Positions 1-53,959 of a DNA stretch of 53,959 bases are shown here, piece after piece. The position numbers were made by a program, and so were the translations under genes. Position 1 is the first letter of the stretch. Each line of letters begins with the position of its first letter. The notes below the pieces were generated by a model. The model was not told where the DNA came from and searched no databases. It saw only the letters and a list, made by a program, of their open reading frames with translations. The DNA is taken from positions 1 to 53,959 of the forward strand of contig CAILUD010000190.1 in the NCBI GenBank assembly GCA_903837285.1, read 5' to 3'. This DNA comes from an uncultured Bacteroidota bacterium. GTDB lineage: Bacteria; Bacteroidota; Bacteroidia; Bacteroidales; GWA2-32-17.

Positions 1-1120
1 CAACTAATTTATCAATATCATCAAAATTATTAAAAATATTAAATGCAATTCTAATTATTCCACTTCTTATTGAAGTAAAAATATTTTTTGTTTCTAAATA
101 CGAAACTGCTTTTGAATTAAGCTCATTGCCAACAGTAATTGAGATTATTGCAGATCGTTCATTTATATTATCTATTGGAGATACTATTTTAATTTGTGCT
201 AGTTTTAGTTTATTTATTAAATAATCACCTAAATCCACTAATCTTAAATTAATATTTTCAAAACCTATATTATTAAGATATGCTAACGAGGATTTTAGTC
301 CCATTAATGTTTGAAGATTATATGTGCCGGTAATGTATCTTCTTGCAGTTGAGTGCAAAGAAAAAGGCTCGTTTTTTCCTGCATGTATTAATTCTTTTCC
401 TGTATCAACGGATAGCCACCCTGCAATTGGACTTGCAAATCGTTCCCTAAATTCAGGTGAAGTATAAAAAATTGTGCCTGTATGTCCAATAAAACCCCAC
501 TTGTGGATGGAGCAAGTCATCACATCAATATTACATTCTTTTACATCGACCTTAAAAAGTGGAAATCCCTGAGTAGCATTTACAATATAAAGAATATTTT
601 TTTGTTTTAACAATGTTCCCAATTTTTTTAAATCTTGTCGAAACCCTGTACTAAACTGTACATATGACGTAACAACAGCCAGAGTATTTTCATCAACTTG
701 TTCTAAAATATCTTCTACAGAAAAACGTGACTCTTTAGGTTTAACATATTTCATTTTAATTCCTTTATACTCAAACGGAACAGTATTAGAAGGAAATTCA
801 TCTAACATTGAAACAATGTTAAAAGGAGTTGATATTGATTCTTTAAAAGTGAGTGCCAATAGCGACATTGCAAATGAATTATTTGGCAATATGTTAATAT
901 TATCTGCTTCTGTATTTATCATTGAAGCCAGCACACCTCTTAATCTCTCAGTTTCAATTAAATCTTCCATAAAATGAATATCGCCAAACTGATTAAGTTT
1001 AGTATATGCTTTTATTATTGACTCCAGAACCTGATTTGGCAATGGCGACATACCGGCACTTTGAAAATATACTGTGTTTTTAGCTACAGGAAAATCATTT
1101 CGTATTAGTTCCCAATTCAT
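1..1120 (-). CDS. Class V aminotransferase family protein, 3' end cut by window edge
   Basis: Reading the minus strand from the ATG at 1118-1120 gives an open frame of 373 codons that runs off the left edge of the window. The translation starts MNWELIRNDFPVAKNTVYF and contains SIHKWGF, where K207 is the expected Schiff-base lysine for pyridoxal phosphate. The last visible residues (about FNNFDDIDKLV) resemble the C-terminal end of fold-type I class V enzymes, so probably only a few residues are missing. The family includes cysteine desulfurases, selenocysteine lyases and isopenicillin-N-epimerase-like enzymes. The HKW motif is closer to the epimerase-like branch than to IscS/SufS, but the substrate cannot be deduced. 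It is divergent from the AlkD-like gene, with about 70 bases between the start codons. Confidence 0.8.
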   Translation of the reverse strand, partial: MNWELIRNDFPVAKNTVYFQSAGMSPLPNQVLESIIKAYTKLNQFGDIHFMEDLIETERLRGVLASMINTEADNINILPNNSFAMSLLALTFKESISTPFNIVSMLDEFPSNTVPFEYKGIKMKYVKPKESRFSVEDILEQVDENTLAVVTSYVQFSTGFRQDLKKLGTLLKQKNILYIVNATQGFPLFKVDVKECNIDVMTCSIHKWGFIGHTGTIFYTSPEFRERFASPIAGWLSVDTGKELIHAGKNEPFSLHSTARRYITGTYNLQTLMGLKSSLAYLNNIGFENINLRLVDLGDYLINKLKLAQIKIVSPIDNINERSAIISITVGNELNSKAVSYLETKNIFTSIRSGIIRIAFNIFNNFDDIDKLV

Positions 1121-1165
1121 TTTAATTAATTTTTAACCAAAAGTAATTTATTTTGTTTGAATGTG

Positions 1166-1173
1166 TAATTTTG
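1166..1173 (+). promoter_or_regulatory. Putative -7 box of the AlkD-like gene
   Basis: TAATTTTG matches the Bacteroidota -7 consensus TAnnTTTG and ends 20 bases before the ATG at 1194. I see no clear TTTG at the -33 position. The box lies downstream of the alternative ATG at 1161, which favours the later start. Confidence 0.4.
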
Positions 1174-1193
1174 ATCACCAAAATTTTAATAAA

Positions 1194-1865
1194 ATGGAAA
1201 ATATTGAAGCAATAATATCCTGGCTTAACGAGAACAAAAATGAGAGTTTCCGTATTAAAATGGAACGTTTTGCAATAAAAACAGATACAGCATTTGGAAT
1301 AAGAGTTCCAGAATTAAGAAGCTTTGCAAAGCTAGTTGGAAAAAACACTGAATTAGCTCGCGAATTATGGAAGACAAATTATCATGAAGCCAGAATGATT
1401 GCAGTTTTAATTTCTAAACCCAATGAATTAACAGAAAAAGATATGGACTTATGGGTAAATGATTTTAATTCATGGGATATTTGCGATCAAGCATGCATGA
1501 ATATATATGACAAAACCCCTTTTGCTGATAAAAAAATATTTGAATGGTCACAAAGAGAAGAAGAGTACGTTAGGCGTGCGGCATTTGCATTAATTGCAAG
1601 TATTGCAGTTCATGATAAAAAAGCTAAAGACGAAAAATTCTTACCATACTTAGATTTAATTGAGAAATACTCATATGACAATAGAAATTTTGTGAAAAAA
1701 GCAGTAAACTGGGCATTAAGACAAATCGGAAAAAGAAATAGAGAGTTAGGCATTTTAGCTATTGAATGTTCTGAAAGACTATTAAAGCAACCACATAAAT
1801 CGGCTCACTGGATTGCCAAAGATGCAATAAAAGAATTGAATAATAAATGGGGATTGGATAACTAA
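1194..1865 (+). CDS. DNA alkylation repair protein, AlkD-like glycosylase
   Basis: This is a 223-residue all-helical HEAT-like repeat protein of the AlkC/AlkD superfamily. The family excises positively charged alkylated purines such as N7-alkylguanine and N3-alkyladenine from DNA in the cytoplasm. The residues known to be important in Bacillus cereus AlkD have matches here: the SWDICD segment (Trp plus catalytic Asp, in the WDxxD arrangement), VRRAAFAL (Arg) and VNWALRQIGKR (Trp). An in-frame ATG at 1161 would add 11 residues (MCNFDHQNFNK), but a TAnnTTTG box lies between the two ATGs, so I place the start at 1194 (MENIEAIISWL). The gene stands alone, with a convergent gene 13 bases past its stop. 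Confidence 0.88.
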   Translation: MENIEAIISWLNENKNESFRIKMERFAIKTDTAFGIRVPELRSFAKLVGKNTELARELWKTNYHEARMIAVLISKPNELTEKDMDLWVNDFNSWDICDQACMNIYDKTPFADKKIFEWSQREEEYVRRAAFALIASIAVHDKKAKDEKFLPYLDLIEKYSYDNRNFVKKAVNWALRQIGKRNRELGILAIECSERLLKQPHKSAHWIAKDAIKELNNKWGLDN

Positions 1866-1878
1866 AAACTATTCCTTA

Positions 1879-2310
1879 TTACTTAGCTATATTTGGCAGT
1901 TTATCCAATTCATCATCAACCTTATCATCAAAGCGAAGATTTTGTATTTGCCATTTATCATTTGGCTTATATAAAATAAAAGAAATTTGAATTGGCTGTC
2001 TATCGTATTTTATAAGATAACTTAAGAAAACATACGACTGTCCAGCTTGTTTTTTTATAAATAAATCATAACCCTGATAAGGACCTAAAAGAGGCGTAGC
2101 ACGACTTAGCCTTAATTTAATATTATCAATTACTTCTTTGCTTTGCTCCATATATTTATTTGTAGCAAATACAAAATCGATTGCCTTTTCGATTCCTACA
2201 TTTTTATAATAAACAAAAAAGCTATCAATTAATGATTCCGGGCTTGATTGAGCCTTAGAAAAATTACAAAAAACAGAAATAAAAAACAATAACAATATAG
2301 TTTTCTTCAT
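1879..2310 (-). CDS. Small secreted protein of unknown function
   Basis: The 143-residue product has a clear Sec signal peptide (MKKTILLLFFISVF...SKAQ), followed by a compact domain. The pattern of a helical first half and a strand-rich second half ending in WQIQNLRFDD is reminiscent of NTF2-like or DUF4783-like periplasmic domains, but I do not recognise the family with certainty. It is the last gene of a three-gene operon, starting 2 bases after the stop of the giant SprB-repeat protein. It may be an accessory factor or part of the same surface complex; that role is inference from position only. Confidence 0.7.
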   Translation of the reverse strand: MKKTILLLFFISVFCNFSKAQSSPESLIDSFFVYYKNVGIEKAIDFVFATNKYMEQSKEVIDNIKLRLSRATPLLGPYQGYDLFIKKQAGQSYVFLSYLIKYDRQPIQISFILYKPNDKWQIQNLRFDDKVDDELDKLPNIAK

Positions 2311-2312
2311 GT

Positions 2313-5300
2313 TTATCTGATTGTTGTTACGGCACCTGTTTTATTCCTGGTAACACCGTTCATATCTTTAAATGAAGCCATCCATGTATAAGAACCTATT
2401 TGAACTAGTTCCTTGCCGTTAGCTCTTCCATTCCAACCTTTACTAATATCGTGTGTGCTAAAAATAATTTCACCCCAACGATCAAAAATCATTAATTCAA
2501 ATGTATCAAAATCAATATTGGTTGCATAAACTTTAAACTCTTCGTTTCTATCATCTGCATCTGGCGAAAATGCCGATGGTGCATAGAATGTATATTCGCC
2601 GCTAACATTCATTACAGATTTGGAAGTATCAGAACACCCATAAGAATTTAATGCTATTAATGTAACATTATACTGATTAGGAATATTCAAATAGGTATGG
2701 TGTGGGTTATCTTCATTTGTAGAGTCTCCATCGCCAAAATACCAAAGATAATCGTTTGCATCAGTAGATAAATTAATAAAATTAACTTCAGGATTTATAA
2801 CATTTACTGCAATAGGATTTGTTATAAAACGAGCATCCGGATTAGGATATACAGTAATAAAATCTGCTATTTCGGCATGAGAAGTACAACCTCCGGCAGA
2901 AGTTACTGTTAAAGACACATCATAAGTTCCAGGCACTTCATAGGTGTGAGTAGGATTTTTAATTGTACTCGAATTCATAGAAATATCATCGCCAAAATTC
3001 CACAAATAAGTCTGACCAATAATTGGACTTATTTCATTAAAAATAACTGTTAAAGGAACACAACCACTTGTAACATTAGACATAAATCCAATTGGTGGAG
3101 AACTTAGTACAATTATATCTTTATAAAAAATAATTGGTGGAGTGCTGCAATTATCTTCAACCTTAATAACATATTGCGATGAATTAAGAGCATAATAAAT
3201 ATATGGTAAACTTATAATTAAAGAATCGTTAAATGTTATAACATATTGACTATTTCCACCCGAAACAATTCCAGTAATTATTATTGGTTCACCAGGGCAG
3301 ATAGTATCTTTATCTGCATTTACTTCAGCCGATAATGGCAAATAAACATTAACCATCTCTATATCTGTTGCTATACAACCATGATTATCGGTTACTGTAA
3401 CTTTATAATTAGTATTTACAATTGGCATTACATGAATTAAAGTATCAGTTTCGCCAGTATTCCACAAATAAGAATACCAAGCGGTACCGCCTGTTGCAGA
3501 TACAATAATATTTGCAGTATCACCTATGCAAATCCAAACATTTTCGGTAATTGATGCAAAAAGTTCACCTGGTTCAATAATTCTAACACTATCCACAACA
3601 GAGCAATTGTGACTATCTGTTACTGTTACAAAATACAATCCTGCATATAGTGTGTTAATATCTTCATTTACCGATCCTGTACTCCATATAATTTCATAAG
3701 GAGGAACACCACCCGAAACGGATAAATCTGCCGATCCATTTACCTCACCATAACAACGAACATCGGTGCCTATAATTATTGTAGCAACTGCCAAAGGAGG
3801 TTCAGAAACTGTTGCACTGGTAATAACTGTACATAAATTAAAATCAGTAATTGTTACAGTATAATTTCCTGCAAAAATATTATTTAAATCCTGAGTTGTT
3901 TGCCCAGAACTCCATTCATATGCATATGGAAGTGTTCCTCCAACGGGACTAAGATTTATTGCTCCAGTACTTAAGCCATGACATAACACATCGATAACAA
4001 TATATGTAACAGATAACGGAGCCGAAGGCTGAGAAATATAAACACTAGAAACCGATGTGCACAAATTAGAATCGGTTACAGTAACAGTATAATCACCAAA
4101 AACTAAATTTGCAAGATCTTCAGTAATTTCTCCATTACTCCAGATGTAATTATACGGAGGATTTCCACCATTAACAACTAAGTTTGCTGTTCCATCAGAA
4201 AGTCCATAACAACTTACATTTGTAGAGGCAATGGCTGTTATTAACAAAGGAGGCTGAGTAACTGTTTCTGTAAATATTTCAGTACAAAAATGAGTATCTG
4301 TTACTGTTACTGTATAAGTATTTGCAACAAGCGCATTAACATCCTGCACGGTATTACCATTTGTCCAGATGTAAGTATATCCAGGACTTCCACCTGAAAC
4401 AGAAATAGAAATCAATCCATTATTTCCATTAAAACAAAGAACATGAACAATTGAATCTAAAGAAATTGCAATAGGTGCTGCAGGTTCTGTAATTGTTGTT
4501 GTAGCAGTTTGCGGACAACCAGCAGCATCGGTTACAGAAAGAGTATATATGCCTGCGGGCAAATTAACAGCATTAGGATTTACACCTCCAATTGGTGACC
4601 ATTGATAGATATAATCAGGAGTTCCGCCCCAGACATTTGAGGTTATAGAACCTGTAATACCACCATTACATAAAACATGTGTTGGCGTTAAAGTTACAAA
4701 TATTGGAGGATTTGTTTCTGTTATGGTATCAGTTGCAATTAACGAACATCCATTTATATCACTAACAGTAACAGTGTAGATTCCCGAAAGAAGTCCTGAT
4801 TGAGTATTAACATTTGAGAATGAAGTATCAACAACACCATTTGACCACGAATAAATATAAGGTAAAGTTCCATAGTCCATTGTTATAGTAATATTACCAA
4901 TACTATCTCCAAAACAAACATTATCATTATCTGTAATAGAAACTATTTCCATAACAGGATTTGGAATCATAATTATTCCAGCAAATGTAGTATCTACATT
5001 AAATCCGGCTAACTCCCAAGTATTGTTATACCATGTAAGAGGAATATATCCTAAAGGAAGCGATAAATCAACTAATGGACCGATATGATAATCCCATAGA
5101 ATATGAGGAGGGTCAATTCCGCCGCCACCGTCATCGTATTCAGGGCCTCCTGAAGTATCGGTTCTTAAAGCACAATATGCCTCATTTGTTATTTCCGGAG
5201 AACAAAGTTCATAATAACATGTAGAATCGGCGCAATTAAAAGGAACTTTAATACAAAATTCGGGAACTATTGTTGATTTCATAATTGGAAAAGGAATATG

Positions 5301-6566
5301 AATATCAAACTCCAAAGCTGTTAGAAGAAAAGTAAAAGCTATACTATCCCAAACATGATTAGTAAAATCATTATCAAGATGAGCTGCAATTCCAATTGGC
5401 ATTTGCGGCCAGCCAAAACAAGGATAACGATAATTAAAATCCATACATGTTGGGAATGCAATTGAGTCTGATAAGCCCTGATCAACAATAATATTTCCAT
5501 TGTTAGGATTAGAAACAAAATATTCTACCGGAGTAGGAAATGTAAATACGGTATTTACTGTTGGATCGAAAAGCAAATCCTGCTGCATAGTGTTAGTGAT
5601 TGACATGTGTGCCGTCAACAAGGAATAATCAATGGTTATGCCTCCTCCCATATCGTAAGTACCATTAAGCATCGCTAAAAATTGTTGAATTGCTGGGCCT
5701 TGAGGTGGTGGAATTAGTCCAGCAACAGCTGATAAAAACTGAATTATATCAATATCTAAATTCATATATGTGCTATCGCCATTTGCTCCCAGGGTCTGAT
5801 GACACATATCAGAATTATCTAACCAATCGGTAGTTTCTATATATGGTAACGTTATCCAACCGCTTAATCCTATTCCAAATAAATTATTAAAAGTAATTGG
5901 CAAAATGGTATCATGGCAAAAACCAAAACCTAAGGGACTTGATGGGTCGGCACACGGATAAATGGTTTCACCTGTTAATCCATTTAAATAAAAAATAACA
6001 ATAGAATCTGTTGGTACCTGAATACTCATAATGTTAATGCTATCGCAACCCAACAAACACACGTATGCATCTACATCTAAACCAAAGCCAAAATCTAAAT
6101 CCAAAGAAATTACTCCTGCCTGAGGAAAATGAGAATATAATTCCCAACCTGGTTGAACCTCATAATTTGAATGTATAGTAACTATTTCGCCGGGATTAAA
6201 AGTAAAATTGTTTGGAACTTCTAAATTAACCTCAACGGGATAATCTACATCAAGCCAGCCGGTTGTCCAACCATGCATGTCGAATGTAGAGCCAACCTCA
6301 AACCAGGTATCAATATCTATCATTGCCCCCACTGGTTCGCCAAGAATATTATCCATATAACCAACAGAAACAACAGTATCAAAAGCAATATGGAATAAAT
6401 CAATATTTACATTTATGTTGAACGGGCTTCCATTTGGTCCCCACATATTTTGATTTTCGGTAGAATATGGGATATCGTGATTAATGAAGTATGTCTGAGC
6501 TTTGCTGCCAAAGTTCAGACTAAAAACAAGAATAGAAATAAATAATATGCGGATTAATGCCTTCAT
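2313..6566 (-). CDS. Large secreted SprB-repeat/PKD protein with type B T9SS sorting domain
   Basis: This is a 1417-residue surface or secreted protein. It has a signal peptide (residues 1-23, ending SKAQ) and a long N-terminal region of about 520 residues that I do not recognise. It then has six SprB-like repeats from about residue 549 to 1000, each starting near a Cys (CFGD, CNGG, CFNG, CYGL, CHGL, CYGE) and ending ITEP/VTQP/VSEP. An Ig-like stretch and two PKD domains (about 1150-1320; WNFGDD and WYFGDG motifs) follow. The last ~94 residues (YAPSAFSPDADDRNEEF ... IFDRWGEIIF ... GWNGRANGK ... SYTWMASFKDMNG) are the gliding-motility-associated C-terminal domain that marks type B T9SS cargo. 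Related proteins act as adhesins or motility-related filaments. It sits second in an operon between two small secreted proteins; no PorP/SprF partner, the usual neighbour of type B cargo, is adjacent. Confidence 0.9.
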   Translation of the reverse strand: MKALIRILFISILVFSLNFGSKAQTYFINHDIPYSTENQNMWGPNGSPFNINVNIDLFHIAFDTVVSVGYMDNILGEPVGAMIDIDTWFEVGSTFDMHGWTTGWLDVDYPVEVNLEVPNNFTFNPGEIVTIHSNYEVQPGWELYSHFPQAGVISLDLDFGFGLDVDAYVCLLGCDSINIMSIQVPTDSIVIFYLNGLTGETIYPCADPSSPLGFGFCHDTILPITFNNLFGIGLSGWITLPYIETTDWLDNSDMCHQTLGANGDSTYMNLDIDIIQFLSAVAGLIPPPQGPAIQQFLAMLNGTYDMGGGITIDYSLLTAHMSITNTMQQDLLFDPTVNTVFTFPTPVEYFVSNPNNGNIIVDQGLSDSIAFPTCMDFNYRYPCFGWPQMPIGIAAHLDNDFTNHVWDSIAFTFLLTALEFDIHIPFPIMKSTIVPEFCIKVPFNCADSTCYYELCSPEITNEAYCALRTDTSGGPEYDDGGGGIDPPHILWDYHIGPLVDLSLPLGYIPLTWYNNTWELAGFNVDTTFAGIIMIPNPVMEIVSITDNDNVCFGDSIGNITITMDYGTLPYIYSWSNGVVDTSFSNVNTQSGLLSGIYTVTVSDINGCSLIATDTITETNPPIFVTLTPTHVLCNGGITGSITSNVWGGTPDYIYQWSPIGGVNPNAVNLPAGIYTLSVTDAAGCPQTATTTITEPAAPIAISLDSIVHVLCFNGNNGLISISVSGGSPGYTYIWTNGNTVQDVNALVANTYTVTVTDTHFCTEIFTETVTQPPLLITAIASTNVSCYGLSDGTANLVVNGGNPPYNYIWSNGEITEDLANLVFGDYTVTVTDSNLCTSVSSVYISQPSAPLSVTYIVIDVLCHGLSTGAINLSPVGGTLPYAYEWSSGQTTQDLNNIFAGNYTVTITDFNLCTVITSATVSEPPLAVATIIIGTDVRCYGEVNGSADLSVSGGVPPYEIIWSTGSVNEDINTLYAGLYFVTVTDSHNCSVVDSVRIIEPGELFASITENVWICIGDTANIIVSATGGTAWYSYLWNTGETDTLIHVMPIVNTNYKVTVTDNHGCIATDIEMVNVYLPLSAEVNADKDTICPGEPIIITGIVSGGNSQYVITFNDSLIISLPYIYYALNSSQYVIKVEDNCSTPPIIFYKDIIVLSSPPIGFMSNVTSGCVPLTVIFNEISPIIGQTYLWNFGDDISMNSSTIKNPTHTYEVPGTYDVSLTVTSAGGCTSHAEIADFITVYPNPDARFITNPIAVNVINPEVNFINLSTDANDYLWYFGDGDSTNEDNPHHTYLNIPNQYNVTLIALNSYGCSDTSKSVMNVSGEYTFYAPSAFSPDADDRNEEFKVYATNIDFDTFELMIFDRWGEIIFSTHDISKGWNGRANGKELVQIGSYTWMASFKDMNGVTRNKTGAVTTIR

Positions 6567-6570
6567 TTAT

Positions 6571-7101
6571 TTATTCTTTTGTTTCATTAAATAGAACACT
6601 TAACAAGCTTTGTTTTAATGCTGGATAAAGAATCTTTTTTAACATGGTAGGATAACTGGCATTTAACCAGATTGTATTATGATAATCACCAGTAAAGAGC
6701 ATCATTCTTTCAAACTGTAGAACTTTTTTAGCGGTATCCGTTGATGTAGTTGTAAAACTAAGAGTATATAATTTGCCATCCATCCCATTACTCGTTTTTA
6801 TATCCTCAGTAGAAATCAATATTGCATTCTGAGTTTTAAAATATTCAGCCGTAAGACCTTCGGTAACTTGCAGATATGAAGTTCCTTCAACTGATGTAAC
6901 AGTAATAGAGGCAGAACTTCCAATATGTATAAACCCATTTATTTTATCAACAAACTTAAAGTGTGCCGGAGGAGTAATTAATATTTGTGTATTGGGAATA
7001 AGAAAAGGTTTAGGCTTATCAGATTTTAATGTATCAGCAGTTTGACTATATGACACAAAGGTCAGATATAATAAGACATTACACAATAAAAATATTCTCA
7101 T
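6571..7101 (-). CDS. Secreted protein of unknown function
   Basis: The 176-residue product has a signal peptide (MRIFLLCNVLLYLTFVSYSQ) and a mature domain that starts with a Lys/Pro-rich linker. The rest is predicted mixed alpha/beta (HFKFVDKINGFIHIGSSASITV, later MMLFTGDYHNTIWLNASYP). This pattern resembles small periplasmic proteins that form an alpha/beta sandwich, but I cannot name a family. It is the first gene of the operon with the SprB-repeat protein (4-base gap), so a joint role in export or surface assembly is plausible but unproven. No TAnnTTTG box was evident immediately upstream. Confidence 0.7.
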   Translation of the reverse strand: MRIFLLCNVLLYLTFVSYSQTADTLKSDKPKPFLIPNTQILITPPAHFKFVDKINGFIHIGSSASITVTSVEGTSYLQVTEGLTAEYFKTQNAILISTEDIKTSNGMDGKLYTLSFTTTSTDTAKKVLQFERMMLFTGDYHNTIWLNASYPTMLKKILYPALKQSLLSVLFNETKE

Positions 7102-7265
7102 TACAGTTTTCTGTAAGTTAAGTAAAGGTTTTAAAAGGGTACTATTTGGTTTTAAAATAAAAAAGGCAAATTATAACTATTTTTTGAATATTGCTATAAA
7201 ATAAACATGTTTTTAGTCATTAAATTAATGTTTTTCATTTTCTATTATTCTACATTTTAAAAAAC

Positions 7266-7288
7266 ATTTAACTCCTCTGGAGTTAAAT
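7266..7288. repeat. Short palindrome with 3-base loop in intergenic region 7102-7491
   Basis: ATTTAACTCC and GGAGTTAAAT pair perfectly around a TCT loop. The core CTCCTCTGGAG also occurs at 7901-7917 (GGACTCC TCT GGAGTCC). A further small palindrome, AAATCC TAC GGATTT, lies near 7318-7333, and a degenerate AGGTCGAAA repeat at 7361-7380. Apart from these and the -7 box at 7470, I see nothing in the 390 bases between 7101 and 7492. Confidence 0.6.
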
Positions 7289-7469
7289 TCTAGGATTATT
7301 TCTTTTTTAAAAACATTAAAATCCTACGGATTTTTTAAGATAAAATTAATTATAACTTTCAGGTCGAAAAACTTAACAGCATGAAAAAACCCTATAGATC
7401 TCTAAAGTAAATGTATAAGTCAACATGCCTTAATATGAAAATTTTAGAATGATTTTTAAAGCTTAAAAT

Positions 7470-7477
7470 TATCTTTG
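7470..7477 (+). promoter_or_regulatory. Putative -7 box for the DMT-family gene
   Basis: TATCTTTG fits TAnnTTTG and ends 14 bases before the ATG at 7492, leaving a very short leader. No convincing -33 TTTG is visible. Confidence 0.45.
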
Positions 7478-7491
7478 TAAAAAATTATTTT

Positions 7492-7821
7492 ATGTGGACA
7501 ATTCTTCTACTTACAGTTTCAAATATTTTTATGACTATTGCGTGGTATGGTCATTTAAAATTTAAAGACGTAACATTATGGAAAGTAGTTTTAATTTCAT
7601 GGCTTATTGCATTTGTTGAATATTGTTTTATGGTACCGGCAAACAGAGTAGGATATGGACAATTTAATGCTTTTGAATTGAAAACCATACAGGAAGTAAT
7701 AGGTCTTGTCGTATTTTCTGCCTTTGCAGTACTTTATTTAAACGAAAGTTTAAAATGGAATTATATTGTTGGCTTTGTTTTTATGGTGCTGGCAGTATTT
7801 TTTATTTTTAAGAAGTGGTAA
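7492..7821 (+). CDS. DMT family small membrane protein (DUF486)
   Basis: The 109-residue protein has four hydrophobic helices (near residues 1-20, 30-47, 68-84 and 88-106) and no signal peptide. The WYGHLKF segment in the first third and the VPANRVGYGQF...LKTIQEV segment in the middle are characteristic of the DUF486 branch of the drug/metabolite transporter superfamily. The length fits the family, which is about 110-120 residues, half the size of EamA transporters, and presumably works as a dimer in the inner membrane. No substrate is known. The gene is monocistronic and surrounded by palindromic intergenic repeats. Confidence 0.85.
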   Translation: MWTILLLTVSNIFMTIAWYGHLKFKDVTLWKVVLISWLIAFVEYCFMVPANRVGYGQFNAFELKTIQEVIGLVVFSAFAVLYLNESLKWNYIVGFVFMVLAVFFIFKKW

Positions 7822-7857
7822 AGCTGTAGAATTGAATCACTTCTCGATTTGAGATAA

Positions 7858-7881
7858 CTGTCAGGTCGAAAGACCTGACAG
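7858..7881. repeat. GAAA-loop hairpin repeat, copy 1
   Basis: CTGTCAGGTC, a GAAA loop, then GACCTGACAG: a perfect 10-bp stem closed by a GNRA-type tetraloop when read on the plus strand. The flank CAAGGG follows here and at 8037. Other copies are at 8013-8036, 25966-25989 and 26050-26073. Confidence 0.85.
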
Positions 7882-8012
7882 CAAGGGAAACAAACATAAG
7901 GACTCCTCTGGAGTCCAACAAAATCGGGATGAAGTAAATATTGAAAAGTTGAATGGGTTTCATTCATCCTTACTTCTCGATACGCTTCGCTACTCGAAGT
8001 AGCAAATGGACA

Positions 8013-8036
8013 CTGACAGGTCGAAAGACCTGACAG
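8013..8036. repeat. GAAA-loop hairpin repeat, copy 2
   Basis: Same element as at 7858, but with one arm mismatch (CTGACAGGTC / GACCTGACAG). The GAAA loop and the downstream CAAGG flank are retained. Confidence 0.8.
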
Positions 8037-8162
8037 CAAGGGAAGGAGTCCAACCATACTCAACGAAAGATTAAATGGATACAGTCAGGTTAAAAAACCA
8101 GCAACCAATAAAAACTTGCTAATCCATTTGTTGGAGAATAACACCAACAAAGGCGAAAATAA

Positions 8163-8198
8163 TACCATTTATCCGCCGCGGCGGATTATAAAATAGCC
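8163..8198. repeat. 36-base dispersed repeat with GC-rich palindrome, copy 1
   Basis: It begins TACCATTT, contains TCCGCCGCGGCGGA, and ends ATTATAAAATAGCC. The copy at 31171-31206 matches at 33 of 36 positions. Both lie in gaps between genes. Confidence 0.8.
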
Positions 8199-8207
8199 CA
8201 TTTTTTT

Positions 8208-10997
8208 TTAATACACTTCGTAATTGTAAAGAAAACCATCTTTATTTCCTACAATCAGGTTATACATTCTGCCGGAAGTATTAAAATGACTTACACTGAA
8301 AGGCGTGCCTCCATCAAGCGGAAAACCTTTTGGTAAATTACCATCTTTATCAATTAAGTATATTTTGTTATTTTCTTTACAAACAACTCCAATTTTATGC
8401 TTAGCACCTGGAAATTCATAATAAACTGGTCTGAATATTGAGGTCTCAGGTAAGCTATAAGAACAAGTTTTCTTTTTTAATCTATTATATATTGATAGTT
8501 CATCTTCATCTAAATAAATAAATTCGCAATAACCATCACCATCCATATCACGGTAATCGAAAAAGTGATTTTGTGAAAATTTGTCAATTGTTAATTTTTT
8601 TATTGTACCATCAAAATAAATATATCGTATACTGCCATCAACTGCTGTAGTAACTATTCTATCTTCAGTTTCAGGATTTTTTGGTTCAAAAAAGAAGCGG
8701 CTATTTTTATTTCTTGGAAAATATTCTTTGAGCTTTAATATTTCTTTTCCTTTTTTATCGAGAAAATAACATTTTAAAGTATCGGCAAATACTACATATT
8801 GTTTATCTTTTACTTTAAAGAATTGTATTGGTTGATAAACATAATTATCAGTAGGCTCTACTTTCCAGTCTTTTACTAAATTTCCATCAGTAGTATAACA
8901 ATATATTTTTTTATCAGAACAAGCTACAAATATTCTGAGATTTCCCTTGCCGTCAAAATCTAAAATACTTATACCATTTGCTGCAGGAGCCTGTAATTTT
9001 ATTGGAAAACGTTCAAGATAGTCGCCATTTCTATCTATTAAATAGATGTAATTTCTTGTATTAAAGATGTATTGAAGTTTTTTATTTTTAAATGCATCCA
9101 CCTGAAAAACATCACTCATTATTGTTTCATTAATATTATTTTTCCATAGTATTCTTCCGGTGCTGTTTATAAGGTAAATGGTACGCCCATCATCCTGCAC
9201 AAATACTTCTTTTTCATCTGTTAAATGATTAATTAAAAAAAATGGTTTTTGCGATATAGTAGAATCTAAACGGCTTTCCCAAACAGTATGAGTTTTCTCT
9301 TTTGCTTCGGGATTATACTTAATAATAACACTATTATATATCATCCCTCTTGAAACGTTCATCTGGCATGAAATTGCATCAAGTCTTTTTAACACTTCAA
9401 AATTTGTGTTAAATGTTTCGGCTAAATCTTTATTTAAAAAACCAGCTGCAAAATCTTTTGCTCTGGATAGGTCGATATAAAAAAGGAAATTGCTTTTAGA
9501 ATCCAGATTCTCGGTATAACTCTGATAAAATCCATCATTTGCAAGCGTTTTCTTTAGAAGGTAAGAATGGTGTAATTTTGTTAATGCTAATTTTGAAGAA
9601 CTAAATACTAAATAATTATCTAAGTACGTAAAAAATGAAGTTGGTACTCTATCAAAAATATTTCCAAAGAGTATACCGCCAATATTTTTAATAGGTAAAG
9701 AATACATAGGGAAAGACGTTTCGTCATCAATAACGCATAAAGATTTATATGTTTCTGGTTTTCGATTTTGAATTTTTGCAATTTTGTTAATTAATAAAGT
9801 CATTCCTTCTTCGGTAATACTTCTACTCTTTGTTTTAATAAAAACATACTCCGATTTTGCTGTATCCTTTGCAGATAGCTGATTGTCGGCAAAAGCCATA
9901 ACCACTTCCCCATCTATTATACTTCCAAAAGCTGCCTCTATATCAATTTGATAATTATTCTTAATTGCATCAATTTCTTTGTTATATGAACTTATTTTAC
10001 CTCCTGCTTCAAGATAATTTTTGTAATCTGTTAAATATTTTTTAAAATCGCTGATACCTAAAAACACATAAGAATAAACATCACCTGGCATAACCTCGGA
10101 AGTTGAAAATTTTTGAGGCTCCTGGTTCATGAAGATATTCATATAATTTGCAATAGAATCGCCAGGATAAGTAAAACCATTAAACATAAACATATCTGGT
10201 TTTACATGAAAATCAATTTCGCTCCAGTCGGCAATATTTGTAGATGAAGAAACCGATTTCTGATAACAATTTGCAAGCTGAACAGCAACAAAAGGAGAAA
10301 ATGCTTTATGATTTATATAAATATTTCCATCAACATTTTTACCTGCAGTTTCTAAAACTTTTTTAAATCCAGGAATATTTAACAACGAGTAATCGGATTT
10401 TAATTGACGTATTGCATCTTCGACAAGTAATGATGATTCGCTAAACACAAAAACTCCTTGTGGCATTGCCCAGCTAAAATTTTTAATTTTTGCATTCTCG
10501 GGGAGTTCGGTATTATACATTATTGCTTCATTATAACTTCTTTCAGAAATTTTAATGCTATCTCCGAATTCACTTTTCAAAAATGCCTTAACTTTTTCCT
10601 CGGTAATGGAAGAACCAAAATTCATTATAAACAGAGTTTCGTATCTTTTCTTACCAGAAAGATGAATAGAAACAATTAATGGCCCCTTAGCAGAAATAGC
10701 ATTTAATTCTTTTGAATGAATAAAAAGACTATCGAGCCAAGAAACTTTAGAATTTATTTCAGCAATTTCGGGTATCTGAATTAACAAATTCCAAACATTA
10801 CTTTTAGTTTGAAGATGATTAAAAAATATGCTGGCGTTTTTACATTCAACTACAATTGCAGCATCAGTAGGAACTGCTTTTAGCAATTGAGTGACTACAA
10901 TTTCTTCTTTGTTAAAATAAAAATAACTTATAACCGAACCCGAGATTATTATTAATGCAAGAAGAAGAAAAATTATGTTTCGAGCAACTTTGCCCAT
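8208..10997 (-). CDS. Membrane-anchored protein with C-terminal beta-propeller-like domain, function unknown
   Basis: The 929-residue product has one N-terminal transmembrane helix (about residues 6-28) after MGKVARN, so most of it probably sits in the periplasm anchored to the inner membrane. Residues about 40-590 form a region I do not recognise; the opening segment LLKAVPTDAAIVVE resembles DUF3352-type proteins of Bacteroidota. From about residue 600 to the end there are recurring units such as GRTIYLINSTGRILWK, NYIYLIDRNGDYLERFP, KKIYCYTTDGNLVKDWK and NKIYLIDKDGNLPKGFP. These are typical blades of PQQ/FG-GAP-like propellers. It is transcribed alone from a probable promoter at 11017-11024 and is flanked on both sides by repeat-rich intergenic DNA. 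Confidence 0.7.
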   Translation of the reverse strand: MGKVARNIIFLLLALIIISGSVISYFYFNKEEIVVTQLLKAVPTDAAIVVECKNASIFFNHLQTKSNVWNLLIQIPEIAEINSKVSWLDSLFIHSKELNAISAKGPLIVSIHLSGKKRYETLFIMNFGSSITEEKVKAFLKSEFGDSIKISERSYNEAIMYNTELPENAKIKNFSWAMPQGVFVFSESSLLVEDAIRQLKSDYSLLNIPGFKKVLETAGKNVDGNIYINHKAFSPFVAVQLANCYQKSVSSSTNIADWSEIDFHVKPDMFMFNGFTYPGDSIANYMNIFMNQEPQKFSTSEVMPGDVYSYVFLGISDFKKYLTDYKNYLEAGGKISSYNKEIDAIKNNYQIDIEAAFGSIIDGEVVMAFADNQLSAKDTAKSEYVFIKTKSRSITEEGMTLLINKIAKIQNRKPETYKSLCVIDDETSFPMYSLPIKNIGGILFGNIFDRVPTSFFTYLDNYLVFSSSKLALTKLHHSYLLKKTLANDGFYQSYTENLDSKSNFLFYIDLSRAKDFAAGFLNKDLAETFNTNFEVLKRLDAISCQMNVSRGMIYNSVIIKYNPEAKEKTHTVWESRLDSTISQKPFFLINHLTDEKEVFVQDDGRTIYLINSTGRILWKNNINETIMSDVFQVDAFKNKKLQYIFNTRNYIYLIDRNGDYLERFPIKLQAPAANGISILDFDGKGNLRIFVACSDKKIYCYTTDGNLVKDWKVEPTDNYVYQPIQFFKVKDKQYVVFADTLKCYFLDKKGKEILKLKEYFPRNKNSRFFFEPKNPETEDRIVTTAVDGSIRYIYFDGTIKKLTIDKFSQNHFFDYRDMDGDGYCEFIYLDEDELSIYNRLKKKTCSYSLPETSIFRPVYYEFPGAKHKIGVVCKENNKIYLIDKDGNLPKGFPLDGGTPFSVSHFNTSGRMYNLIVGNKDGFLYNYEVY

Positions 10998-11016
10998 AGT
11001 ATAAAATATTTCAAGT

Positions 11017-11024
11017 CAAACCTA
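11017..11024 (-). promoter_or_regulatory. Putative -7 box for the 929-residue propeller protein
   Basis: On the minus strand TAGGTTTG fits TAnnTTTG and ends 19 bases before the ATG at 10997. No clear -33 element is seen. Confidence 0.4.
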
Positions 11025-11068
11025 ATTATTTTTTAGCTGAATTATTTAGGTTGAAGCTAAAACTTATC

Positions 11069-11410
11069 AAACATTTGCGTTTAATAACTCTGTTTAGGTT
11101 TTTATTACTCAGAGTCCCTTACAGGAGACTCTGAGGGAAAAAGAGGAGCTGAAGCGAATATGCTTGTTGGAGAATAACTCCAACAAGGGCGATAAACATT
11201 TGCGTTTGAGAACTCTGTTTAGGTTTTTACTACTCAGAGTCCCTTACAGGAGACTCTGAGGGAAGAAGAGGAGCTGAAGTGAATATGCTTGTTGGAGAAT
11301 AACTCCAACAAGGGCGCTAGGTTTTATAATGCTCAGAGTCCCTTGCAGGAGACTCTGAGAAAAAAAAGAGTCCCTTGCGGGAGACTCTGAGGGAAAAAGA
11401 AAAAAAAGGC
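11069..11410. repeat. Tandem array of a ~125-bp unit containing two hairpins
   Basis: The gap 10998-11420 contains two near-identical units, 11069-11193 and 11194 to about 11316, then a partial third copy and a stray fourth hairpin. Each unit starts AAACATTTGCGTTT. It carries a hairpin CTCAGAGTC...GACTCTGAG and a second hairpin CTTGTTGGAG AATAA CTCCAACAAG, and ends GGGCG. The first hairpin appears four times in all (near 11108, 11233, 11331 and 11368), with TTACA or TTGCA/TTGCG in the loop. The second hairpin is related to the element at 8127-8155. No open frame of note is present. Confidence 0.85.
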
Positions 11411-11420
11411 GATAGAATAA

Positions 11421-12170
11421 TTAAAGAAATTTTTGCATTGCAATTGCGAACTCATCTTTTTTGCTTCTTGCTACATAAAGTTTGGTTCCATCAGTTAATT
11501 CAACTATACCCCCATCTATTTTTAAATGTTTTTTTACAAATGCCAGATTAACTGAATGTGATTTATGAATTCTAAAAAAATCTTCAGAAGGAAATTGTTC
11601 TTCAACTTCGTTTAACCCTTTTGAAACAAGAATGTTTTTATTATTTGTTAAATAAATAATAGTATAACTTCTATCGGCAGCTAAATATAAAATATCGTCT
11701 ATTGAAATATATTCTACCCCATTTGCAGTGGGCAAAGCTACCTTTTTAACCCGTTGAACTTTTATATGATCAAGTAATCTTTCAATATCAGATGGCACTT
11801 TTATACTATCACTTTTTTGGGATGTAAAATTTGCAACAGCAATTTTAAGTTCTTCAACATCTATTGGTTTTAAAATATAATCAATTGCATGAAATTTAAT
11901 AGCTTTTAATGCATAATGATCATGAGCAGTAACAAAAATTACTTTAAAATTTCTTTCGGGTAAGCTTTCTAAAAGATCAAATCCGCTTCCACCAGCCATT
12001 TCAACATCAAGAAATAGAAGATCTGGTTTTTTACACATTACTTCTTTGGCTCCTTCTAGTGCAGAGTGGGCAAATCCGACGACTTCTACATTAGGGCAAT
12101 ATTCACTTAACATTAATGACATTGTTTGTACCGATTTTTTTTCGTCATCAACTATTACAGCTTTTATCAT
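11421..12170 (-). CDS. LytTR-family response regulator
   Basis: A 249-residue two-component regulator. Residues 1-125 are a receiver domain (acidic pair DDE at 8-10, phospho-acceptor D55 in LLFLDVEM, Thr in VTAHD and Lys in ILKPID). Residues about 150-249 are a LytTR DNA-binding domain (KKVALPTANGVEYI, DRSYTIIYL, FFRIHKSHSVNLAFVKKHL). LytTR domains bind paired direct repeats with a core like GTTNRK. The gene begins 3 bases after the stop of the propeller-type LytS kinase, so the two form a cognate pair. It closely resembles the second regulator at 15469-16236, which suggests a duplicated pair with possibly overlapping DNA targets. Confidence 0.93.
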   Translation of the reverse strand: MIKAVIVDDEKKSVQTMSLMLSEYCPNVEVVGFAHSALEGAKEVMCKKPDLLFLDVEMAGGSGFDLLESLPERNFKVIFVTAHDHYALKAIKFHAIDYILKPIDVEELKIAVANFTSQKSDSIKVPSDIERLLDHIKVQRVKKVALPTANGVEYISIDDILYLAADRSYTIIYLTNNKNILVSKGLNEVEEQFPSEDFFRIHKSHSVNLAFVKKHLKIDGGIVELTDGTKLYVARSKKDEFAIAMQKFL

Positions 12171-12173
12171 AAT

Positions 12174-15100
12174 TTATGTGTTTTTTGTTTTTTCCAAAAC
12201 CGGAATATTTAACTCGACCCTTGTTCCAATAGCATTGCCCGAAGAGTCTTTAAGATCAAATGTATTAATAAACATCTCGCTACCATACAATTTGTTAATA
12301 AGCCTCAAGCGAGATTCTGTAATTTGAAGTCCTAGCGATTGGTGATCTGGCTTTGTTTTTTGTCTAATTTCTTCGGCCTTTTCCCGCCCAATGCCATTAT
12401 CTTCAATAATACAAAGTATGCGACCCTCCACTTCTTTTCTTACAATTATTTTCAATAATCCTTTTTCTTTTCGATGAATTAGTCCATGCCTTATTGCGTT
12501 TTCAACATAAGGTTGAAGTATCATTGAAGGAATTTGATAATCTAAAATACTATCATTAGGAAAAATAGATATATTAAAATCAAACATATTTTCAAAACGA
12601 AGTAATTCAAGTTCTATATATAAATCCAAAGCAGTTAAGTCATCTTTTAATTGTATTGTGTTTTGCTGGCTGTTAACAAGTATCTGCCGGATAAGTTTTG
12701 AGAACATTGAAATATACTTATTTGCAGATAATTTATCGTTCTGAAAAATAAAATATTGAATCGCATTTAATGTATTAAAAATAAAATGAGGATTCATTTG
12801 AAGCCTTAATGCTTTTCGTTCGGTTTCAAAAATCTTTTTCTCCATTTCGAGCATTGTTCTTTCAATTTCATTTTTACGACGAATACGTTTATACTGAACT
12901 CGAATAATATAACCTATAAGTAATAAAATTGCTATTGATAATGAAATTCGGAATAACCAGGTTTTCCACCATGGCGGTTTAATAATTAAAATAATAATTG
13001 TTTCTTTGGAATTGCCAAAATAATTTGTAGCCGAAGCTCTTACCCTATATTTATAAACGCCAGGCTCAATATTAGTAAATTCAGATAATCTATGATCAGC
13101 ATCTGTTTTTACCCATTTGTTATTTACATTATCTAATTTAAATTCATAAAAAAGATTTGAACCATTTGAAAAATCAATGGAAGCAAACTCGAAAGAAAAA
13201 AAATTATCAGAATAATTTAACTCAATAGTATCACCATTAAAATACTCACGATAATTTAATTCATTAAATATTTTGAAACTTGTTATAACAGGCATCGGAG
13301 GCAATTGTCTTTTAGGAATCTCATCAGGGGAAAAAAGATTAAAGCCATTCATTCCCCCAAAAAATATTTCACCTTTTTTTGTCTTTAATGCAGCACCAAG
13401 ATTATATTCATAGCTTTGTAAACCATCTTTAACATCATAATTTACACATGCACTATTATTAGGATTGAACCTACAAAGGCCGTGATTTGTGCTCAACCAA
13501 AAATAACCTAACTTGTCTTCAATAACAGAATACACAACATTATTAGGCAAACCCTCATTTTCTGTATAATAACTAAATTTATTTGTTTTAATATCTAATT
13601 TATTTAACCCACCTCCCATTGTGCAAATCCAAAGGTTTCCAAATTTATCTTCAAATACTGAAAATACTGAATTATTGTTTATAGAAGAACCTTTTATATT
13701 ATTAGTTTTATATACTTTAAAATTATCGGTTACTTTGTTATATAGGCATAATCCAGAGTTAGTAGATACCCAAATATTTTTTTTACTATCCTGGTTTATA
13801 TTGTAAACAAAGTTATTGCTTAAACTATGTAAGTCATTTTCATTGTTAAAGTAGAATTTAAATTTACTTTGCTTTTTATCATATTTCGCTAATCCATTTG
13901 AAGTTCCAAACCAAACATATCCACTATCGTCTTCAAAAATATTCCAGACTGTGTTATTACAAAAATAATTTTTATTTTCTGGGTTATTTGAATAATTTGT
14001 TATTTCTCTAGTATTAGAATTAAACTTATCAACTCCAGTATCATCAGTACCAAGCCAAATATTTCCTTCTTTGTCTTTATATATTGATCGAATATTATTA
14101 CTAGAAAAAATCTTATTCTTATTAAGTTCATTAACAAATTGTAACCACATATTTCTTTTTCTATCCCAAATACTTAATCCGCTTGCGGTTCCAATCCACA
14201 ATAATTCATTTTCATCTTCAAATACCGACCAAACGATGTTATTGCATAAACTATTTGCATTATATGGAATATGCCTATACAAGTCGAACGTAAAATAGTG
14301 AGGATCGATTTTATCTACCCCTTTATTAGCATTTCCTACCCAAATTATTCCAGTATTATCTTCATAAATACAATTTATAAAATTATTTGTAACAGAAAAT
14401 TTATCACTTGGATTATTTTGATAATTATAAAACTTACCTGTAGCTTTGTTAAATAATTGTAATCCTCCTCCATATGTTGCTACCCAAAACCTATTTTTAC
14501 TGTCTTCGAGAATAGATGTAATTCTGTAATTGTTGTTATTTGGCAAATAAAACCTTGTGAAAATATTTTTAGTGTTGTCAAATGAATTTAGTCCGTTTGA
14601 AGTGCCAATCCAAAATATATTGTTATTATCAATAATTATTGTTTTTATTGAATTATTTGATAGTGAATTGGTGTTATCAAGTTCGTGAAAATATTTAATG
14701 CACTTAGAGTTTAATTTATTATAACAATTTAATCCATTTCTGGTGGCTATCCAAATTAATCCTGATTTATCTTGTATTATTTTATTAATTGTATCGCATG
14801 AAATTAATGAATTGCTTTTATTTATAGTTTTAAATTTGCCAGTAGTTTTATTCAATACACTTATTCCTTGCCTTGTTCCAATCCAAATCAAACCTTCATT
14901 ATCTTCAAATATGCAATTTATAATATTGCTCGAAATTGTGTTTTTATTAAACTTGTTTGCTGTATATTTTACAAATTGTTGTGATTTTCTATTTAGTAAT
15001 GCTAATCCAGATTCGGTTCCAACCCAAAGATTATTCTCCTTATCTTCAAAAACCGATCTAATGGTTTGGTTGCTTATGTTTTGCGCGTTTTCTTTAAAGC

Positions 15101-15410
15101 CTGGCAAGTATACCACAAAATTTAAACCATCAAATCGATTTAGCCCATCCCATGTTCCAAACCACATAAATCCTTTGCTATCTTGCAAAATACAATTAAC
15201 TGTATTTTGCGAAAGTCCTTTTACAATTTTTACATCTTCCGACGAATAATGATAAAATCTTATACGCGATGAATCCTGAGCTATAGAATTTAAATAAATA
15301 AAGAGAAAAAAAACGAGCAAGACTGTTTTCTGAATATGCTGTTGAAATAATTCAACAACTATTCTTTTAAAAACACACCACTTTGTATTTGGTGTTAAAT
15401 TCATACTCAA
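12174..15410 (-). CDS. Sensor histidine kinase with periplasmic two-component propeller and LytS-type kinase
   Basis: A 1078-residue sensor. After an N-terminal hydrophobic signal (about residues 25-45, ending NSIAQ) there is a long series of propeller repeats (residues about 60-700), each with a signature like DSKGFMWFGTWDGLNRFD or DNTGIIWVGNANKGVDKID. A Y_Y_Y domain (YKYRVRASATNYFG) follows, then a transmembrane helix (about 815-838), a coiled coil, and a His_kinase domain with the phosphoacceptor His in MNPHFIFNTLN (about residue 873). The ATPase part contains LQPYVENAIRHG and DNGIG. Such propellers resemble those of hybrid sensors for glycans in gut Bacteroides, but this one has a separate LytTR partner rather than fused AraC/receiver domains. 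ATG at 15410 is used; an in-frame ATG two codons later is equally possible. The ligand is unknown. Confidence 0.93.
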   Translation of the reverse strand: MSMNLTPNTKWCVFKRIVVELFQQHIQKTVLLVFFLFIYLNSIAQDSSRIRFYHYSSEDVKIVKGLSQNTVNCILQDSKGFMWFGTWDGLNRFDGLNFVVYLPGFKENAQNISNQTIRSVFEDKENNLWVGTESGLALLNRKSQQFVKYTANKFNKNTISSNIINCIFEDNEGLIWIGTRQGISVLNKTTGKFKTINKSNSLISCDTINKIIQDKSGLIWIATRNGLNCYNKLNSKCIKYFHELDNTNSLSNNSIKTIIIDNNNIFWIGTSNGLNSFDNTKNIFTRFYLPNNNNYRITSILEDSKNRFWVATYGGGLQLFNKATGKFYNYQNNPSDKFSVTNNFINCIYEDNTGIIWVGNANKGVDKIDPHYFTFDLYRHIPYNANSLCNNIVWSVFEDENELLWIGTASGLSIWDRKRNMWLQFVNELNKNKIFSSNNIRSIYKDKEGNIWLGTDDTGVDKFNSNTREITNYSNNPENKNYFCNNTVWNIFEDDSGYVWFGTSNGLAKYDKKQSKFKFYFNNENDLHSLSNNFVYNINQDSKKNIWVSTNSGLCLYNKVTDNFKVYKTNNIKGSSINNNSVFSVFEDKFGNLWICTMGGGLNKLDIKTNKFSYYTENEGLPNNVVYSVIEDKLGYFWLSTNHGLCRFNPNNSACVNYDVKDGLQSYEYNLGAALKTKKGEIFFGGMNGFNLFSPDEIPKRQLPPMPVITSFKIFNELNYREYFNGDTIELNYSDNFFSFEFASIDFSNGSNLFYEFKLDNVNNKWVKTDADHRLSEFTNIEPGVYKYRVRASATNYFGNSKETIIILIIKPPWWKTWLFRISLSIAILLLIGYIIRVQYKRIRRKNEIERTMLEMEKKIFETERKALRLQMNPHFIFNTLNAIQYFIFQNDKLSANKYISMFSKLIRQILVNSQQNTIQLKDDLTALDLYIELELLRFENMFDFNISIFPNDSILDYQIPSMILQPYVENAIRHGLIHRKEKGLLKIIVRKEVEGRILCIIEDNGIGREKAEEIRQKTKPDHQSLGLQITESRLRLINKLYGSEMFINTFDLKDSSGNAIGTRVELNIPVLEKTKNT

Positions 15411-15468
15411 AACTGCACAATCTTTTTTTAAAAAACAACTTTTTCACATTATTATTTAACAAAAAAAG

Positions 15469-16236
15469 CTAAACATTATGATTTTGCAATAGAAACTGTT
15501 GCATTGTCATTAAAAACTCATCCTTTTTAGTTCGGGCGATTAATAATTTTGTACCATCAGATAATTCTACAATTCCACCGTCGGTTTTTAAGTGTTTTTT
15601 AACAAATGTCAGATTTACGGAGTTCGATTTATGTATTCTATAAAAATTTTCGACTGGTAGTAGCTCTTCCAATTCGCTTAAACTTTTTGAAACTAAAAGG
15701 GTTCGTTTTTCAGTTAAAAAAAGCTGACAATAACTTCTATCTGCTGATATATATAAAATCTCATCTATTAACAAATATTCGGTACCATTTGCTGTTGGCA
15801 ATGCAACTTTTTTTGGTGAAGGTTGTTTTATATTTAAAAGAAGTGAATTAATATCAATAGGTGAATGTCCCATTTGATTTCTTCTTTGCTTAATTTTATC
15901 AACAGTCTTTACAATTTCCTCAATATCTACGGGTTTTAAAATATAATCGGCAGCAGAAAATTTGATGGCTTTTAATGCATAATGATTATATGCAGTAACA
16001 AATACTACGTCAAACTTTCTATCAGGAACTGCCTCAAGAACATCAAACCCGGTACCATTAGGCATTTCGATATCTAAAAAAACCAAATCTGGATTAAGCA
16101 AATTAATCAACCTAATAGCTTCTAGAGGTGACTTTGCAGTACCAACAATTTCAATATCCGGGCAAAAATCATTCATTATCAACTGAAGACTTTGAATTGC
16201 CATATTTTCATCATCAACAATTATTGTTTTTAGCAT
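15469..16236 (-). CDS. LytTR-family response regulator
   Basis: A 255-residue regulator: receiver domain (DDE at 8-10, D55 in LVFLDIEMPNG, Lys in ILKPVD) and LytTR domain (KKVALPTANGTEYL, DRSYCQLFL, FYRIHKSNSVNLTFVKKHL). I use the ATG at 16234-16236 because it gives the canonical MLKTIIVDDE start and leaves a 10-base gap after the kinase stop; an upstream in-frame ATG at 16263 would overlap the kinase. It is the partner of the frameshifted TPR kinase just upstream. Gene order (kinase, regulator, kinase, regulator) and similarity to the regulator at 11421-12170 point to tandem duplication followed by divergence of the sensors. Confidence 0.92.
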   Translation of the reverse strand: MLKTIIVDDENMAIQSLQLIMNDFCPDIEIVGTAKSPLEAIRLINLLNPDLVFLDIEMPNGTGFDVLEAVPDRKFDVVFVTAYNHYALKAIKFSAADYILKPVDIEEIVKTVDKIKQRRNQMGHSPIDINSLLLNIKQPSPKKVALPTANGTEYLLIDEILYISADRSYCQLFLTEKRTLLVSKSLSELEELLPVENFYRIHKSNSVNLTFVKKHLKTDGGIVELSDGTKLLIARTKKDEFLMTMQQFLLQNHNV

Positions 16237-16246
16237 AATTAGTAGT

Positions 16247-18207
16247 TTAAATAGGAAATTCAATTTTCACTTTTGTTCCTATAGGTAAATTGTTATAATC
16301 TTTAAGGTCGGTATATTTTATATTTAGCTTACTTTTATGAAGTTCATTAATTAGTGAAATTCTTGACTCTGTAATCTTTGTTCCCCATGACACATGATCG
16401 GGTTTCTTTTTTTGTCGAATTTCTCTGGCTTTTTCTCTCCCAATTCCATTATCTTCGATTTCACATTTTAGTATATTGTTATACGAACTAAAATTAATTT
16501 TCAATATTCCACCATCAACATTTTCACGATGCATTAATCCGTGCCATATTGCGTTTTCGACAAATGGTTGTAAAATTAACGGAGGCAAATTAATTAATTC
16601 AAAATCGGGAATAAATTCAACCTGTAAATCGAAAGAAAATTTATTTTCGAAACGCAATTGCTCAAGTTCAACATATAGTTTTAGTGCTTCAATTTCATCG
16701 GGTAATGTTATTGCTTGCTTTTGCGAATTATCTAATGTAAGTCTCATAAGTTTTGCAAATTTTGATAAATATTTACTTGAGGCTATTTTATCATTATTTA
16801 AAAGAAAAAATTGAATCGAATTGAGAGTATTAAATATAAAATGAGGATTCATTTGCTGACTTAATGCCTTTTGCATATATAGATTTAGATTTTTCTCAAG
16901 AGCATGACGATTTTTTATTGCTCTATTCATAGAATAGATATAAAATACTGCAACAACTAGCAGAATAATTAAAGCAATTGCAAACATCCAATATTTAAGC
17001 AGTCTTTGATTATTTAGCTCTTCTTCTTTTTGTTTATACTGAAGATTTTTTAATTGTTTGTCGCGATTTAAAATTGCAATTTCTTGTTCCTTTTTTTCAT
17101 TTTCATAATAAGTTTGTAAAGCATCTAATTTCTTTTTGCTTTCTGCATTAAATAAAGAGTCTTTTAAATGATTATACTTATCAGAATATGCAAAAGCTTC
17201 TTTAAAATTATTTTGCGAAGCATAAAGTTCAGAAAGTAGTTTATAATCATCAATTATTATATTTTGAGCATGTGTTTCATTTGCTAACTTAACACTTTCG
17301 GAAAGACAAGCTAAAGCTCGTGCACTTTGTTTGGTCTCGTAATAAGCTTTTCCCAAACTAAATAACACATTAGCAATAGCTGTTTTATTTCCCGATTTTC
17401 TATTAAATTTAAAGATTTATTAAAAAGATTAATAGCTTCATTATATTCTTTTTTTAACAAATATGCATTACCTAAATTATTATAACGTATGGTTAAATTA
17501 AATTCATTTTTCAATTCTGTATCAATAACTATAGCCTTATTTAAATAATCTATTGATTGATCAGGTTTATTCATCTTAAGATAAACCCATCCAATATTAC
17601 TTAACCTTGCAGCACATAAAGCTTTATCGTTTCTGGCACTATCAGTTTTATATGCATTAATAAAATATTCTAATGCTTTTGCAAATTGTTCAAATCGCGT
17701 ATAAACAATTCCAATATTATTTAATCTTATAGCTATTTTAGCTGTATCGTTTCTTTCATAATCAATTTTTAATGCTTTATGAAAGTTGTCAATTGCAATT
17801 GAATAATTCCCTACGGCACAATATGAAAGCCCGATATTATTTAATCTAGTAGAAATATCTACTTTATTTTTAAGTTTTTTATCAATCTTAAGAGCTTGTT
17901 CATAATATTCAATTGCCTTAATATACTGATCATTTAAATAATACACTACGCCCATTTCATTACTTGCAGCAGAAAGTTTTTGTGCACTTCCTAGCTTTTT
18001 TGCAATACTAATTGCTTTTTGATTATAAAAAATAGCCGAATCGGTATTAATGCCTCTGTATTGCGCAGCAATATCAAGACATATATTAAATTTTGCTGAA
18101 TCTGGACTAATACTCAATACATTCTTTAAACTATCAACTATACTTGCTCTTGAGGATATAGTGCTTAATATAATAAGTATAAAAATAAACGGTATTTTCC
18201 TTTTCAT
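16247..18207 (-). pseudogene. TPR-containing LytS-type sensor kinase, interrupted by a frameshift
   Basis: Two overlapping open frames together make one sensor kinase. The first (ATG at 18207, signal MKRKIPFIFILIILSTISSRA) encodes a periplasmic TPR region. The second continues the TPR, then has a coiled coil, a transmembrane helix (WMFAIALIILLVVAVFYIY), and a His_kinase/ATPase part (MNPHFIFNTLNSI, LQPFVENAIWHG, DNGIGREKA). The reading frame moves by one base near 17395-17400, where the coding strand reads GAAAATCGGG. Adding one A would join the frames into a 653-residue protein. As written, frame one ends at 17311 after an off-frame tail, and frame two could only restart at a GTG (17368). This may be a true inactivating deletion, a phase-variable A-run, or a sequence error. 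The gene follows a probable LytTR operator and precedes its regulator. Confidence 0.85.
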
Positions 18208-18221
18208 TGTATTAAAATATG

Positions 18222-18229
18222 CAAAAGTA
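18222..18229 (-). promoter_or_regulatory. Putative -7 box of the TPR kinase/LytTR operon
   Basis: On the minus strand TACTTTTG fits TAnnTTTG, ending 14 bases before the ATG at 18207. The -33 position (about 18249-18254) has only TTTTT without G, as expected for a promoter that needs an activator bound just upstream. Confidence 0.45.
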
Positions 18230-18257
18230 AAAATACATAAAAAAGGTTTAAAAAGTA

Positions 18258-18298
18258 TATATGAGTTTCCTAACAACGTATATGAGTTTCCCAACGGT
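18258..18298 (-). promoter_or_regulatory. Candidate LytTR regulator binding site (two direct repeats, 21-bp period)
   Basis: On the minus strand GTTGGGAAACTCATATA (18295-18279) is followed by GTTAGGAAACTCATATA (18274-18258), 16 of 17 bases identical and one 21-bp step (two helical turns) apart. The upstream copy extends to ACCGTTGGG, which fits the published AgrA-type LytTR half-site pattern [TA][AC][CA]GTTN[AG][TG]. The other copy keeps the GTTAGG core. The pair lies about 30-65 bases upstream of the -7 box of an operon encoding a LytTR regulator. Binding is inference. Confidence 0.55.
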
Positions 18299-18312
18299 AA
18301 AAAAAGCAAAAA

Positions 18313-18342
18313 AAAGAGGTTACAGAATTCTGTAACCTCTTT
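18313..18342 (-). terminator. Rho-independent terminator of the S74-domain gene
   Basis: A perfect 30-base palindrome (AAAGAGGTTACAG... centred on GAATTC) lies 20 bases after the stop at 18362. On the minus strand it is followed by a T-rich run. It separates the surface-protein operon from the kinase operon. Confidence 0.85.
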
Positions 18343-18361
18343 TGGCGGATATAATCATGAG

Positions 18362-21304
18362 TTAATGATTTAATAATTGATTAATTTGTTTTTGCTGCTC
18401 TGCTACAATTGCTTTTAAATCTTCAATTTGTTTTTGTTGTTCTTTAATCGCTTCAACAATCATCGGACTTAATTTTGAATAGTCAATTGACAAATATCCA
18501 TCGGTATCGGTAACTACTATCTCTGGTAATAAACTTTGCATTTCTTGTGCTTTAAACCCAATTTGTTTTTCATTATTAAAACTTCTATCTGGAAATTCAT
18601 CTTTTTTCCAATAATAATTAAACCCATGCATTTTTAGTAACCGTTGTAATGGATTTTCTATTTCGGTGAAATCTTTCTTAAAGCGAGTATCAGAACATGC
18701 TGTTATCGCACCTACAATAAACGCTGCAGGAGCTCTAACTGCTGTTGACGAAGCAATATCTCCGATAACATGAAGCTTATATACAGGATTTGCACAACCT
18801 ATTCCAACATTTCCATTCATAAAAACACCTGCATACCTATTCGCTCCCGTTGTAATAGCATCTGCATATATTGCATAAAAATTATTATTTAATATAGGAT
18901 TAGGTATTATTGTTCCTAAAGCAGCATAAACTCCAACAGCACCCCAACCATTTGTACTTCCTATTCCTTTTATTCCAAAACCATATCCATAACTATTTGC
19001 AATACCATCTCCTTGTCCAAAACCAGTTACACCAGCATTTTGATAATCTGTGATTGAAGAAGTTTGGTTTGCATATCCGTAAATTACATTTTTATGTGCA
19101 TCTGCAGTTTGTGTAACGGTTAACTTTTCACTAGGAGTAGCAATTCCAATTCCTACCTTACCATTATTAAAAACAATAGTTTTTGATAGAGTTAATGCTG
19201 CATCAGTATAAAAAACATAACCACCATTAAATCGAGACATAAATTGATTTGCTGCTGTTGAAGCGGTTGCTGCATTAGTTGAGTTATCTCCTAAAATAAA
19301 AGAACCTGCTAACCCACTTGTAGAAGTATAATTCCCCATTGCTGTTGAGTATAATCCAGAGGCTGTAGTACTTTCTCCTATTGCAGTTGAAAAATCTCCA
19401 GAGGCCGTAGCACTTGAACCCATTGCTGTTGAGGCAGTTCCAGATGAAATTGTATTAACCCCACTTGAAAATGAATAAACGGATGAAGCTGTACTGGCAC
19501 ATAAAGCGGTTGAAAAAATTCCCGAAGCGGTTGCATTATAGCCCATTGCGGTCGAATAATCCCCAGAAGAAATTGTATTATAGCCCATTGAAGTTGAAAA
19601 ATCTCCTGAAGCGGTTGTATTATGGCCCATTGCGGTTGAATAGTCTCCACTTGCTATTGAATGATAGCCTGTTGCTATAGAAACTACACCACTAGCTGTT
19701 GTTCCATTACCAATTGCTGTAGACATTGCTCCACCTGCAAGAGAATTAATACCCATTGAAGTTGAATTTTCCCCACTTGCTGTTGTAGAAGAACCAAATG
19801 CAGTTGAGTAATTTCCAGAAGCATTAGTATAATGCCCCATTGAAGTTGAAAAAAAACCAGATGCTATTGTATAACCACCCATTGCTGTTGATGAAGTTTG
19901 AGATGCAGTTGTAGAATAACCAATTGCTGTCGAGGCTTCTCCCGAAGCAACTGTCCCATAACCCATTGCAATTGAAAGATATGCAGAGGCGATTGTATTC
20001 ATGCCACATGCGAATGAATTTAATCCAACATTCGCATTATCCCAAGTTGTACCAGTTACTTCTCCTACTCTAAATGCTCTTTTCACGGGAATCCACATCA
20101 TTCTAGCTCCAGCGCCAGATGCTGGTGTTACTCCAGTTGTCGTATTTCCACTTGCCCAAAAGGCTCCTCCGGTAGTTATTCTAAAACCTTCAACTGACTG
20201 TCTTTTTATAACTACATCTATATTATCAGTTGTACCAATAAAATTTGTTCCAGCAGTTGTTCCAGCATTTCCAGTTAGCGACCAATCATTTCCTGCACCT
20301 GGAACAGCTCCCCATACTCCAGTTCCCAATAATACTTGCGAAGAGGTTCCTGATGTCATTGGAATTAAAGTTCCATTTGCATCAGCTTGTACCATTCTAT
20401 TTCCAGTTCCTGACAACAAAGAAATTCTTACATTACCAACAACGTGCAATTTTTCTAAAGGAACCAAAATACCAATACCTAAACTACCAGTAGCAGTTAA
20501 TCTCATTGTTTCGGTATTTCCAGTATTAAACTTAATAAAACCAGAAACACCGCTACCTTCTAACCTTAAATGAGAACCAGCATTTCCTCCAGAAGCAATA
20601 TATGTATTCCCTCCAGAGTTATTAATCATTTGGAATGCATTAGCACCAGCAGTACAAAATCCTCTATTTGAATTACAGAAGGAAATATGTCCTTTTAAAG
20701 CACCACCTTCATAAAAATATATTGCAGAACCACCATCAGCATTTGGATTATCAAATCTTACGCTTGTTAATCCTGAACTATTATTAGAGATATGAATTAA
20801 CTCCTGTGGATTATTTGTTCCAATTCCAAGCCTACCAGCTGAAGTAAACCTCATTCTTTCTACTGAATTTGTAGCAATTATTATATCTGTAGGGTCAGTA
20901 GTGCCCAGAAAATTTTCACCAGCAACTACACCTGGAGTTGTTCCAGCATTTCCATTTAATGACCAACCACCAGAAGTAGAAGAAAACAAATAACTCCAAT
21001 TAGGTGTTGTATTTGTACTTGTGTTATAATAAAATCCCTGAAGTCCATCTACTTGATATACAACTAGCCCTTGCGCTGCCTCGGGTAAAGTAATTAGGGC
21101 TGCTTTTTCTGCGGCCGTCATTCGTGGTATCAGCAATCCCTTTTTTTCAGTTAATGCCGAAACATCAATATCGAGCATGGCTGAACTATTCGGTGTTGCT
21201 CCTGTGCTGTTAATCCCTATGTTTTGTGCTTTTACATTTAATGTAAAAACAATAAACATAATTGTAAGGATTATCGAAACCGTTAAAAGATTTCTTTTTT
21301 TCAT
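18362..21304 (-). CDS. Surface protein with YadA-head-like repeats and C-terminal S74 intramolecular chaperone domain
   Basis: A 980-residue secreted protein. It has a signal peptide (residues 1-26, ending VKAQ) and a domain common in Bacteroidota surface proteins (SSAMLDIDVSALTEKKGLLIPRM). Two GRLGIGTNNP/SLGIGILVP-type beta segments typical of tail-fibre-like proteins follow. Next is a block of 17 tandem repeats of about 14 residues, such as STAMGHNTTASGDF, resembling the left-handed beta-roll of YadA heads. The C-terminus is an S74 domain: the SDTRFKKDF segment has the Ser and Lys expected for self-cleavage, followed by KQIGFKAQEMQSLLPEIV and a terminal coiled coil (KEQQKQIEDLKAIVAEQQKQINQLL). 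S74 domains trimerise phage tailspikes and then cut themselves off. Its ATG overlaps the stop of the upstream T9SS cargo (ATGA), so translation is probably coupled. No T9SS C-terminal domain is seen; how it leaves the cell is unclear. Confidence 0.88.
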   Translation of the reverse strand: MKKRNLLTVSIILTIMFIVFTLNVKAQNIGINSTGATPNSSAMLDIDVSALTEKKGLLIPRMTAAEKAALITLPEAAQGLVVYQVDGLQGFYYNTSTNTTPNWSYLFSSTSGGWSLNGNAGTTPGVVAGENFLGTTDPTDIIIATNSVERMRFTSAGRLGIGTNNPQELIHISNNSSGLTSVRFDNPNADGGSAIYFYEGGALKGHISFCNSNRGFCTAGANAFQMINNSGGNTYIASGGNAGSHLRLEGSGVSGFIKFNTGNTETMRLTATGSLGIGILVPLEKLHVVGNVRISLLSGTGNRMVQADANGTLIPMTSGTSSQVLLGTGVWGAVPGAGNDWSLTGNAGTTAGTNFIGTTDNIDVVIKRQSVEGFRITTGGAFWASGNTTTGVTPASGAGARMMWIPVKRAFRVGEVTGTTWDNANVGLNSFACGMNTIASAYLSIAMGYGTVASGEASTAIGYSTTASQTSSTAMGGYTIASGFFSTSMGHYTNASGNYSTAFGSSTTASGENSTSMGINSLAGGAMSTAIGNGTTASGVVSIATGYHSIASGDYSTAMGHNTTASGDFSTSMGYNTISSGDYSTAMGYNATASGIFSTALCASTASSVYSFSSGVNTISSGTASTAMGSSATASGDFSTAIGESTTASGLYSTAMGNYTSTSGLAGSFILGDNSTNAATASTAANQFMSRFNGGYVFYTDAALTLSKTIVFNNGKVGIGIATPSEKLTVTQTADAHKNVIYGYANQTSSITDYQNAGVTGFGQGDGIANSYGYGFGIKGIGSTNGWGAVGVYAALGTIIPNPILNNNFYAIYADAITTGANRYAGVFMNGNVGIGCANPVYKLHVIGDIASSTAVRAPAAFIVGAITACSDTRFKKDFTEIENPLQRLLKMHGFNYYWKKDEFPDRSFNNEKQIGFKAQEMQSLLPEIVVTDTDGYLSIDYSKLSPMIVEAIKEQQKQIEDLKAIVAEQQKQINQLLNH
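19307..20017 (-). repeat. 17 tandem 42-bp coding repeats (14-residue YadA-head-like motif)
   Basis: In-frame repeats within the S74-domain protein. The consensus is roughly S-T-A-M-G-x-x-T-T-A-S-G-D-Y; one unit (STALCASTASSVY) is 13 residues. The array could expand or contract by recombination, changing head length. It also produces long spurious open frames on other frames. Confidence 0.85.
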
Positions 21305-22587
21305 GGGGTAGTTATTAATAGTTTTTTATTACACATTGTTTTTGAGCTTTCTGCTCTAAAAATATAAATTGCACTTGCAATTTGTTCTAAGGATATTACA
21401 AAAAACTGGTTGCCTGTATTTGCATTATAATTTCCTGTTGTAATTAATTTTCCCTGAATATCGAATAATGAATAATTCACATTGCATGAGTTTTGAAAAT
21501 TCGATTGTACCTGAATTATATTTCCATCAGAAAATGCATTTAAAGATTCTACTTTTGCTCCGCAAGGTATTACTGAAATTTCTTCGCTTAAGTCAAAATT
21601 GCCGTCATTATTGTTTGTTTTAAGGCGGTAGTAAATTACCTTATCACTTACTTCATTATAGGTAAAATTATAATTAGTAATTGAAATTTGATTAGATGGA
21701 GATGCAGTATAAATTGTTGTCCACGTATTTAAATCTTCGCTTTTTTGCAATTCAATGTTTACAACATTTATTTCAGATGCATCAGTCCAGTTAATATTCA
21801 TGACATTATCGGTACAATTTGCAGTAAAACTAATAAGATCAATTGGTAGCGGAGATAAATTAGAAGATAAAATAAACGGTGCGCTAATACCTAATCCATT
21901 AGGAATTAAACTAATATTATTAACTGTACCAGTACCTGTTGTAACACCTGACCCAGTTCCAGTAGACAAAAGCCAGATATCGGTAGGAACATCAAATTGC
22001 TGTGCATTAAAAATTCCAGTTGGGTTTGACGTAGTATTTTCAACTCCACGGTAAGTAACATCAAAAGTGGCACTTACATTTGTACTTGCAAGCATTTGCC
22101 ACCATCTGTCTATTACAGAATTTAATTCGTTTCCACCCGCTATTCCAATCATATTTGAAACAGAATTAGCCCATAATAAATTATTTGCAGGTGTTCCCCA
22201 TGTTGAAACAACAATTGGTGATGCATTATTTATATGCCCAACTCCGCTACCAACTGAATTTTTATGAATTGTAACTGGCAAATAATCTGTATTACTATAT
22301 CCAAATGGAATCACAAAATCTGTTGCAGCAATAACATCATTAGTATTTAGTTGAACAAAATTTCCTTCCATTTCAGAAATAATATGTCCGCTATTCCGAA
22401 CAATTGCAGTAGGCTGTCCACTATTTACAACCAAATAAATTGGATTTGACCATGTTCCATTATTAATATTTACAAAAGCACCATTTAAAACTAGAGAATT
22501 GTTTTGTGCAAACGAACCTATCAGACTGCATAAAAATAACATGCAGCTAAGAATAAGGCGATTATATATTTTTATGTTAAAAAACAT
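21301..22587 (-). CDS. Secreted protein with type A-like T9SS C-terminal sorting domain
   Basis: The 428-residue product has a signal peptide (MFFNIKIYNRLILSCMLFLCSLIGSFAQ), a beta-rich N-terminal domain, and a fibronectin/Ig-like segment about 100 residues long starting at LPIDLISFTANCTDNVMNINWTDASEINVVNIELQ-like sequence. The tail (IQVQSNFQNSCNVNYSLFDIQGKLI ... IYIFRAESSKTMCNKKLLI) matches the Por-type secretion domain of T9SS cargo. I start it at the ATG at 22587: the 16 upstream residues of the longer frame precede the signal peptide and overlap a likely promoter. It is the first gene of an operon with the S74-domain protein and may be its surface anchor or partner; that is inference. Confidence 0.82.
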   Translation of the reverse strand: MFFNIKIYNRLILSCMLFLCSLIGSFAQNNSLVLNGAFVNINNGTWSNPIYLVVNSGQPTAIVRNSGHIISEMEGNFVQLNTNDVIAATDFVIPFGYSNTDYLPVTIHKNSVGSGVGHINNASPIVVSTWGTPANNLLWANSVSNMIGIAGGNELNSVIDRWWQMLASTNVSATFDVTYRGVENTTSNPTGIFNAQQFDVPTDIWLLSTGTGSGVTTGTGTVNNISLIPNGLGISAPFILSSNLSPLPIDLISFTANCTDNVMNINWTDASEINVVNIELQKSEDLNTWTTIYTASPSNQISITNYNFTYNEVSDKVIYYRLKTNNNDGNFDLSEEISVIPCGAKVESLNAFSDGNIIQVQSNFQNSCNVNYSLFDIQGKLITTGNYNANTGNQFFVISLEQIASAIYIFRAESSKTMCNKKLLITTP

Positions 22588-22604
22588 GATTTTTGCTAAC
22601 AATT

Positions 22605-22635
22605 CAAAATTATACTTATTTTTGAGTGTACACAA
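22605..22635 (-). promoter_or_regulatory. Promoter of the T9SS cargo / S74 operon
   Basis: On the minus strand TTG (22635-22633), 20 bases, then TAATTTTG (22612-22605) matches the Bacteroidota -33/-7 pattern. The -7 box ends 17 bases before the ATG at 22587. The region lies in the 70-base gap between two divergent genes. Confidence 0.55.
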
Positions 22636-22657
22636 TACTGTAAATAGGTATATTCAT

Positions 22658-24568
22658 ATGAAAAGAATAATCTTGCTTTTTACAATTATCCTATTCCAAA
22701 TTAATTTAATAAAGAGTCAAACCGATTCAACGGTAATTTATCAAATATTTGATTTATATGACCATTATTATAATATACCACAAAACAATTTCGACTCAGC
22801 TTTTATTTATCTGGATTCAGCATTAAAAATCTCAAAGAAAAATAATTATTCCGTTGGAATATCATATGTAATGCGAGAAAAAGGCTACCTATATTCTGAA
22901 CAAGGCGAATTTGTTAAAGCAATGAAAATTTTAATTGAGGCTTTAAAATTTGATGAAAAAATAAACAACAAAGATGGAGTTGGAAGCGATCTTAATCTTA
23001 TTGGTTTAATTTATAATCAGCAAGAAAAACTTGACGAAGCATTAAGTTATTTTATTAAAGCCAGAGATAAATTTATTGAGATTAAAGATGAACATGGTAT
23101 TGCCATGGTAGTAGGCAATATGGGCATGGTGTACCGTAATAAAAATGAGTTTGAACTATCCTTAAAATGTTATTTTAATTCACTCGAATTTTATAAAAAA
23201 GAAAAAAACGAACAGAATGAGATTAACATTGCCAATCTGGAAAATAATATTGGAAATATTTATAAAGACATTAAGAAATATGATAAAGCACTTGAGTATT
23301 TCTTTAAAGCAAAGGTGGGTAAATCTAAATATAAAATGTATACTTCGTTAGTAGCTACATTATCAAATATAGCAGATATTTATGTTGAAAGAAAACAATT
23401 TAATGAAGCTCTAGAAATATATAACGAGGCATTAGCTATGGCTACAGACCAGAAATCGATGCGACTTAAAAAAGATGTTTATTTTGATTTATCATACATG
23501 TATAAAGAACAAGGAAACTTTAAACTTGCCTACGAGAATTTTAAAGAATCTACGAATTTAAAAGACTCAATGAATTCTGAAAAAAACAATAACGAAATTG
23601 CTAATTTAAAAATAAGATACGAAACCGAAAAAAAAGAAAATGAGAATAAAATTCTCACCAAAGATAATGAGCTTAAAACGGTAAAAATCGCTAATGAAAG
23701 AAAACAAAAATTATTATTTGCTTCTTTATCATTAATAATTTTGCTGGCAGGAATTTTTGTTTTTATTCAATACCGAACAAAGCAAAAACTTAACAAACAA
23801 CTTGCACAAATAAACAATAAGATTAAAAATCAAAATACAACTCTTAAAACTCTAAATACAGAATTAATTGAATCAGAAGAAAATTTAACTCTTTCAAATT
23901 CTACAAAAGATCAATTAATAAGTATGCTTTCGCATGATTTATATAATCCCATTACTTCTGTAATAAACTACACTAACATAACCCTGGATTCTATTGAGCA
24001 AAAAAGCAAAGAAGACTTACAGAATTCTTTAAGCAGTATTAATAATGCGGTAATTCCTCTTCAAGACTTACTTGATAACATTTTACAATGGGCAAGAGCT
24101 CAACGCAACAATTTACAGGCAAATATTGATAAAGTATATTTAAATATTGTTATTGCTGATATTATTAAATTATATCAACCTTTAGCTAATTTCAAACAAA
24201 TTAAAATAACATATAACAACGTTTCAGAAGATTTAATATATTCGGATAAATTAATGATCTATTTTATTTTAAGAAATATTGTAAATAATGCTGTTAAATT
24301 TTCACCCAAAGACAAAGAGATAAAAATTGAGGTAAATATTACAGATAAAACTTCAACCATTTTAATTACAGATCAAGGAAATGGATTTAAACCTGAAATG
24401 CTTTCACAATTAAATTCAAATGAAACTAATGCATTAAATGGTGCTAGTGGAAGCGGAATAGGTTTAAGTGTAAGCAAAAAATTTGTAATGTTATTAAATG
24501 GAAAGATAGAATTTAAAAATGGGGTAAATAGTGGTGCTGAAATTTTAATTAGTCTTCATCAGACTTAA
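22658..24568 (+). CDS. TPR-containing sensor histidine kinase (HisKA/HATPase)
   Basis: A 636-residue sensor starting at MKRIILLFTIILFQINLIKSQ, a signal peptide; upstream in-frame starts would lie inside the divergent gene. Residues about 40-320 are TPRs (for example ALSYFIKARDKFIEIKD, KALEYFFKAKVGK, EALEIYNEALAMA). A coiled coil, a transmembrane helix (about 350-370), a second coiled coil, and a HisKA domain with SMLSHDLYNPITSVINY follow (His near residue 426). The ATPase domain shows NIVNNAVKFSP (N box), DQGNGF (G1) and GSGIGLSV (G2). This is an orthodox kinase, unlike the LytS-type kinases nearby, although the sensor architecture is alike. It converges with the LuxR-type regulator at 24549, with their 3' ends overlapping by 20 bases. 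Confidence 0.92.
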   Translation: MKRIILLFTIILFQINLIKSQTDSTVIYQIFDLYDHYYNIPQNNFDSAFIYLDSALKISKKNNYSVGISYVMREKGYLYSEQGEFVKAMKILIEALKFDEKINNKDGVGSDLNLIGLIYNQQEKLDEALSYFIKARDKFIEIKDEHGIAMVVGNMGMVYRNKNEFELSLKCYFNSLEFYKKEKNEQNEINIANLENNIGNIYKDIKKYDKALEYFFKAKVGKSKYKMYTSLVATLSNIADIYVERKQFNEALEIYNEALAMATDQKSMRLKKDVYFDLSYMYKEQGNFKLAYENFKESTNLKDSMNSEKNNNEIANLKIRYETEKKENENKILTKDNELKTVKIANERKQKLLFASLSLIILLAGIFVFIQYRTKQKLNKQLAQINNKIKNQNTTLKTLNTELIESEENLTLSNSTKDQLISMLSHDLYNPITSVINYTNITLDSIEQKSKEDLQNSLSSINNAVIPLQDLLDNILQWARAQRNNLQANIDKVYLNIVIADIIKLYQPLANFKQIKITYNNVSEDLIYSDKLMIYFILRNIVNNAVKFSPKDKEIKIEVNITDKTSTILITDQGNGFKPEMLSQLNSNETNALNGASGSGIGLSVSKKFVMLLNGKIEFKNGVNSGAEILISLHQT

Positions 24569-25211
24569 GCAATCCATGCTTTAATGCAAACTTTACCAGT
24601 CCAACGGTATTAGAAATACCTAACTTCTGCAAAATGTTTTTACGATGTGTATCAACTGTACCAATGCTTATAAATAGTTTTTTTGCGATTTCGGCACTAC
24701 TTAATTCATTACAAACAAAAACCAAAATCTCTTTCTCTCTGGCAGTAAGCATTACCTCAGGTTTATCACCACTTAAAATAACCGATGATTTAATGTAAAA
24801 ATCCTCTTCTTTTGTAATATTTTGTATTCCTTCAGAAAAATAAGTTCCACCATCGTAAACAATTTTTAAGGCTTTTATTAATTCTTCTTTTGTAATGTTT
24901 TTAAGAAGATACCCTTTTATTCCCAGCTTTTCTAACTTCCCCAAATATCTGCTACCCTTTTGATGAGTAAGCATAAGTATTTTTTGATTTGGTTTAAATT
25001 TTTGAATTTCTTCTACTACTTCCAAACCTGTCATATCGGTTAAATGAAGATCGAGCAATAGTATATCACATTTTTTTTTCTTTAAAGTAGAAATAGCATC
25101 AGCACCAGAATTGCATTTGGTAATAATTTTAAATTCATTTCCTTTAGCCAATAATAATTCCAAACCTTCGATGTAAAGGGAATGGTCGTCGGCAAGAATT
25201 AATGAAATCAT
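24549..25211 (-). CDS. NarL/LuxR-family response regulator
   Basis: A 220-residue regulator: receiver domain (ADDHSLYIEGLELLL start, phospho-acceptor D54 in LLLDLHLTD, Thr in MLTHQ, Lys in YLLKNI) and a LuxR-type helix-turn-helix (LTAREKEILVFVCNELSSAEIAKKLFISIGTVDTHRKNILQKL, quoted here only by its ends LTAREKE and DTHRKN). Such regulators bind DNA as dimers when phosphorylated. It faces the TPR kinase gene tail to tail, with a 20-base coding overlap. It has its own probable promoter at 25234-25241. The neighbouring kinase is the obvious candidate partner, but the convergent order is unusual for a cognate pair. Confidence 0.92.
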   Translation of the reverse strand: MISLILADDHSLYIEGLELLLAKGNEFKIITKCNSGADAISTLKKKKCDILLLDLHLTDMTGLEVVEEIQKFKPNQKILMLTHQKGSRYLGKLEKLGIKGYLLKNITKEELIKALKIVYDGGTYFSEGIQNITKEEDFYIKSSVILSGDKPEVMLTAREKEILVFVCNELSSAEIAKKLFISIGTVDTHRKNILQKLGISNTVGLVKFALKHGLLKSDED

Positions 25212-25233
25212 TTGATTGTTATTAAATTCTATT

Positions 25234-25241
25234 CAAATATA
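25234..25241 (-). promoter_or_regulatory. Putative -7 box of the LuxR-type regulator
   Basis: TATATTTG on the minus strand fits TAnnTTTG and ends 22 bases before the ATG at 25211. It lies in the gap after the MarC-family gene. Confidence 0.4.
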
Positions 25242-25271
25242 ACAATTATTCTAAACTATAAAAAAATTGAA

Positions 25272-25859
25272 CTAATGAGTTATATGTATCCCTGTATTTG
25301 TTAGAAATAGTTTAATTGCAATTGCTAGAAGAATAATTCCAAAGAATTTTCTTAATATCATTATCCCTGCTTTACCAATAACTTTCTCGAACCACTCTGC
25401 AGATTTTACAACAATATACACAATGACCATATTTAAGACTAATGCAATTAAAATATTTGCTGCATGATATTCTGCCTTTAGTGAAAGCATAGAAGTTATT
25501 GCTCCTGCTCCAGCCACTAAAGGAAAAGCGATTGGCACAATACTTACTCCTGCAGGTGTTGTACCTCTAAAAAAATCTATTCCCAGAACCATTTCTAACC
25601 CTACAAAAAATACAACTAATGAACCGGCAATAGCAAAAGAATAAATATCTACTCCAAAAATCCCAAGTAGAGGTTCTCCAATAAAGAAAAACATTAACAT
25701 TATACCCAAAGCAAAAGAGGCTGCTTTAAGTGCGTCTATTTTGCCATGTTTTTGCTTTAAATCAATAATAATTGGTAAAGAACCTGTAATATCTATAACT
25801 GCAAATAAAACCATAAAAGCAGAAAATATTTCGCGAAAATTTAACTGTAAGTCGAACAT
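25272..25859 (-). CDS. MarC family integral membrane protein
   Basis: The 195-residue protein has six hydrophobic helices. It has the family's conserved early segment FMVLFAVIDITGSLPIII (helix 1, usually with an NPxG/DxxGxxP-type turn) and the middle segment SIVPIAFPLVAGAGAI, which match the MarC/UPF0056 family. Members are inner-membrane proteins of unsettled function; the old link to multiple antibiotic resistance in E. coli has not held up. Length fits the family (about 200 residues). It appears to be transcribed alone from the box at 25876-25883. Confidence 0.88.
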   Translation of the reverse strand: MFDLQLNFREIFSAFMVLFAVIDITGSLPIIIDLKQKHGKIDALKAASFALGIMLMFFFIGEPLLGIFGVDIYSFAIAGSLVVFFVGLEMVLGIDFFRGTTPAGVSIVPIAFPLVAGAGAITSMLSLKAEYHAANILIALVLNMVIVYIVVKSAEWFEKVIGKAGIMILRKFFGIILLAIAIKLFLTNTGIHITH

Positions 25860-25875
25860 ATAAAATAATTTGACA

Positions 25876-25883
25876 CAAAGATA
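25876..25883 (-). promoter_or_regulatory. Putative -7 box of the MarC-family gene
   Basis: TATCTTTG on the minus strand fits TAnnTTTG and ends 16 bases before the ATG at 25859. Confidence 0.45.
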
Positions 25884-25902
25884 TAAAAAATATTTTTGTT
25901 AT

Positions 25903-25989
25903 AGTCAGGTCTATGGCCTGGGAGCTTACTATAAAATAAATTATTAAAAATATTTCAAAAAAGAACAGTCAGGTCGAAATACCTGACTG
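25903..25989. repeat. Degenerate and intact AGGTCGAAA hairpin repeats
   Basis: A decayed copy at 25903-25923 (GTCAGGTCTATGGCCTGG) precedes a clear one at 25966-25989 (CAGTCAGGT, loop CGAAAT, ACCTGACTG). On the minus strand the second is followed by a T-rich run, so it could help end transcription. Confidence 0.7.
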
Positions 25990-26049
25990 CAGAATAAAAG
26001 ATCAGGGGTTTTGACACAAGTGGATACTTGCGCCAATAGATAGAAAAAA

Positions 26050-26073
26050 CAGTCAGGTCGAAAGACCTGACTG
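26050..26073. repeat. GAAA-loop hairpin repeat, possible terminator of the S46 peptidase gene
   Basis: CAGTCAGGTC, GAAA, GACCTGACTG: a perfect 10-bp stem located 22 bases after the stop of the peptidase gene. On the minus strand it is followed by TTTTTT, so it has the layout of a Rho-independent terminator as well as belonging to the dispersed repeat family. Confidence 0.75.
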
Positions 26074-26095
26074 CAATATAAAAAGTTAAACAAAA

Positions 26096-28264
26096 TTATT
26101 TTACAAGTTTCATTTCATCTATTAGATTTTTTGCTCCGGCATATTTATCTATAACAAATAACACATATCGAATATCAACATTAATACATTTTTGCAAACT
26201 GTTTTCGTAAGCAATATCACCACTCATTGCCTCCCAGTTTCCATCAAAAGCAATACCTACAAGTTCGCCATTTCCATTAATTACTGCGCTTCCTGAATTA
26301 CCACCAGTAATATCATTATTTGTAGTAAAGCAAACTCGCATTTCGCCAGTAGAAGAAGCATACTGACCAAATTCTTTTTTATAATAAAGTTCTTTAAGCT
26401 TTGGAGCTACTACAAACTCATCAACTTTAGGATCTTCTTTTTCTATTATTCCAGCCAAGGTGGTATAGTAATGGTAATCAACAGCATCGGCGGGCCTGTA
26501 ATCACCCACAGTTCCGTATGTTAATCGCATTGTTGAATTTGCATCGGGATAAAAAAGCTTATCTGGCTGCATTTCCATAATGCCTTTCTCAAATAATCTT
26601 TTTGCATTTATAGCCGCATTAGTTTCTAAACCACTTAAACTATAATACTCCAGAACAACCTGTCTGGCTATTTTATACGCCAAGTCATTTTCTAGAACTT
26701 TTAAAGAAGGCTTATCTAGAAATGAATTAAAACGTTTTTCATCTGCAAAAATTGATTTTTTAAATAACTCATCAGAAAACCGATTAAAATCGCCTTTATA
26801 TTTATCTTGTATAGATGAAAATATTTCGAGATGGTAGGTTTGAGGAAGATCTTCGTAATACATTTTTAATAACTCAGTAAATATTTTTTTATCGGTTGAA
26901 ACATTATAATCTTTAAAAAAAGCTTTTCCTGTAATGCGTAAATCTTCTACAATATTATTTACTGTAGACTTGTCTGGAACTGATGCCGATAATGCCTGAT
27001 AAAGCTGTATTGCCGACAAAGGAAATTCAATAATTTCTCCACCCTGAAATAAAGCTTCAGAAACATATTGAAACGCTAAAGATTTTTCTTTGTTTTCGGT
27101 ATAAGATTTTTCAATTACAGAAAGTACATTTCCATATAGTTTTTGTCTTTCAGGAGTTTTATTTAACCATTCTGTAAATTGTTTTTCAAGAACTTGTTTT
27201 TTGCTAACAACGTCTAACTTTCTTAATCCTTTTGATTGTCCTATAAAATATTTCCAATAATTTGCCGACTCTGCGTATTTGGAGGCATATTGAATTCTAA
27301 CCTTATCAGAAGCATCCATATCTTGTCTCATTATTTCGAGTTTCTTTGTTCGAATTTTAATTGCCGCAGGATTTAAAACCTCCATTTGCTCCTTTACCCC
27401 AAAGGAAGTTAAATATCTTTCAGTTGTACCTGGAAATCCCATAACCATAGCATAATCTCCTTTTTCCTGGCCCTTTAAAGAAACAGGCAAAAATTGCTTT
27501 GGTTGATATGGAATATTATCTTTTGAATAATTGGCAGGCTTTCCGTCTGGACCAGAATACACTCTAAAAATGGAAAAGTCACCTGTATGTCTAGGCCACA
27601 TCCAATTATCTGTATCTCCACCAAATTTACCTATTGAAGATGGGGGAGCGCCAACTAATCTAATATCTTTAAAAGTCTCGAAAACAAATAAAAAATATTG
27701 ATTTCCTGCAAACATATCCACTACTTCCACATTATAGCCAGTTCCTTTAACCGCCTCTTTTTCAATTTCCTTTATTATTTTTTCTATTGTTGATTGACGT
27801 TTCTCAAATGAAAAATCTTCAGTAACATCTTTTAAAACTCTATCAGTAACATCTTCAATTCTGACTAAAAATGAAGCACACATACTTTCGTTTGAAAGTT
27901 CCTGATCTTTTGTAAAAGCCCAAAAACCATCGGTTAAATAATCATGTTCAATAGAACTATGACTCTGTATTGACTCAAAACCACAATGATGATTTGTAAA
28001 TAAAAGACCTTGCGAAGAAACAATTTCAGCAGAACAGAAAAATCCCATTGGGTAACTTTCATTACTTAATCCACAAATTGCATCTTTTAAACTCGCTTTA
28101 TTTATATTATAAATATCGTCAGTGGTTAATTTAAAGCCCTGACGTTTCATGTCATCGTAGTTTTTGTTTATAAGAGACAAAATCCACATTCCCTCATCGG
28201 CTTTCACGATATTTGCAAAGAAAATAAACAAAGCAGCAAAGAACACTAGTATTCTTTTTATCAT
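26096..28264 (-). CDS. S46 family dipeptidyl-peptidase, DPP7-type
   Basis: A 722-residue periplasmic serine peptidase that removes dipeptides from the N-terminus of oligopeptides, feeding peptide catabolism. It has a signal peptide (1-22, ending VKA). The chymotrypsin-like catalytic parts are visible: NHHCGF at 91-96 (His), GGDTDNWMWPRH at 215-226 (Asp region) and GGNSGSA with Ser657. The residue 18 positions after the catalytic Ser is Gly675 (in FDGNWEAMSG). In the characterised family Gly here gives DPP7-like preference for hydrophobic P1 residues, whereas Arg gives DPP11 specificity for Asp/Glu. The loop after the nucleophile reads GSA instead of the more usual GSP. Length is typical for the family. 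It is monocistronic and divergent from rlmN. Confidence 0.93.
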   Translation of the reverse strand: MIKRILVFFAALFIFFANIVKADEGMWILSLINKNYDDMKRQGFKLTTDDIYNINKASLKDAICGLSNESYPMGFFCSAEIVSSQGLLFTNHHCGFESIQSHSSIEHDYLTDGFWAFTKDQELSNESMCASFLVRIEDVTDRVLKDVTEDFSFEKRQSTIEKIIKEIEKEAVKGTGYNVEVVDMFAGNQYFLFVFETFKDIRLVGAPPSSIGKFGGDTDNWMWPRHTGDFSIFRVYSGPDGKPANYSKDNIPYQPKQFLPVSLKGQEKGDYAMVMGFPGTTERYLTSFGVKEQMEVLNPAAIKIRTKKLEIMRQDMDASDKVRIQYASKYAESANYWKYFIGQSKGLRKLDVVSKKQVLEKQFTEWLNKTPERQKLYGNVLSVIEKSYTENKEKSLAFQYVSEALFQGGEIIEFPLSAIQLYQALSASVPDKSTVNNIVEDLRITGKAFFKDYNVSTDKKIFTELLKMYYEDLPQTYHLEIFSSIQDKYKGDFNRFSDELFKKSIFADEKRFNSFLDKPSLKVLENDLAYKIARQVVLEYYSLSGLETNAAINAKRLFEKGIMEMQPDKLFYPDANSTMRLTYGTVGDYRPADAVDYHYYTTLAGIIEKEDPKVDEFVVAPKLKELYYKKEFGQYASSTGEMRVCFTTNNDITGGNSGSAVINGNGELVGIAFDGNWEAMSGDIAYENSLQKCINVDIRYVLFVIDKYAGAKNLIDEMKLVK

Positions 28265-28275
28265 TTTATTAAAAT

Positions 28276-28307
28276 AAAAGTTAATTAAACTTCAAAATTT
28301 TTACAAA
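28276..28307 (-). promoter_or_regulatory. Putative promoter of the S46 peptidase gene
   Basis: On the minus strand TTTG (28307-28304), 20 bases, then TAACTTTT (28283-28276). This is one mismatch from TAnnTTTG, and it ends 11 bases before the ATG. Confidence 0.4.
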
Positions 28308-28381
28308 TTAAATCATTAAATAAAGGTTTTCAAAAGATTTTACAAAGCATTTTATTAATTAAGAGTAATTAAAAATTGACT

Positions 28382-28389
28382 TAAATTTG
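28382..28389 (+). promoter_or_regulatory. Putative -7 box of rlmN, almost touching the start codon
   Basis: TAAATTTG fits TAnnTTTG but ends only 4 bases before the ATG at 28394. If it is the real box, transcription would begin at or next to the ATG and the mRNA would be leaderless. Confidence 0.35.
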
Positions 28390-28393
28390 CCCC

Positions 28394-29431
28394 ATGCAAA
28401 ATATCAGATCAGTCTCATTAAATTCAATAATTGAATTTTTAGAAAAAAACGGAGAAAAGCCATACAGAGCCAATCAAATATCAGACTGGTTATGGAAATA
28501 TAGAGTTAGTTCATTTGATAAAATGAAAAACTTGTCACTTAATCTTCAAGAAATTCTATCTAAAAACTTTTTTATTGACGCCGCTAAAATAACTACTCAA
28601 CAATTTTCTGATGACAACACTATAAAAGTAGCATTTACACTTTTTGATAATCAAGCAGTTGAAGGCGTATTAATTCCTTCGGACAAAAGAGTTACCGCAT
28701 GTATCTCATCACAAGTTGGTTGCGCCTTAGGTTGTAAGTTTTGTGCTACTGGACAATTTGGTTTTAGCAGAAATTTATCTGCGGGTGAAATATATGATCA
28801 GGCTTTCTTATTAGCAGAACTATCTCAAAAACAATATGATTTGCCTTTAACAAATATTGTTTTTATGGGAATGGGCGAACCACTTTTAAATTATGAAAAT
28901 GTAATTTTAGCAATAAATTGGATAACTTCTCAAAAGGGAATGGGATTTTCGACTAAACGAATAACTATTTCTACAGCAGGAATTCCTGATAAAATTGAGC
29001 AATTAGCTAAAGATAATATTAAAGTAAACCTTGCGCTTTCGTTACATACTGCCATCCCAACTGTTAGACAAGAATTATTACCTGTTGCAAACAAATACAC
29101 TTTAGAGCGTATTGCTCAAGCCCTTAAATTTTACACTTCGACTTTAAAAAAAGAAGTAACTTTCGAATATCTTTTACTTAAAGGAATAAATGATAGCTTA
29201 AACGATGCAAAGGCTTTAATAAACTACTGCAGTCATGTTGCCAGTAAAGTTAACGTAATTGAATACAATCCCGTAACTAACTTACCTTTCGAAAAATCAA
29301 CTCCAGAGAACACGGCACTATTTTTGAAAACCCTGTTTGCAAAAAATTTAAACGTTAAACTAAGACAAAGCAGAGGCAAAGATATTGATGCTGCATGCGG
29401 ACAACTAGCAAATAAAGAAAGAAATACATGA
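28394..29431 (+). CDS. rlmN: Dual-specificity RNA methyltransferase RlmN
   Basis: A 345-residue radical SAM enzyme that methylates C2 of adenosine 2503 in 23S rRNA and of A37 in a subset of tRNAs. The CxxxCxxC motif for the 4Fe-4S cluster is C110, C114 and C117 (in CALGCKFC). GMGEPLLN lies in the SAM-binding part, and the second catalytic Cys, which forms the methyl-enzyme intermediate, is C335 in DAACGQL. The short N-terminal helical domain (KPYRANQISDWLWK) is the usual RNA-contacting region. Length and start agree with the family. The gene has its own promoter and no operon partner. Confidence 0.96.
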   Translation: MQNIRSVSLNSIIEFLEKNGEKPYRANQISDWLWKYRVSSFDKMKNLSLNLQEILSKNFFIDAAKITTQQFSDDNTIKVAFTLFDNQAVEGVLIPSDKRVTACISSQVGCALGCKFCATGQFGFSRNLSAGEIYDQAFLLAELSQKQYDLPLTNIVFMGMGEPLLNYENVILAINWITSQKGMGFSTKRITISTAGIPDKIEQLAKDNIKVNLALSLHTAIPTVRQELLPVANKYTLERIAQALKFYTSTLKKEVTFEYLLLKGINDSLNDAKALINYCSHVASKVNVIEYNPVTNLPFEKSTPENTALFLKTLFAKNLNVKLRQSRGKDIDAACGQLANKERNT

Positions 29432-29514
29432 AATATTGAAAAAAATGAAATTTATTTCAGATTTTTTATACTTTCGTAAAAAATTTAATTGAATTAACTT
29501 TAAAATTCTCAACT

Positions 29515-31083
29515 ATGAAAGCATTAACATTCTTCATTTTGTTAACTTTGGCTTTTACAAGTTCAAATTTGTATGCCCAAACCCTTGAAATGGACTGGGG
29601 ACAATCATACGACCTTCCAAAAAATAATTGGTATCAAAAAATAATCGGATCAGATAAAGATGGCTTTTTTGCTATACGTAGTGAAAGTATTTTTGGTGTA
29701 AATGAAGAAAATTTATGGTTAGAGTATTACTCTGCAACAACAAATGCTCGTGAATCTTCAAATCAAATATTAATGCCAACGGTTAGCGGAACGCCATCCC
29801 ATTACGAAAACCTTTATTACTTAAATGGCAAATTAATTATATTCAGCTCTATAACTAATGGAAGTCGTAAAGTGCTATACGTTTCTTATTTAAACAATGA
29901 AGGTGCACTTAAAAATAAACCTAAAGAAATTGGAAGTATACCTGTTAGCAATTCAAATACTGACGGATTTAATTTTCAATTAACAGATGCAGGTAAAATA
30001 ATGTTAAGCTTTCATAATACTTTTGCTTTATATAATGCCGAACCACATAATTTCAAAATCATTAATTCTGACCTTGTTGAAGAAGTAAATTACTCATTAG
30101 AATTACCGTTAAAGGACAGAGCTTTTGAAATTATTCAAGCTAAAGTTTCAAAATCTGGAGATATATGCATGTTAATAAAATTAGATAAAATTGCTGATAA
30201 AAAGAAAGTATCAACGGGTACTGCTTTTGAATACACTATGTTTGTTTATTCAGTGAAGAAAAAAGAGTTTCACCCTTTTCCTATAACAGTAGACAAATAT
30301 ACCCCTACGCATGTAATATTTGGATTTGATAAAAATGATGATATTGTTATTACTGGGTTTTTTGCAAATAAAACTATTAAAATCGCTAATGAGTTCTCTG
30401 GTTCCTTTTTTAAAAAAATAAATCCTAGAACTCTAAAAGCTGAAGTAATGGACCTTAAAAAATCTATAAAACTTTTTAGCAAAGAACTTATTTCTGAATT
30501 TAGTCAAGAAAGAAATGGAGAAACTGCAGATCAATATTATAATTACGTGATTCGAGACATGTTTTTCTTTGAAAATGGTGGTTTTGCTTTTATTGCTGAG
30601 CAAGAATACACTAAATCAACTACTATAATAGCTCCCGGAACAAAACAAGAAACAAAAATTGATTACTATTACTATAATGATCTTTTAGTTAGTGGTGTAA
30701 CTAAAGAAGGCCTTTTAGATTGGCAGATTAGAATTCCTAAAAATCAAAACAGTTCCGACGACAATGGTTACTACCATTCAATTGCTTCTTTTGTTGATGC
30801 AAACAAACTTAAAATTATTTTTGATGATAACAGATCTAATCTTGAAAACAAGGTGGCTATAAAAACAAAAGAATTAAAAAACAATCCTGTTTTAACACCT
30901 AAAGGTCAAGCTATACTTGCAACATTATATAGTGATGGAAGCTATGAAAAATATCCGATGTTTAAAAATGAAGACGCCAAATATGTTATTGTTCCTAGAC
31001 TTATAGCTAAAGTTGGTAAACGTTATGTTTCATACGCTCAAGATGGCAAAAGCTTTAAATTAGGATCTTTTGTTTTTGAATAA
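29515..31083 (+). CDS. Secreted protein of unknown function
   Basis: The 522-residue product has a signal peptide (MKALTFFILLTLAFTSSNLYAQ) and a beta-rich mature part. Alternating strands and segments such as DKDGFFAIRSES, YLNGKLIIFSS, NDDIVITGFFANK and FFENGGFAFIAEQ suggest a propeller-like fold, as in many uncharacterised Bacteroidota periplasmic or outer-membrane-associated proteins. No T9SS sorting domain, lipobox or enzyme motif is visible. It is followed by a strong terminator and stands alone between rlmN and the convergent YqeY gene. Confidence 0.75.
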   Translation: MKALTFFILLTLAFTSSNLYAQTLEMDWGQSYDLPKNNWYQKIIGSDKDGFFAIRSESIFGVNEENLWLEYYSATTNARESSNQILMPTVSGTPSHYENLYYLNGKLIIFSSITNGSRKVLYVSYLNNEGALKNKPKEIGSIPVSNSNTDGFNFQLTDAGKIMLSFHNTFALYNAEPHNFKIINSDLVEEVNYSLELPLKDRAFEIIQAKVSKSGDICMLIKLDKIADKKKVSTGTAFEYTMFVYSVKKKEFHPFPITVDKYTPTHVIFGFDKNDDIVITGFFANKTIKIANEFSGSFFKKINPRTLKAEVMDLKKSIKLFSKELISEFSQERNGETADQYYNYVIRDMFFFENGGFAFIAEQEYTKSTTIIAPGTKQETKIDYYYYNDLLVSGVTKEGLLDWQIRIPKNQNSSDDNGYYHSIASFVDANKLKIIFDDNRSNLENKVAIKTKELKNNPVLTPKGQAILATLYSDGSYEKYPMFKNEDAKYVIVPRLIAKVGKRYVSYAQDGKSFKLGSFVFE

Positions 31084-31122
31084 CATAAAACAACAATATA
31101 CAATTAAGCGTTTTGCTTGATT

Positions 31123-31160
31123 AAATAAAACCCTAATAAGAAATTGTTAGGGTTTTATTT
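31123..31160 (+). terminator. Strong terminator after the 522-residue secreted protein
   Basis: A 14-base perfect inverted repeat (AAATAAAACCCTAA / TTAGGGTTTTATTT) around a 10-base loop, with a T-rich right arm and tail, 40 bases after the stop at 31083. Confidence 0.85.
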
Positions 31161-31170
31161 TTTAAAATCA

Positions 31171-31206
31171 TACCATTTGTCAGCCGCGACGGATTATAAA
31201 ATAGCC
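31171..31206. repeat. 36-base dispersed repeat, copy 2
   Basis: Matches 8163-8198 at 33 of 36 positions. In this copy the palindromic core has decayed to CAGCCGCGACGG. It lies between the two convergent terminators. Confidence 0.75.
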
Positions 31207-31291
31207 AGATTTCTTATACATCTCCATACGTTCTTCAAAAAAGAGGTAAAATTGGTTGGTCTATTTTATAAATCAATGATATAATAATTAA

Positions 31292-31322
31292 AAAGGCTGC
31301 CTTTATAAAAAAGACAGCCTTT
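31292..31322 (-). terminator. Terminator of the dcw-yqeY operon
   Basis: AAAGGCTG and CAGCCTTT pair around a 15-base A/T-rich loop. On the minus strand it is followed by TTTTAATTATTA, 34 bases after the YqeY stop. It is the only terminator-like structure seen in the operon from mraZ down. Confidence 0.75.
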
Positions 31323-31355
31323 ACCCTAAATCAACAGAATGAAATTCTTAAAACT

Positions 31356-31808
31356 CTATATATTTGCAAGTAATTGTTTCACTTTTTCAGAAATAATTTT
31401 GCCATCAACTGCACCGGCAAAACGCTTAGAAGCAATTCCCATTACCTTACCCATTTCTGCAGGTGATTTTACTCCTGTTTGCTCAATAATTTCTTTCAAC
31501 ACAGAATTAATTTCATCTTCGGTAGGTGGTTTTGGTAAATATTTTTCAATAATTGCTGCTTCAAATAACTCTTTGTCGGCAAGTTCCTGACGATTGTTTT
31601 TTGAATAAATATCAGCCGATTCTTTTCTTTGTTTAAAGAGTTTTTGGATTATAGAGAGCTCTTTTTCGTGACTGATTTCTGAATTTGCTCCTTCAGTTTT
31701 TGCTATAAGCATTGCAGCTTTTAAACTGCGTAAAGCTTCGAGTTTTCCACTTTCTCTAGCTAACATTGCAGCTTTTATATCGTTACTTATTTGATCGAAA
31801 AGTGACAT
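31356..31808 (-). CDS. GatB/YqeY domain-containing protein
   Basis: A 150-residue cytoplasmic, mostly helical protein matching the YqeY family (MSLFDQISNDIKAAMLARESGKLEALRSLKAA at the start, shown in part; PPTEDEINSVLKEIIEQTG and PAEMGKVMGIASKRFAGAVDG later). The domain is shared with the tail of the GatB amidotransferase subunit, where it contacts tRNA. The free-standing protein has no firmly established role. It follows ftsZ by 10 bases and appears to be the last gene of the division and cell wall operon, an arrangement common in Bacteroidota. Confidence 0.92.
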   Translation of the reverse strand: MSLFDQISNDIKAAMLARESGKLEALRSLKAAMLIAKTEGANSEISHEKELSIIQKLFKQRKESADIYSKNNRQELADKELFEAAIIEKYLPKPPTEDEINSVLKEIIEQTGVKSPAEMGKVMGIASKRFAGAVDGKIISEKVKQLLANI

Positions 31809-31818
31809 AATCTTTTAT

Positions 31819-33201
31819 TTAATCTACGTTATCGTGTAAATACGGATTGTTTTCTTTTAACTGAATACCATTATTGTTTTTTGAAATGGTATAATTAGAT
31901 TTATCTGAAGAAGATGAATAATTTTTATCTTCCACTATAATTTGTTTTCTTAAATATGCTGGAATATTTTCAAGCTGATCTACCTGTTCAGAATTACTTA
32001 AATCAGTAAGAATATTTTTTTTATCGTTATTTGTTAAAGAACTTTCTGGCTTAGTTTCAATAGTAAAGTCAACGGTATTTTCTTGTTGTTTTTGTTTTTG
32101 ATTAACCTCAAATTCAATTGCTTTTTGCGACACTATTTGATTTACTACCTTTTGTTCTTCCTGATATGATTGATTAAGCACATTTTTTACTCTTTCCTTT
32201 GGAGCAGAACCAAGCTCTGGAATTGAAGAAGAACTAAAACCAGTGGCAATAATTGTAACAGAAATTTTACTTCCAAGAGTTGAGTCTTTGCAACTCCCTA
32301 AAATCATATCTGCTTTTGAACCAGCCGCCTCCTGAACGTAATCACTTATTTGTCCTATTTCATCCATTGTTACTTCACTATCACCGGAAGTAATATTGAG
32401 CAGAATGTTTTTAGCACCACGAATTTCGTTATTATTTAACAAAGGTGATGAAAGAGCTTTTTTAATCGCTTCAATTGCACGATTTTCACCTTCAGAAAAT
32501 CCAGTTCCCATGATTGCTACGCCGCTATCACTCATTACAGTTCTTACATCAGCAAAGTCGACGTTTACATGACCAGGCACTGTTATTACCTCAGCAATAC
32601 CTCTTGCACCAATTGTTAAAACATCATCAGCTTTTGCAAATGCTTCAGAAACCGGTAAATCGCCATAAATTTCGCGCAACTTCTCGTTGTTAATAACAAG
32701 TAACGAATCAACATGCTCTTTTAACTCACGTAATCCTTCAATTGCCTGATTAAATCTTCGAGGTCCTTCGAAACGGAAAGGAATTGTAACAATAGCTACA
32801 GTAAGTAATCCCAATTCTTTTGCTGCTTTTGCAATTATCGGCGCTGCACCAGTTCCAGTACCACCACCCATTCCTGCAGTAATAAAAACCATTCGGGTAT
32901 TTTCGGATAGCAAATTATTAATTTCATTTAAGCTTTCTATTGCAGCTTGTTTTCCTTGTTCTGGGAGGTTTCCAGCTCCTAATCCTTCTGTTAATGTTTG
33001 ACCAAGTTGAATTTTATGCGTTACAGGACTTTTAGCAAGAGCCTGAACATCGGTATTGCAAACCACAAAGTCGACATCACGAATTCCTTGTATAAACATA
33101 TGATTAACGGCATTACTGCCTCCTCCGCCAACACCAATTACCTTAATAATAGAAGGTCTTTGGGAAGCGAATCCGAATGTTAATAAATCTTCTTCATTCA
33201 T
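31819..33201 (-). CDS. ftsZ: Cell division GTPase FtsZ
   Basis: The 460-residue tubulin homologue forms the Z-ring at midcell and recruits the divisome. The N-terminal GTPase domain has the tubulin signature GGGTGTGAAP (about residues 109-118) and the T7-loop region VNVDFADVRTVM that completes catalysis in the neighbouring subunit. A Gln/Glu/Lys-rich flexible linker of about 120 residues makes it longer than E. coli FtsZ. It contains IPAYLRKQ, a motif typical of Bacteroidota FtsZ, and ends in the conserved tail NPYLHDNVD, which presumably binds FtsA. It starts 26 bases after ftsA. Confidence 0.98.
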   Translation of the reverse strand: MNEEDLLTFGFASQRPSIIKVIGVGGGGSNAVNHMFIQGIRDVDFVVCNTDVQALAKSPVTHKIQLGQTLTEGLGAGNLPEQGKQAAIESLNEINNLLSENTRMVFITAGMGGGTGTGAAPIIAKAAKELGLLTVAIVTIPFRFEGPRRFNQAIEGLRELKEHVDSLLVINNEKLREIYGDLPVSEAFAKADDVLTIGARGIAEVITVPGHVNVDFADVRTVMSDSGVAIMGTGFSEGENRAIEAIKKALSSPLLNNNEIRGAKNILLNITSGDSEVTMDEIGQISDYVQEAAGSKADMILGSCKDSTLGSKISVTIIATGFSSSSIPELGSAPKERVKNVLNQSYQEEQKVVNQIVSQKAIEFEVNQKQKQQENTVDFTIETKPESSLTNNDKKNILTDLSNSEQVDQLENIPAYLRKQIIVEDKNYSSSSDKSNYTISKNNNGIQLKENNPYLHDNVD

Positions 33202-33227
33202 ATTTATTGGGTTTTAGGGTTTTTAAT

Positions 33228-34610
33228 TTATTCGTTAATTTTTGTGTCTTTATCGTCAAATAGCGTTGATAGACTTTCAAAAAACTTATTTTTTCCAAAC
33301 ATTATTTTAGATTCTTTTTCCTTTTTTTCTTTCTTTTTTGGTTTTTCTACCTTTTCTTCTTCTTCAAAAAATAAATCTGGTTTTATATTTGCCTGCACCA
33401 TAACTTCTTCTTTCTCGATAACATCAACAACAGAAGCCTTACCGCTTTTTCGCATTTCCTCTTCTCCTATCATCATAAGCCCTACGCTTGTTGAATACAT
33501 CGGAGAATTTACATCTTCCTTAACATCAGAAGTTAAATATTGTATAGGGAAACCAATTTTAATTTCATGACCAGTTTTAAAAGAAACAAGTTGAGGAAGA
33601 TTTTTTAAAAGCGCACCCCCACCTGTAATTACCATTCCAGCTCCTAAGCGGTCAGCATAACCAGAATTTTCAATTTGAAATTCAATAGCTCCAATTATTT
33701 CTTCCATTCTTGCTTGTAAAACATTGGCAAGACTTTTTTGACTTATTTCTTTTGCGCTTCTTCCGCTAACACCAGGTACAGTTACAATTTCATCATCACC
33801 AGTTGATTCGGCAAGAGCAGATCCAAACTGAACTTTTAATTCTTCGGCATGCTTTTCTAGAATGTTATAAGCAGATTTAACATCACCTGTTAGTACGTTT
33901 CCACCAAAAGGGACAACAGCTGTATGACAGATTGTACCTTCGTAGTAAATTGCAAGATCTGTTGTACCACCACCAATATCTATAAGTGCAACTCCCGCTT
34001 CTTTCTCATCTTCTGTTAATACAGCAAACGATGATGCCAAAGGCTCTAGCACTAAACTTTTTAAATGTAAACCAGCTCTTTCAACACAACGTTTAAGGTT
34101 TTTTATATTCATTGTTTTTCCTATAACAATGTGAAAATTTCCTTCTAAACGTTTTCCGCAAATACCAATTGGCTTAACACCATTTTCGCCATCTACTGAA
34201 TAACTCTGAGGTAGCACATGAATAATTTCTTCGCCTGGCTCTAATCCAATACGATACTGATCATCTTTAAGCATGTCAACATCTTCAGCAGTTATTTCCT
34301 GATCATAACTTGGTCGGTTTACATAACCAGAATTTCTAATACATTTGATATTTTGACCAGCAATTCCGACATAAACATCAGTTATTTTTAACTGTGCTTT
34401 TTGTTCAGCTATTTCAACAGCCAGTTTAATACTGTTTACAGTTTCTTCAATATTTAAAACATTTCCTCGTTTAACTCCTTTTGAGGGTGCTTTACCTATT
34501 CCTAAAATACGGAATTTTCCATCGGTTTCTTTTTTACCAATGATAGCAACAATCTTTGTTGTGCCAATATCAATTGCCGAAATAATGTCATTCTGTTGGT
34601 TCATAATCAA
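33228..34610 (-). CDS. ftsA: Cell division protein FtsA
   Basis: A 460-residue actin-like ATPase that tethers FtsZ filaments to the inner membrane. Phosphate-binding segments are DIGTTKIVAIIG near the N-terminus and IDIGGGTTDLAIY in the middle; GAGMVITGGGALLKN is the adenosine motif. A Lys/Glu-rich linker (EEEEKVEKPKKKEKKEKES) leads to a terminal amphipathic helix around FFESLSTLF, the expected membrane anchor. ATG at 34610 overlaps the end of ftsQ by 23 bases; an in-frame ATG two codons later (34604) is equally good. The reading agrees with the usual ftsQ-ftsA-ftsZ order. Confidence 0.97.
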   Translation of the reverse strand: MIMNQQNDIISAIDIGTTKIVAIIGKKETDGKFRILGIGKAPSKGVKRGNVLNIEETVNSIKLAVEIAEQKAQLKITDVYVGIAGQNIKCIRNSGYVNRPSYDQEITAEDVDMLKDDQYRIGLEPGEEIIHVLPQSYSVDGENGVKPIGICGKRLEGNFHIVIGKTMNIKNLKRCVERAGLHLKSLVLEPLASSFAVLTEDEKEAGVALIDIGGGTTDLAIYYEGTICHTAVVPFGGNVLTGDVKSAYNILEKHAEELKVQFGSALAESTGDDEIVTVPGVSGRSAKEISQKSLANVLQARMEEIIGAIEFQIENSGYADRLGAGMVITGGGALLKNLPQLVSFKTGHEIKIGFPIQYLTSDVKEDVNSPMYSTSVGLMMIGEEEMRKSGKASVVDVIEKEEVMVQANIKPDLFFEEEEKVEKPKKKEKKEKESKIMFGKNKFFESLSTLFDDKDTKINE

Positions 34611-35418
34611 TCTTTTTTTTGCAAACTACTTGGTTCTTATATTTTATATTTATTGTTTCATATTTGTTCCAACCTTCACGCGATAATCCAATTTGGATAA
34701 AAGCTTTTAGGTTATCGAATTTTTCTTCTAAATCATCAATATTGCCTAATAAGATTGTAAATTTTCCTATTTTAGGAATAAGTTCTATTTCGCTATTTTC
34801 ATTTATAAAAATCTGTTCAATAAAAGAATTAAAAAAATTATCGTTTTCAATAAATTTTGCCAGAGTAAAAAGATCGTCAACCATTATATTTCTTCCCAAC
34901 ACATCTTTTTCTTCTGCATTTGAAGCATTCTTAGTATAACGCAAATTATATGGTTCATTAATATTTCCATTTGCGACTAACACTCTTGCAGTGTATTTAT
35001 CTGATAACGGAAATAAATTTCCGATATTATCAATATAATAGCTTTCATTATTATAATTAACAATTCGAAGAATTGGATTTCTTTGCTCGACTTTGATATG
35101 CAAAATGCCATCAAAAGTGGTATAAACTTCTGCCGATTTTACTGATGGATGATTTCTAATTGCAGTTTCAAATTTATTAAGTGGAAAATTCTCTATATTG
35201 TTACCAATAATTTTAAATCCTTTTTGATTAAGCAATTCTTTAATGTCTGCTGATTCTACAAAGCCATATCCAGTTGAATCAATAATCTGAACATCTATAT
35301 CGGTACATTTAATTTTTTTAAGTTGTGATTCAGAAAAGCCCAAAGAAATAACTAATACCGCAATAAAGAAAGACCATATTGCAATAGAAATTATTTTTTT
35401 AATCACAGCTTTTTTCAT
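34588..35418 (-). CDS. ftsQ: Cell division protein FtsQ
   Basis: A 276-residue bitopic membrane protein of the divisome core. It has a short cytoplasmic tail (MKKAVIKK), one transmembrane helix (about residues 10-27), and a periplasmic POTRA-like region (VQIIDSTGYGFVESADIKELL) followed by the FtsQ/DivIB beta domain. FtsQ links with FtsL and related proteins to control septal synthesis by FtsW/FtsI. Sequence conservation is low, as usual for this protein, so the call leans partly on its place between murC and ftsA. It starts 2 bases after murC and overlaps ftsA. Confidence 0.9.
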   Translation of the reverse strand: MKKAVIKKIISIAIWSFFIAVLVISLGFSESQLKKIKCTDIDVQIIDSTGYGFVESADIKELLNQKGFKIIGNNIENFPLNKFETAIRNHPSVKSAEVYTTFDGILHIKVEQRNPILRIVNYNNESYYIDNIGNLFPLSDKYTARVLVANGNINEPYNLRYTKNASNAEEKDVLGRNIMVDDLFTLAKFIENDNFFNSFIEQIFINENSEIELIPKIGKFTILLGNIDDLEEKFDNLKAFIQIGLSREGWNKYETINIKYKNQVVCKKKIDYEPTE

Positions 35419-35420
35419 AA

Positions 35421-36800
35421 TCAGCTTAAAATTATTTTTTTAATTGGTTCAATATATTGATCAATATCACCAGCTCCCATTGTTAATAACAACTCTGGCT
35501 TATTAGATTCAATTTTATTTAAAAGTTCATCTATTGTAGATAAATATTTATGTGTAATGTTAACTTTATCAAAAATTGTTTTACTTGTAATGCCTTCAAT
35601 TGGTTTTTCACGAGCAGGATAAATTTCTAACAAATAAAGTTCATCGAGTAAAGAAAGGGAAACACCAAATGCATCAGCAAAATCTCGAGTTCGTGAAAAT
35701 AAGTGTGGTTGAAAAACTCCTGTTATTTTTTTATCAGGATAAACTTCTTTAACCGAAGAAATAAAGGCTTTTAATTCTTCTGGGTGATGTGCATAATCAT
35801 CAATATAAATATTTCGGGAATTAAAAACTTGAATATCAAAGCGTCTTTTAACTCCATTAAAAGTTGCTAAAGCAGTTCTTATACTTTCCGCCGATAATCC
35901 TTCCCACAAACACATTGAGGCCGCTGCTACAACATTTTCGATATTGAACATTCCTGTAATTCCTGGTGTAATGTTATCAATATTTCCCCATGGAGTTTTT
36001 AAATTAAAAGTGAATTTACCCTTACTTAATGTTACATTTGTAATAGTGCAATCAGCATTTTCTTTTACAGAATAAGTTGCAATTTCTGCATTAATTTTGG
36101 GTGGTATAAAACCACTTTCCTTTTTATACAGTAGTTTACCACCAGGTTTTATACATTTGGTAAAATCGGAAAATGCTTCATTTACTTTCTCAAAACTTCC
36201 ATAAATATCAAGATGATCTGCATCAACAGCCGTTATGATGGCAGATGTTGGAGATAACTGAAGAAAAGAGCGATCGTATTCATCGGCTTCAACAACTGCT
36301 GTATTACATTTTTCTTTATGTAAAAAATTAGTCTCATAGTTTTTTGATATTCCACCTAAAAATGCATTACAACCAGTCCCAGAATGAGTATAAATATGAG
36401 CAATACAAATAGAAATAGTTGTTTTCCCATGTGTACCAGCAACAGCAATTGTTGAATAATTCTTTGTTATTTCTCCTAATATTTCAGCTCTTTTTATAAT
36501 TGTAAACCCATTATTTAAAAACCAATTTAATTCAACATGATCTTTTGGAATTGCCGGAGTACAAATAATTAAAATATTTTCTTTATTGTTAATTTCTTTA
36601 AAAACAGGTGAAATCATTAATACATCATCAACATAATGCACTTTTATTCCTGAATTTTGAAGCTCTACACATAATGGAGTTTTGGTACGATCATATCCTT
36701 CAACATTACAACCAAGCAATTTAAAATACTTTGCTATAGCGCTCATGCCTATGCCGCCAATACCAATTAAATAAACATTATGTATATTGTTTAAATTCAT
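35421..36800 (-). CDS. murC: UDP-N-acetylmuramate--L-alanine ligase MurC
   Basis: The 459-residue cytoplasmic ligase adds L-Ala to UDP-MurNAc using ATP, the first step in stem peptide assembly. It has a Rossmann-like N-terminal domain (YLIGIGGIGMSAIAKYF), the ATP loop GTHGKTTIS, the acidic and His region EADEYDRSF, and the C-terminal ligase domain (DDYAHHPEELKAF; FQPHLFSRTRDF). The start codon shares one base with the murG stop (TAATG), a sign of coupled translation. Confidence 0.97.
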   Translation of the reverse strand: MNLNNIHNVYLIGIGGIGMSAIAKYFKLLGCNVEGYDRTKTPLCVELQNSGIKVHYVDDVLMISPVFKEINNKENILIICTPAIPKDHVELNWFLNNGFTIIKRAEILGEITKNYSTIAVAGTHGKTTISICIAHIYTHSGTGCNAFLGGISKNYETNFLHKEKCNTAVVEADEYDRSFLQLSPTSAIITAVDADHLDIYGSFEKVNEAFSDFTKCIKPGGKLLYKKESGFIPPKINAEIATYSVKENADCTITNVTLSKGKFTFNLKTPWGNIDNITPGITGMFNIENVVAAASMCLWEGLSAESIRTALATFNGVKRRFDIQVFNSRNIYIDDYAHHPEELKAFISSVKEVYPDKKITGVFQPHLFSRTRDFADAFGVSLSLLDELYLLEIYPAREKPIEGITSKTIFDKVNITHKYLSTIDELLNKIESNKPELLLTMGAGDIDQYIEPIKKIILS

Positions 36801-37924
36801 TAAGGATGCGATTCTATTATTGAAATTATTTCATTTGCAATTTTTTCAGCGGAATTTGTTACAGCCATTTTTCCACAATTATCGCGATAAACATTAATCA
36901 GGAATTCATCTTTAAGAAGCTTTATTGCTTCATCAACGAGTTTCTCTGGAGCTTCGGCATCTGTTATCATCATTGCAGCATCATTTTTAAATAATGCCAT
37001 TGCATTTTTAGTTTGATGATCTTCTGCAACATTTGGCGATGGAACTAAAATTGATGGTTTCTTAACAATACATAATTCCGAAATAGTACTTGCCCCTGCC
37101 CTTGAGATAACAACATCTGCAATAGAATATGCTAAATCCATTCTAGAAATAAAATCTATTACTTTAATTCCATCATTATTATATTTTGCAGCAGACTCTT
37201 TTGCATTATAAAAATACTCTTTACCAGTTTGCCATATCAATTGAAGTTTTTGGTCTGCGATCTTAGATAATCCTGCTTCTATACTATTATTAATAGTTCT
37301 GGCACCTAAACTGCCTCCAATAACTAATATTGTTTTCTTATTACCTTGTAATCCAAAATGCAAAAGTGCTTCTTCATGTTTTTTTCCAGTTACATCTATA
37401 AGGTCTTGCCTTACAGGATTACCTGTAAAAACAATTTTTTCTTTAGGAAAAAATCTTTCCATATTTTCATAAGCAACACAAATCTTATTCACTTTGTTAC
37501 CCAATATTTTATTTGTAACACCAGCATATGAATTTTGTTCTTGTATAAGAGTTGGAATATTCATTCTTGTTGCTGCTCTAAGAATTGGACCTGAAGCAAA
37601 ACCGCCCACACCAACAACTATATCCGGATTAAAAGATTTAATTATTTTTCTTGCTTTTACAATGCTAACAAGTAACTTATAGAAAAAAGAAATATTCTGA
37701 AATGTTAGTTTTCTTTGAAAACCCCTTACAGGTAAACCAATAATTTTATATCCTGCAGCAGGAACTTTTTCCATTTCCATTTTGCCTTCGGCTCCAACAA
37801 ATAGAATTTCTGTATTACTATCCTTTTGCTTTAATGCATTAGCAATGGATATTGCCGGAAATATATGACCTCCGGTTCCTCCACCACTAATTATTACCCT
37901 AAGATTTTGCTTCTGATTGCTCAT
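36800..37924 (-). CDS. murG: UDP-GlcNAc:lipid I N-acetylglucosaminyltransferase MurG
   Basis: The 374-residue peripheral inner-membrane GT-B enzyme converts lipid I to lipid II. The N-terminal GGGTGGHIFPAISIA motif (residues 14-28) binds the lipid/diphosphate. The C-terminal UDP-GlcNAc site is visible in GGSLGARTINNS, SRAGASTISEL and the VAEDHQTKNA segment. It overlaps ftsW by 26 bases and murC by one, so the three genes are tightly coupled. Confidence 0.97.
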   Translation of the reverse strand: MSNQKQNLRVIISGGGTGGHIFPAISIANALKQKDSNTEILFVGAEGKMEMEKVPAAGYKIIGLPVRGFQRKLTFQNISFFYKLLVSIVKARKIIKSFNPDIVVGVGGFASGPILRAATRMNIPTLIQEQNSYAGVTNKILGNKVNKICVAYENMERFFPKEKIVFTGNPVRQDLIDVTGKKHEEALLHFGLQGNKKTILVIGGSLGARTINNSIEAGLSKIADQKLQLIWQTGKEYFYNAKESAAKYNNDGIKVIDFISRMDLAYSIADVVISRAGASTISELCIVKKPSILVPSPNVAEDHQTKNAMALFKNDAAMMITDAEAPEKLVDEAIKLLKDEFLINVYRDNCGKMAVTNSAEKIANEIISIIESHP

Positions 37925-39062
37925 GTTCGGGAGTTTTAGTTACACTTTGACTAACGCTTAAAATAATTCCAAAAGCTGCACTGGTAAAGATTATTGACGT
38001 ACCACCCATACTTACCAAAGGCATTGTTTGACCAGTTACAGGGAAAAGATTTACAGCAACAGCCATATTTATAAATGCTTGAAAAATTAAACTTAAAGCC
38101 AGCCCCATAGATAAAAATGCAGCAAATGCACTTGATGATTTCCTGACTATGACCCCGGCTCGAAAAAATAACAATATATACAAAAATATAATTCCAAAAG
38201 GAATAAATATTCCATATTCTTCTATTATTATTGCAAAAATAAAATCGGAATATGGATGAGGCAAAAAATTACGCTGTGTGCTGTTACCAGGCCCTTTGCC
38301 AAAAAACCCACCAGTTGCAATAGCTATTTTTGATTGCTCAACCTGAAAATTATCTTCACTATTACCACTAACAAAATTCTCAATTCTTTTTTTCCAGGTT
38401 CCTATTCTACCTTGTTTTTCTTCTGGTAAATTAACCATAACCAAAATAAAAACTGCTAGTCCGGCAATTCCAATTCCTATTACAGATAATATATATTTTA
38501 TTTGAACCCTACCTAAAAACAATAAAATTAATGAAGTTCCAAAAAGCATGACTGCTGTTGAAAAATTCGCAGGTAATATAAGTCCACAAACAATTAAAAT
38601 CCATACCATTATTGACCAAAAACCTGTCTTAAAATCTTTAATGTTACCTTGATTTTGTGCAAGAAAACGAGCGATATATAAAATTAATGCAAATTTTGCA
38701 AAGTCAGAAGTTTGAAATGAAATTCCCGTTCCTGGAAGTGTCATCCAACGCGATGCTTCGTTTAAATTAGTGCCCTTTAATAAAGTCCAGGCAAGAAGCG
38801 GTACACACAAATACAATAATAATTTCGAAATCTTTAAATAAAAATTAAAAGGTATTCTATGAGTTATAAAAATAATTACTAATCCCAGAAATAACAAAGC
38901 GCCATGTCTTGTTAAATAATAAAGAGTATTACCTTCCTGATATTTAAAAGCAAGAGTACCTGTTGAGCTGTATACTGCAAGAATTGACATAATAGAAAGT
39001 AGTGCAATCACACCCCAAATGACTGCATCACCCCTAAATAATTTTGCAACAGCTGCTTTCAT
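37899..39062 (-). CDS. ftsW: Septal peptidoglycan polymerase FtsW
   Basis: The 387-residue SEDS-family protein has about ten transmembrane helices. FtsW polymerises lipid II into glycan strands at the septum together with the transpeptidase FtsI. Typical segments are AVYSSTGTLAF in the first helix region, the large loop GKGPGNSTQRNFLPHPYSDFIFAIIIEEYG (seen in parts; GNSTQRNFLPHPYSDFIFA holds the conserved residues), and GQTMPLVSMGGTS near the end. The location between murD and murG marks it as FtsW rather than RodA. Confidence 0.95.
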   Translation of the reverse strand: MKAAVAKLFRGDAVIWGVIALLSIMSILAVYSSTGTLAFKYQEGNTLYYLTRHGALLFLGLVIIFITHRIPFNFYLKISKLLLYLCVPLLAWTLLKGTNLNEASRWMTLPGTGISFQTSDFAKFALILYIARFLAQNQGNIKDFKTGFWSIMVWILIVCGLILPANFSTAVMLFGTSLILLFLGRVQIKYILSVIGIGIAGLAVFILVMVNLPEEKQGRIGTWKKRIENFVSGNSEDNFQVEQSKIAIATGGFFGKGPGNSTQRNFLPHPYSDFIFAIIIEEYGIFIPFGIIFLYILLFFRAGVIVRKSSSAFAAFLSMGLALSLIFQAFINMAVAVNLFPVTGQTMPLVSMGGTSIIFTSAAFGIILSVSQSVTKTPEHEQSEAKS

Positions 39063-39074
39063 TAATTTATAATG

Positions 39075-40412
39075 TTATAAATCTCTAACTGCTCTTTTAA
39101 ATTGCTTACCACGATCTTCGTAACTATCAAATAAATCAAAGCTTGCGCAAGCAGGTGATAACAATACAACATCACCATCATGAGCAAGATAAAAAGACGT
39201 TTTTATTGCGTCAGCCATAGATTTTGTTTCAACCTTTGGTATATCTAACTCTTCAAATGCTTTTAAAATTTTTGAATTATCAGTACCAAGACAGACAATT
39301 GCCTTTACTTTTGATTTTACTAAATTGTTAAGTTGACTATAGTCGTTGCCTTTATCAACGCCACCAACAATCCACACTAATGGTTTTTTCATACTTTCTA
39401 GAGCATACCATGTAGAATTTACATTTGTAGCTTTTGAATCGTTAATAAATTCGACACCTCGCACTTTCAGAACTTTTTCTAAACGGTGTTCAACAGCTTG
39501 AAAATCCATTAGACATTCGCGAATTACATCTTTGCGAATTCTTAATAATTGCGCAGCAATACCAGCCGCTAACGAATTGTACTGATTGTGTTTTCCTTGT
39601 AAAGCTAATTCTTGTATTGACATGTTAAAGGGGTTATTATTTAGGTTTATTTTTAATTCATTTTCTTTTACATACCCACCATTTATAATTTCTTTATTAA
39701 TTGAAAATGGTATTTGTTGAGATTTTAAATTTCGTTTTTCAAGTTCTTTAATGATCACCTCATCATCCAAACAATAAATTAGAATTTCGTTTTCCTTCTG
39801 GTTATTTGTTATCCTAAATTTACTATCAATATAATTTTGAAAATCATAATCATATCTATCTAAATGATCTGGTGTTATATTTAATAGTATTGCAATATCA
39901 GCTTTGAATTTATGCATCTCATCAAGTTGATAGCTGCTTAATTCCAGAACAAAATATTCAAAGTTTTTTTCAGCAACCTCAAGAGCAAAACTGGTTCCTA
40001 CATTACCTGCTACACCAACATTTAATCCTGCCTTTTTAAGTATGTGATACAGCAAAAGCGTAGTAGTTGTTTTTCCATTACTACCAGTTATACATATTGT
40101 TTTTGCATTTGTATATCGCGATGCAAATTCAATATCTGATACAATTGAAATTCTTTTTTTTCTAATTGCTTGAATTATTTCAGCTTTTTCAGGTATTCCA
40201 GGGCTTTTAATAATTTCTACTGCACTTAATATTTTATTAACTGTATGTCCTCCTTCTTCAAAAGGAAGATTATACTTATCAATTAACTCTTTATATTTAG
40301 GTTTAATAGTTCCATTGTCGCTTATAAAAACGTCGAAACCTTTCATGCGTGCTAACACCGCCGAACCAATTCCGCTTTCACCTGCTCCTAATATGGCTAT
40401 TAATTCCTTCAC
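39075..40412 (-). CDS. murD: UDP-N-acetylmuramoylalanine--D-glutamate ligase MurD
   Basis: The 445-residue cytoplasmic ligase adds D-Glu to UDP-MurNAc-L-Ala. The ATP loop GSNGKTTTTLLLY is near residues 106-118; LNITPDHLDRYD and FINDSKATNVNSTWYAL belong to the central and C-terminal domains. I take the GTG at 40410-40412 as the start: it sits on the mraY stop (TAGTG, one shared base) and gives the expected beginning [16 protein letters not shown]. The in-frame ATG at 40469 would add 19 residues that lie wholly within the end of mraY. Confidence 0.95.
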   Translation of the reverse strand: MKELIAILGAGESGIGSAVLARMKGFDVFISDNGTIKPKYKELIDKYNLPFEEGGHTVNKILSAVEIIKSPGIPEKAEIIQAIRKKRISIVSDIEFASRYTNAKTICITGSNGKTTTTLLLYHILKKAGLNVGVAGNVGTSFALEVAEKNFEYFVLELSSYQLDEMHKFKADIAILLNITPDHLDRYDYDFQNYIDSKFRITNNQKENEILIYCLDDEVIIKELEKRNLKSQQIPFSINKEIINGGYVKENELKINLNNNPFNMSIQELALQGKHNQYNSLAAGIAAQLLRIRKDVIRECLMDFQAVEHRLEKVLKVRGVEFINDSKATNVNSTWYALESMKKPLVWIVGGVDKGNDYSQLNNLVKSKVKAIVCLGTDNSKILKAFEELDIPKVETKSMADAIKTSFYLAHDGDVVLLSPACASFDLFDSYEDRGKQFKRAVRDL

Positions 40413-41668
40413 TATCTTAATTTCAATGTAACTATTGTTATAACCGCTAACATTATTGCAATAATCCAAAACCTTGTAACTATTTTTGGTTCTACATAAC
40501 CTTTCTTTTGGTAATGGTGATGAAGCGGTGCCATTTTAAATAATCTTTTGCCCTCACCAAATCTGCGTTTTGTATATTTAAAATATCCTACCTGCATCAT
40601 AACCGATAAATTTTCGACAAAGAAAATTCCACAAAGAATTGGTAACAAAATTTCTTTTCTGATTAAAATTGCAAATACAGCAATAATTCCACCAATTGCT
40701 AAACTTCCAGTATCGCCCATAAACACTTGTGCCGGATATGAGTTATACCACATAAACCCAACAGTAGCTCCAATAAAAGCGCTTGCGTACACCACCATTT
40801 CGCCAGAATATGGGATGTACATAATATTAAGGTAATCGGCGAAAATTATGTTTCCAGAAACATAAGCCAGAATACCAAGAGTAGTTCCAATAATTGCAGA
40901 AACTCCGGTAGCAAGTCCATCTAAGCCATCCGTCATATTTGCACCATTTGAAACTGCTGTAACAATAAAAATAACAGCTAATACAAAAATTACCCAAACC
41001 CATTGGTTTCTTGCAGCAGAACTTAAAAACCACAATAAATATTTATAATCAAATTCATTATTTTTAAGAAACGGGATAGTAGTTTTTGTTGATTTAATAT
41101 CATCTTTAGCCATATAAACCGCCCTACTTTCAAATGTGTTTGTTGTTTTTGTTATTTCTGTTGCTGGCTCAACAATACTTTTACTCGCTTTTTCGCGAAT
41201 AACAATATCTCCACTAAAATAAATTGTAAGACCTAATATCAAACCTAAACTTACTTGTCCTAAAATTTTAAACTTTCCTTTTAATCCTTGTTTATCGTGT
41301 TTAAAAACTTTTATATAATCATCTAGAAAACCCATTAAGCCTAACCAAACAGTAGTTACGAGCAAAATAATAATATAAATGTTATGAATTTTCGCAAAAA
41401 GTAAAGTAGGAATAATAATTGATGAAAGTATAATTATACCGCCCATTGTAGGTGTACCCTGTTTTTTAAGTTGACCTTCAAGTCCTAGGTCTCTAACAAC
41501 TTCTCCTATTTGTTTTTTTTGCAGAAAATTGATGATTTTCTTTCCAAAAAGCAATGAAATTATTAACGATGTAATTAATGCCATTGCTGACCTGAATGAA
41601 ATGTAATGGAAAACTCCCGCCCCAGGGAAGTCAATTTTATCCAAATATGAAAATAAGTAATAAAGCAT
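40412..41668 (-). CDS. mraY: Phospho-N-acetylmuramoyl-pentapeptide-transferase MraY
   Basis: The 418-residue polytopic membrane enzyme transfers phospho-MurNAc-pentapeptide to undecaprenyl phosphate to make lipid I. Catalytic and substrate residues are visible: FLDDYIK (about 113-119), [12 protein letters not shown] (about 243) and [11 protein letters not shown] (HHH, about 379). It is longer than E. coli MraY (360) because of an extra hydrophilic stretch of roughly 50 residues after [10 protein letters not shown]. Such an insertion is familiar from Bacteroidota MraY, though its role is unknown. It lies one base downstream of murE. Confidence 0.97.
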
Positions 41669-41669
41669 A

Positions 41670-43130
41670 TTATTTCTTTTCGTTAAAAATTTCTTTTACT
41701 ACTTCTCTGTCATCAAAATGTGCTTTCACACCATTTACTTCCTGATATGTTTCATGTCCCTTTCCAGCAACTAGGATTATATCTCCTTTTAATGCAAACT
41801 GACAGGCTGCACGAATTGCTTCTCTTCTGTCAACAATAGTCAAAACTTTCTTCGACAATTCTGCATCAAGTCCGGTTTTCATATCAGCTATTATATCTTC
41901 AGCTAATTCATTTCTGGGATTATCAGAAGTTAAAATTACTTTATCACTTAACTCTGCACTAATTTTGGCCATTACTGGACGTTTTGTTTTGTCGCGATTT
42001 CCTCCAGCTCCAACAACAGTTATAATTTTATTATCTTTCTTTACAAGTTGTTTTATTGTTTGTAAAACATTTACTAATGCATCTGGTGTATGCGCATAAT
42101 CAACAACTGCAGTGCATCCATCTACTGATGTGAAATATTCAAAACGACCATCAACAGCAGTTAAATCGCTTAACTCAAGCATTACTTTTTCCTTATCTGC
42201 ATCAAGTAAAATTGCTGTTGAATAAATTGCTAAAATGTTACTTGCATTAAATTTTCCAATTAATCTGGTCCACATTTCCATGCCATTTATATTTAACAAC
42301 ATGCCATCAATATGACTTTCTAATATTGATGCATTATAATCAGACATTGAATGAAGCGAATAAGTATTAATCTTTGACTTTGTATTCTGAGTCATTACCT
42401 TTCCATTCTTATCATCTGCATTTGTTAGTGAAAAAGTATTCTGTGGCAAATCGTCGAAAAATTTCTTTTTTACTGATAAATATTCTTCAAATGTTTTATG
42501 ATAATCTAAATGGTCATGTGTTAAATTGGTAAAAACACCACCGGAAAAAGTTATTCCATTTATTCTGTGCTGAGCAATTGCATGTGAACTTACTTCCATA
42601 AAACAATATCTACAACCTGCTTCAACCATTTTATGCATAAGCTTATGAATCTGAATTGCATCTGGTGTTGTATGTGTGCTATCAAAAGATTTTGAATCAA
42701 CATAATTAACAACAGTTGAAATTAACCCTGACCGTTGTCCCATTCTTCTAAATAACTTGTACAACAACGTTGCAATAGTAGTTTTACCATTTGTTCCGGT
42801 TATTCCAACAACTTTTAATTTAGCAGAAGGATGATCAAAATATGAATCTGCAATAGGACCAGCTAACAAAGTAGTATCGCTAACTTGAACATATGTAATT
42901 CCTGATTTTGTAACTTCTGGAATTGTTTCACAAATTATTGCTTTTGCGCCATCTTTTATTACTTGTTCAATAAAACTATGCCCATCAACTTGACCACCTT
43001 TTATTGCAATAAAAATTGAGTTCTTTGTTATACAACGTGAATCTATGTAAATTCTGTAAACAGGAATATCTGGGTTACCAACTATTTGGATTACCGGTAT
43101 GTTTTGCAATATTTCAGATAATTTTTTCAC
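41670..43130 (-). CDS. murE: UDP-MurNAc-L-Ala-D-Glu:meso-diaminopimelate ligase MurE
   Basis: The 486-residue cytoplasmic ligase adds the third residue of the stem peptide. It has the ATP loop [13 protein letters not shown] (about residue 111), [28 protein letters not shown] and, in the C-terminal domain, DNPRNE (about residue 403). DNPR is the signature of enzymes that use meso-diaminopimelate rather than lysine, so the peptidoglycan is probably the DAP type. Two bases or fewer separate it from its neighbours on both sides. Confidence 0.96.
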
Positions 43131-43131
43131 G

Positions 43132-45249
43132 TTATCCTAATTGAATAAAAATTGTTTGACCATTAGTTGATTTCGTACCAGCCGGTATAGATTGCGATTT
43201 AATAGTACCTTTTCCAATAGGCTTAACTTGCAAACCACAATTTTCTAATAAAAATAATGCATCGCGTAATCCCATTCCTATAACATTTGGCACTTGATTA
43301 GGTTTTATGCTAGTATTTTTTAGAATTATACCTTTTTCATTTCCTGTTACCATAACCCAATCAGAAGTTATAGCGGTTGTTCTGGCAGCAATTCCAAGAG
43401 TTTTGTATATGTTTTCTACATCTTGTTTATTACCGTTTTTTGCCAGAGGAAAATTACCCGCCAAGATGGAAGAGATATTTATTGGTTTATGAATATCAAT
43501 ACTTGTTGCATAAACTTTATCAGATATTTCTTTAAAAACCGGACCTGCAACTGCTCCACCATAATAAGCACCTGTTGTTTTAAAATCAGGATCATTTATT
43601 ACAACAATACAACTATATTTAGGATTATCTGCGGGGAAATATCCAACAAATGAAGCTTTATAACTTAAATCTTTATATCCGCTTTTGCCTTTTGCTACTT
43701 GCGCAGTACCTGTTTTTCCTGCAATTTTATACAATGGGCTTCTTAAACTTTTTGCAGTCCCGTTTTCAACAACGCATTCTAACATTATTTTAAGTTTCTT
43801 GAGCGTTTCGTTAGAACATATTGAAGGAACTATAATTTCTGCGGGATAATCTTTAATTATTTCTCCTCGGAATTTTAACGACTTAACAAGTTTTGGCTTT
43901 ACCATTCTTCCATTATTTGCAACAGCATTATATACTGTTAAAATCTGAAGAGGCGTTAATCTTATTTCATATCCTACAGAAATCCATGGAAGTGAAATAC
44001 CCGACCATGTTGAGTCAGAAGGATCTTTTACGTATGGAGTACCTTCACCTTTTATATCTAAACCAAGTTTTTCGTTTAATTTTAATTTATAAATTCTATC
44101 AATAAAACGATGTGGTTCTTTAGAAAAATAATTAGAAATAATTTTTGAAACACCAACATTTGAAGATACTGCAAAAACATCTTTAGCAGAAATTTTTCCA
44201 TACCCACCTTCGTGAGAATCTTTCATTTTTGATCCATAATATGTTGTTATTCCATTACCAGTATTAATAGTATCATCGAGATCAATAAACCCTTCTTCAA
44301 GTGCTGCAAGCATTGAAATAAGCTTAAAAGTAGAACCTGGTTCAGAACTTTCACCAATTGCATAATTATAATTTTCTACATATCCCTCTGATTCATCGGG
44401 TGATTTCTCAAGATTTGCAATTGCTTTTATATCGCCAGTTTCAACTTCCATTAATACAACACAACCATGATGAGCATTGTTAGCAACAAGCTGCTTTAAT
44501 AAGGCATTTTGCGCAACATCTTGCAAATTAATGTCTATAGTACTAAAAACATCGTAACCATCTTGTGGTTCAACTTCGTTTCCATTATTTACCGGCATCC
44601 AAATATTGCCAGCCAATTTCTGCATTAATTCTACACCTTGTTTTCCTCTTAAATATTGATCAAATGCACCCTCAATTCCAACTACAACTCTTTCTTTTGT
44701 AACATATCCAATAGTTCGAGAAGCCAGCATACCAAATGGCTTTGCTCTTCTACTTGTTTGTATTGTTATAAAACCTCCTTTATTTCTCCCTAATCTAAAA
44801 ATCGGGAATTCTTTCATCTTTTTAAGATCAGAGTAGTTGACTTTTCGCTTTATTAACTCATAACGACTACCTGTTTGCCACGCAAGCTTAAGCATAGATT
44901 TATATTCTGCAGCTGTTTTATCACCAAAAAGATTTGCGAGACAAATTGATAATGAATCAACATTTGCCTTAAAATATTCTTTTTTTACTCCCTCAGCTTT
45001 TGTGTCAAATCTTACTTCATAAAACGGCACTGAACTAGCTAAAACTCTTCCATCTCCAGAATAAATCTCACCACGCATTGGTTCAATTATAATATCTTTT
45101 TTTGTTAATTCATTTGCTTTTGATTTCCATTGTTTTCCCTCAATAACCTGAATAAACAAAATTCTCCCAATTATTACAACAGCAAAACCAATCATTAAAA
45201 TGTAAAGAAGTGCCATTCGCCATAATATGTCTTTGCGGAGTTCTGCCAT
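43132..45249 (-). CDS. ftsI: Septal penicillin-binding protein FtsI (PBP3) with PASTA domain
   Basis: The 705-residue class B penicillin-binding protein is the septal D,D-transpeptidase that works with FtsW. It has an N-terminal transmembrane helix (about 10-30), a dimerisation domain with the RGEIYSGDGRVLA motif, then the transpeptidase domain with SxxK in GSTFKL (about residue 303), SSN (about 358) and KTGTAQ (about 510). The last ~58 residues form one PASTA domain (VPNVIGMGLRDALFLLENCG), a feature more often linked to Gram-positive PBPs but normal in Bacteroidota. It abuts ftsL directly with no gap. Confidence 0.96.
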   Translation of the reverse strand: MAELRKDILWRMALLYILMIGFAVVIIGRILFIQVIEGKQWKSKANELTKKDIIIEPMRGEIYSGDGRVLASSVPFYEVRFDTKAEGVKKEYFKANVDSLSICLANLFGDKTAAEYKSMLKLAWQTGSRYELIKRKVNYSDLKKMKEFPIFRLGRNKGGFITIQTSRRAKPFGMLASRTIGYVTKERVVVGIEGAFDQYLRGKQGVELMQKLAGNIWMPVNNGNEVEPQDGYDVFSTIDINLQDVAQNALLKQLVANNAHHGCVVLMEVETGDIKAIANLEKSPDESEGYVENYNYAIGESSEPGSTFKLISMLAALEEGFIDLDDTINTGNGITTYYGSKMKDSHEGGYGKISAKDVFAVSSNVGVSKIISNYFSKEPHRFIDRIYKLKLNEKLGLDIKGEGTPYVKDPSDSTWSGISLPWISVGYEIRLTPLQILTVYNAVANNGRMVKPKLVKSLKFRGEIIKDYPAEIIVPSICSNETLKKLKIMLECVVENGTAKSLRSPLYKIAGKTGTAQVAKGKSGYKDLSYKASFVGYFPADNPKYSCIVVINDPDFKTTGAYYGGAVAGPVFKEISDKVYATSIDIHKPINISSILAGNFPLAKNGNKQDVENIYKTLGIAARTTAITSDWVMVTGNEKGIILKNTSIKPNQVPNVIGMGLRDALFLLENCGLQVKPIGKGTIKSQSIPAGTKSTNGQTIFIQLG

Positions 45250-45666
45250 TTATTCTTTAACTTTTACAATAATTTTTTTTGGTGGATCAATTGATTCTGT
45301 CAATCCTAGTTGTTTTTCATTTATCTTTCTTACAACTTCGCTTTGTTGACTTTCTTTCATTAATTCAGAAGTTACTGAAATTTGTTCTGCCCTTAATTCT
45401 TTTAATTCAGTTTTAAGAGATTCGGTATTTCTAACAATTTTTTCAGCTGAATATCTATTTGCAATAAATCCAATTGCAATAAATGACAAGAAAATAACAA
45501 AAGGAAATTGTTTCTTAATTATTTCTTTAGAAAGCATTGAGCCATCCATAAAAGCTCTAAAAGGATTGGAACGCGTACCTTCTGATTCCTTTTTATGAGA
45601 ATTTTCGGAATTTACTTTAACTTCTTCCGCTACTTTTTCTTCAATATTTTCTTTTTCCTCAATCAT
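45250..45666 (-). CDS. ftsL: FtsL-like cell division protein
   Basis: The 138-residue bitopic protein has a Glu/Lys-rich cytoplasmic segment of about 60 residues, one transmembrane helix (FPFVIFLSFIAIGFIANRY) and a periplasmic heptad-rich coiled coil (RNTESLKTELKELRAEQ). This is the architecture of FtsL, which pairs with FtsB and FtsQ and activates FtsWI. Sequence alone is not conclusive, but the place between rsmH and ftsI is decisive. I prefer the ATG at 45666 (MIEEKENIEE), which overlaps the last codons of rsmH by 8 bases; the ATG at 45678 adds four residues. Confidence 0.85.
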   Translation of the reverse strand: MIEEKENIEEKVAEEVKVNSENSHKKESEGTRSNPFRAFMDGSMLSKEIIKKQFPFVIFLSFIAIGFIANRYSAEKIVRNTESLKTELKELRAEQISVTSELMKESQQSEVVRKINEKQLGLTESIDPPKKIIVKVKE

Positions 45667-46564
45667 TTTTAATAGCAATTCTAAGCTTTGCGCTTCTGGC
45701 TCTTGAATTAAGATTTATTTCTGTTTCACTTGGTATTATTACTTTATTATTAAATGTTTTAAATGGCAATCCATTAACATTTCCAAACACATCACTTTCT
45801 GTTTTACCTTCAAAATTTCCAGATCTCATAAAGTTTTTTACTAATCTGTCTTCTAATGAGTGATATGTTAAGATTACTAACCGCCCACCCGATATTATCA
45901 TTTCTGGAGTTTGTTCTAACATTTCACGCAGTGCTTCCATTTCGGCATTTACTTCTATTCTTAATGCCTGAAAAACTTTTGCCAAAAACTTGTGTTCTAT
46001 TCCTTTTGGAGTTAATGGAGCAAGAGCTTTACATAAATCAAAAGTAGTTTCGATGGACTTTGTATTTCGTGCTTTTGCAATTAATCCTGCAACCTGATGA
46101 GCATTCCTAATTTCGCCATATTCATAAAAAATATTTGACAATTTATCGGCTGCCAAATTATTTACAAGATGAGCTGCAGTTAATTTTGCAGATTTATTCA
46201 TTCTCATGTCTAACAAACCTTCGCTTCTGAAAGAAAAACCTCTTTCGGTTTTGTCAAAATGATGAGAAGAAACACCTAAATCAGCAAAAACTCCATTTAC
46301 TTTTTCAAATCCCAGATACAACAAAAAATTTTTAAAGAACCTAAAATTTCCCTGCACAAAAACAAAGCGTTTATCGTCAATTGCATTTTGCTTTGCTTCC
46401 TCGTCCTGATCGAATGAGATTAACTTTCCTCCCTTTAACTTTTTTAAAATCTCGCCAGAATGTCCTCCACTGCCAAATGTTAAATCGACATAAATTCCTT
46501 CAGGATCGATATTTAAACCTTCAATACTTTCATTTAAAAGAACGGGAGTATGGTATTCTGTCAT
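45659..46564 (-). CDS. rsmH: 16S rRNA (cytosine(1402)-N(4))-methyltransferase RsmH
   Basis: The 301-residue cytoplasmic methyltransferase modifies N4 of C1402 in the ribosomal P site. The N-terminal signature YHTPVLLNESIEGLN, the SAM motif DLTFGSGGHSGEIL, DLGVSSHHFD, and the tail NSRARSAKLRIA are all family hallmarks. Length is typical. It overlaps mraZ by four bases (ATGA), consistent with coupled translation at the head of the dcw operon. Confidence 0.97.
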   Translation of the reverse strand: MTEYHTPVLLNESIEGLNIDPEGIYVDLTFGSGGHSGEILKKLKGGKLISFDQDEEAKQNAIDDKRFVFVQGNFRFFKNFLLYLGFEKVNGVFADLGVSSHHFDKTERGFSFRSEGLLDMRMNKSAKLTAAHLVNNLAADKLSNIFYEYGEIRNAHQVAGLIAKARNTKSIETTFDLCKALAPLTPKGIEHKFLAKVFQALRIEVNAEMEALREMLEQTPEMIISGGRLVILTYHSLEDRLVKNFMRSGNFEGKTESDVFGNVNGLPFKTFNNKVIIPSETEINLNSRARSAKLRIAIKND

Positions 46565-47031
46565 TCTTCATTATTGTTCAAGGGTCCACCAAGAATTTTT
46601 TCAGCTAATGATGCAAAATCATCCTCGTTCATACTTCCACTTTCGTAAATTGCTTTATCTAAAACTAAAATTCTTCCATCCTGCCCGGCAAGTACAACAT
46701 CACCGGTTAAAATTCCAGCCCATTCTAATAATCTTCTTGGAACAAGCATTCTATTGTTTGCATCTAAAGTAATTTCGGCAGTGCCTTTATAAAATTCACG
46801 TAAAAATTTATTGTGATCGCGATTGTATTGGTTAATACGGCTTCTCAACATTTTTACCTGACGTTCCCATTCATCCATTGGGTATAGAACCAGACACTTT
46901 TCGAAAATATCTTTTTTTACCACAAACCTATCCTGAACAGTACCGCCCATCTGTTTTTTAAAGGCAGAAGGAAGCATGATTCGCCCTTTGGAATCTGCTT
47001 TACAAGGATAATCGCCTATAAACGTGGTCAT
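46561..47031 (-). CDS. mraZ: Transcriptional regulator MraZ
   Basis: The 156-residue protein has two AbrB-like half domains, each carrying the DxxxR signature: KADSKGRIMLPSAFK near the N-terminus and LDANNRMLVPRRLLEW in the middle. MraZ forms ring-shaped oligomers and, in E. coli and mollicutes, binds tandem short repeats in front of its own operon; in E. coli it represses it. Four such repeats lie just upstream (47072-47106). It is the first gene of the 14-gene operon ending with yqeY. Confidence 0.97.
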   Translation of the reverse strand: MTTFIGDYPCKADSKGRIMLPSAFKKQMGGTVQDRFVVKKDIFEKCLVLYPMDEWERQVKMLRSRINQYNRDHNKFLREFYKGTAEITLDANNRMLVPRRLLEWAGILTGDVVLAGQDGRILVLDKAIYESGSMNEDDFASLAEKILGGPLNNNEE

Positions 47032-47053
47032 AGCATTGTGTGATTTGAATTCT

Positions 47054-47088
47054 CAAAAATAAAAAATCTTTTCCCACTTTCTACCAAA
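47054..47088 (-). promoter_or_regulatory. Promoter of the dcw operon
   Basis: On the minus strand TTTG (47088-47085) and TATTTTTG (47061-47054) form -33/-7 elements with a 23-base spacer, on the long side. The -7 box ends 22 bases before the mraZ ATG. The -33 element overlaps one MraZ repeat, so a bound MraZ ring would block RNA polymerase. Confidence 0.5.
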
Positions 47089-47106
47089 ATTTCCCACTAT
47101 TTCCCA
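47072..47106 (-). promoter_or_regulatory. MraZ operator: four TGGGA-like repeats at 10-bp spacing
   Basis: On the minus strand TGGGA (47106-47102), TGGGA (47096-47092), TGGTA (47086-47082) and TGGGA (47076-47072) occur in direct orientation with exactly 5 bases between them. E. coli MraZ is known to bind TGGGN repeats separated by 5 nt upstream of its operon. The same layout here supports autorepression of the dcw operon. Confidence 0.8.
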
Positions 47107-47197
47107 CAATGTTGATAACTTTTTTGTTTTCAAAAATTAATAATTGAATTTCAATTAGTTGCAAATCTTCATTTTTTATTGAAAAACTAAGACTGAT

Positions 47198-47230
47198 TTT
47201 GCATACTAAATTTTTGTTTGATTACCTTTG
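47198..47230 (+). promoter_or_regulatory. Promoter of the acyltransferase/GNAT operon
   Basis: TTTG (47198-47201), 21 bases, then TACCTTTG (47223-47230) fits the Bacteroidota consensus with good spacing. The box overlaps the alternative TTG start at 47228, so the first usable start is the ATG at 47264, 33 bases downstream. Confidence 0.6.
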
Positions 47231-47263
47231 AAATTGCCAACATGTAATAAGCAAAGAAAATTA

Positions 47264-48106
47264 ATGCAAGAAAAAGCAAAAGAAAACGAAGCGATAAAAA
47301 TTGATATTGAGGCAATTATAAAAAGCAAAAATCCTCGCATGGCCAAGGCTTTGCCTCGGTTTTTAATACATTATATAAAAAGAATTTTGCATCAGGAAGA
47401 AATTAATCGTTTTCTTGAGGAGAATAAGAATTTATACGGAATTGACTTTGTTAGAGCAGTAATTAAATTTTTTAGAATTTCACAAGAAGTAATAGGAATT
47501 GAGAACATACCAAAGGATAAACAATTTCTTTTTGTATCAAATCACCCACAAGGCGGAATTGATAGTATGTGCTTAATTGACAATGTTTACGAAAATTTTG
47601 GTGAATCGCGTTTTATGGTTAATGATGTTTTGTTAAACCTTAAAAATTACGAGCCAATATTTGTTCCCATAAATTTATTTGGAGCACAAAGTAAAGATGC
47701 TGTAAGGAAGTTTGACGAAGTTTTTCAAAGTACATTTCAGGTGCTTTTTTATCCTGCTGGTTTAGTTTCAAGAAAAATTAAAGGAAAAATAATGGATCCT
47801 GAATGGAAAAAAAGCTTTATTAACTTAGCAATAAAACACAAAAGAGATATTGTTCCTGTATATATTCACGCACAAAATTCAAATTTCTTTTATCGTTTAT
47901 CAACTTTTAGGAAATTTATTGGAATAAAATCAAATATTGAAATGTTTTACTTGCCAAACGAACTTTTTAAACAAAAAGGAAAGAAAATAACTCTTGTATT
48001 TGGAGAACCTATTTCATATCTTTCATTCGACAAAACATATAGTTCTTCGTATTGGGCTACAAAAACACAGAAATTGGTTTATGAACTTAAACATAAGATA
48101 GTATGA
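47264..48106 (+). CDS. PlsC-like lysophospholipid/lyso-lipid acyltransferase
   Basis: A 280-residue acyltransferase of the PlsC superfamily. The catalytic HxxxxxD-type motif is in SNHPQGGIDSMCLID, and the later VFYPAGLVSRK segment matches the substrate-binding motif (normally FPEG). The enzymes move an acyl chain from acyl-ACP or acyl-CoA to a hydroxyl on a lyso-lipid. The next gene overlaps by four bases (ATGA) and is a GNAT-fold acyltransferase. In Bacteroides such a neighbouring pair (GlsA/GlsB) makes acylated glycine lipids, so this may be the O-acyltransferase step; a plain lysophosphatidate acyltransferase remains possible. The start is the ATG at 47264. Confidence 0.78.
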   Translation: MQEKAKENEAIKIDIEAIIKSKNPRMAKALPRFLIHYIKRILHQEEINRFLEENKNLYGIDFVRAVIKFFRISQEVIGIENIPKDKQFLFVSNHPQGGIDSMCLIDNVYENFGESRFMVNDVLLNLKNYEPIFVPINLFGAQSKDAVRKFDEVFQSTFQVLFYPAGLVSRKIKGKIMDPEWKKSFINLAIKHKRDIVPVYIHAQNSNFFYRLSTFRKFIGIKSNIEMFYLPNELFKQKGKKITLVFGEPISYLSFDKTYSSSYWATKTQKLVYELKHKIV

Positions 48107-49092
48107 CTCAAAACCTTATGAAACGAATAATTCCTCCGGTTTCTGTAAAGATTATCAGAAAGGAATTAACTCAGGATAAGTTTATTCGTCATACAAATTA
48201 CAGCAACAATCAGATATTTTCGATTAATGCCCAGAATTCTCCAAATATTATGCTTGAAATAGGCAGACTAAGAGAATTAACTTTCAGAAACGCAGGCGGA
48301 GGAACGGGTGAAGAGATAGACACTGACGAATGCGATTATGGCAACAAATCATATCAACAACTTATTGTTTGGGATCCAAAGAGAAAAGAAATTTTAGGCG
48401 GATACCGATATATTCTTGGAAAAGAAGCACCAATTGACGCAGACGGTAAAATAGTTTTATCAACTTCATCTCTTTTTCATTTTTCAGATAAATTTCTTAC
48501 CGAATACATGCCATATACCATTGAGCTTGGAAGATCTTTTGTGCAGCCAAATTATCAATCGACAAGTGCTGGACGTAAAGGCTTATTTGCACTCGATAAC
48601 TTATGGGATGGCCTAGGAGCGCTTACAATAATACATCCCGAAATAAAGTTCTTCTTTGGAAAAGTAACAATGTATCCCGATTTTAACCGAAAAGCCAGAG
48701 ATATGATACTCTACTTTTTGAAAAAATATTTTATGGATGCGGAAGATCTTGTGACTCCAATTAAGCCTATTCAAGCAGAAACTGAAGATATAGAGATGGA
48801 ACAGATTTTCTCGGGAAATGATTATCAGGAGAACTTTAAAATATTATCTCAGAATGTTAGACTATTAGGCGAAAACATTCCTCCAATGATAAATTCCTAT
48901 ATGGGGTTATCGCCTACAATGAAAATTTTTGGAACAGCAATAAACACTCATTTTGGGGAGGTTGAAGAAACTGGTTTAATTGTAACAATTAAAGATATTT
49001 ATAATGCAAAAAAAGATAGGCATATTTTAACTTTTAAATTAGCAAACAGAGTTTTTAGAATTAAAAAAATGCCACGAAAGCCCAAAATTTAA
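48103..49092 (+). CDS. GNAT-fold N-acyltransferase (hemolysin/OlsB-like, Acetyltransf_5)
   Basis: The 329-residue product shows the features of the GNAT-like family of OlsB and GlsB, which acylate the amino group of ornithine or glycine to make lyso-aminolipids. These are LRELTFRNAGGGTGEEIDTDECD near the start (seen in parts), GGYRYILGKEA, YTIELGRSFVQPNYQ and GLFALDNLWDGLGAL. It is longer than OlsB (about 250-300 residues), with a C-terminal extension rich in basic residues (KKMPRKPKI). It is translationally coupled to the PlsC-like gene. By analogy with GlsB/GlsA the pair would make glycine or similar amino-acid lipids of the membrane; this is inference from family and neighbourhood. Confidence 0.75.
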   Translation: MTQNLMKRIIPPVSVKIIRKELTQDKFIRHTNYSNNQIFSINAQNSPNIMLEIGRLRELTFRNAGGGTGEEIDTDECDYGNKSYQQLIVWDPKRKEILGGYRYILGKEAPIDADGKIVLSTSSLFHFSDKFLTEYMPYTIELGRSFVQPNYQSTSAGRKGLFALDNLWDGLGALTIIHPEIKFFFGKVTMYPDFNRKARDMILYFLKKYFMDAEDLVTPIKPIQAETEDIEMEQIFSGNDYQENFKILSQNVRLLGENIPPMINSYMGLSPTMKIFGTAINTHFGEVEETGLIVTIKDIYNAKKDRHILTFKLANRVFRIKKMPRKPKI

Positions 49093-49130
49093 CATTATAA
49101 AAAATCTTTTATAAATATTTATAGAAATTT

Positions 49131-49138
49131 TAACTTTG
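49131..49138 (+). promoter_or_regulatory. Putative -7 box of the phosphofructokinase gene
   Basis: TAACTTTG fits TAnnTTTG and lies 38 bases before the ATG at 49177. No clear TTTG at -33. Confidence 0.45.
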
Positions 49139-49176
49139 AACAACAAATTAAAGCAATAACTAAATAAAATAATTTC

Positions 49177-50409
49177 ATGGCATTAACAAAAAGAATTTTC
49201 GAAGGTAAAACTTTAGGCATTTTAACCGGAGGTGGCGATACACCTGCATTAAATGCAAGTATCGAAGCAATTAAAAGCAGAGCTTCAGTTCTTGGATATA
49301 AAGTTTATGGTATAAGAAAAGGATGGAAAGGATTACTTGGAGATGGCGATATAGTTGATTTAAGTCTTCAACCTTATGATGGTTCATATGGCGGAACTGC
49401 ACTTAGAAGCAGCAGAACAAATCCATTTGGTGTTTCTGATAATAGCAGAGTTGCAGAAATCATGAGAAATTTAAAACGTTACAAAATTGATGTTCTTGTA
49501 ACAATAGGTGGAGATGACACAAATGGAGCTGCGAAAAAATTATATGAACAAGAAGGAATTCCAGTGATTGGTTTCCCAAAAACAATTGACAACGATTTAA
49601 AAACAAAAACAATACATAACTATAATGGTCAGCTAATTGAAGGCGTTGTTTGTCCTGGATTTCCATCTGCAGCCAAAGGTGTTGCAGAATTTACAAACAG
49701 GTTAGCAACTACTGCCGAATCTCATTCAAGAATTATTGTTTTAGAAGTAATGGGAAGAGATGCTGGCTGGCTAACAGGTGCTGCGATGATGGGTGGAGCG
49801 GAGGTTTCACTTATTCCCGAAATTCCAATTACAAAAGAAAAAAAGGAAGAATTTTTTGATAAAGTTTCTGAAGCTTACCAACGTTCAAAAAAACATTATT
49901 TAATAGTTGCAGTATCCGAAGGTACACGTTGGTATCAAGAAAAATTAGACAAAGTAGATGTTGTTTATGCTTCCAGTGAAGTTGACGAATATGGACATCC
50001 ACGGTTTGGAGGTATAAGTGGCGTAATTGCTAGCGAAATTGAAAAGAAAGTTGGTATTCAGGCACGTGCGCAAAATGTTGGTTATTATGCCCGTTCTGGA
50101 GAATGCAGAAATTATGATAAAAAATTTGTTGGTGTACTTGCAGATAAAGTCGTTGATTTATTGCTTCGCGAAGATTATGGAAGAATGCCTGTAATGTCAA
50201 AATTATCTACTTTTCAGGAAATAGAAGAATATCACATGGATACTATTGATATGGGCAAAATTGGTAATCAGCCATTACCATTCGAATATTTTGATAAAAA
50301 GGAATTCCATTTTAACGAAAGCTATATCGACTTTTTATCTTATTTTATTGAAAAACCAAAATCAATAAGGTTTGATTACAATTTTCCTCAAGTAAAACCA
50401 ATGTTTTAA
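49177..50409 (+). CDS. 6-phosphofructokinase, pyrophosphate-type signature
   Basis: The 410-residue glycolytic enzyme phosphorylates fructose 6-phosphate. N-terminal GILTGGGDTPALNA, fructose-6-P residues in PKTIDND and MGRDAGWL (192-199) are clear. At the two positions that separate donors, it has Asp114 in GGDDT (E. coli ATP enzyme: Gly104 in GGDGS) and Lys135 in PKTIDND (E. coli: Gly124 in PGTIDND). Asp plus Lys is the mark of pyrophosphate-dependent enzymes (EC 2.7.1.90), which work reversibly. Length is larger than E. coli PfkA (320) and fits this group. It is transcribed alone, probably from the box at 49131. Confidence 0.88.
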   Translation: MALTKRIFEGKTLGILTGGGDTPALNASIEAIKSRASVLGYKVYGIRKGWKGLLGDGDIVDLSLQPYDGSYGGTALRSSRTNPFGVSDNSRVAEIMRNLKRYKIDVLVTIGGDDTNGAAKKLYEQEGIPVIGFPKTIDNDLKTKTIHNYNGQLIEGVVCPGFPSAAKGVAEFTNRLATTAESHSRIIVLEVMGRDAGWLTGAAMMGGAEVSLIPEIPITKEKKEEFFDKVSEAYQRSKKHYLIVAVSEGTRWYQEKLDKVDVVYASSEVDEYGHPRFGGISGVIASEIEKKVGIQARAQNVGYYARSGECRNYDKKFVGVLADKVVDLLLREDYGRMPVMSKLSTFQEIEEYHMDTIDMGKIGNQPLPFEYFDKKEFHFNESYIDFLSYFIEKPKSIRFDYNFPQVKPMF

Positions 50410-50422
50410 ATTTAAACAGAGT

Positions 50423-50481
50423 GTCACTCTGAAGTTCTCGAAGAGTGAGGAATAAACATCCTTCGAGAGCCTCAGGATGAC
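50423..50481. repeat. Imperfect inverted repeat between pfk and kbl
   Basis: Left arm GTCACTCTGAAGTTCTCGAA (50423-50442) and right arm beginning CTTCGAGAGCCTCAGGATGA (50461-50480) are related in inverted orientation around an A/T-rich centre. The arms (CTCGAAG, TCTGA/CTCAGGATGAC) look like a dispersed REP-type element. It has no T-run and is a weak terminator candidate. Confidence 0.6.
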
Positions 50482-50566
50482 TTCTGAATTAACATGAGTT
50501 TCGCTTTGTTTTATTATTTAAAAAATATTTTTCTTTGTTAATAAGATTACCTTAAAATACAACAAT

Positions 50567-51757
50567 ATGTACAATAATTATCAAGCATTTTTACAAAAAG
50601 AATTAGATCAGATTAAAGAAGCTGGTTTGTATAAAAACGAACGAATTCTTGTTGGGCCACAAGGTGCAGAAATCAAAATCAGTACCGGACAAACAGTGTT
50701 AAATTTTTGCGCAAACAACTATTTAGGTTTGTCAAATAACAAAGTGCTTATAGATGCAGCAAAAAAAGCATTGGATAGTCATGGCTACGGAATGTCATCT
50801 GTTAGATTTATATGCGGAACATCTGATATTCATAAAACTTTAGAGAAAAAAATAGCTGAATTCTTTGGTACAGATGATACCATCTTATATGCAGCTTGTT
50901 TTGATGCAAACGGAGGAGTTTTTGAACCGCTTTTTGGAGAAGAAGATGCTATTATTTCTGACTCGCTAAATCATGCTTCAATTATTGATGGAGTTCGTCT
51001 TTGTAAAGCTGTTCGTTATAGATATGAGAATGCTGATATGGCCGATTTGGAAAAACAACTTCAGCTTGCACAAGCTCAACGTTTCAGAGTAATTGTTACA
51101 GATGGTGTTTTTTCAATGGATGGAAATGTAGCTCCACTTGATAAAATTGTAGTGCTTGCCGAAAAATACAACGCACTTATTATGGTTGATGAATCACATT
51201 CTGCTGGTGTTGTTGGAAAAACAGGACGTGGTGTTACTGAAGAATTTAATTGTCGTGGAAAAGTTGATATTTTTACCGGAACATTAGGCAAAGCATTTGG
51301 TGGAGCAATTGGTGGTTTTACTACAGGCCGTCAGGAAATTATTGATATGCTAAGACAGCGTTCACGTCCATATTTATTCTCAAACTCTATTCCTCCTGCT
51401 GTTGCTGCTGCTGGTATTGCAATGGTTGATATGATGAATACAACTTCTGAGCTTCAGGATAAACTTCATTCTAATGTAAAATACTTTGGCGAAAAAATGC
51501 AGAAAGCTGGTTTCGATTGTAAACCTACACAATCTGCAATTATTGCTGTAATGTTATATGATGCAAAACTTTCTCAGGAATTTGCTTCAAAACTTTTAGA
51601 AGAAGGCATTTATGTAATTGGCTTTTATTTCCCAGTAGTAGCAAAAGGAAAAGCAAGAATTCGCGTTCAGCTTTCTGCAGCTCATGAAGTAGAACATTTG
51701 GATAAATGTTTAGCTGCTTTTACAAAAGTTGGAAAAGAATTAGGGGTTATAAAATAA
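50567..51757 (+). CDS. kbl: Glycine C-acetyltransferase (2-amino-3-ketobutyrate CoA ligase)
   Basis: The 396-residue PLP enzyme of the alpha-oxoamine synthase family cleaves 2-amino-3-ketobutyrate with CoA to glycine and acetyl-CoA, the second step of threonine degradation. Residues line up very closely with E. coli Kbl: NFCANNYLGL, SVRFICGTSDIHK, SLNHASIIDGVRLCKA (His136 over the cofactor), VDESHSAG (Asp208, His211), and GTLGKAFGGA with Lys242 bound to PLP. AONS, SPT and ALAS are relatives but fit less well. No threonine dehydrogenase gene is adjacent in the window. Confidence 0.95.
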   Translation: MYNNYQAFLQKELDQIKEAGLYKNERILVGPQGAEIKISTGQTVLNFCANNYLGLSNNKVLIDAAKKALDSHGYGMSSVRFICGTSDIHKTLEKKIAEFFGTDDTILYAACFDANGGVFEPLFGEEDAIISDSLNHASIIDGVRLCKAVRYRYENADMADLEKQLQLAQAQRFRVIVTDGVFSMDGNVAPLDKIVVLAEKYNALIMVDESHSAGVVGKTGRGVTEEFNCRGKVDIFTGTLGKAFGGAIGGFTTGRQEIIDMLRQRSRPYLFSNSIPPAVAAAGIAMVDMMNTTSELQDKLHSNVKYFGEKMQKAGFDCKPTQSAIIAVMLYDAKLSQEFASKLLEEGIYVIGFYFPVVAKGKARIRVQLSAAHEVEHLDKCLAAFTKVGKELGVIK

Positions 51758-51779
51758 TTCTTATAACAACAAATAAAAA

Positions 51780-51802
51780 CAGCGGAGTTATAAACTCCGC
51801 TG
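51780..51802 (+). terminator. Hairpin after kbl
   Basis: CAGCGGAGTT and AACTCCGCTG pair perfectly (10 bp) with a 3-base ATA loop, 23 bases after the stop. It is followed by AGATTAAAAAA rather than T's, so it probably acts together with the next hairpin. Confidence 0.6.
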
Positions 51803-51807
51803 AGATT

Positions 51808-51837
51808 AAAAAAGCGTAGAATTTACTACGCTTTTTT
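51808..51837. terminator. Bidirectional terminator between kbl and the convergent DUF3857 gene
   Basis: AAAAAAGCGTAG and CTACGCTTTTTT form a 12-bp stem with an AATTTA loop and give a T-run on either strand. The last codon of the minus-strand gene overlaps its right end. Confidence 0.85.
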
Positions 51838-53938
51838 ATTTTAATTTAAAATTTAAAAACTTATCGTTCACAATAGTTTGGTAAATCTCATTAACCTGAC
51901 CTATGCTATTTGCATTAATTTTTCGAGATTTTACAGCAAAAAAACTTGTAACCTTAATTTGGAATTCATCAATTTGTTCGGTCTTGAAAGAGTAATCACC
52001 AAATTCGTTATGTATTTCAGTTCCCAATTCTGGTAGAATAAGTTCAACAGGTTTATCAAATTTAATAATATACACATACGCATCAGTTCCTATAAAATCG
52101 GAATAATAATTTAAAAAACGATAACTGGATTTATAAGTAGGATATGTAATATGTTTAAACCATGAATTTAAATCAATTTTTAATATGCTATCTTTTTTTG
52201 AGATGCAGTTAGTTGTATTATATTCAAGATTAACAACAGAACTAAACGGAAACACGAAAGAAACCTGATTTAAAATTTCTTTATTAACCTTTACATTCTT
52301 ATTAATATTATATGCTTTTTCGTGATATAAATAATTTACAGAGGAATCAGAAGGTAAATTTTTATATATGCCTCTGCATAATGTTGAGTATTGACCAGCT
52401 AAATCAACTTTAGTATTAAATTCAAAAAGGTTTTCGTCAATTTTCACATTTACCATACTACTGGTCCTTCTTTTATTGTCGGTAAGATTACTTGAAGGAG
52501 TATTAATAGTCATATACTGCTTTTTTAAGTCCTCTTTATACCCTCCATAATAACTTGCAGGGATAACCTGAGTTTTAATATTTTCGAAGTAAAAAGGAAG
52601 TTCCTCAAAATAATAATGAGAGTTATCAGCTAAGGGATATAAAAACGTAAAAGTATTATTCTTTAATAGCGAAACAACTAACATATCGCAATCATAAATT
52701 GTAGTAAAATAATTTAAAGAAATTTCACCATATCGTTTATCAACCGGATATGAAATATAATAATTCAATCCGAAAGTGCTCACCATTCTTGCATATGCAT
52801 CGTATCTGGTATGATCTTTTAATTCACCATTTTTTAAATCGAGCCCCGATTTATCCATCGATTCTTTCGTCAATTCTTTATAAAAGTCAATATCGTTATT
52901 GTATTTCACCTCATCTATCATCCATTTTTGAAAATTACTTAAACTTTTAAAGCCTGTTGAATCGATAACTCCTGGCTCTGAAAATTTTTCTACAAAAAAA
53001 TTAAATGCCAACTGGTTGCTCGTTTTTAATCCTTGCTCTGCATCTAATTTTGCATTTAAAAACTTAGAAACTCTTCTATAACTTAAGAAATACCACAGAG
53101 GAGCATAATCAACTTCATTTGTGTTATAATAATATGTAAGAAAAACAGTTGGCTTTGGACTAAAAATAAACCAAGGTAAATCAATATATGGATATGAGCC
53201 CGGCTCACTTAAACTACCAGTTATGTTTTTTAACTTCCAATTAAGGTTTATTACACTATTTATAGTATCAATTATCGGTTTACATTGATAAAAAGCAGTC
53301 TCTGCTTGAAGTAGTTTTGGGTATGACCAATTAAGTTCATATTTTATTTTAGGAAATTTAGAATGAAAAAAAACTCTTGTAGAAAGTATTTGTTTCCAGT
53401 TTTCATCAAACGGAAAATTTAATTTATATTTTACTTTAACTATACTGCCTACAGTTATATCTTTAATATTAATTGCGTAACCAATAACATTTCCATATTT
53501 AAAATCATCTTTTAAACATTTGTTATTAGTTTTTAATAATGTGTAGTTATTGTTTATTTCCTGTTTTGTTGGTGAAATAACAGAAGTATAAATAGAGTCT
53601 ATAATTATCTTATCATATAACCTTAAAGCACTTTGTGCTGTGGAAGAATGCTGAATAAATGTAGGGTCGAAAGTTTCTGGAATATTTAATTGCTGTATTT
53701 TTTTTATGCCTTCTTCTGAATTTATTTTATAGGTAATTTCTTTGTTTATATTCACAAACATAAAACCGGCTTTTTTACCAGAAAAATTTACAGAAATTTT
53801 TTCATCTAAAATAATTACATCATTTTCCTGACTAATTATATTGAATAAACTATCTGAAATTTCTTGCGTTTTTCCTTTTAAATAAAAAGAAAATCCTAAA
53901 ACTATTAGTAATGTTATTTTTATAGAATTGTTTTTCAT
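51836..53938 (-). CDS. Secreted DUF3857/transglutaminase-like protein with degenerate catalytic site
   Basis: The 700-residue product has a signal peptide (about residues 1-24, ending KGKTQ), an N-terminal DUF3857 beta-rich domain (residues about 40-240), a transglutaminase-like middle (about 320-430) and a C-terminal beta domain resembling DUF3858. This three-part layout is common in Bacteroidota periplasmic proteins. In active relatives the core carries a G(D/E)CKDK-type motif with the nucleophilic Cys. Here the equivalent segment reads GELKDHTRYDAYARM (370-384), with Leu in place of Cys. I also see no clear His at the usual downstream position (SLNYFTTIYDCDML). It is therefore probably a non-catalytic member. 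It ends in a bidirectional terminator and begins near the right edge of the window. Confidence 0.75.
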   Translation of the reverse strand: MKNNSIKITLLIVLGFSFYLKGKTQEISDSLFNIISQENDVIILDEKISVNFSGKKAGFMFVNINKEITYKINSEEGIKKIQQLNIPETFDPTFIQHSSTAQSALRLYDKIIIDSIYTSVISPTKQEINNNYTLLKTNNKCLKDDFKYGNVIGYAINIKDITVGSIVKVKYKLNFPFDENWKQILSTRVFFHSKFPKIKYELNWSYPKLLQAETAFYQCKPIIDTINSVINLNWKLKNITGSLSEPGSYPYIDLPWFIFSPKPTVFLTYYYNTNEVDYAPLWYFLSYRRVSKFLNAKLDAEQGLKTSNQLAFNFFVEKFSEPGVIDSTGFKSLSNFQKWMIDEVKYNNDIDFYKELTKESMDKSGLDLKNGELKDHTRYDAYARMVSTFGLNYYISYPVDKRYGEISLNYFTTIYDCDMLVVSLLKNNTFTFLYPLADNSHYYFEELPFYFENIKTQVIPASYYGGYKEDLKKQYMTINTPSSNLTDNKRRTSSMVNVKIDENLFEFNTKVDLAGQYSTLCRGIYKNLPSDSSVNYLYHEKAYNINKNVKVNKEILNQVSFVFPFSSVVNLEYNTTNCISKKDSILKIDLNSWFKHITYPTYKSSYRFLNYYSDFIGTDAYVYIIKFDKPVELILPELGTEIHNEFGDYSFKTEQIDEFQIKVTSFFAVKSRKINANSIGQVNEIYQTIVNDKFLNFKLK

Positions 53939-53959
53939 AAATAATATTTTAGTTAACTA

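Follow-up and report, generated by a model that had tools for sequence, protein, structure and literature searches.

The window analysed in this study (the entire stretch of DNA, 53,959 nt, from an uncultured Bacteroidota bacterium) contains a pair of overlapping genes on its minus strand. The upstream gene (22587..21301) encodes a protein of 428 aa, referred to here as the cargo, while the downstream gene (21304..18362) encodes a fibre protein of 980 aa and starts within an ATGA overlap (21304-21301) with the cargo gene. The overlap, the lengths, the strand and the coordinates are all as given in a first-pass annotation of this DNA.

A promoter-like box (TAATTTTG; 22605..22612, minus strand) is located 25 nt 5' of the cargo ATG. 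It is of the TAnnTTTG type, which we take to be the promoter consensus of the Bacteroidota, and an identical distance separates box and cargo ATG in the sister genome G004. Since the motif occurs 89 times in the window (both strands), i.e. is common by chance, only the conservation of the box in G004 counts in its favour. The fibre gene is followed by a predicted intrinsic terminator (18312..18343, minus strand; a 14-pair stem and a T run). The first-pass annotation had also drawn attention to a LytTR-like operator and a kinase operon immediately downstream. The LytTR regulator and kinase genes are real (confirmed by Pfam), and a direct repeat (two copies of GGAAACTCATATA, 21 nt apart) is present beyond the fibre terminator, 5' of the TPR/LytS-type kinase gene; G004 retains one whole copy (the first) and part of the other 5' of this gene. 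A tie to the pair is not supported, because the terminator lies between the fibre and kinase genes and the repeat lies 5' of the latter. Judged by sequence features, the genes for the kinase and the LytTR regulator are therefore neighbours forming a separate unit outside the cargo-fibre transcription unit, and co-transcription of the pair with them was rejected on account of the 14-pair terminator.

Modular structure of the two proteins

The division of the fibre protein into domains is well supported. Behind a Sec-like signal (by eye) lies an N-terminal module, referred to as NT (residues 25-112; GINSTGATP..SAMLDI..KGLLIPRM; 20969..21232, minus strand), whose model has a mean pLDDT of 81. This model gave no significant fold match in Foldseek, the top two rows being the tip of a mosaic adhesive trimer (MAT) fibre (E 0.09 and 0.12). 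A capping-loop motif (V-G-..-x-x-P-x-x-x-L) occurs four times in the fibre, starting at residues 159, 275, 717 and 833. Residues 425-661 (19322..20032, minus strand) are made up of YadA-head-like repeats of 14 residues: the Pfam family YadA_head (PF05658) matches in nine stretches (E 2.3e-38, 130 bits), the stretch is 42% self-identical when compared at a lag of 14, and 17 units were counted with a 14-mer consensus made in this analysis (at least 6 of 14 positions matching). The S74 chaperone domain (18515..18694, minus strand) begins with Ser871, where the Pfam match also starts (Peptidase_S74, PF13884; 46 bits, gathering cut-off 22); a search of the genome places it identically, and it is also seen in the alignment with PDB entry 6f45. 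The Ser871/Lys876 site (SDxxxK; here SDTRFK) is kept. Among the 58 S74 proteins of the examined regions of the order, the form SDx[RK]xK is found in 50 and the looser S[DSNE]xxxK in all 58. The protein ends in a coil (residues 945-980; 18365..18472, minus strand; by eye), so that residues 871-980 consist of S74 and coil.

Sequence matches of the fibre in the PDB include the BpaC head (7o23, E 1e-23), the S74 domain of a phage long tail fibre (6f45, 5e-8) and Bd2133 (8ond, 9e-7; fibre residues 143-294). The mosaic, phage-like composition proposed in the first-pass annotation (17 YadA-head repeats plus S74 with its Ser/Lys site) is thus borne out, as is the statement that the fibre has no T9SS tail of its own: no sorting domain was found on it by Pfam (to E 0.1) or NCBIfam (to E 1). 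Nor was a C-terminal beta-barrel anchor found, YadA_head and Peptidase_S74 being the only Pfam matches to E 0.1.

The cargo protein (21301..22587, minus strand) has a signal peptide (by eye) and a T9SS-type sorting domain. Its model is confident about residues 247-428 only, the N-terminal region being mostly below pLDDT 50. The confident part comprises (i) an Fn3-like beta-sandwich (residues 247-343; 21559..21849, minus strand; blocks of pLDDT 74-86), with a VIA-align Z of about 10 to Fn3 domains, and (ii) the sorting domain (residues 346-428; 21304..21552, minus strand), of Ig-like fold (blocks of pLDDT 70-90). The top Foldseek row of the model was PorU (6za2, E 2.5e-6), which, standing amid many Fn3/Ig-like rows, decides nothing. 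The sorting domain scores just below the curated cut-offs (Pfam, 23.5 bits vs 27; TIGR04183, 21.7 vs 23) and is also matched by the sorting-domain (CTD) HMM built in this analysis. The earlier assignment of the upstream gene as a T9SS substrate is probably right as regards the type of its tail, which is slightly sub-threshold in Pfam and TIGR04183.

Conservation and recurrence of the gene pair

The sister species (genome G004) has kept the gene pair, including the ATGA overlap, and the surrounding genes are conserved too. The two species share 80.1% identity in the cargo, 84.5% in fibre residues 1-110 and 75% in the last 36 residues (the coil), vs 35% in the S74 core; YadA_head has no match in the G004 fibre, where a different repeat is present instead. 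In other words, what differs between the two species is the middle of the fibre; its two ends and the cargo are constant. G004 is the only one of four other genomes of the genus with an orthologous pair, the remaining three having given much weaker matches, which we count against the two-part adhesin proposed below.

In the order as a whole, S74 is present in 71 and NT in 51 of 149 genomes. We examined 136 regions and the window (137 sources), mostly the best-scoring among the matches listed, some contig-edge or low-ranking ones being omitted; loci L001-L048 and L065-L079 (small or overlapping) were excluded from the counts. The NT, S74 and CTD HMMs were built in this analysis from the same regions as those counted, and among about 1000 reversed C-termini the CTD HMM had 3 matches at its 0.05 limit. 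Gene calls came from a simple longest-ORF script, and some "other" neighbours are possibly spurious ORFs.

These sources hold 178 NT genes from 44 genomes; 39 of these genes also encode S74. None of the 178 NT proteins in the examined regions of the order (157 are complete at the 3' end) has a CTD of its own. By comparison, a CTD is carried by 29 of the 69 tight (no more than 50 nt, same strand) non-NT neighbours of NT genes, vs 39 of 401 when tight neighbours were counted for the other genes of these regions (odds ratio of 6.7 for NT genes) and 5 of 261 in 20 background regions (20 kb; 12 of the same genomes), which were hand-picked on large contigs away from NT matches and are thus arbitrary, not random. 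Fisher values ignore relatedness; a one-sided Wilcoxon test on per-genome paired differences, which collapses the data by genome, gave a weaker excess than the gene-wise counts (of 26 differences, 15 were positive and 8 negative; p 0.01). Tight non-NT neighbours of NT genes exist in 30 genomes, of which 16 have at least one CTD pair and 14 have none. Since, in addition, a tight sorting-domain partner is found for 28 of the 178 NT genes, many NT fibres must manage without an adjacent partner.

The partner is encoded upstream of the NT gene in 15 cases and downstream in 14, which rules out a fixed gene order. Of the translational coupling suggested by the first-pass annotation, the ATGA overlap stands in both the window and G004, but a fixed order resting on coupling does not. 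By NCBIfam (E<=0.001), 20 of the 29 partners have type A and 6 have type B sorting domains; the CTD of L185_5 rests on the HMM of this analysis. The partners vary in length and domains, another point to be set against the two-part adhesin. The body of the window cargo is shared by 11 of the 29, vs 13 of 63 non-partner sorting-domain proteins, and a common partner family is not claimed.

The association extends beyond the order. NT was found in 45 of the 247 genomes of a phylum sample, and the 40 regions fetched among these matches hold 52 NT genes. Outside the order, CTDs are present on 5 of 13 tight non-NT neighbours vs 1 of 139 for other genes, one further "other" neighbour (in L224) with a CTD-like tail by eye being left uncounted. 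Genome G282 (L226) encodes three tandem NT proteins that also contain S74 and a CTD-like tail (HMM E 1e-12 to 8e-10); this tail was called by neither Pfam nor NCBIfam, and we again enter this against the proposed adhesin. Two further loci, found by a protein search, have fibres with a YadA head and S74: in Dyadobacter diqingensis the fibre gene is followed by a CTD gene (gap of 61), and in Kriegella sp. EG-1 a CTD gene precedes the fibre gene (gap of 80). The CTDs of both partners exceed the curated cut-off. The NT HMM matched neither fibre, so that these share the head and S74, and not the N-terminus, with the fibre of the window. No CTD gene was found at the loci of a Zixibacteria MAG and a Cytophagales MAG returned by the same protein search. 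The pairing recurs and is more than a chance neighbourhood: it is kept in the sister species, and in other families and orders sorting-domain genes lie beside related fibre genes at far above the expected frequency. The first-pass annotation had proposed a search for such pairs in other Bacteroidota.

The host genome of the window encodes a T9SS translocon (SprA, 2663 bits) and has at least 150 sorting-domain places over the cut-off. SprA was detected in all 45 NT genomes of the phylum sample vs 145 of the 202 without NT (p 2.6e-6), and within the order in 50 of 51 NT genomes vs 90 of 98 others (p 0.17), the sole NT genome in which SprA was not found being 82% complete. Seventeen of the 20 SprA-negative phylum genomes listed (of 57) come from one family. 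Because SprA is so common, its co-occurrence with NT is weak evidence. In C166 (L063) and C198 (L064), two proteins of the host genome, S74 is followed by a sorting domain that scores above the Pfam and TIGR04183 cut-offs. The export route, left open in the first-pass annotation, is narrowed to this extent: host S74 proteins with a sorting domain of their own exist, and NT was found, with one exception, only in genomes with SprA.

Relation to known surface fibres

Several known systems resemble parts of the pair. One likeness is to the MATs of Bdellovibrio bacteriovorus (e.g. Bd3182 and Bd2133; PMC10769870, accessible text). Like the window fibre, MATs combine a signal peptide and a constant N-terminal domain, which in MATs measures about 130 aa, with a capping-loop beta-prism stalk, S74 and tips that are interchangeable; the SDxxxK site is present in 13 of the 21 MATs, and the S74 domain of Bd3182 cleaves at S782. 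A capping loop on a beta-prism stalk characterises MATs, and in the window fibre we found, at the sequence level, the fourfold motif together with the 8ond match. The window fibre differs from MATs in its KGLLIPRM-type N-terminus, in the inserted YadA-type head and in the pairing of its gene with a sorting-domain gene, a link that does not appear in the accessible text of PMC10769870.

Phage tailspikes and tail fibres equipped with an intramolecular S74 chaperone (6f45; PHROG families) share with the fibre the C-terminal position of S74 and the site residues. They differ from it in that the window protein starts with a Sec-like signal and an N-terminus of Bacteroidota type and is encoded at a cellular locus. 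Trimeric autotransporter adhesins (YadA, BpaC 7o23) share the YadA-head repeats; the window fibre, in contrast, ends in S74 and a coil, and classification as a trimeric autotransporter (type Vc) was rejected, as Pfam, to E 0.1, showed no C-terminal membrane anchor. SprB/SprF and PG1035/PorP exemplify the retention of a T9SS-secreted surface protein by another protein, type B substrates being thought to be held by PorP-like proteins and the holder of SprB being encoded beside it (PMC9143113, accessible text). Here, unlike in SprB/SprF, the sorting domain (more often of type A than of type B) is located on the neighbour and not on the fibre. Two of the tight neighbours of NT genes that do not carry a CTD, at L145 and L195, encode PorP/SprF proteins, and at L187 of the host genome three consecutive genes encode an NT protein, a type B protein and a PorP/SprF protein. 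A report of two tandem colony-spreading genes (PMC9950754) was set aside as not relevant, the name "YadA" in its accessible part being that of an author. A search of the titles and abstract openings of the open-licence literature found no report in which T9SS sorting domains were combined with S74 or tail-fibre domains, which is not proof that such a combination is unpublished.

A putative two-part surface adhesin

We propose, with about even confidence, that the operon encodes a two-part surface adhesin, in which a MAT-like trimeric fibre is assisted in export and/or anchoring by its T9SS partner. In favour of this we count the domains, the ATGA overlap and cargo kept in G004, the constant fibre ends, the excess of CTD genes beside NT genes within and outside the order, the adjoining PorP/SprF genes, the NT proteins of the order being devoid of a CTD whereas NT-S74 fusions with a CTD-like tail exist in G282, and, as weak evidence, the co-occurrence with SprA. 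The fibre would consist of a signal peptide, the constant, cell-proximal NT module, an exchangeable beta-prism and YadA-type head, and the C-terminal S74 chaperone. S74 might aid the folding of three chains and then cut itself off before Ser871, while the 428-aa sorting-domain protein could supply, in trans and via contact with the constant NT module, T9SS-linked export and/or attachment at the cell surface. Where an intact S74 precedes a CTD in one chain, cleavage would sever the CTD; by this reasoning trimerisation and cleavage would follow export. The model described for type A substrates has them emerging from the translocon with the CTD first and bound to PorV (PMC10994853, accessible text). 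The broader proposal, that two-component T9SS fibres (S74-matured trimers devoid of a sorting domain, exported or held in trans by a co-encoded sorting-domain protein) are widespread in the Bacteroidota, is put forward tentatively and is on balance unlikely. Bdellovibrio is not known to have a T9SS, and its MATs are nevertheless found at the surface; a T9SS helper need therefore not be required. This too speaks against the two-part adhesin, as do the variable gene order, the weaker per-genome excess, the many NT genes that have no adjacent partner and the sub-threshold score of the cargo's sorting domain.

The clustering of genes might also arise without any partnership, if independent surface proteins were collected in shared islands and the fibre had its own route of export or anchoring. 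This is a serious possibility, though short of an even chance, since sorting-domain neighbours are richer around NT loci in general (39/401 vs 5/261) and the gene order varies; moreover, the surface element that holds Bdellovibrio MATs, to which their N-terminal domain presumably binds, is described as yet to be identified in the accessible text of PMC10769870. On the other hand, NT genes exceed even this enriched local background at distances of up to 50 nt, single chains combining S74 with a sorting domain exist, and the ATGA overlap is retained in G004. The pairing data would also fit if the roles were reversed, i.e. if the fibre escorted or displayed the T9SS cargo, or if the sorting-domain protein formed the tip of a mixed fibre, and the lack of a confident model for the cargo N-terminal region agrees with this. 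We consider such an arrangement improbable: it is the cargo that is constant between the sister species and the fibre head that differs in kind, the opposite of what is expected of a variable tip.

It is very improbable that the fibre gene is a leftover prophage tail fibre. Parts of the fibre are indeed matched by 681 phage records and by PHROGs tail-fibre families, but none of these records reaches 80% coverage of the fibre, and the best place of each of the 681 is below 60% identity. The signal peptide (by eye), the cellular-looking neighbours, the conserved gene surroundings in G004 and the 15 S74 genes of the host genome likewise argue against a phage remnant, and a prophage reading was rejected on the basis of the neighbours, the coverage and identity of the phage records and the conservation in G004.

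Returning to the two-part adhesin, the pairing names a candidate surface partner for MAT-like fibres in the Bacteroidota. Should this partner act in trans, inventories of T9SS cargo based solely on the presence of a sorting domain would overlook a class of surface fibres, and if the two-component reading is true, the sorting domain need not sit on the secreted chain.

A different N-terminal module, of the QYQAV type, was observed on 11 S74 proteins of the examined regions, 10 of them in the host genome; we presume that it resembles the N-terminus of Bdellovibrio MATs.

S74 sites ahead of sorting domains

In two S74 proteins of the window's own genome (loci L063 and L064) and in the G282 fusions (L226), the S74 chaperone domain retains both the Ser and the Lys of its self-cleavage site and is followed by a sorting domain or, in L226, by a CTD-like tail matched only by a purpose-built CTD HMM. 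Because this region lies C-terminal to the retained site, self-cleavage would, judging from the sequences, detach it from the fibre.

Neighbourhoods of fibre and NT genes

At three loci of the same genome (L057, L058 and L060; C26, C27 and C213) there are arrays of genes that encode large fibres whose N-terminus is of the QYQAV type, and many of these carry S74. The tight neighbours (same strand, within 50 nt) that QYQAV-type genes have throughout the regions examined are of two kinds only: six further members of this family, and three CTD genes, at L057, L124 and L162.

In the window's family, genes with the Bacteroidota N-terminal module (NT) recur at L111, L180, L182 and L190 together with small genes (~100-180 aa) and a CTD gene that encodes ~470 aa. 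In the window's own genome (C203), an NT gene, a type B sorting-domain gene and a PorP/SprF gene are consecutive (L187:4975-9145).

The downstream kinase gene

The TPR/LytS-type kinase gene (window 16247-18309, minus strand) occupies two frames that change near 17400, reflecting either a true frameshift or an assembly error; its ortholog in the sister-species genome G004 is uninterrupted over the stretch compared. Located 5' of the kinase, the direct repeat GTTRGGAAACTCATATA (two copies, spacing 21 nt; 18258-18292, minus strand) is partly conserved in G004.
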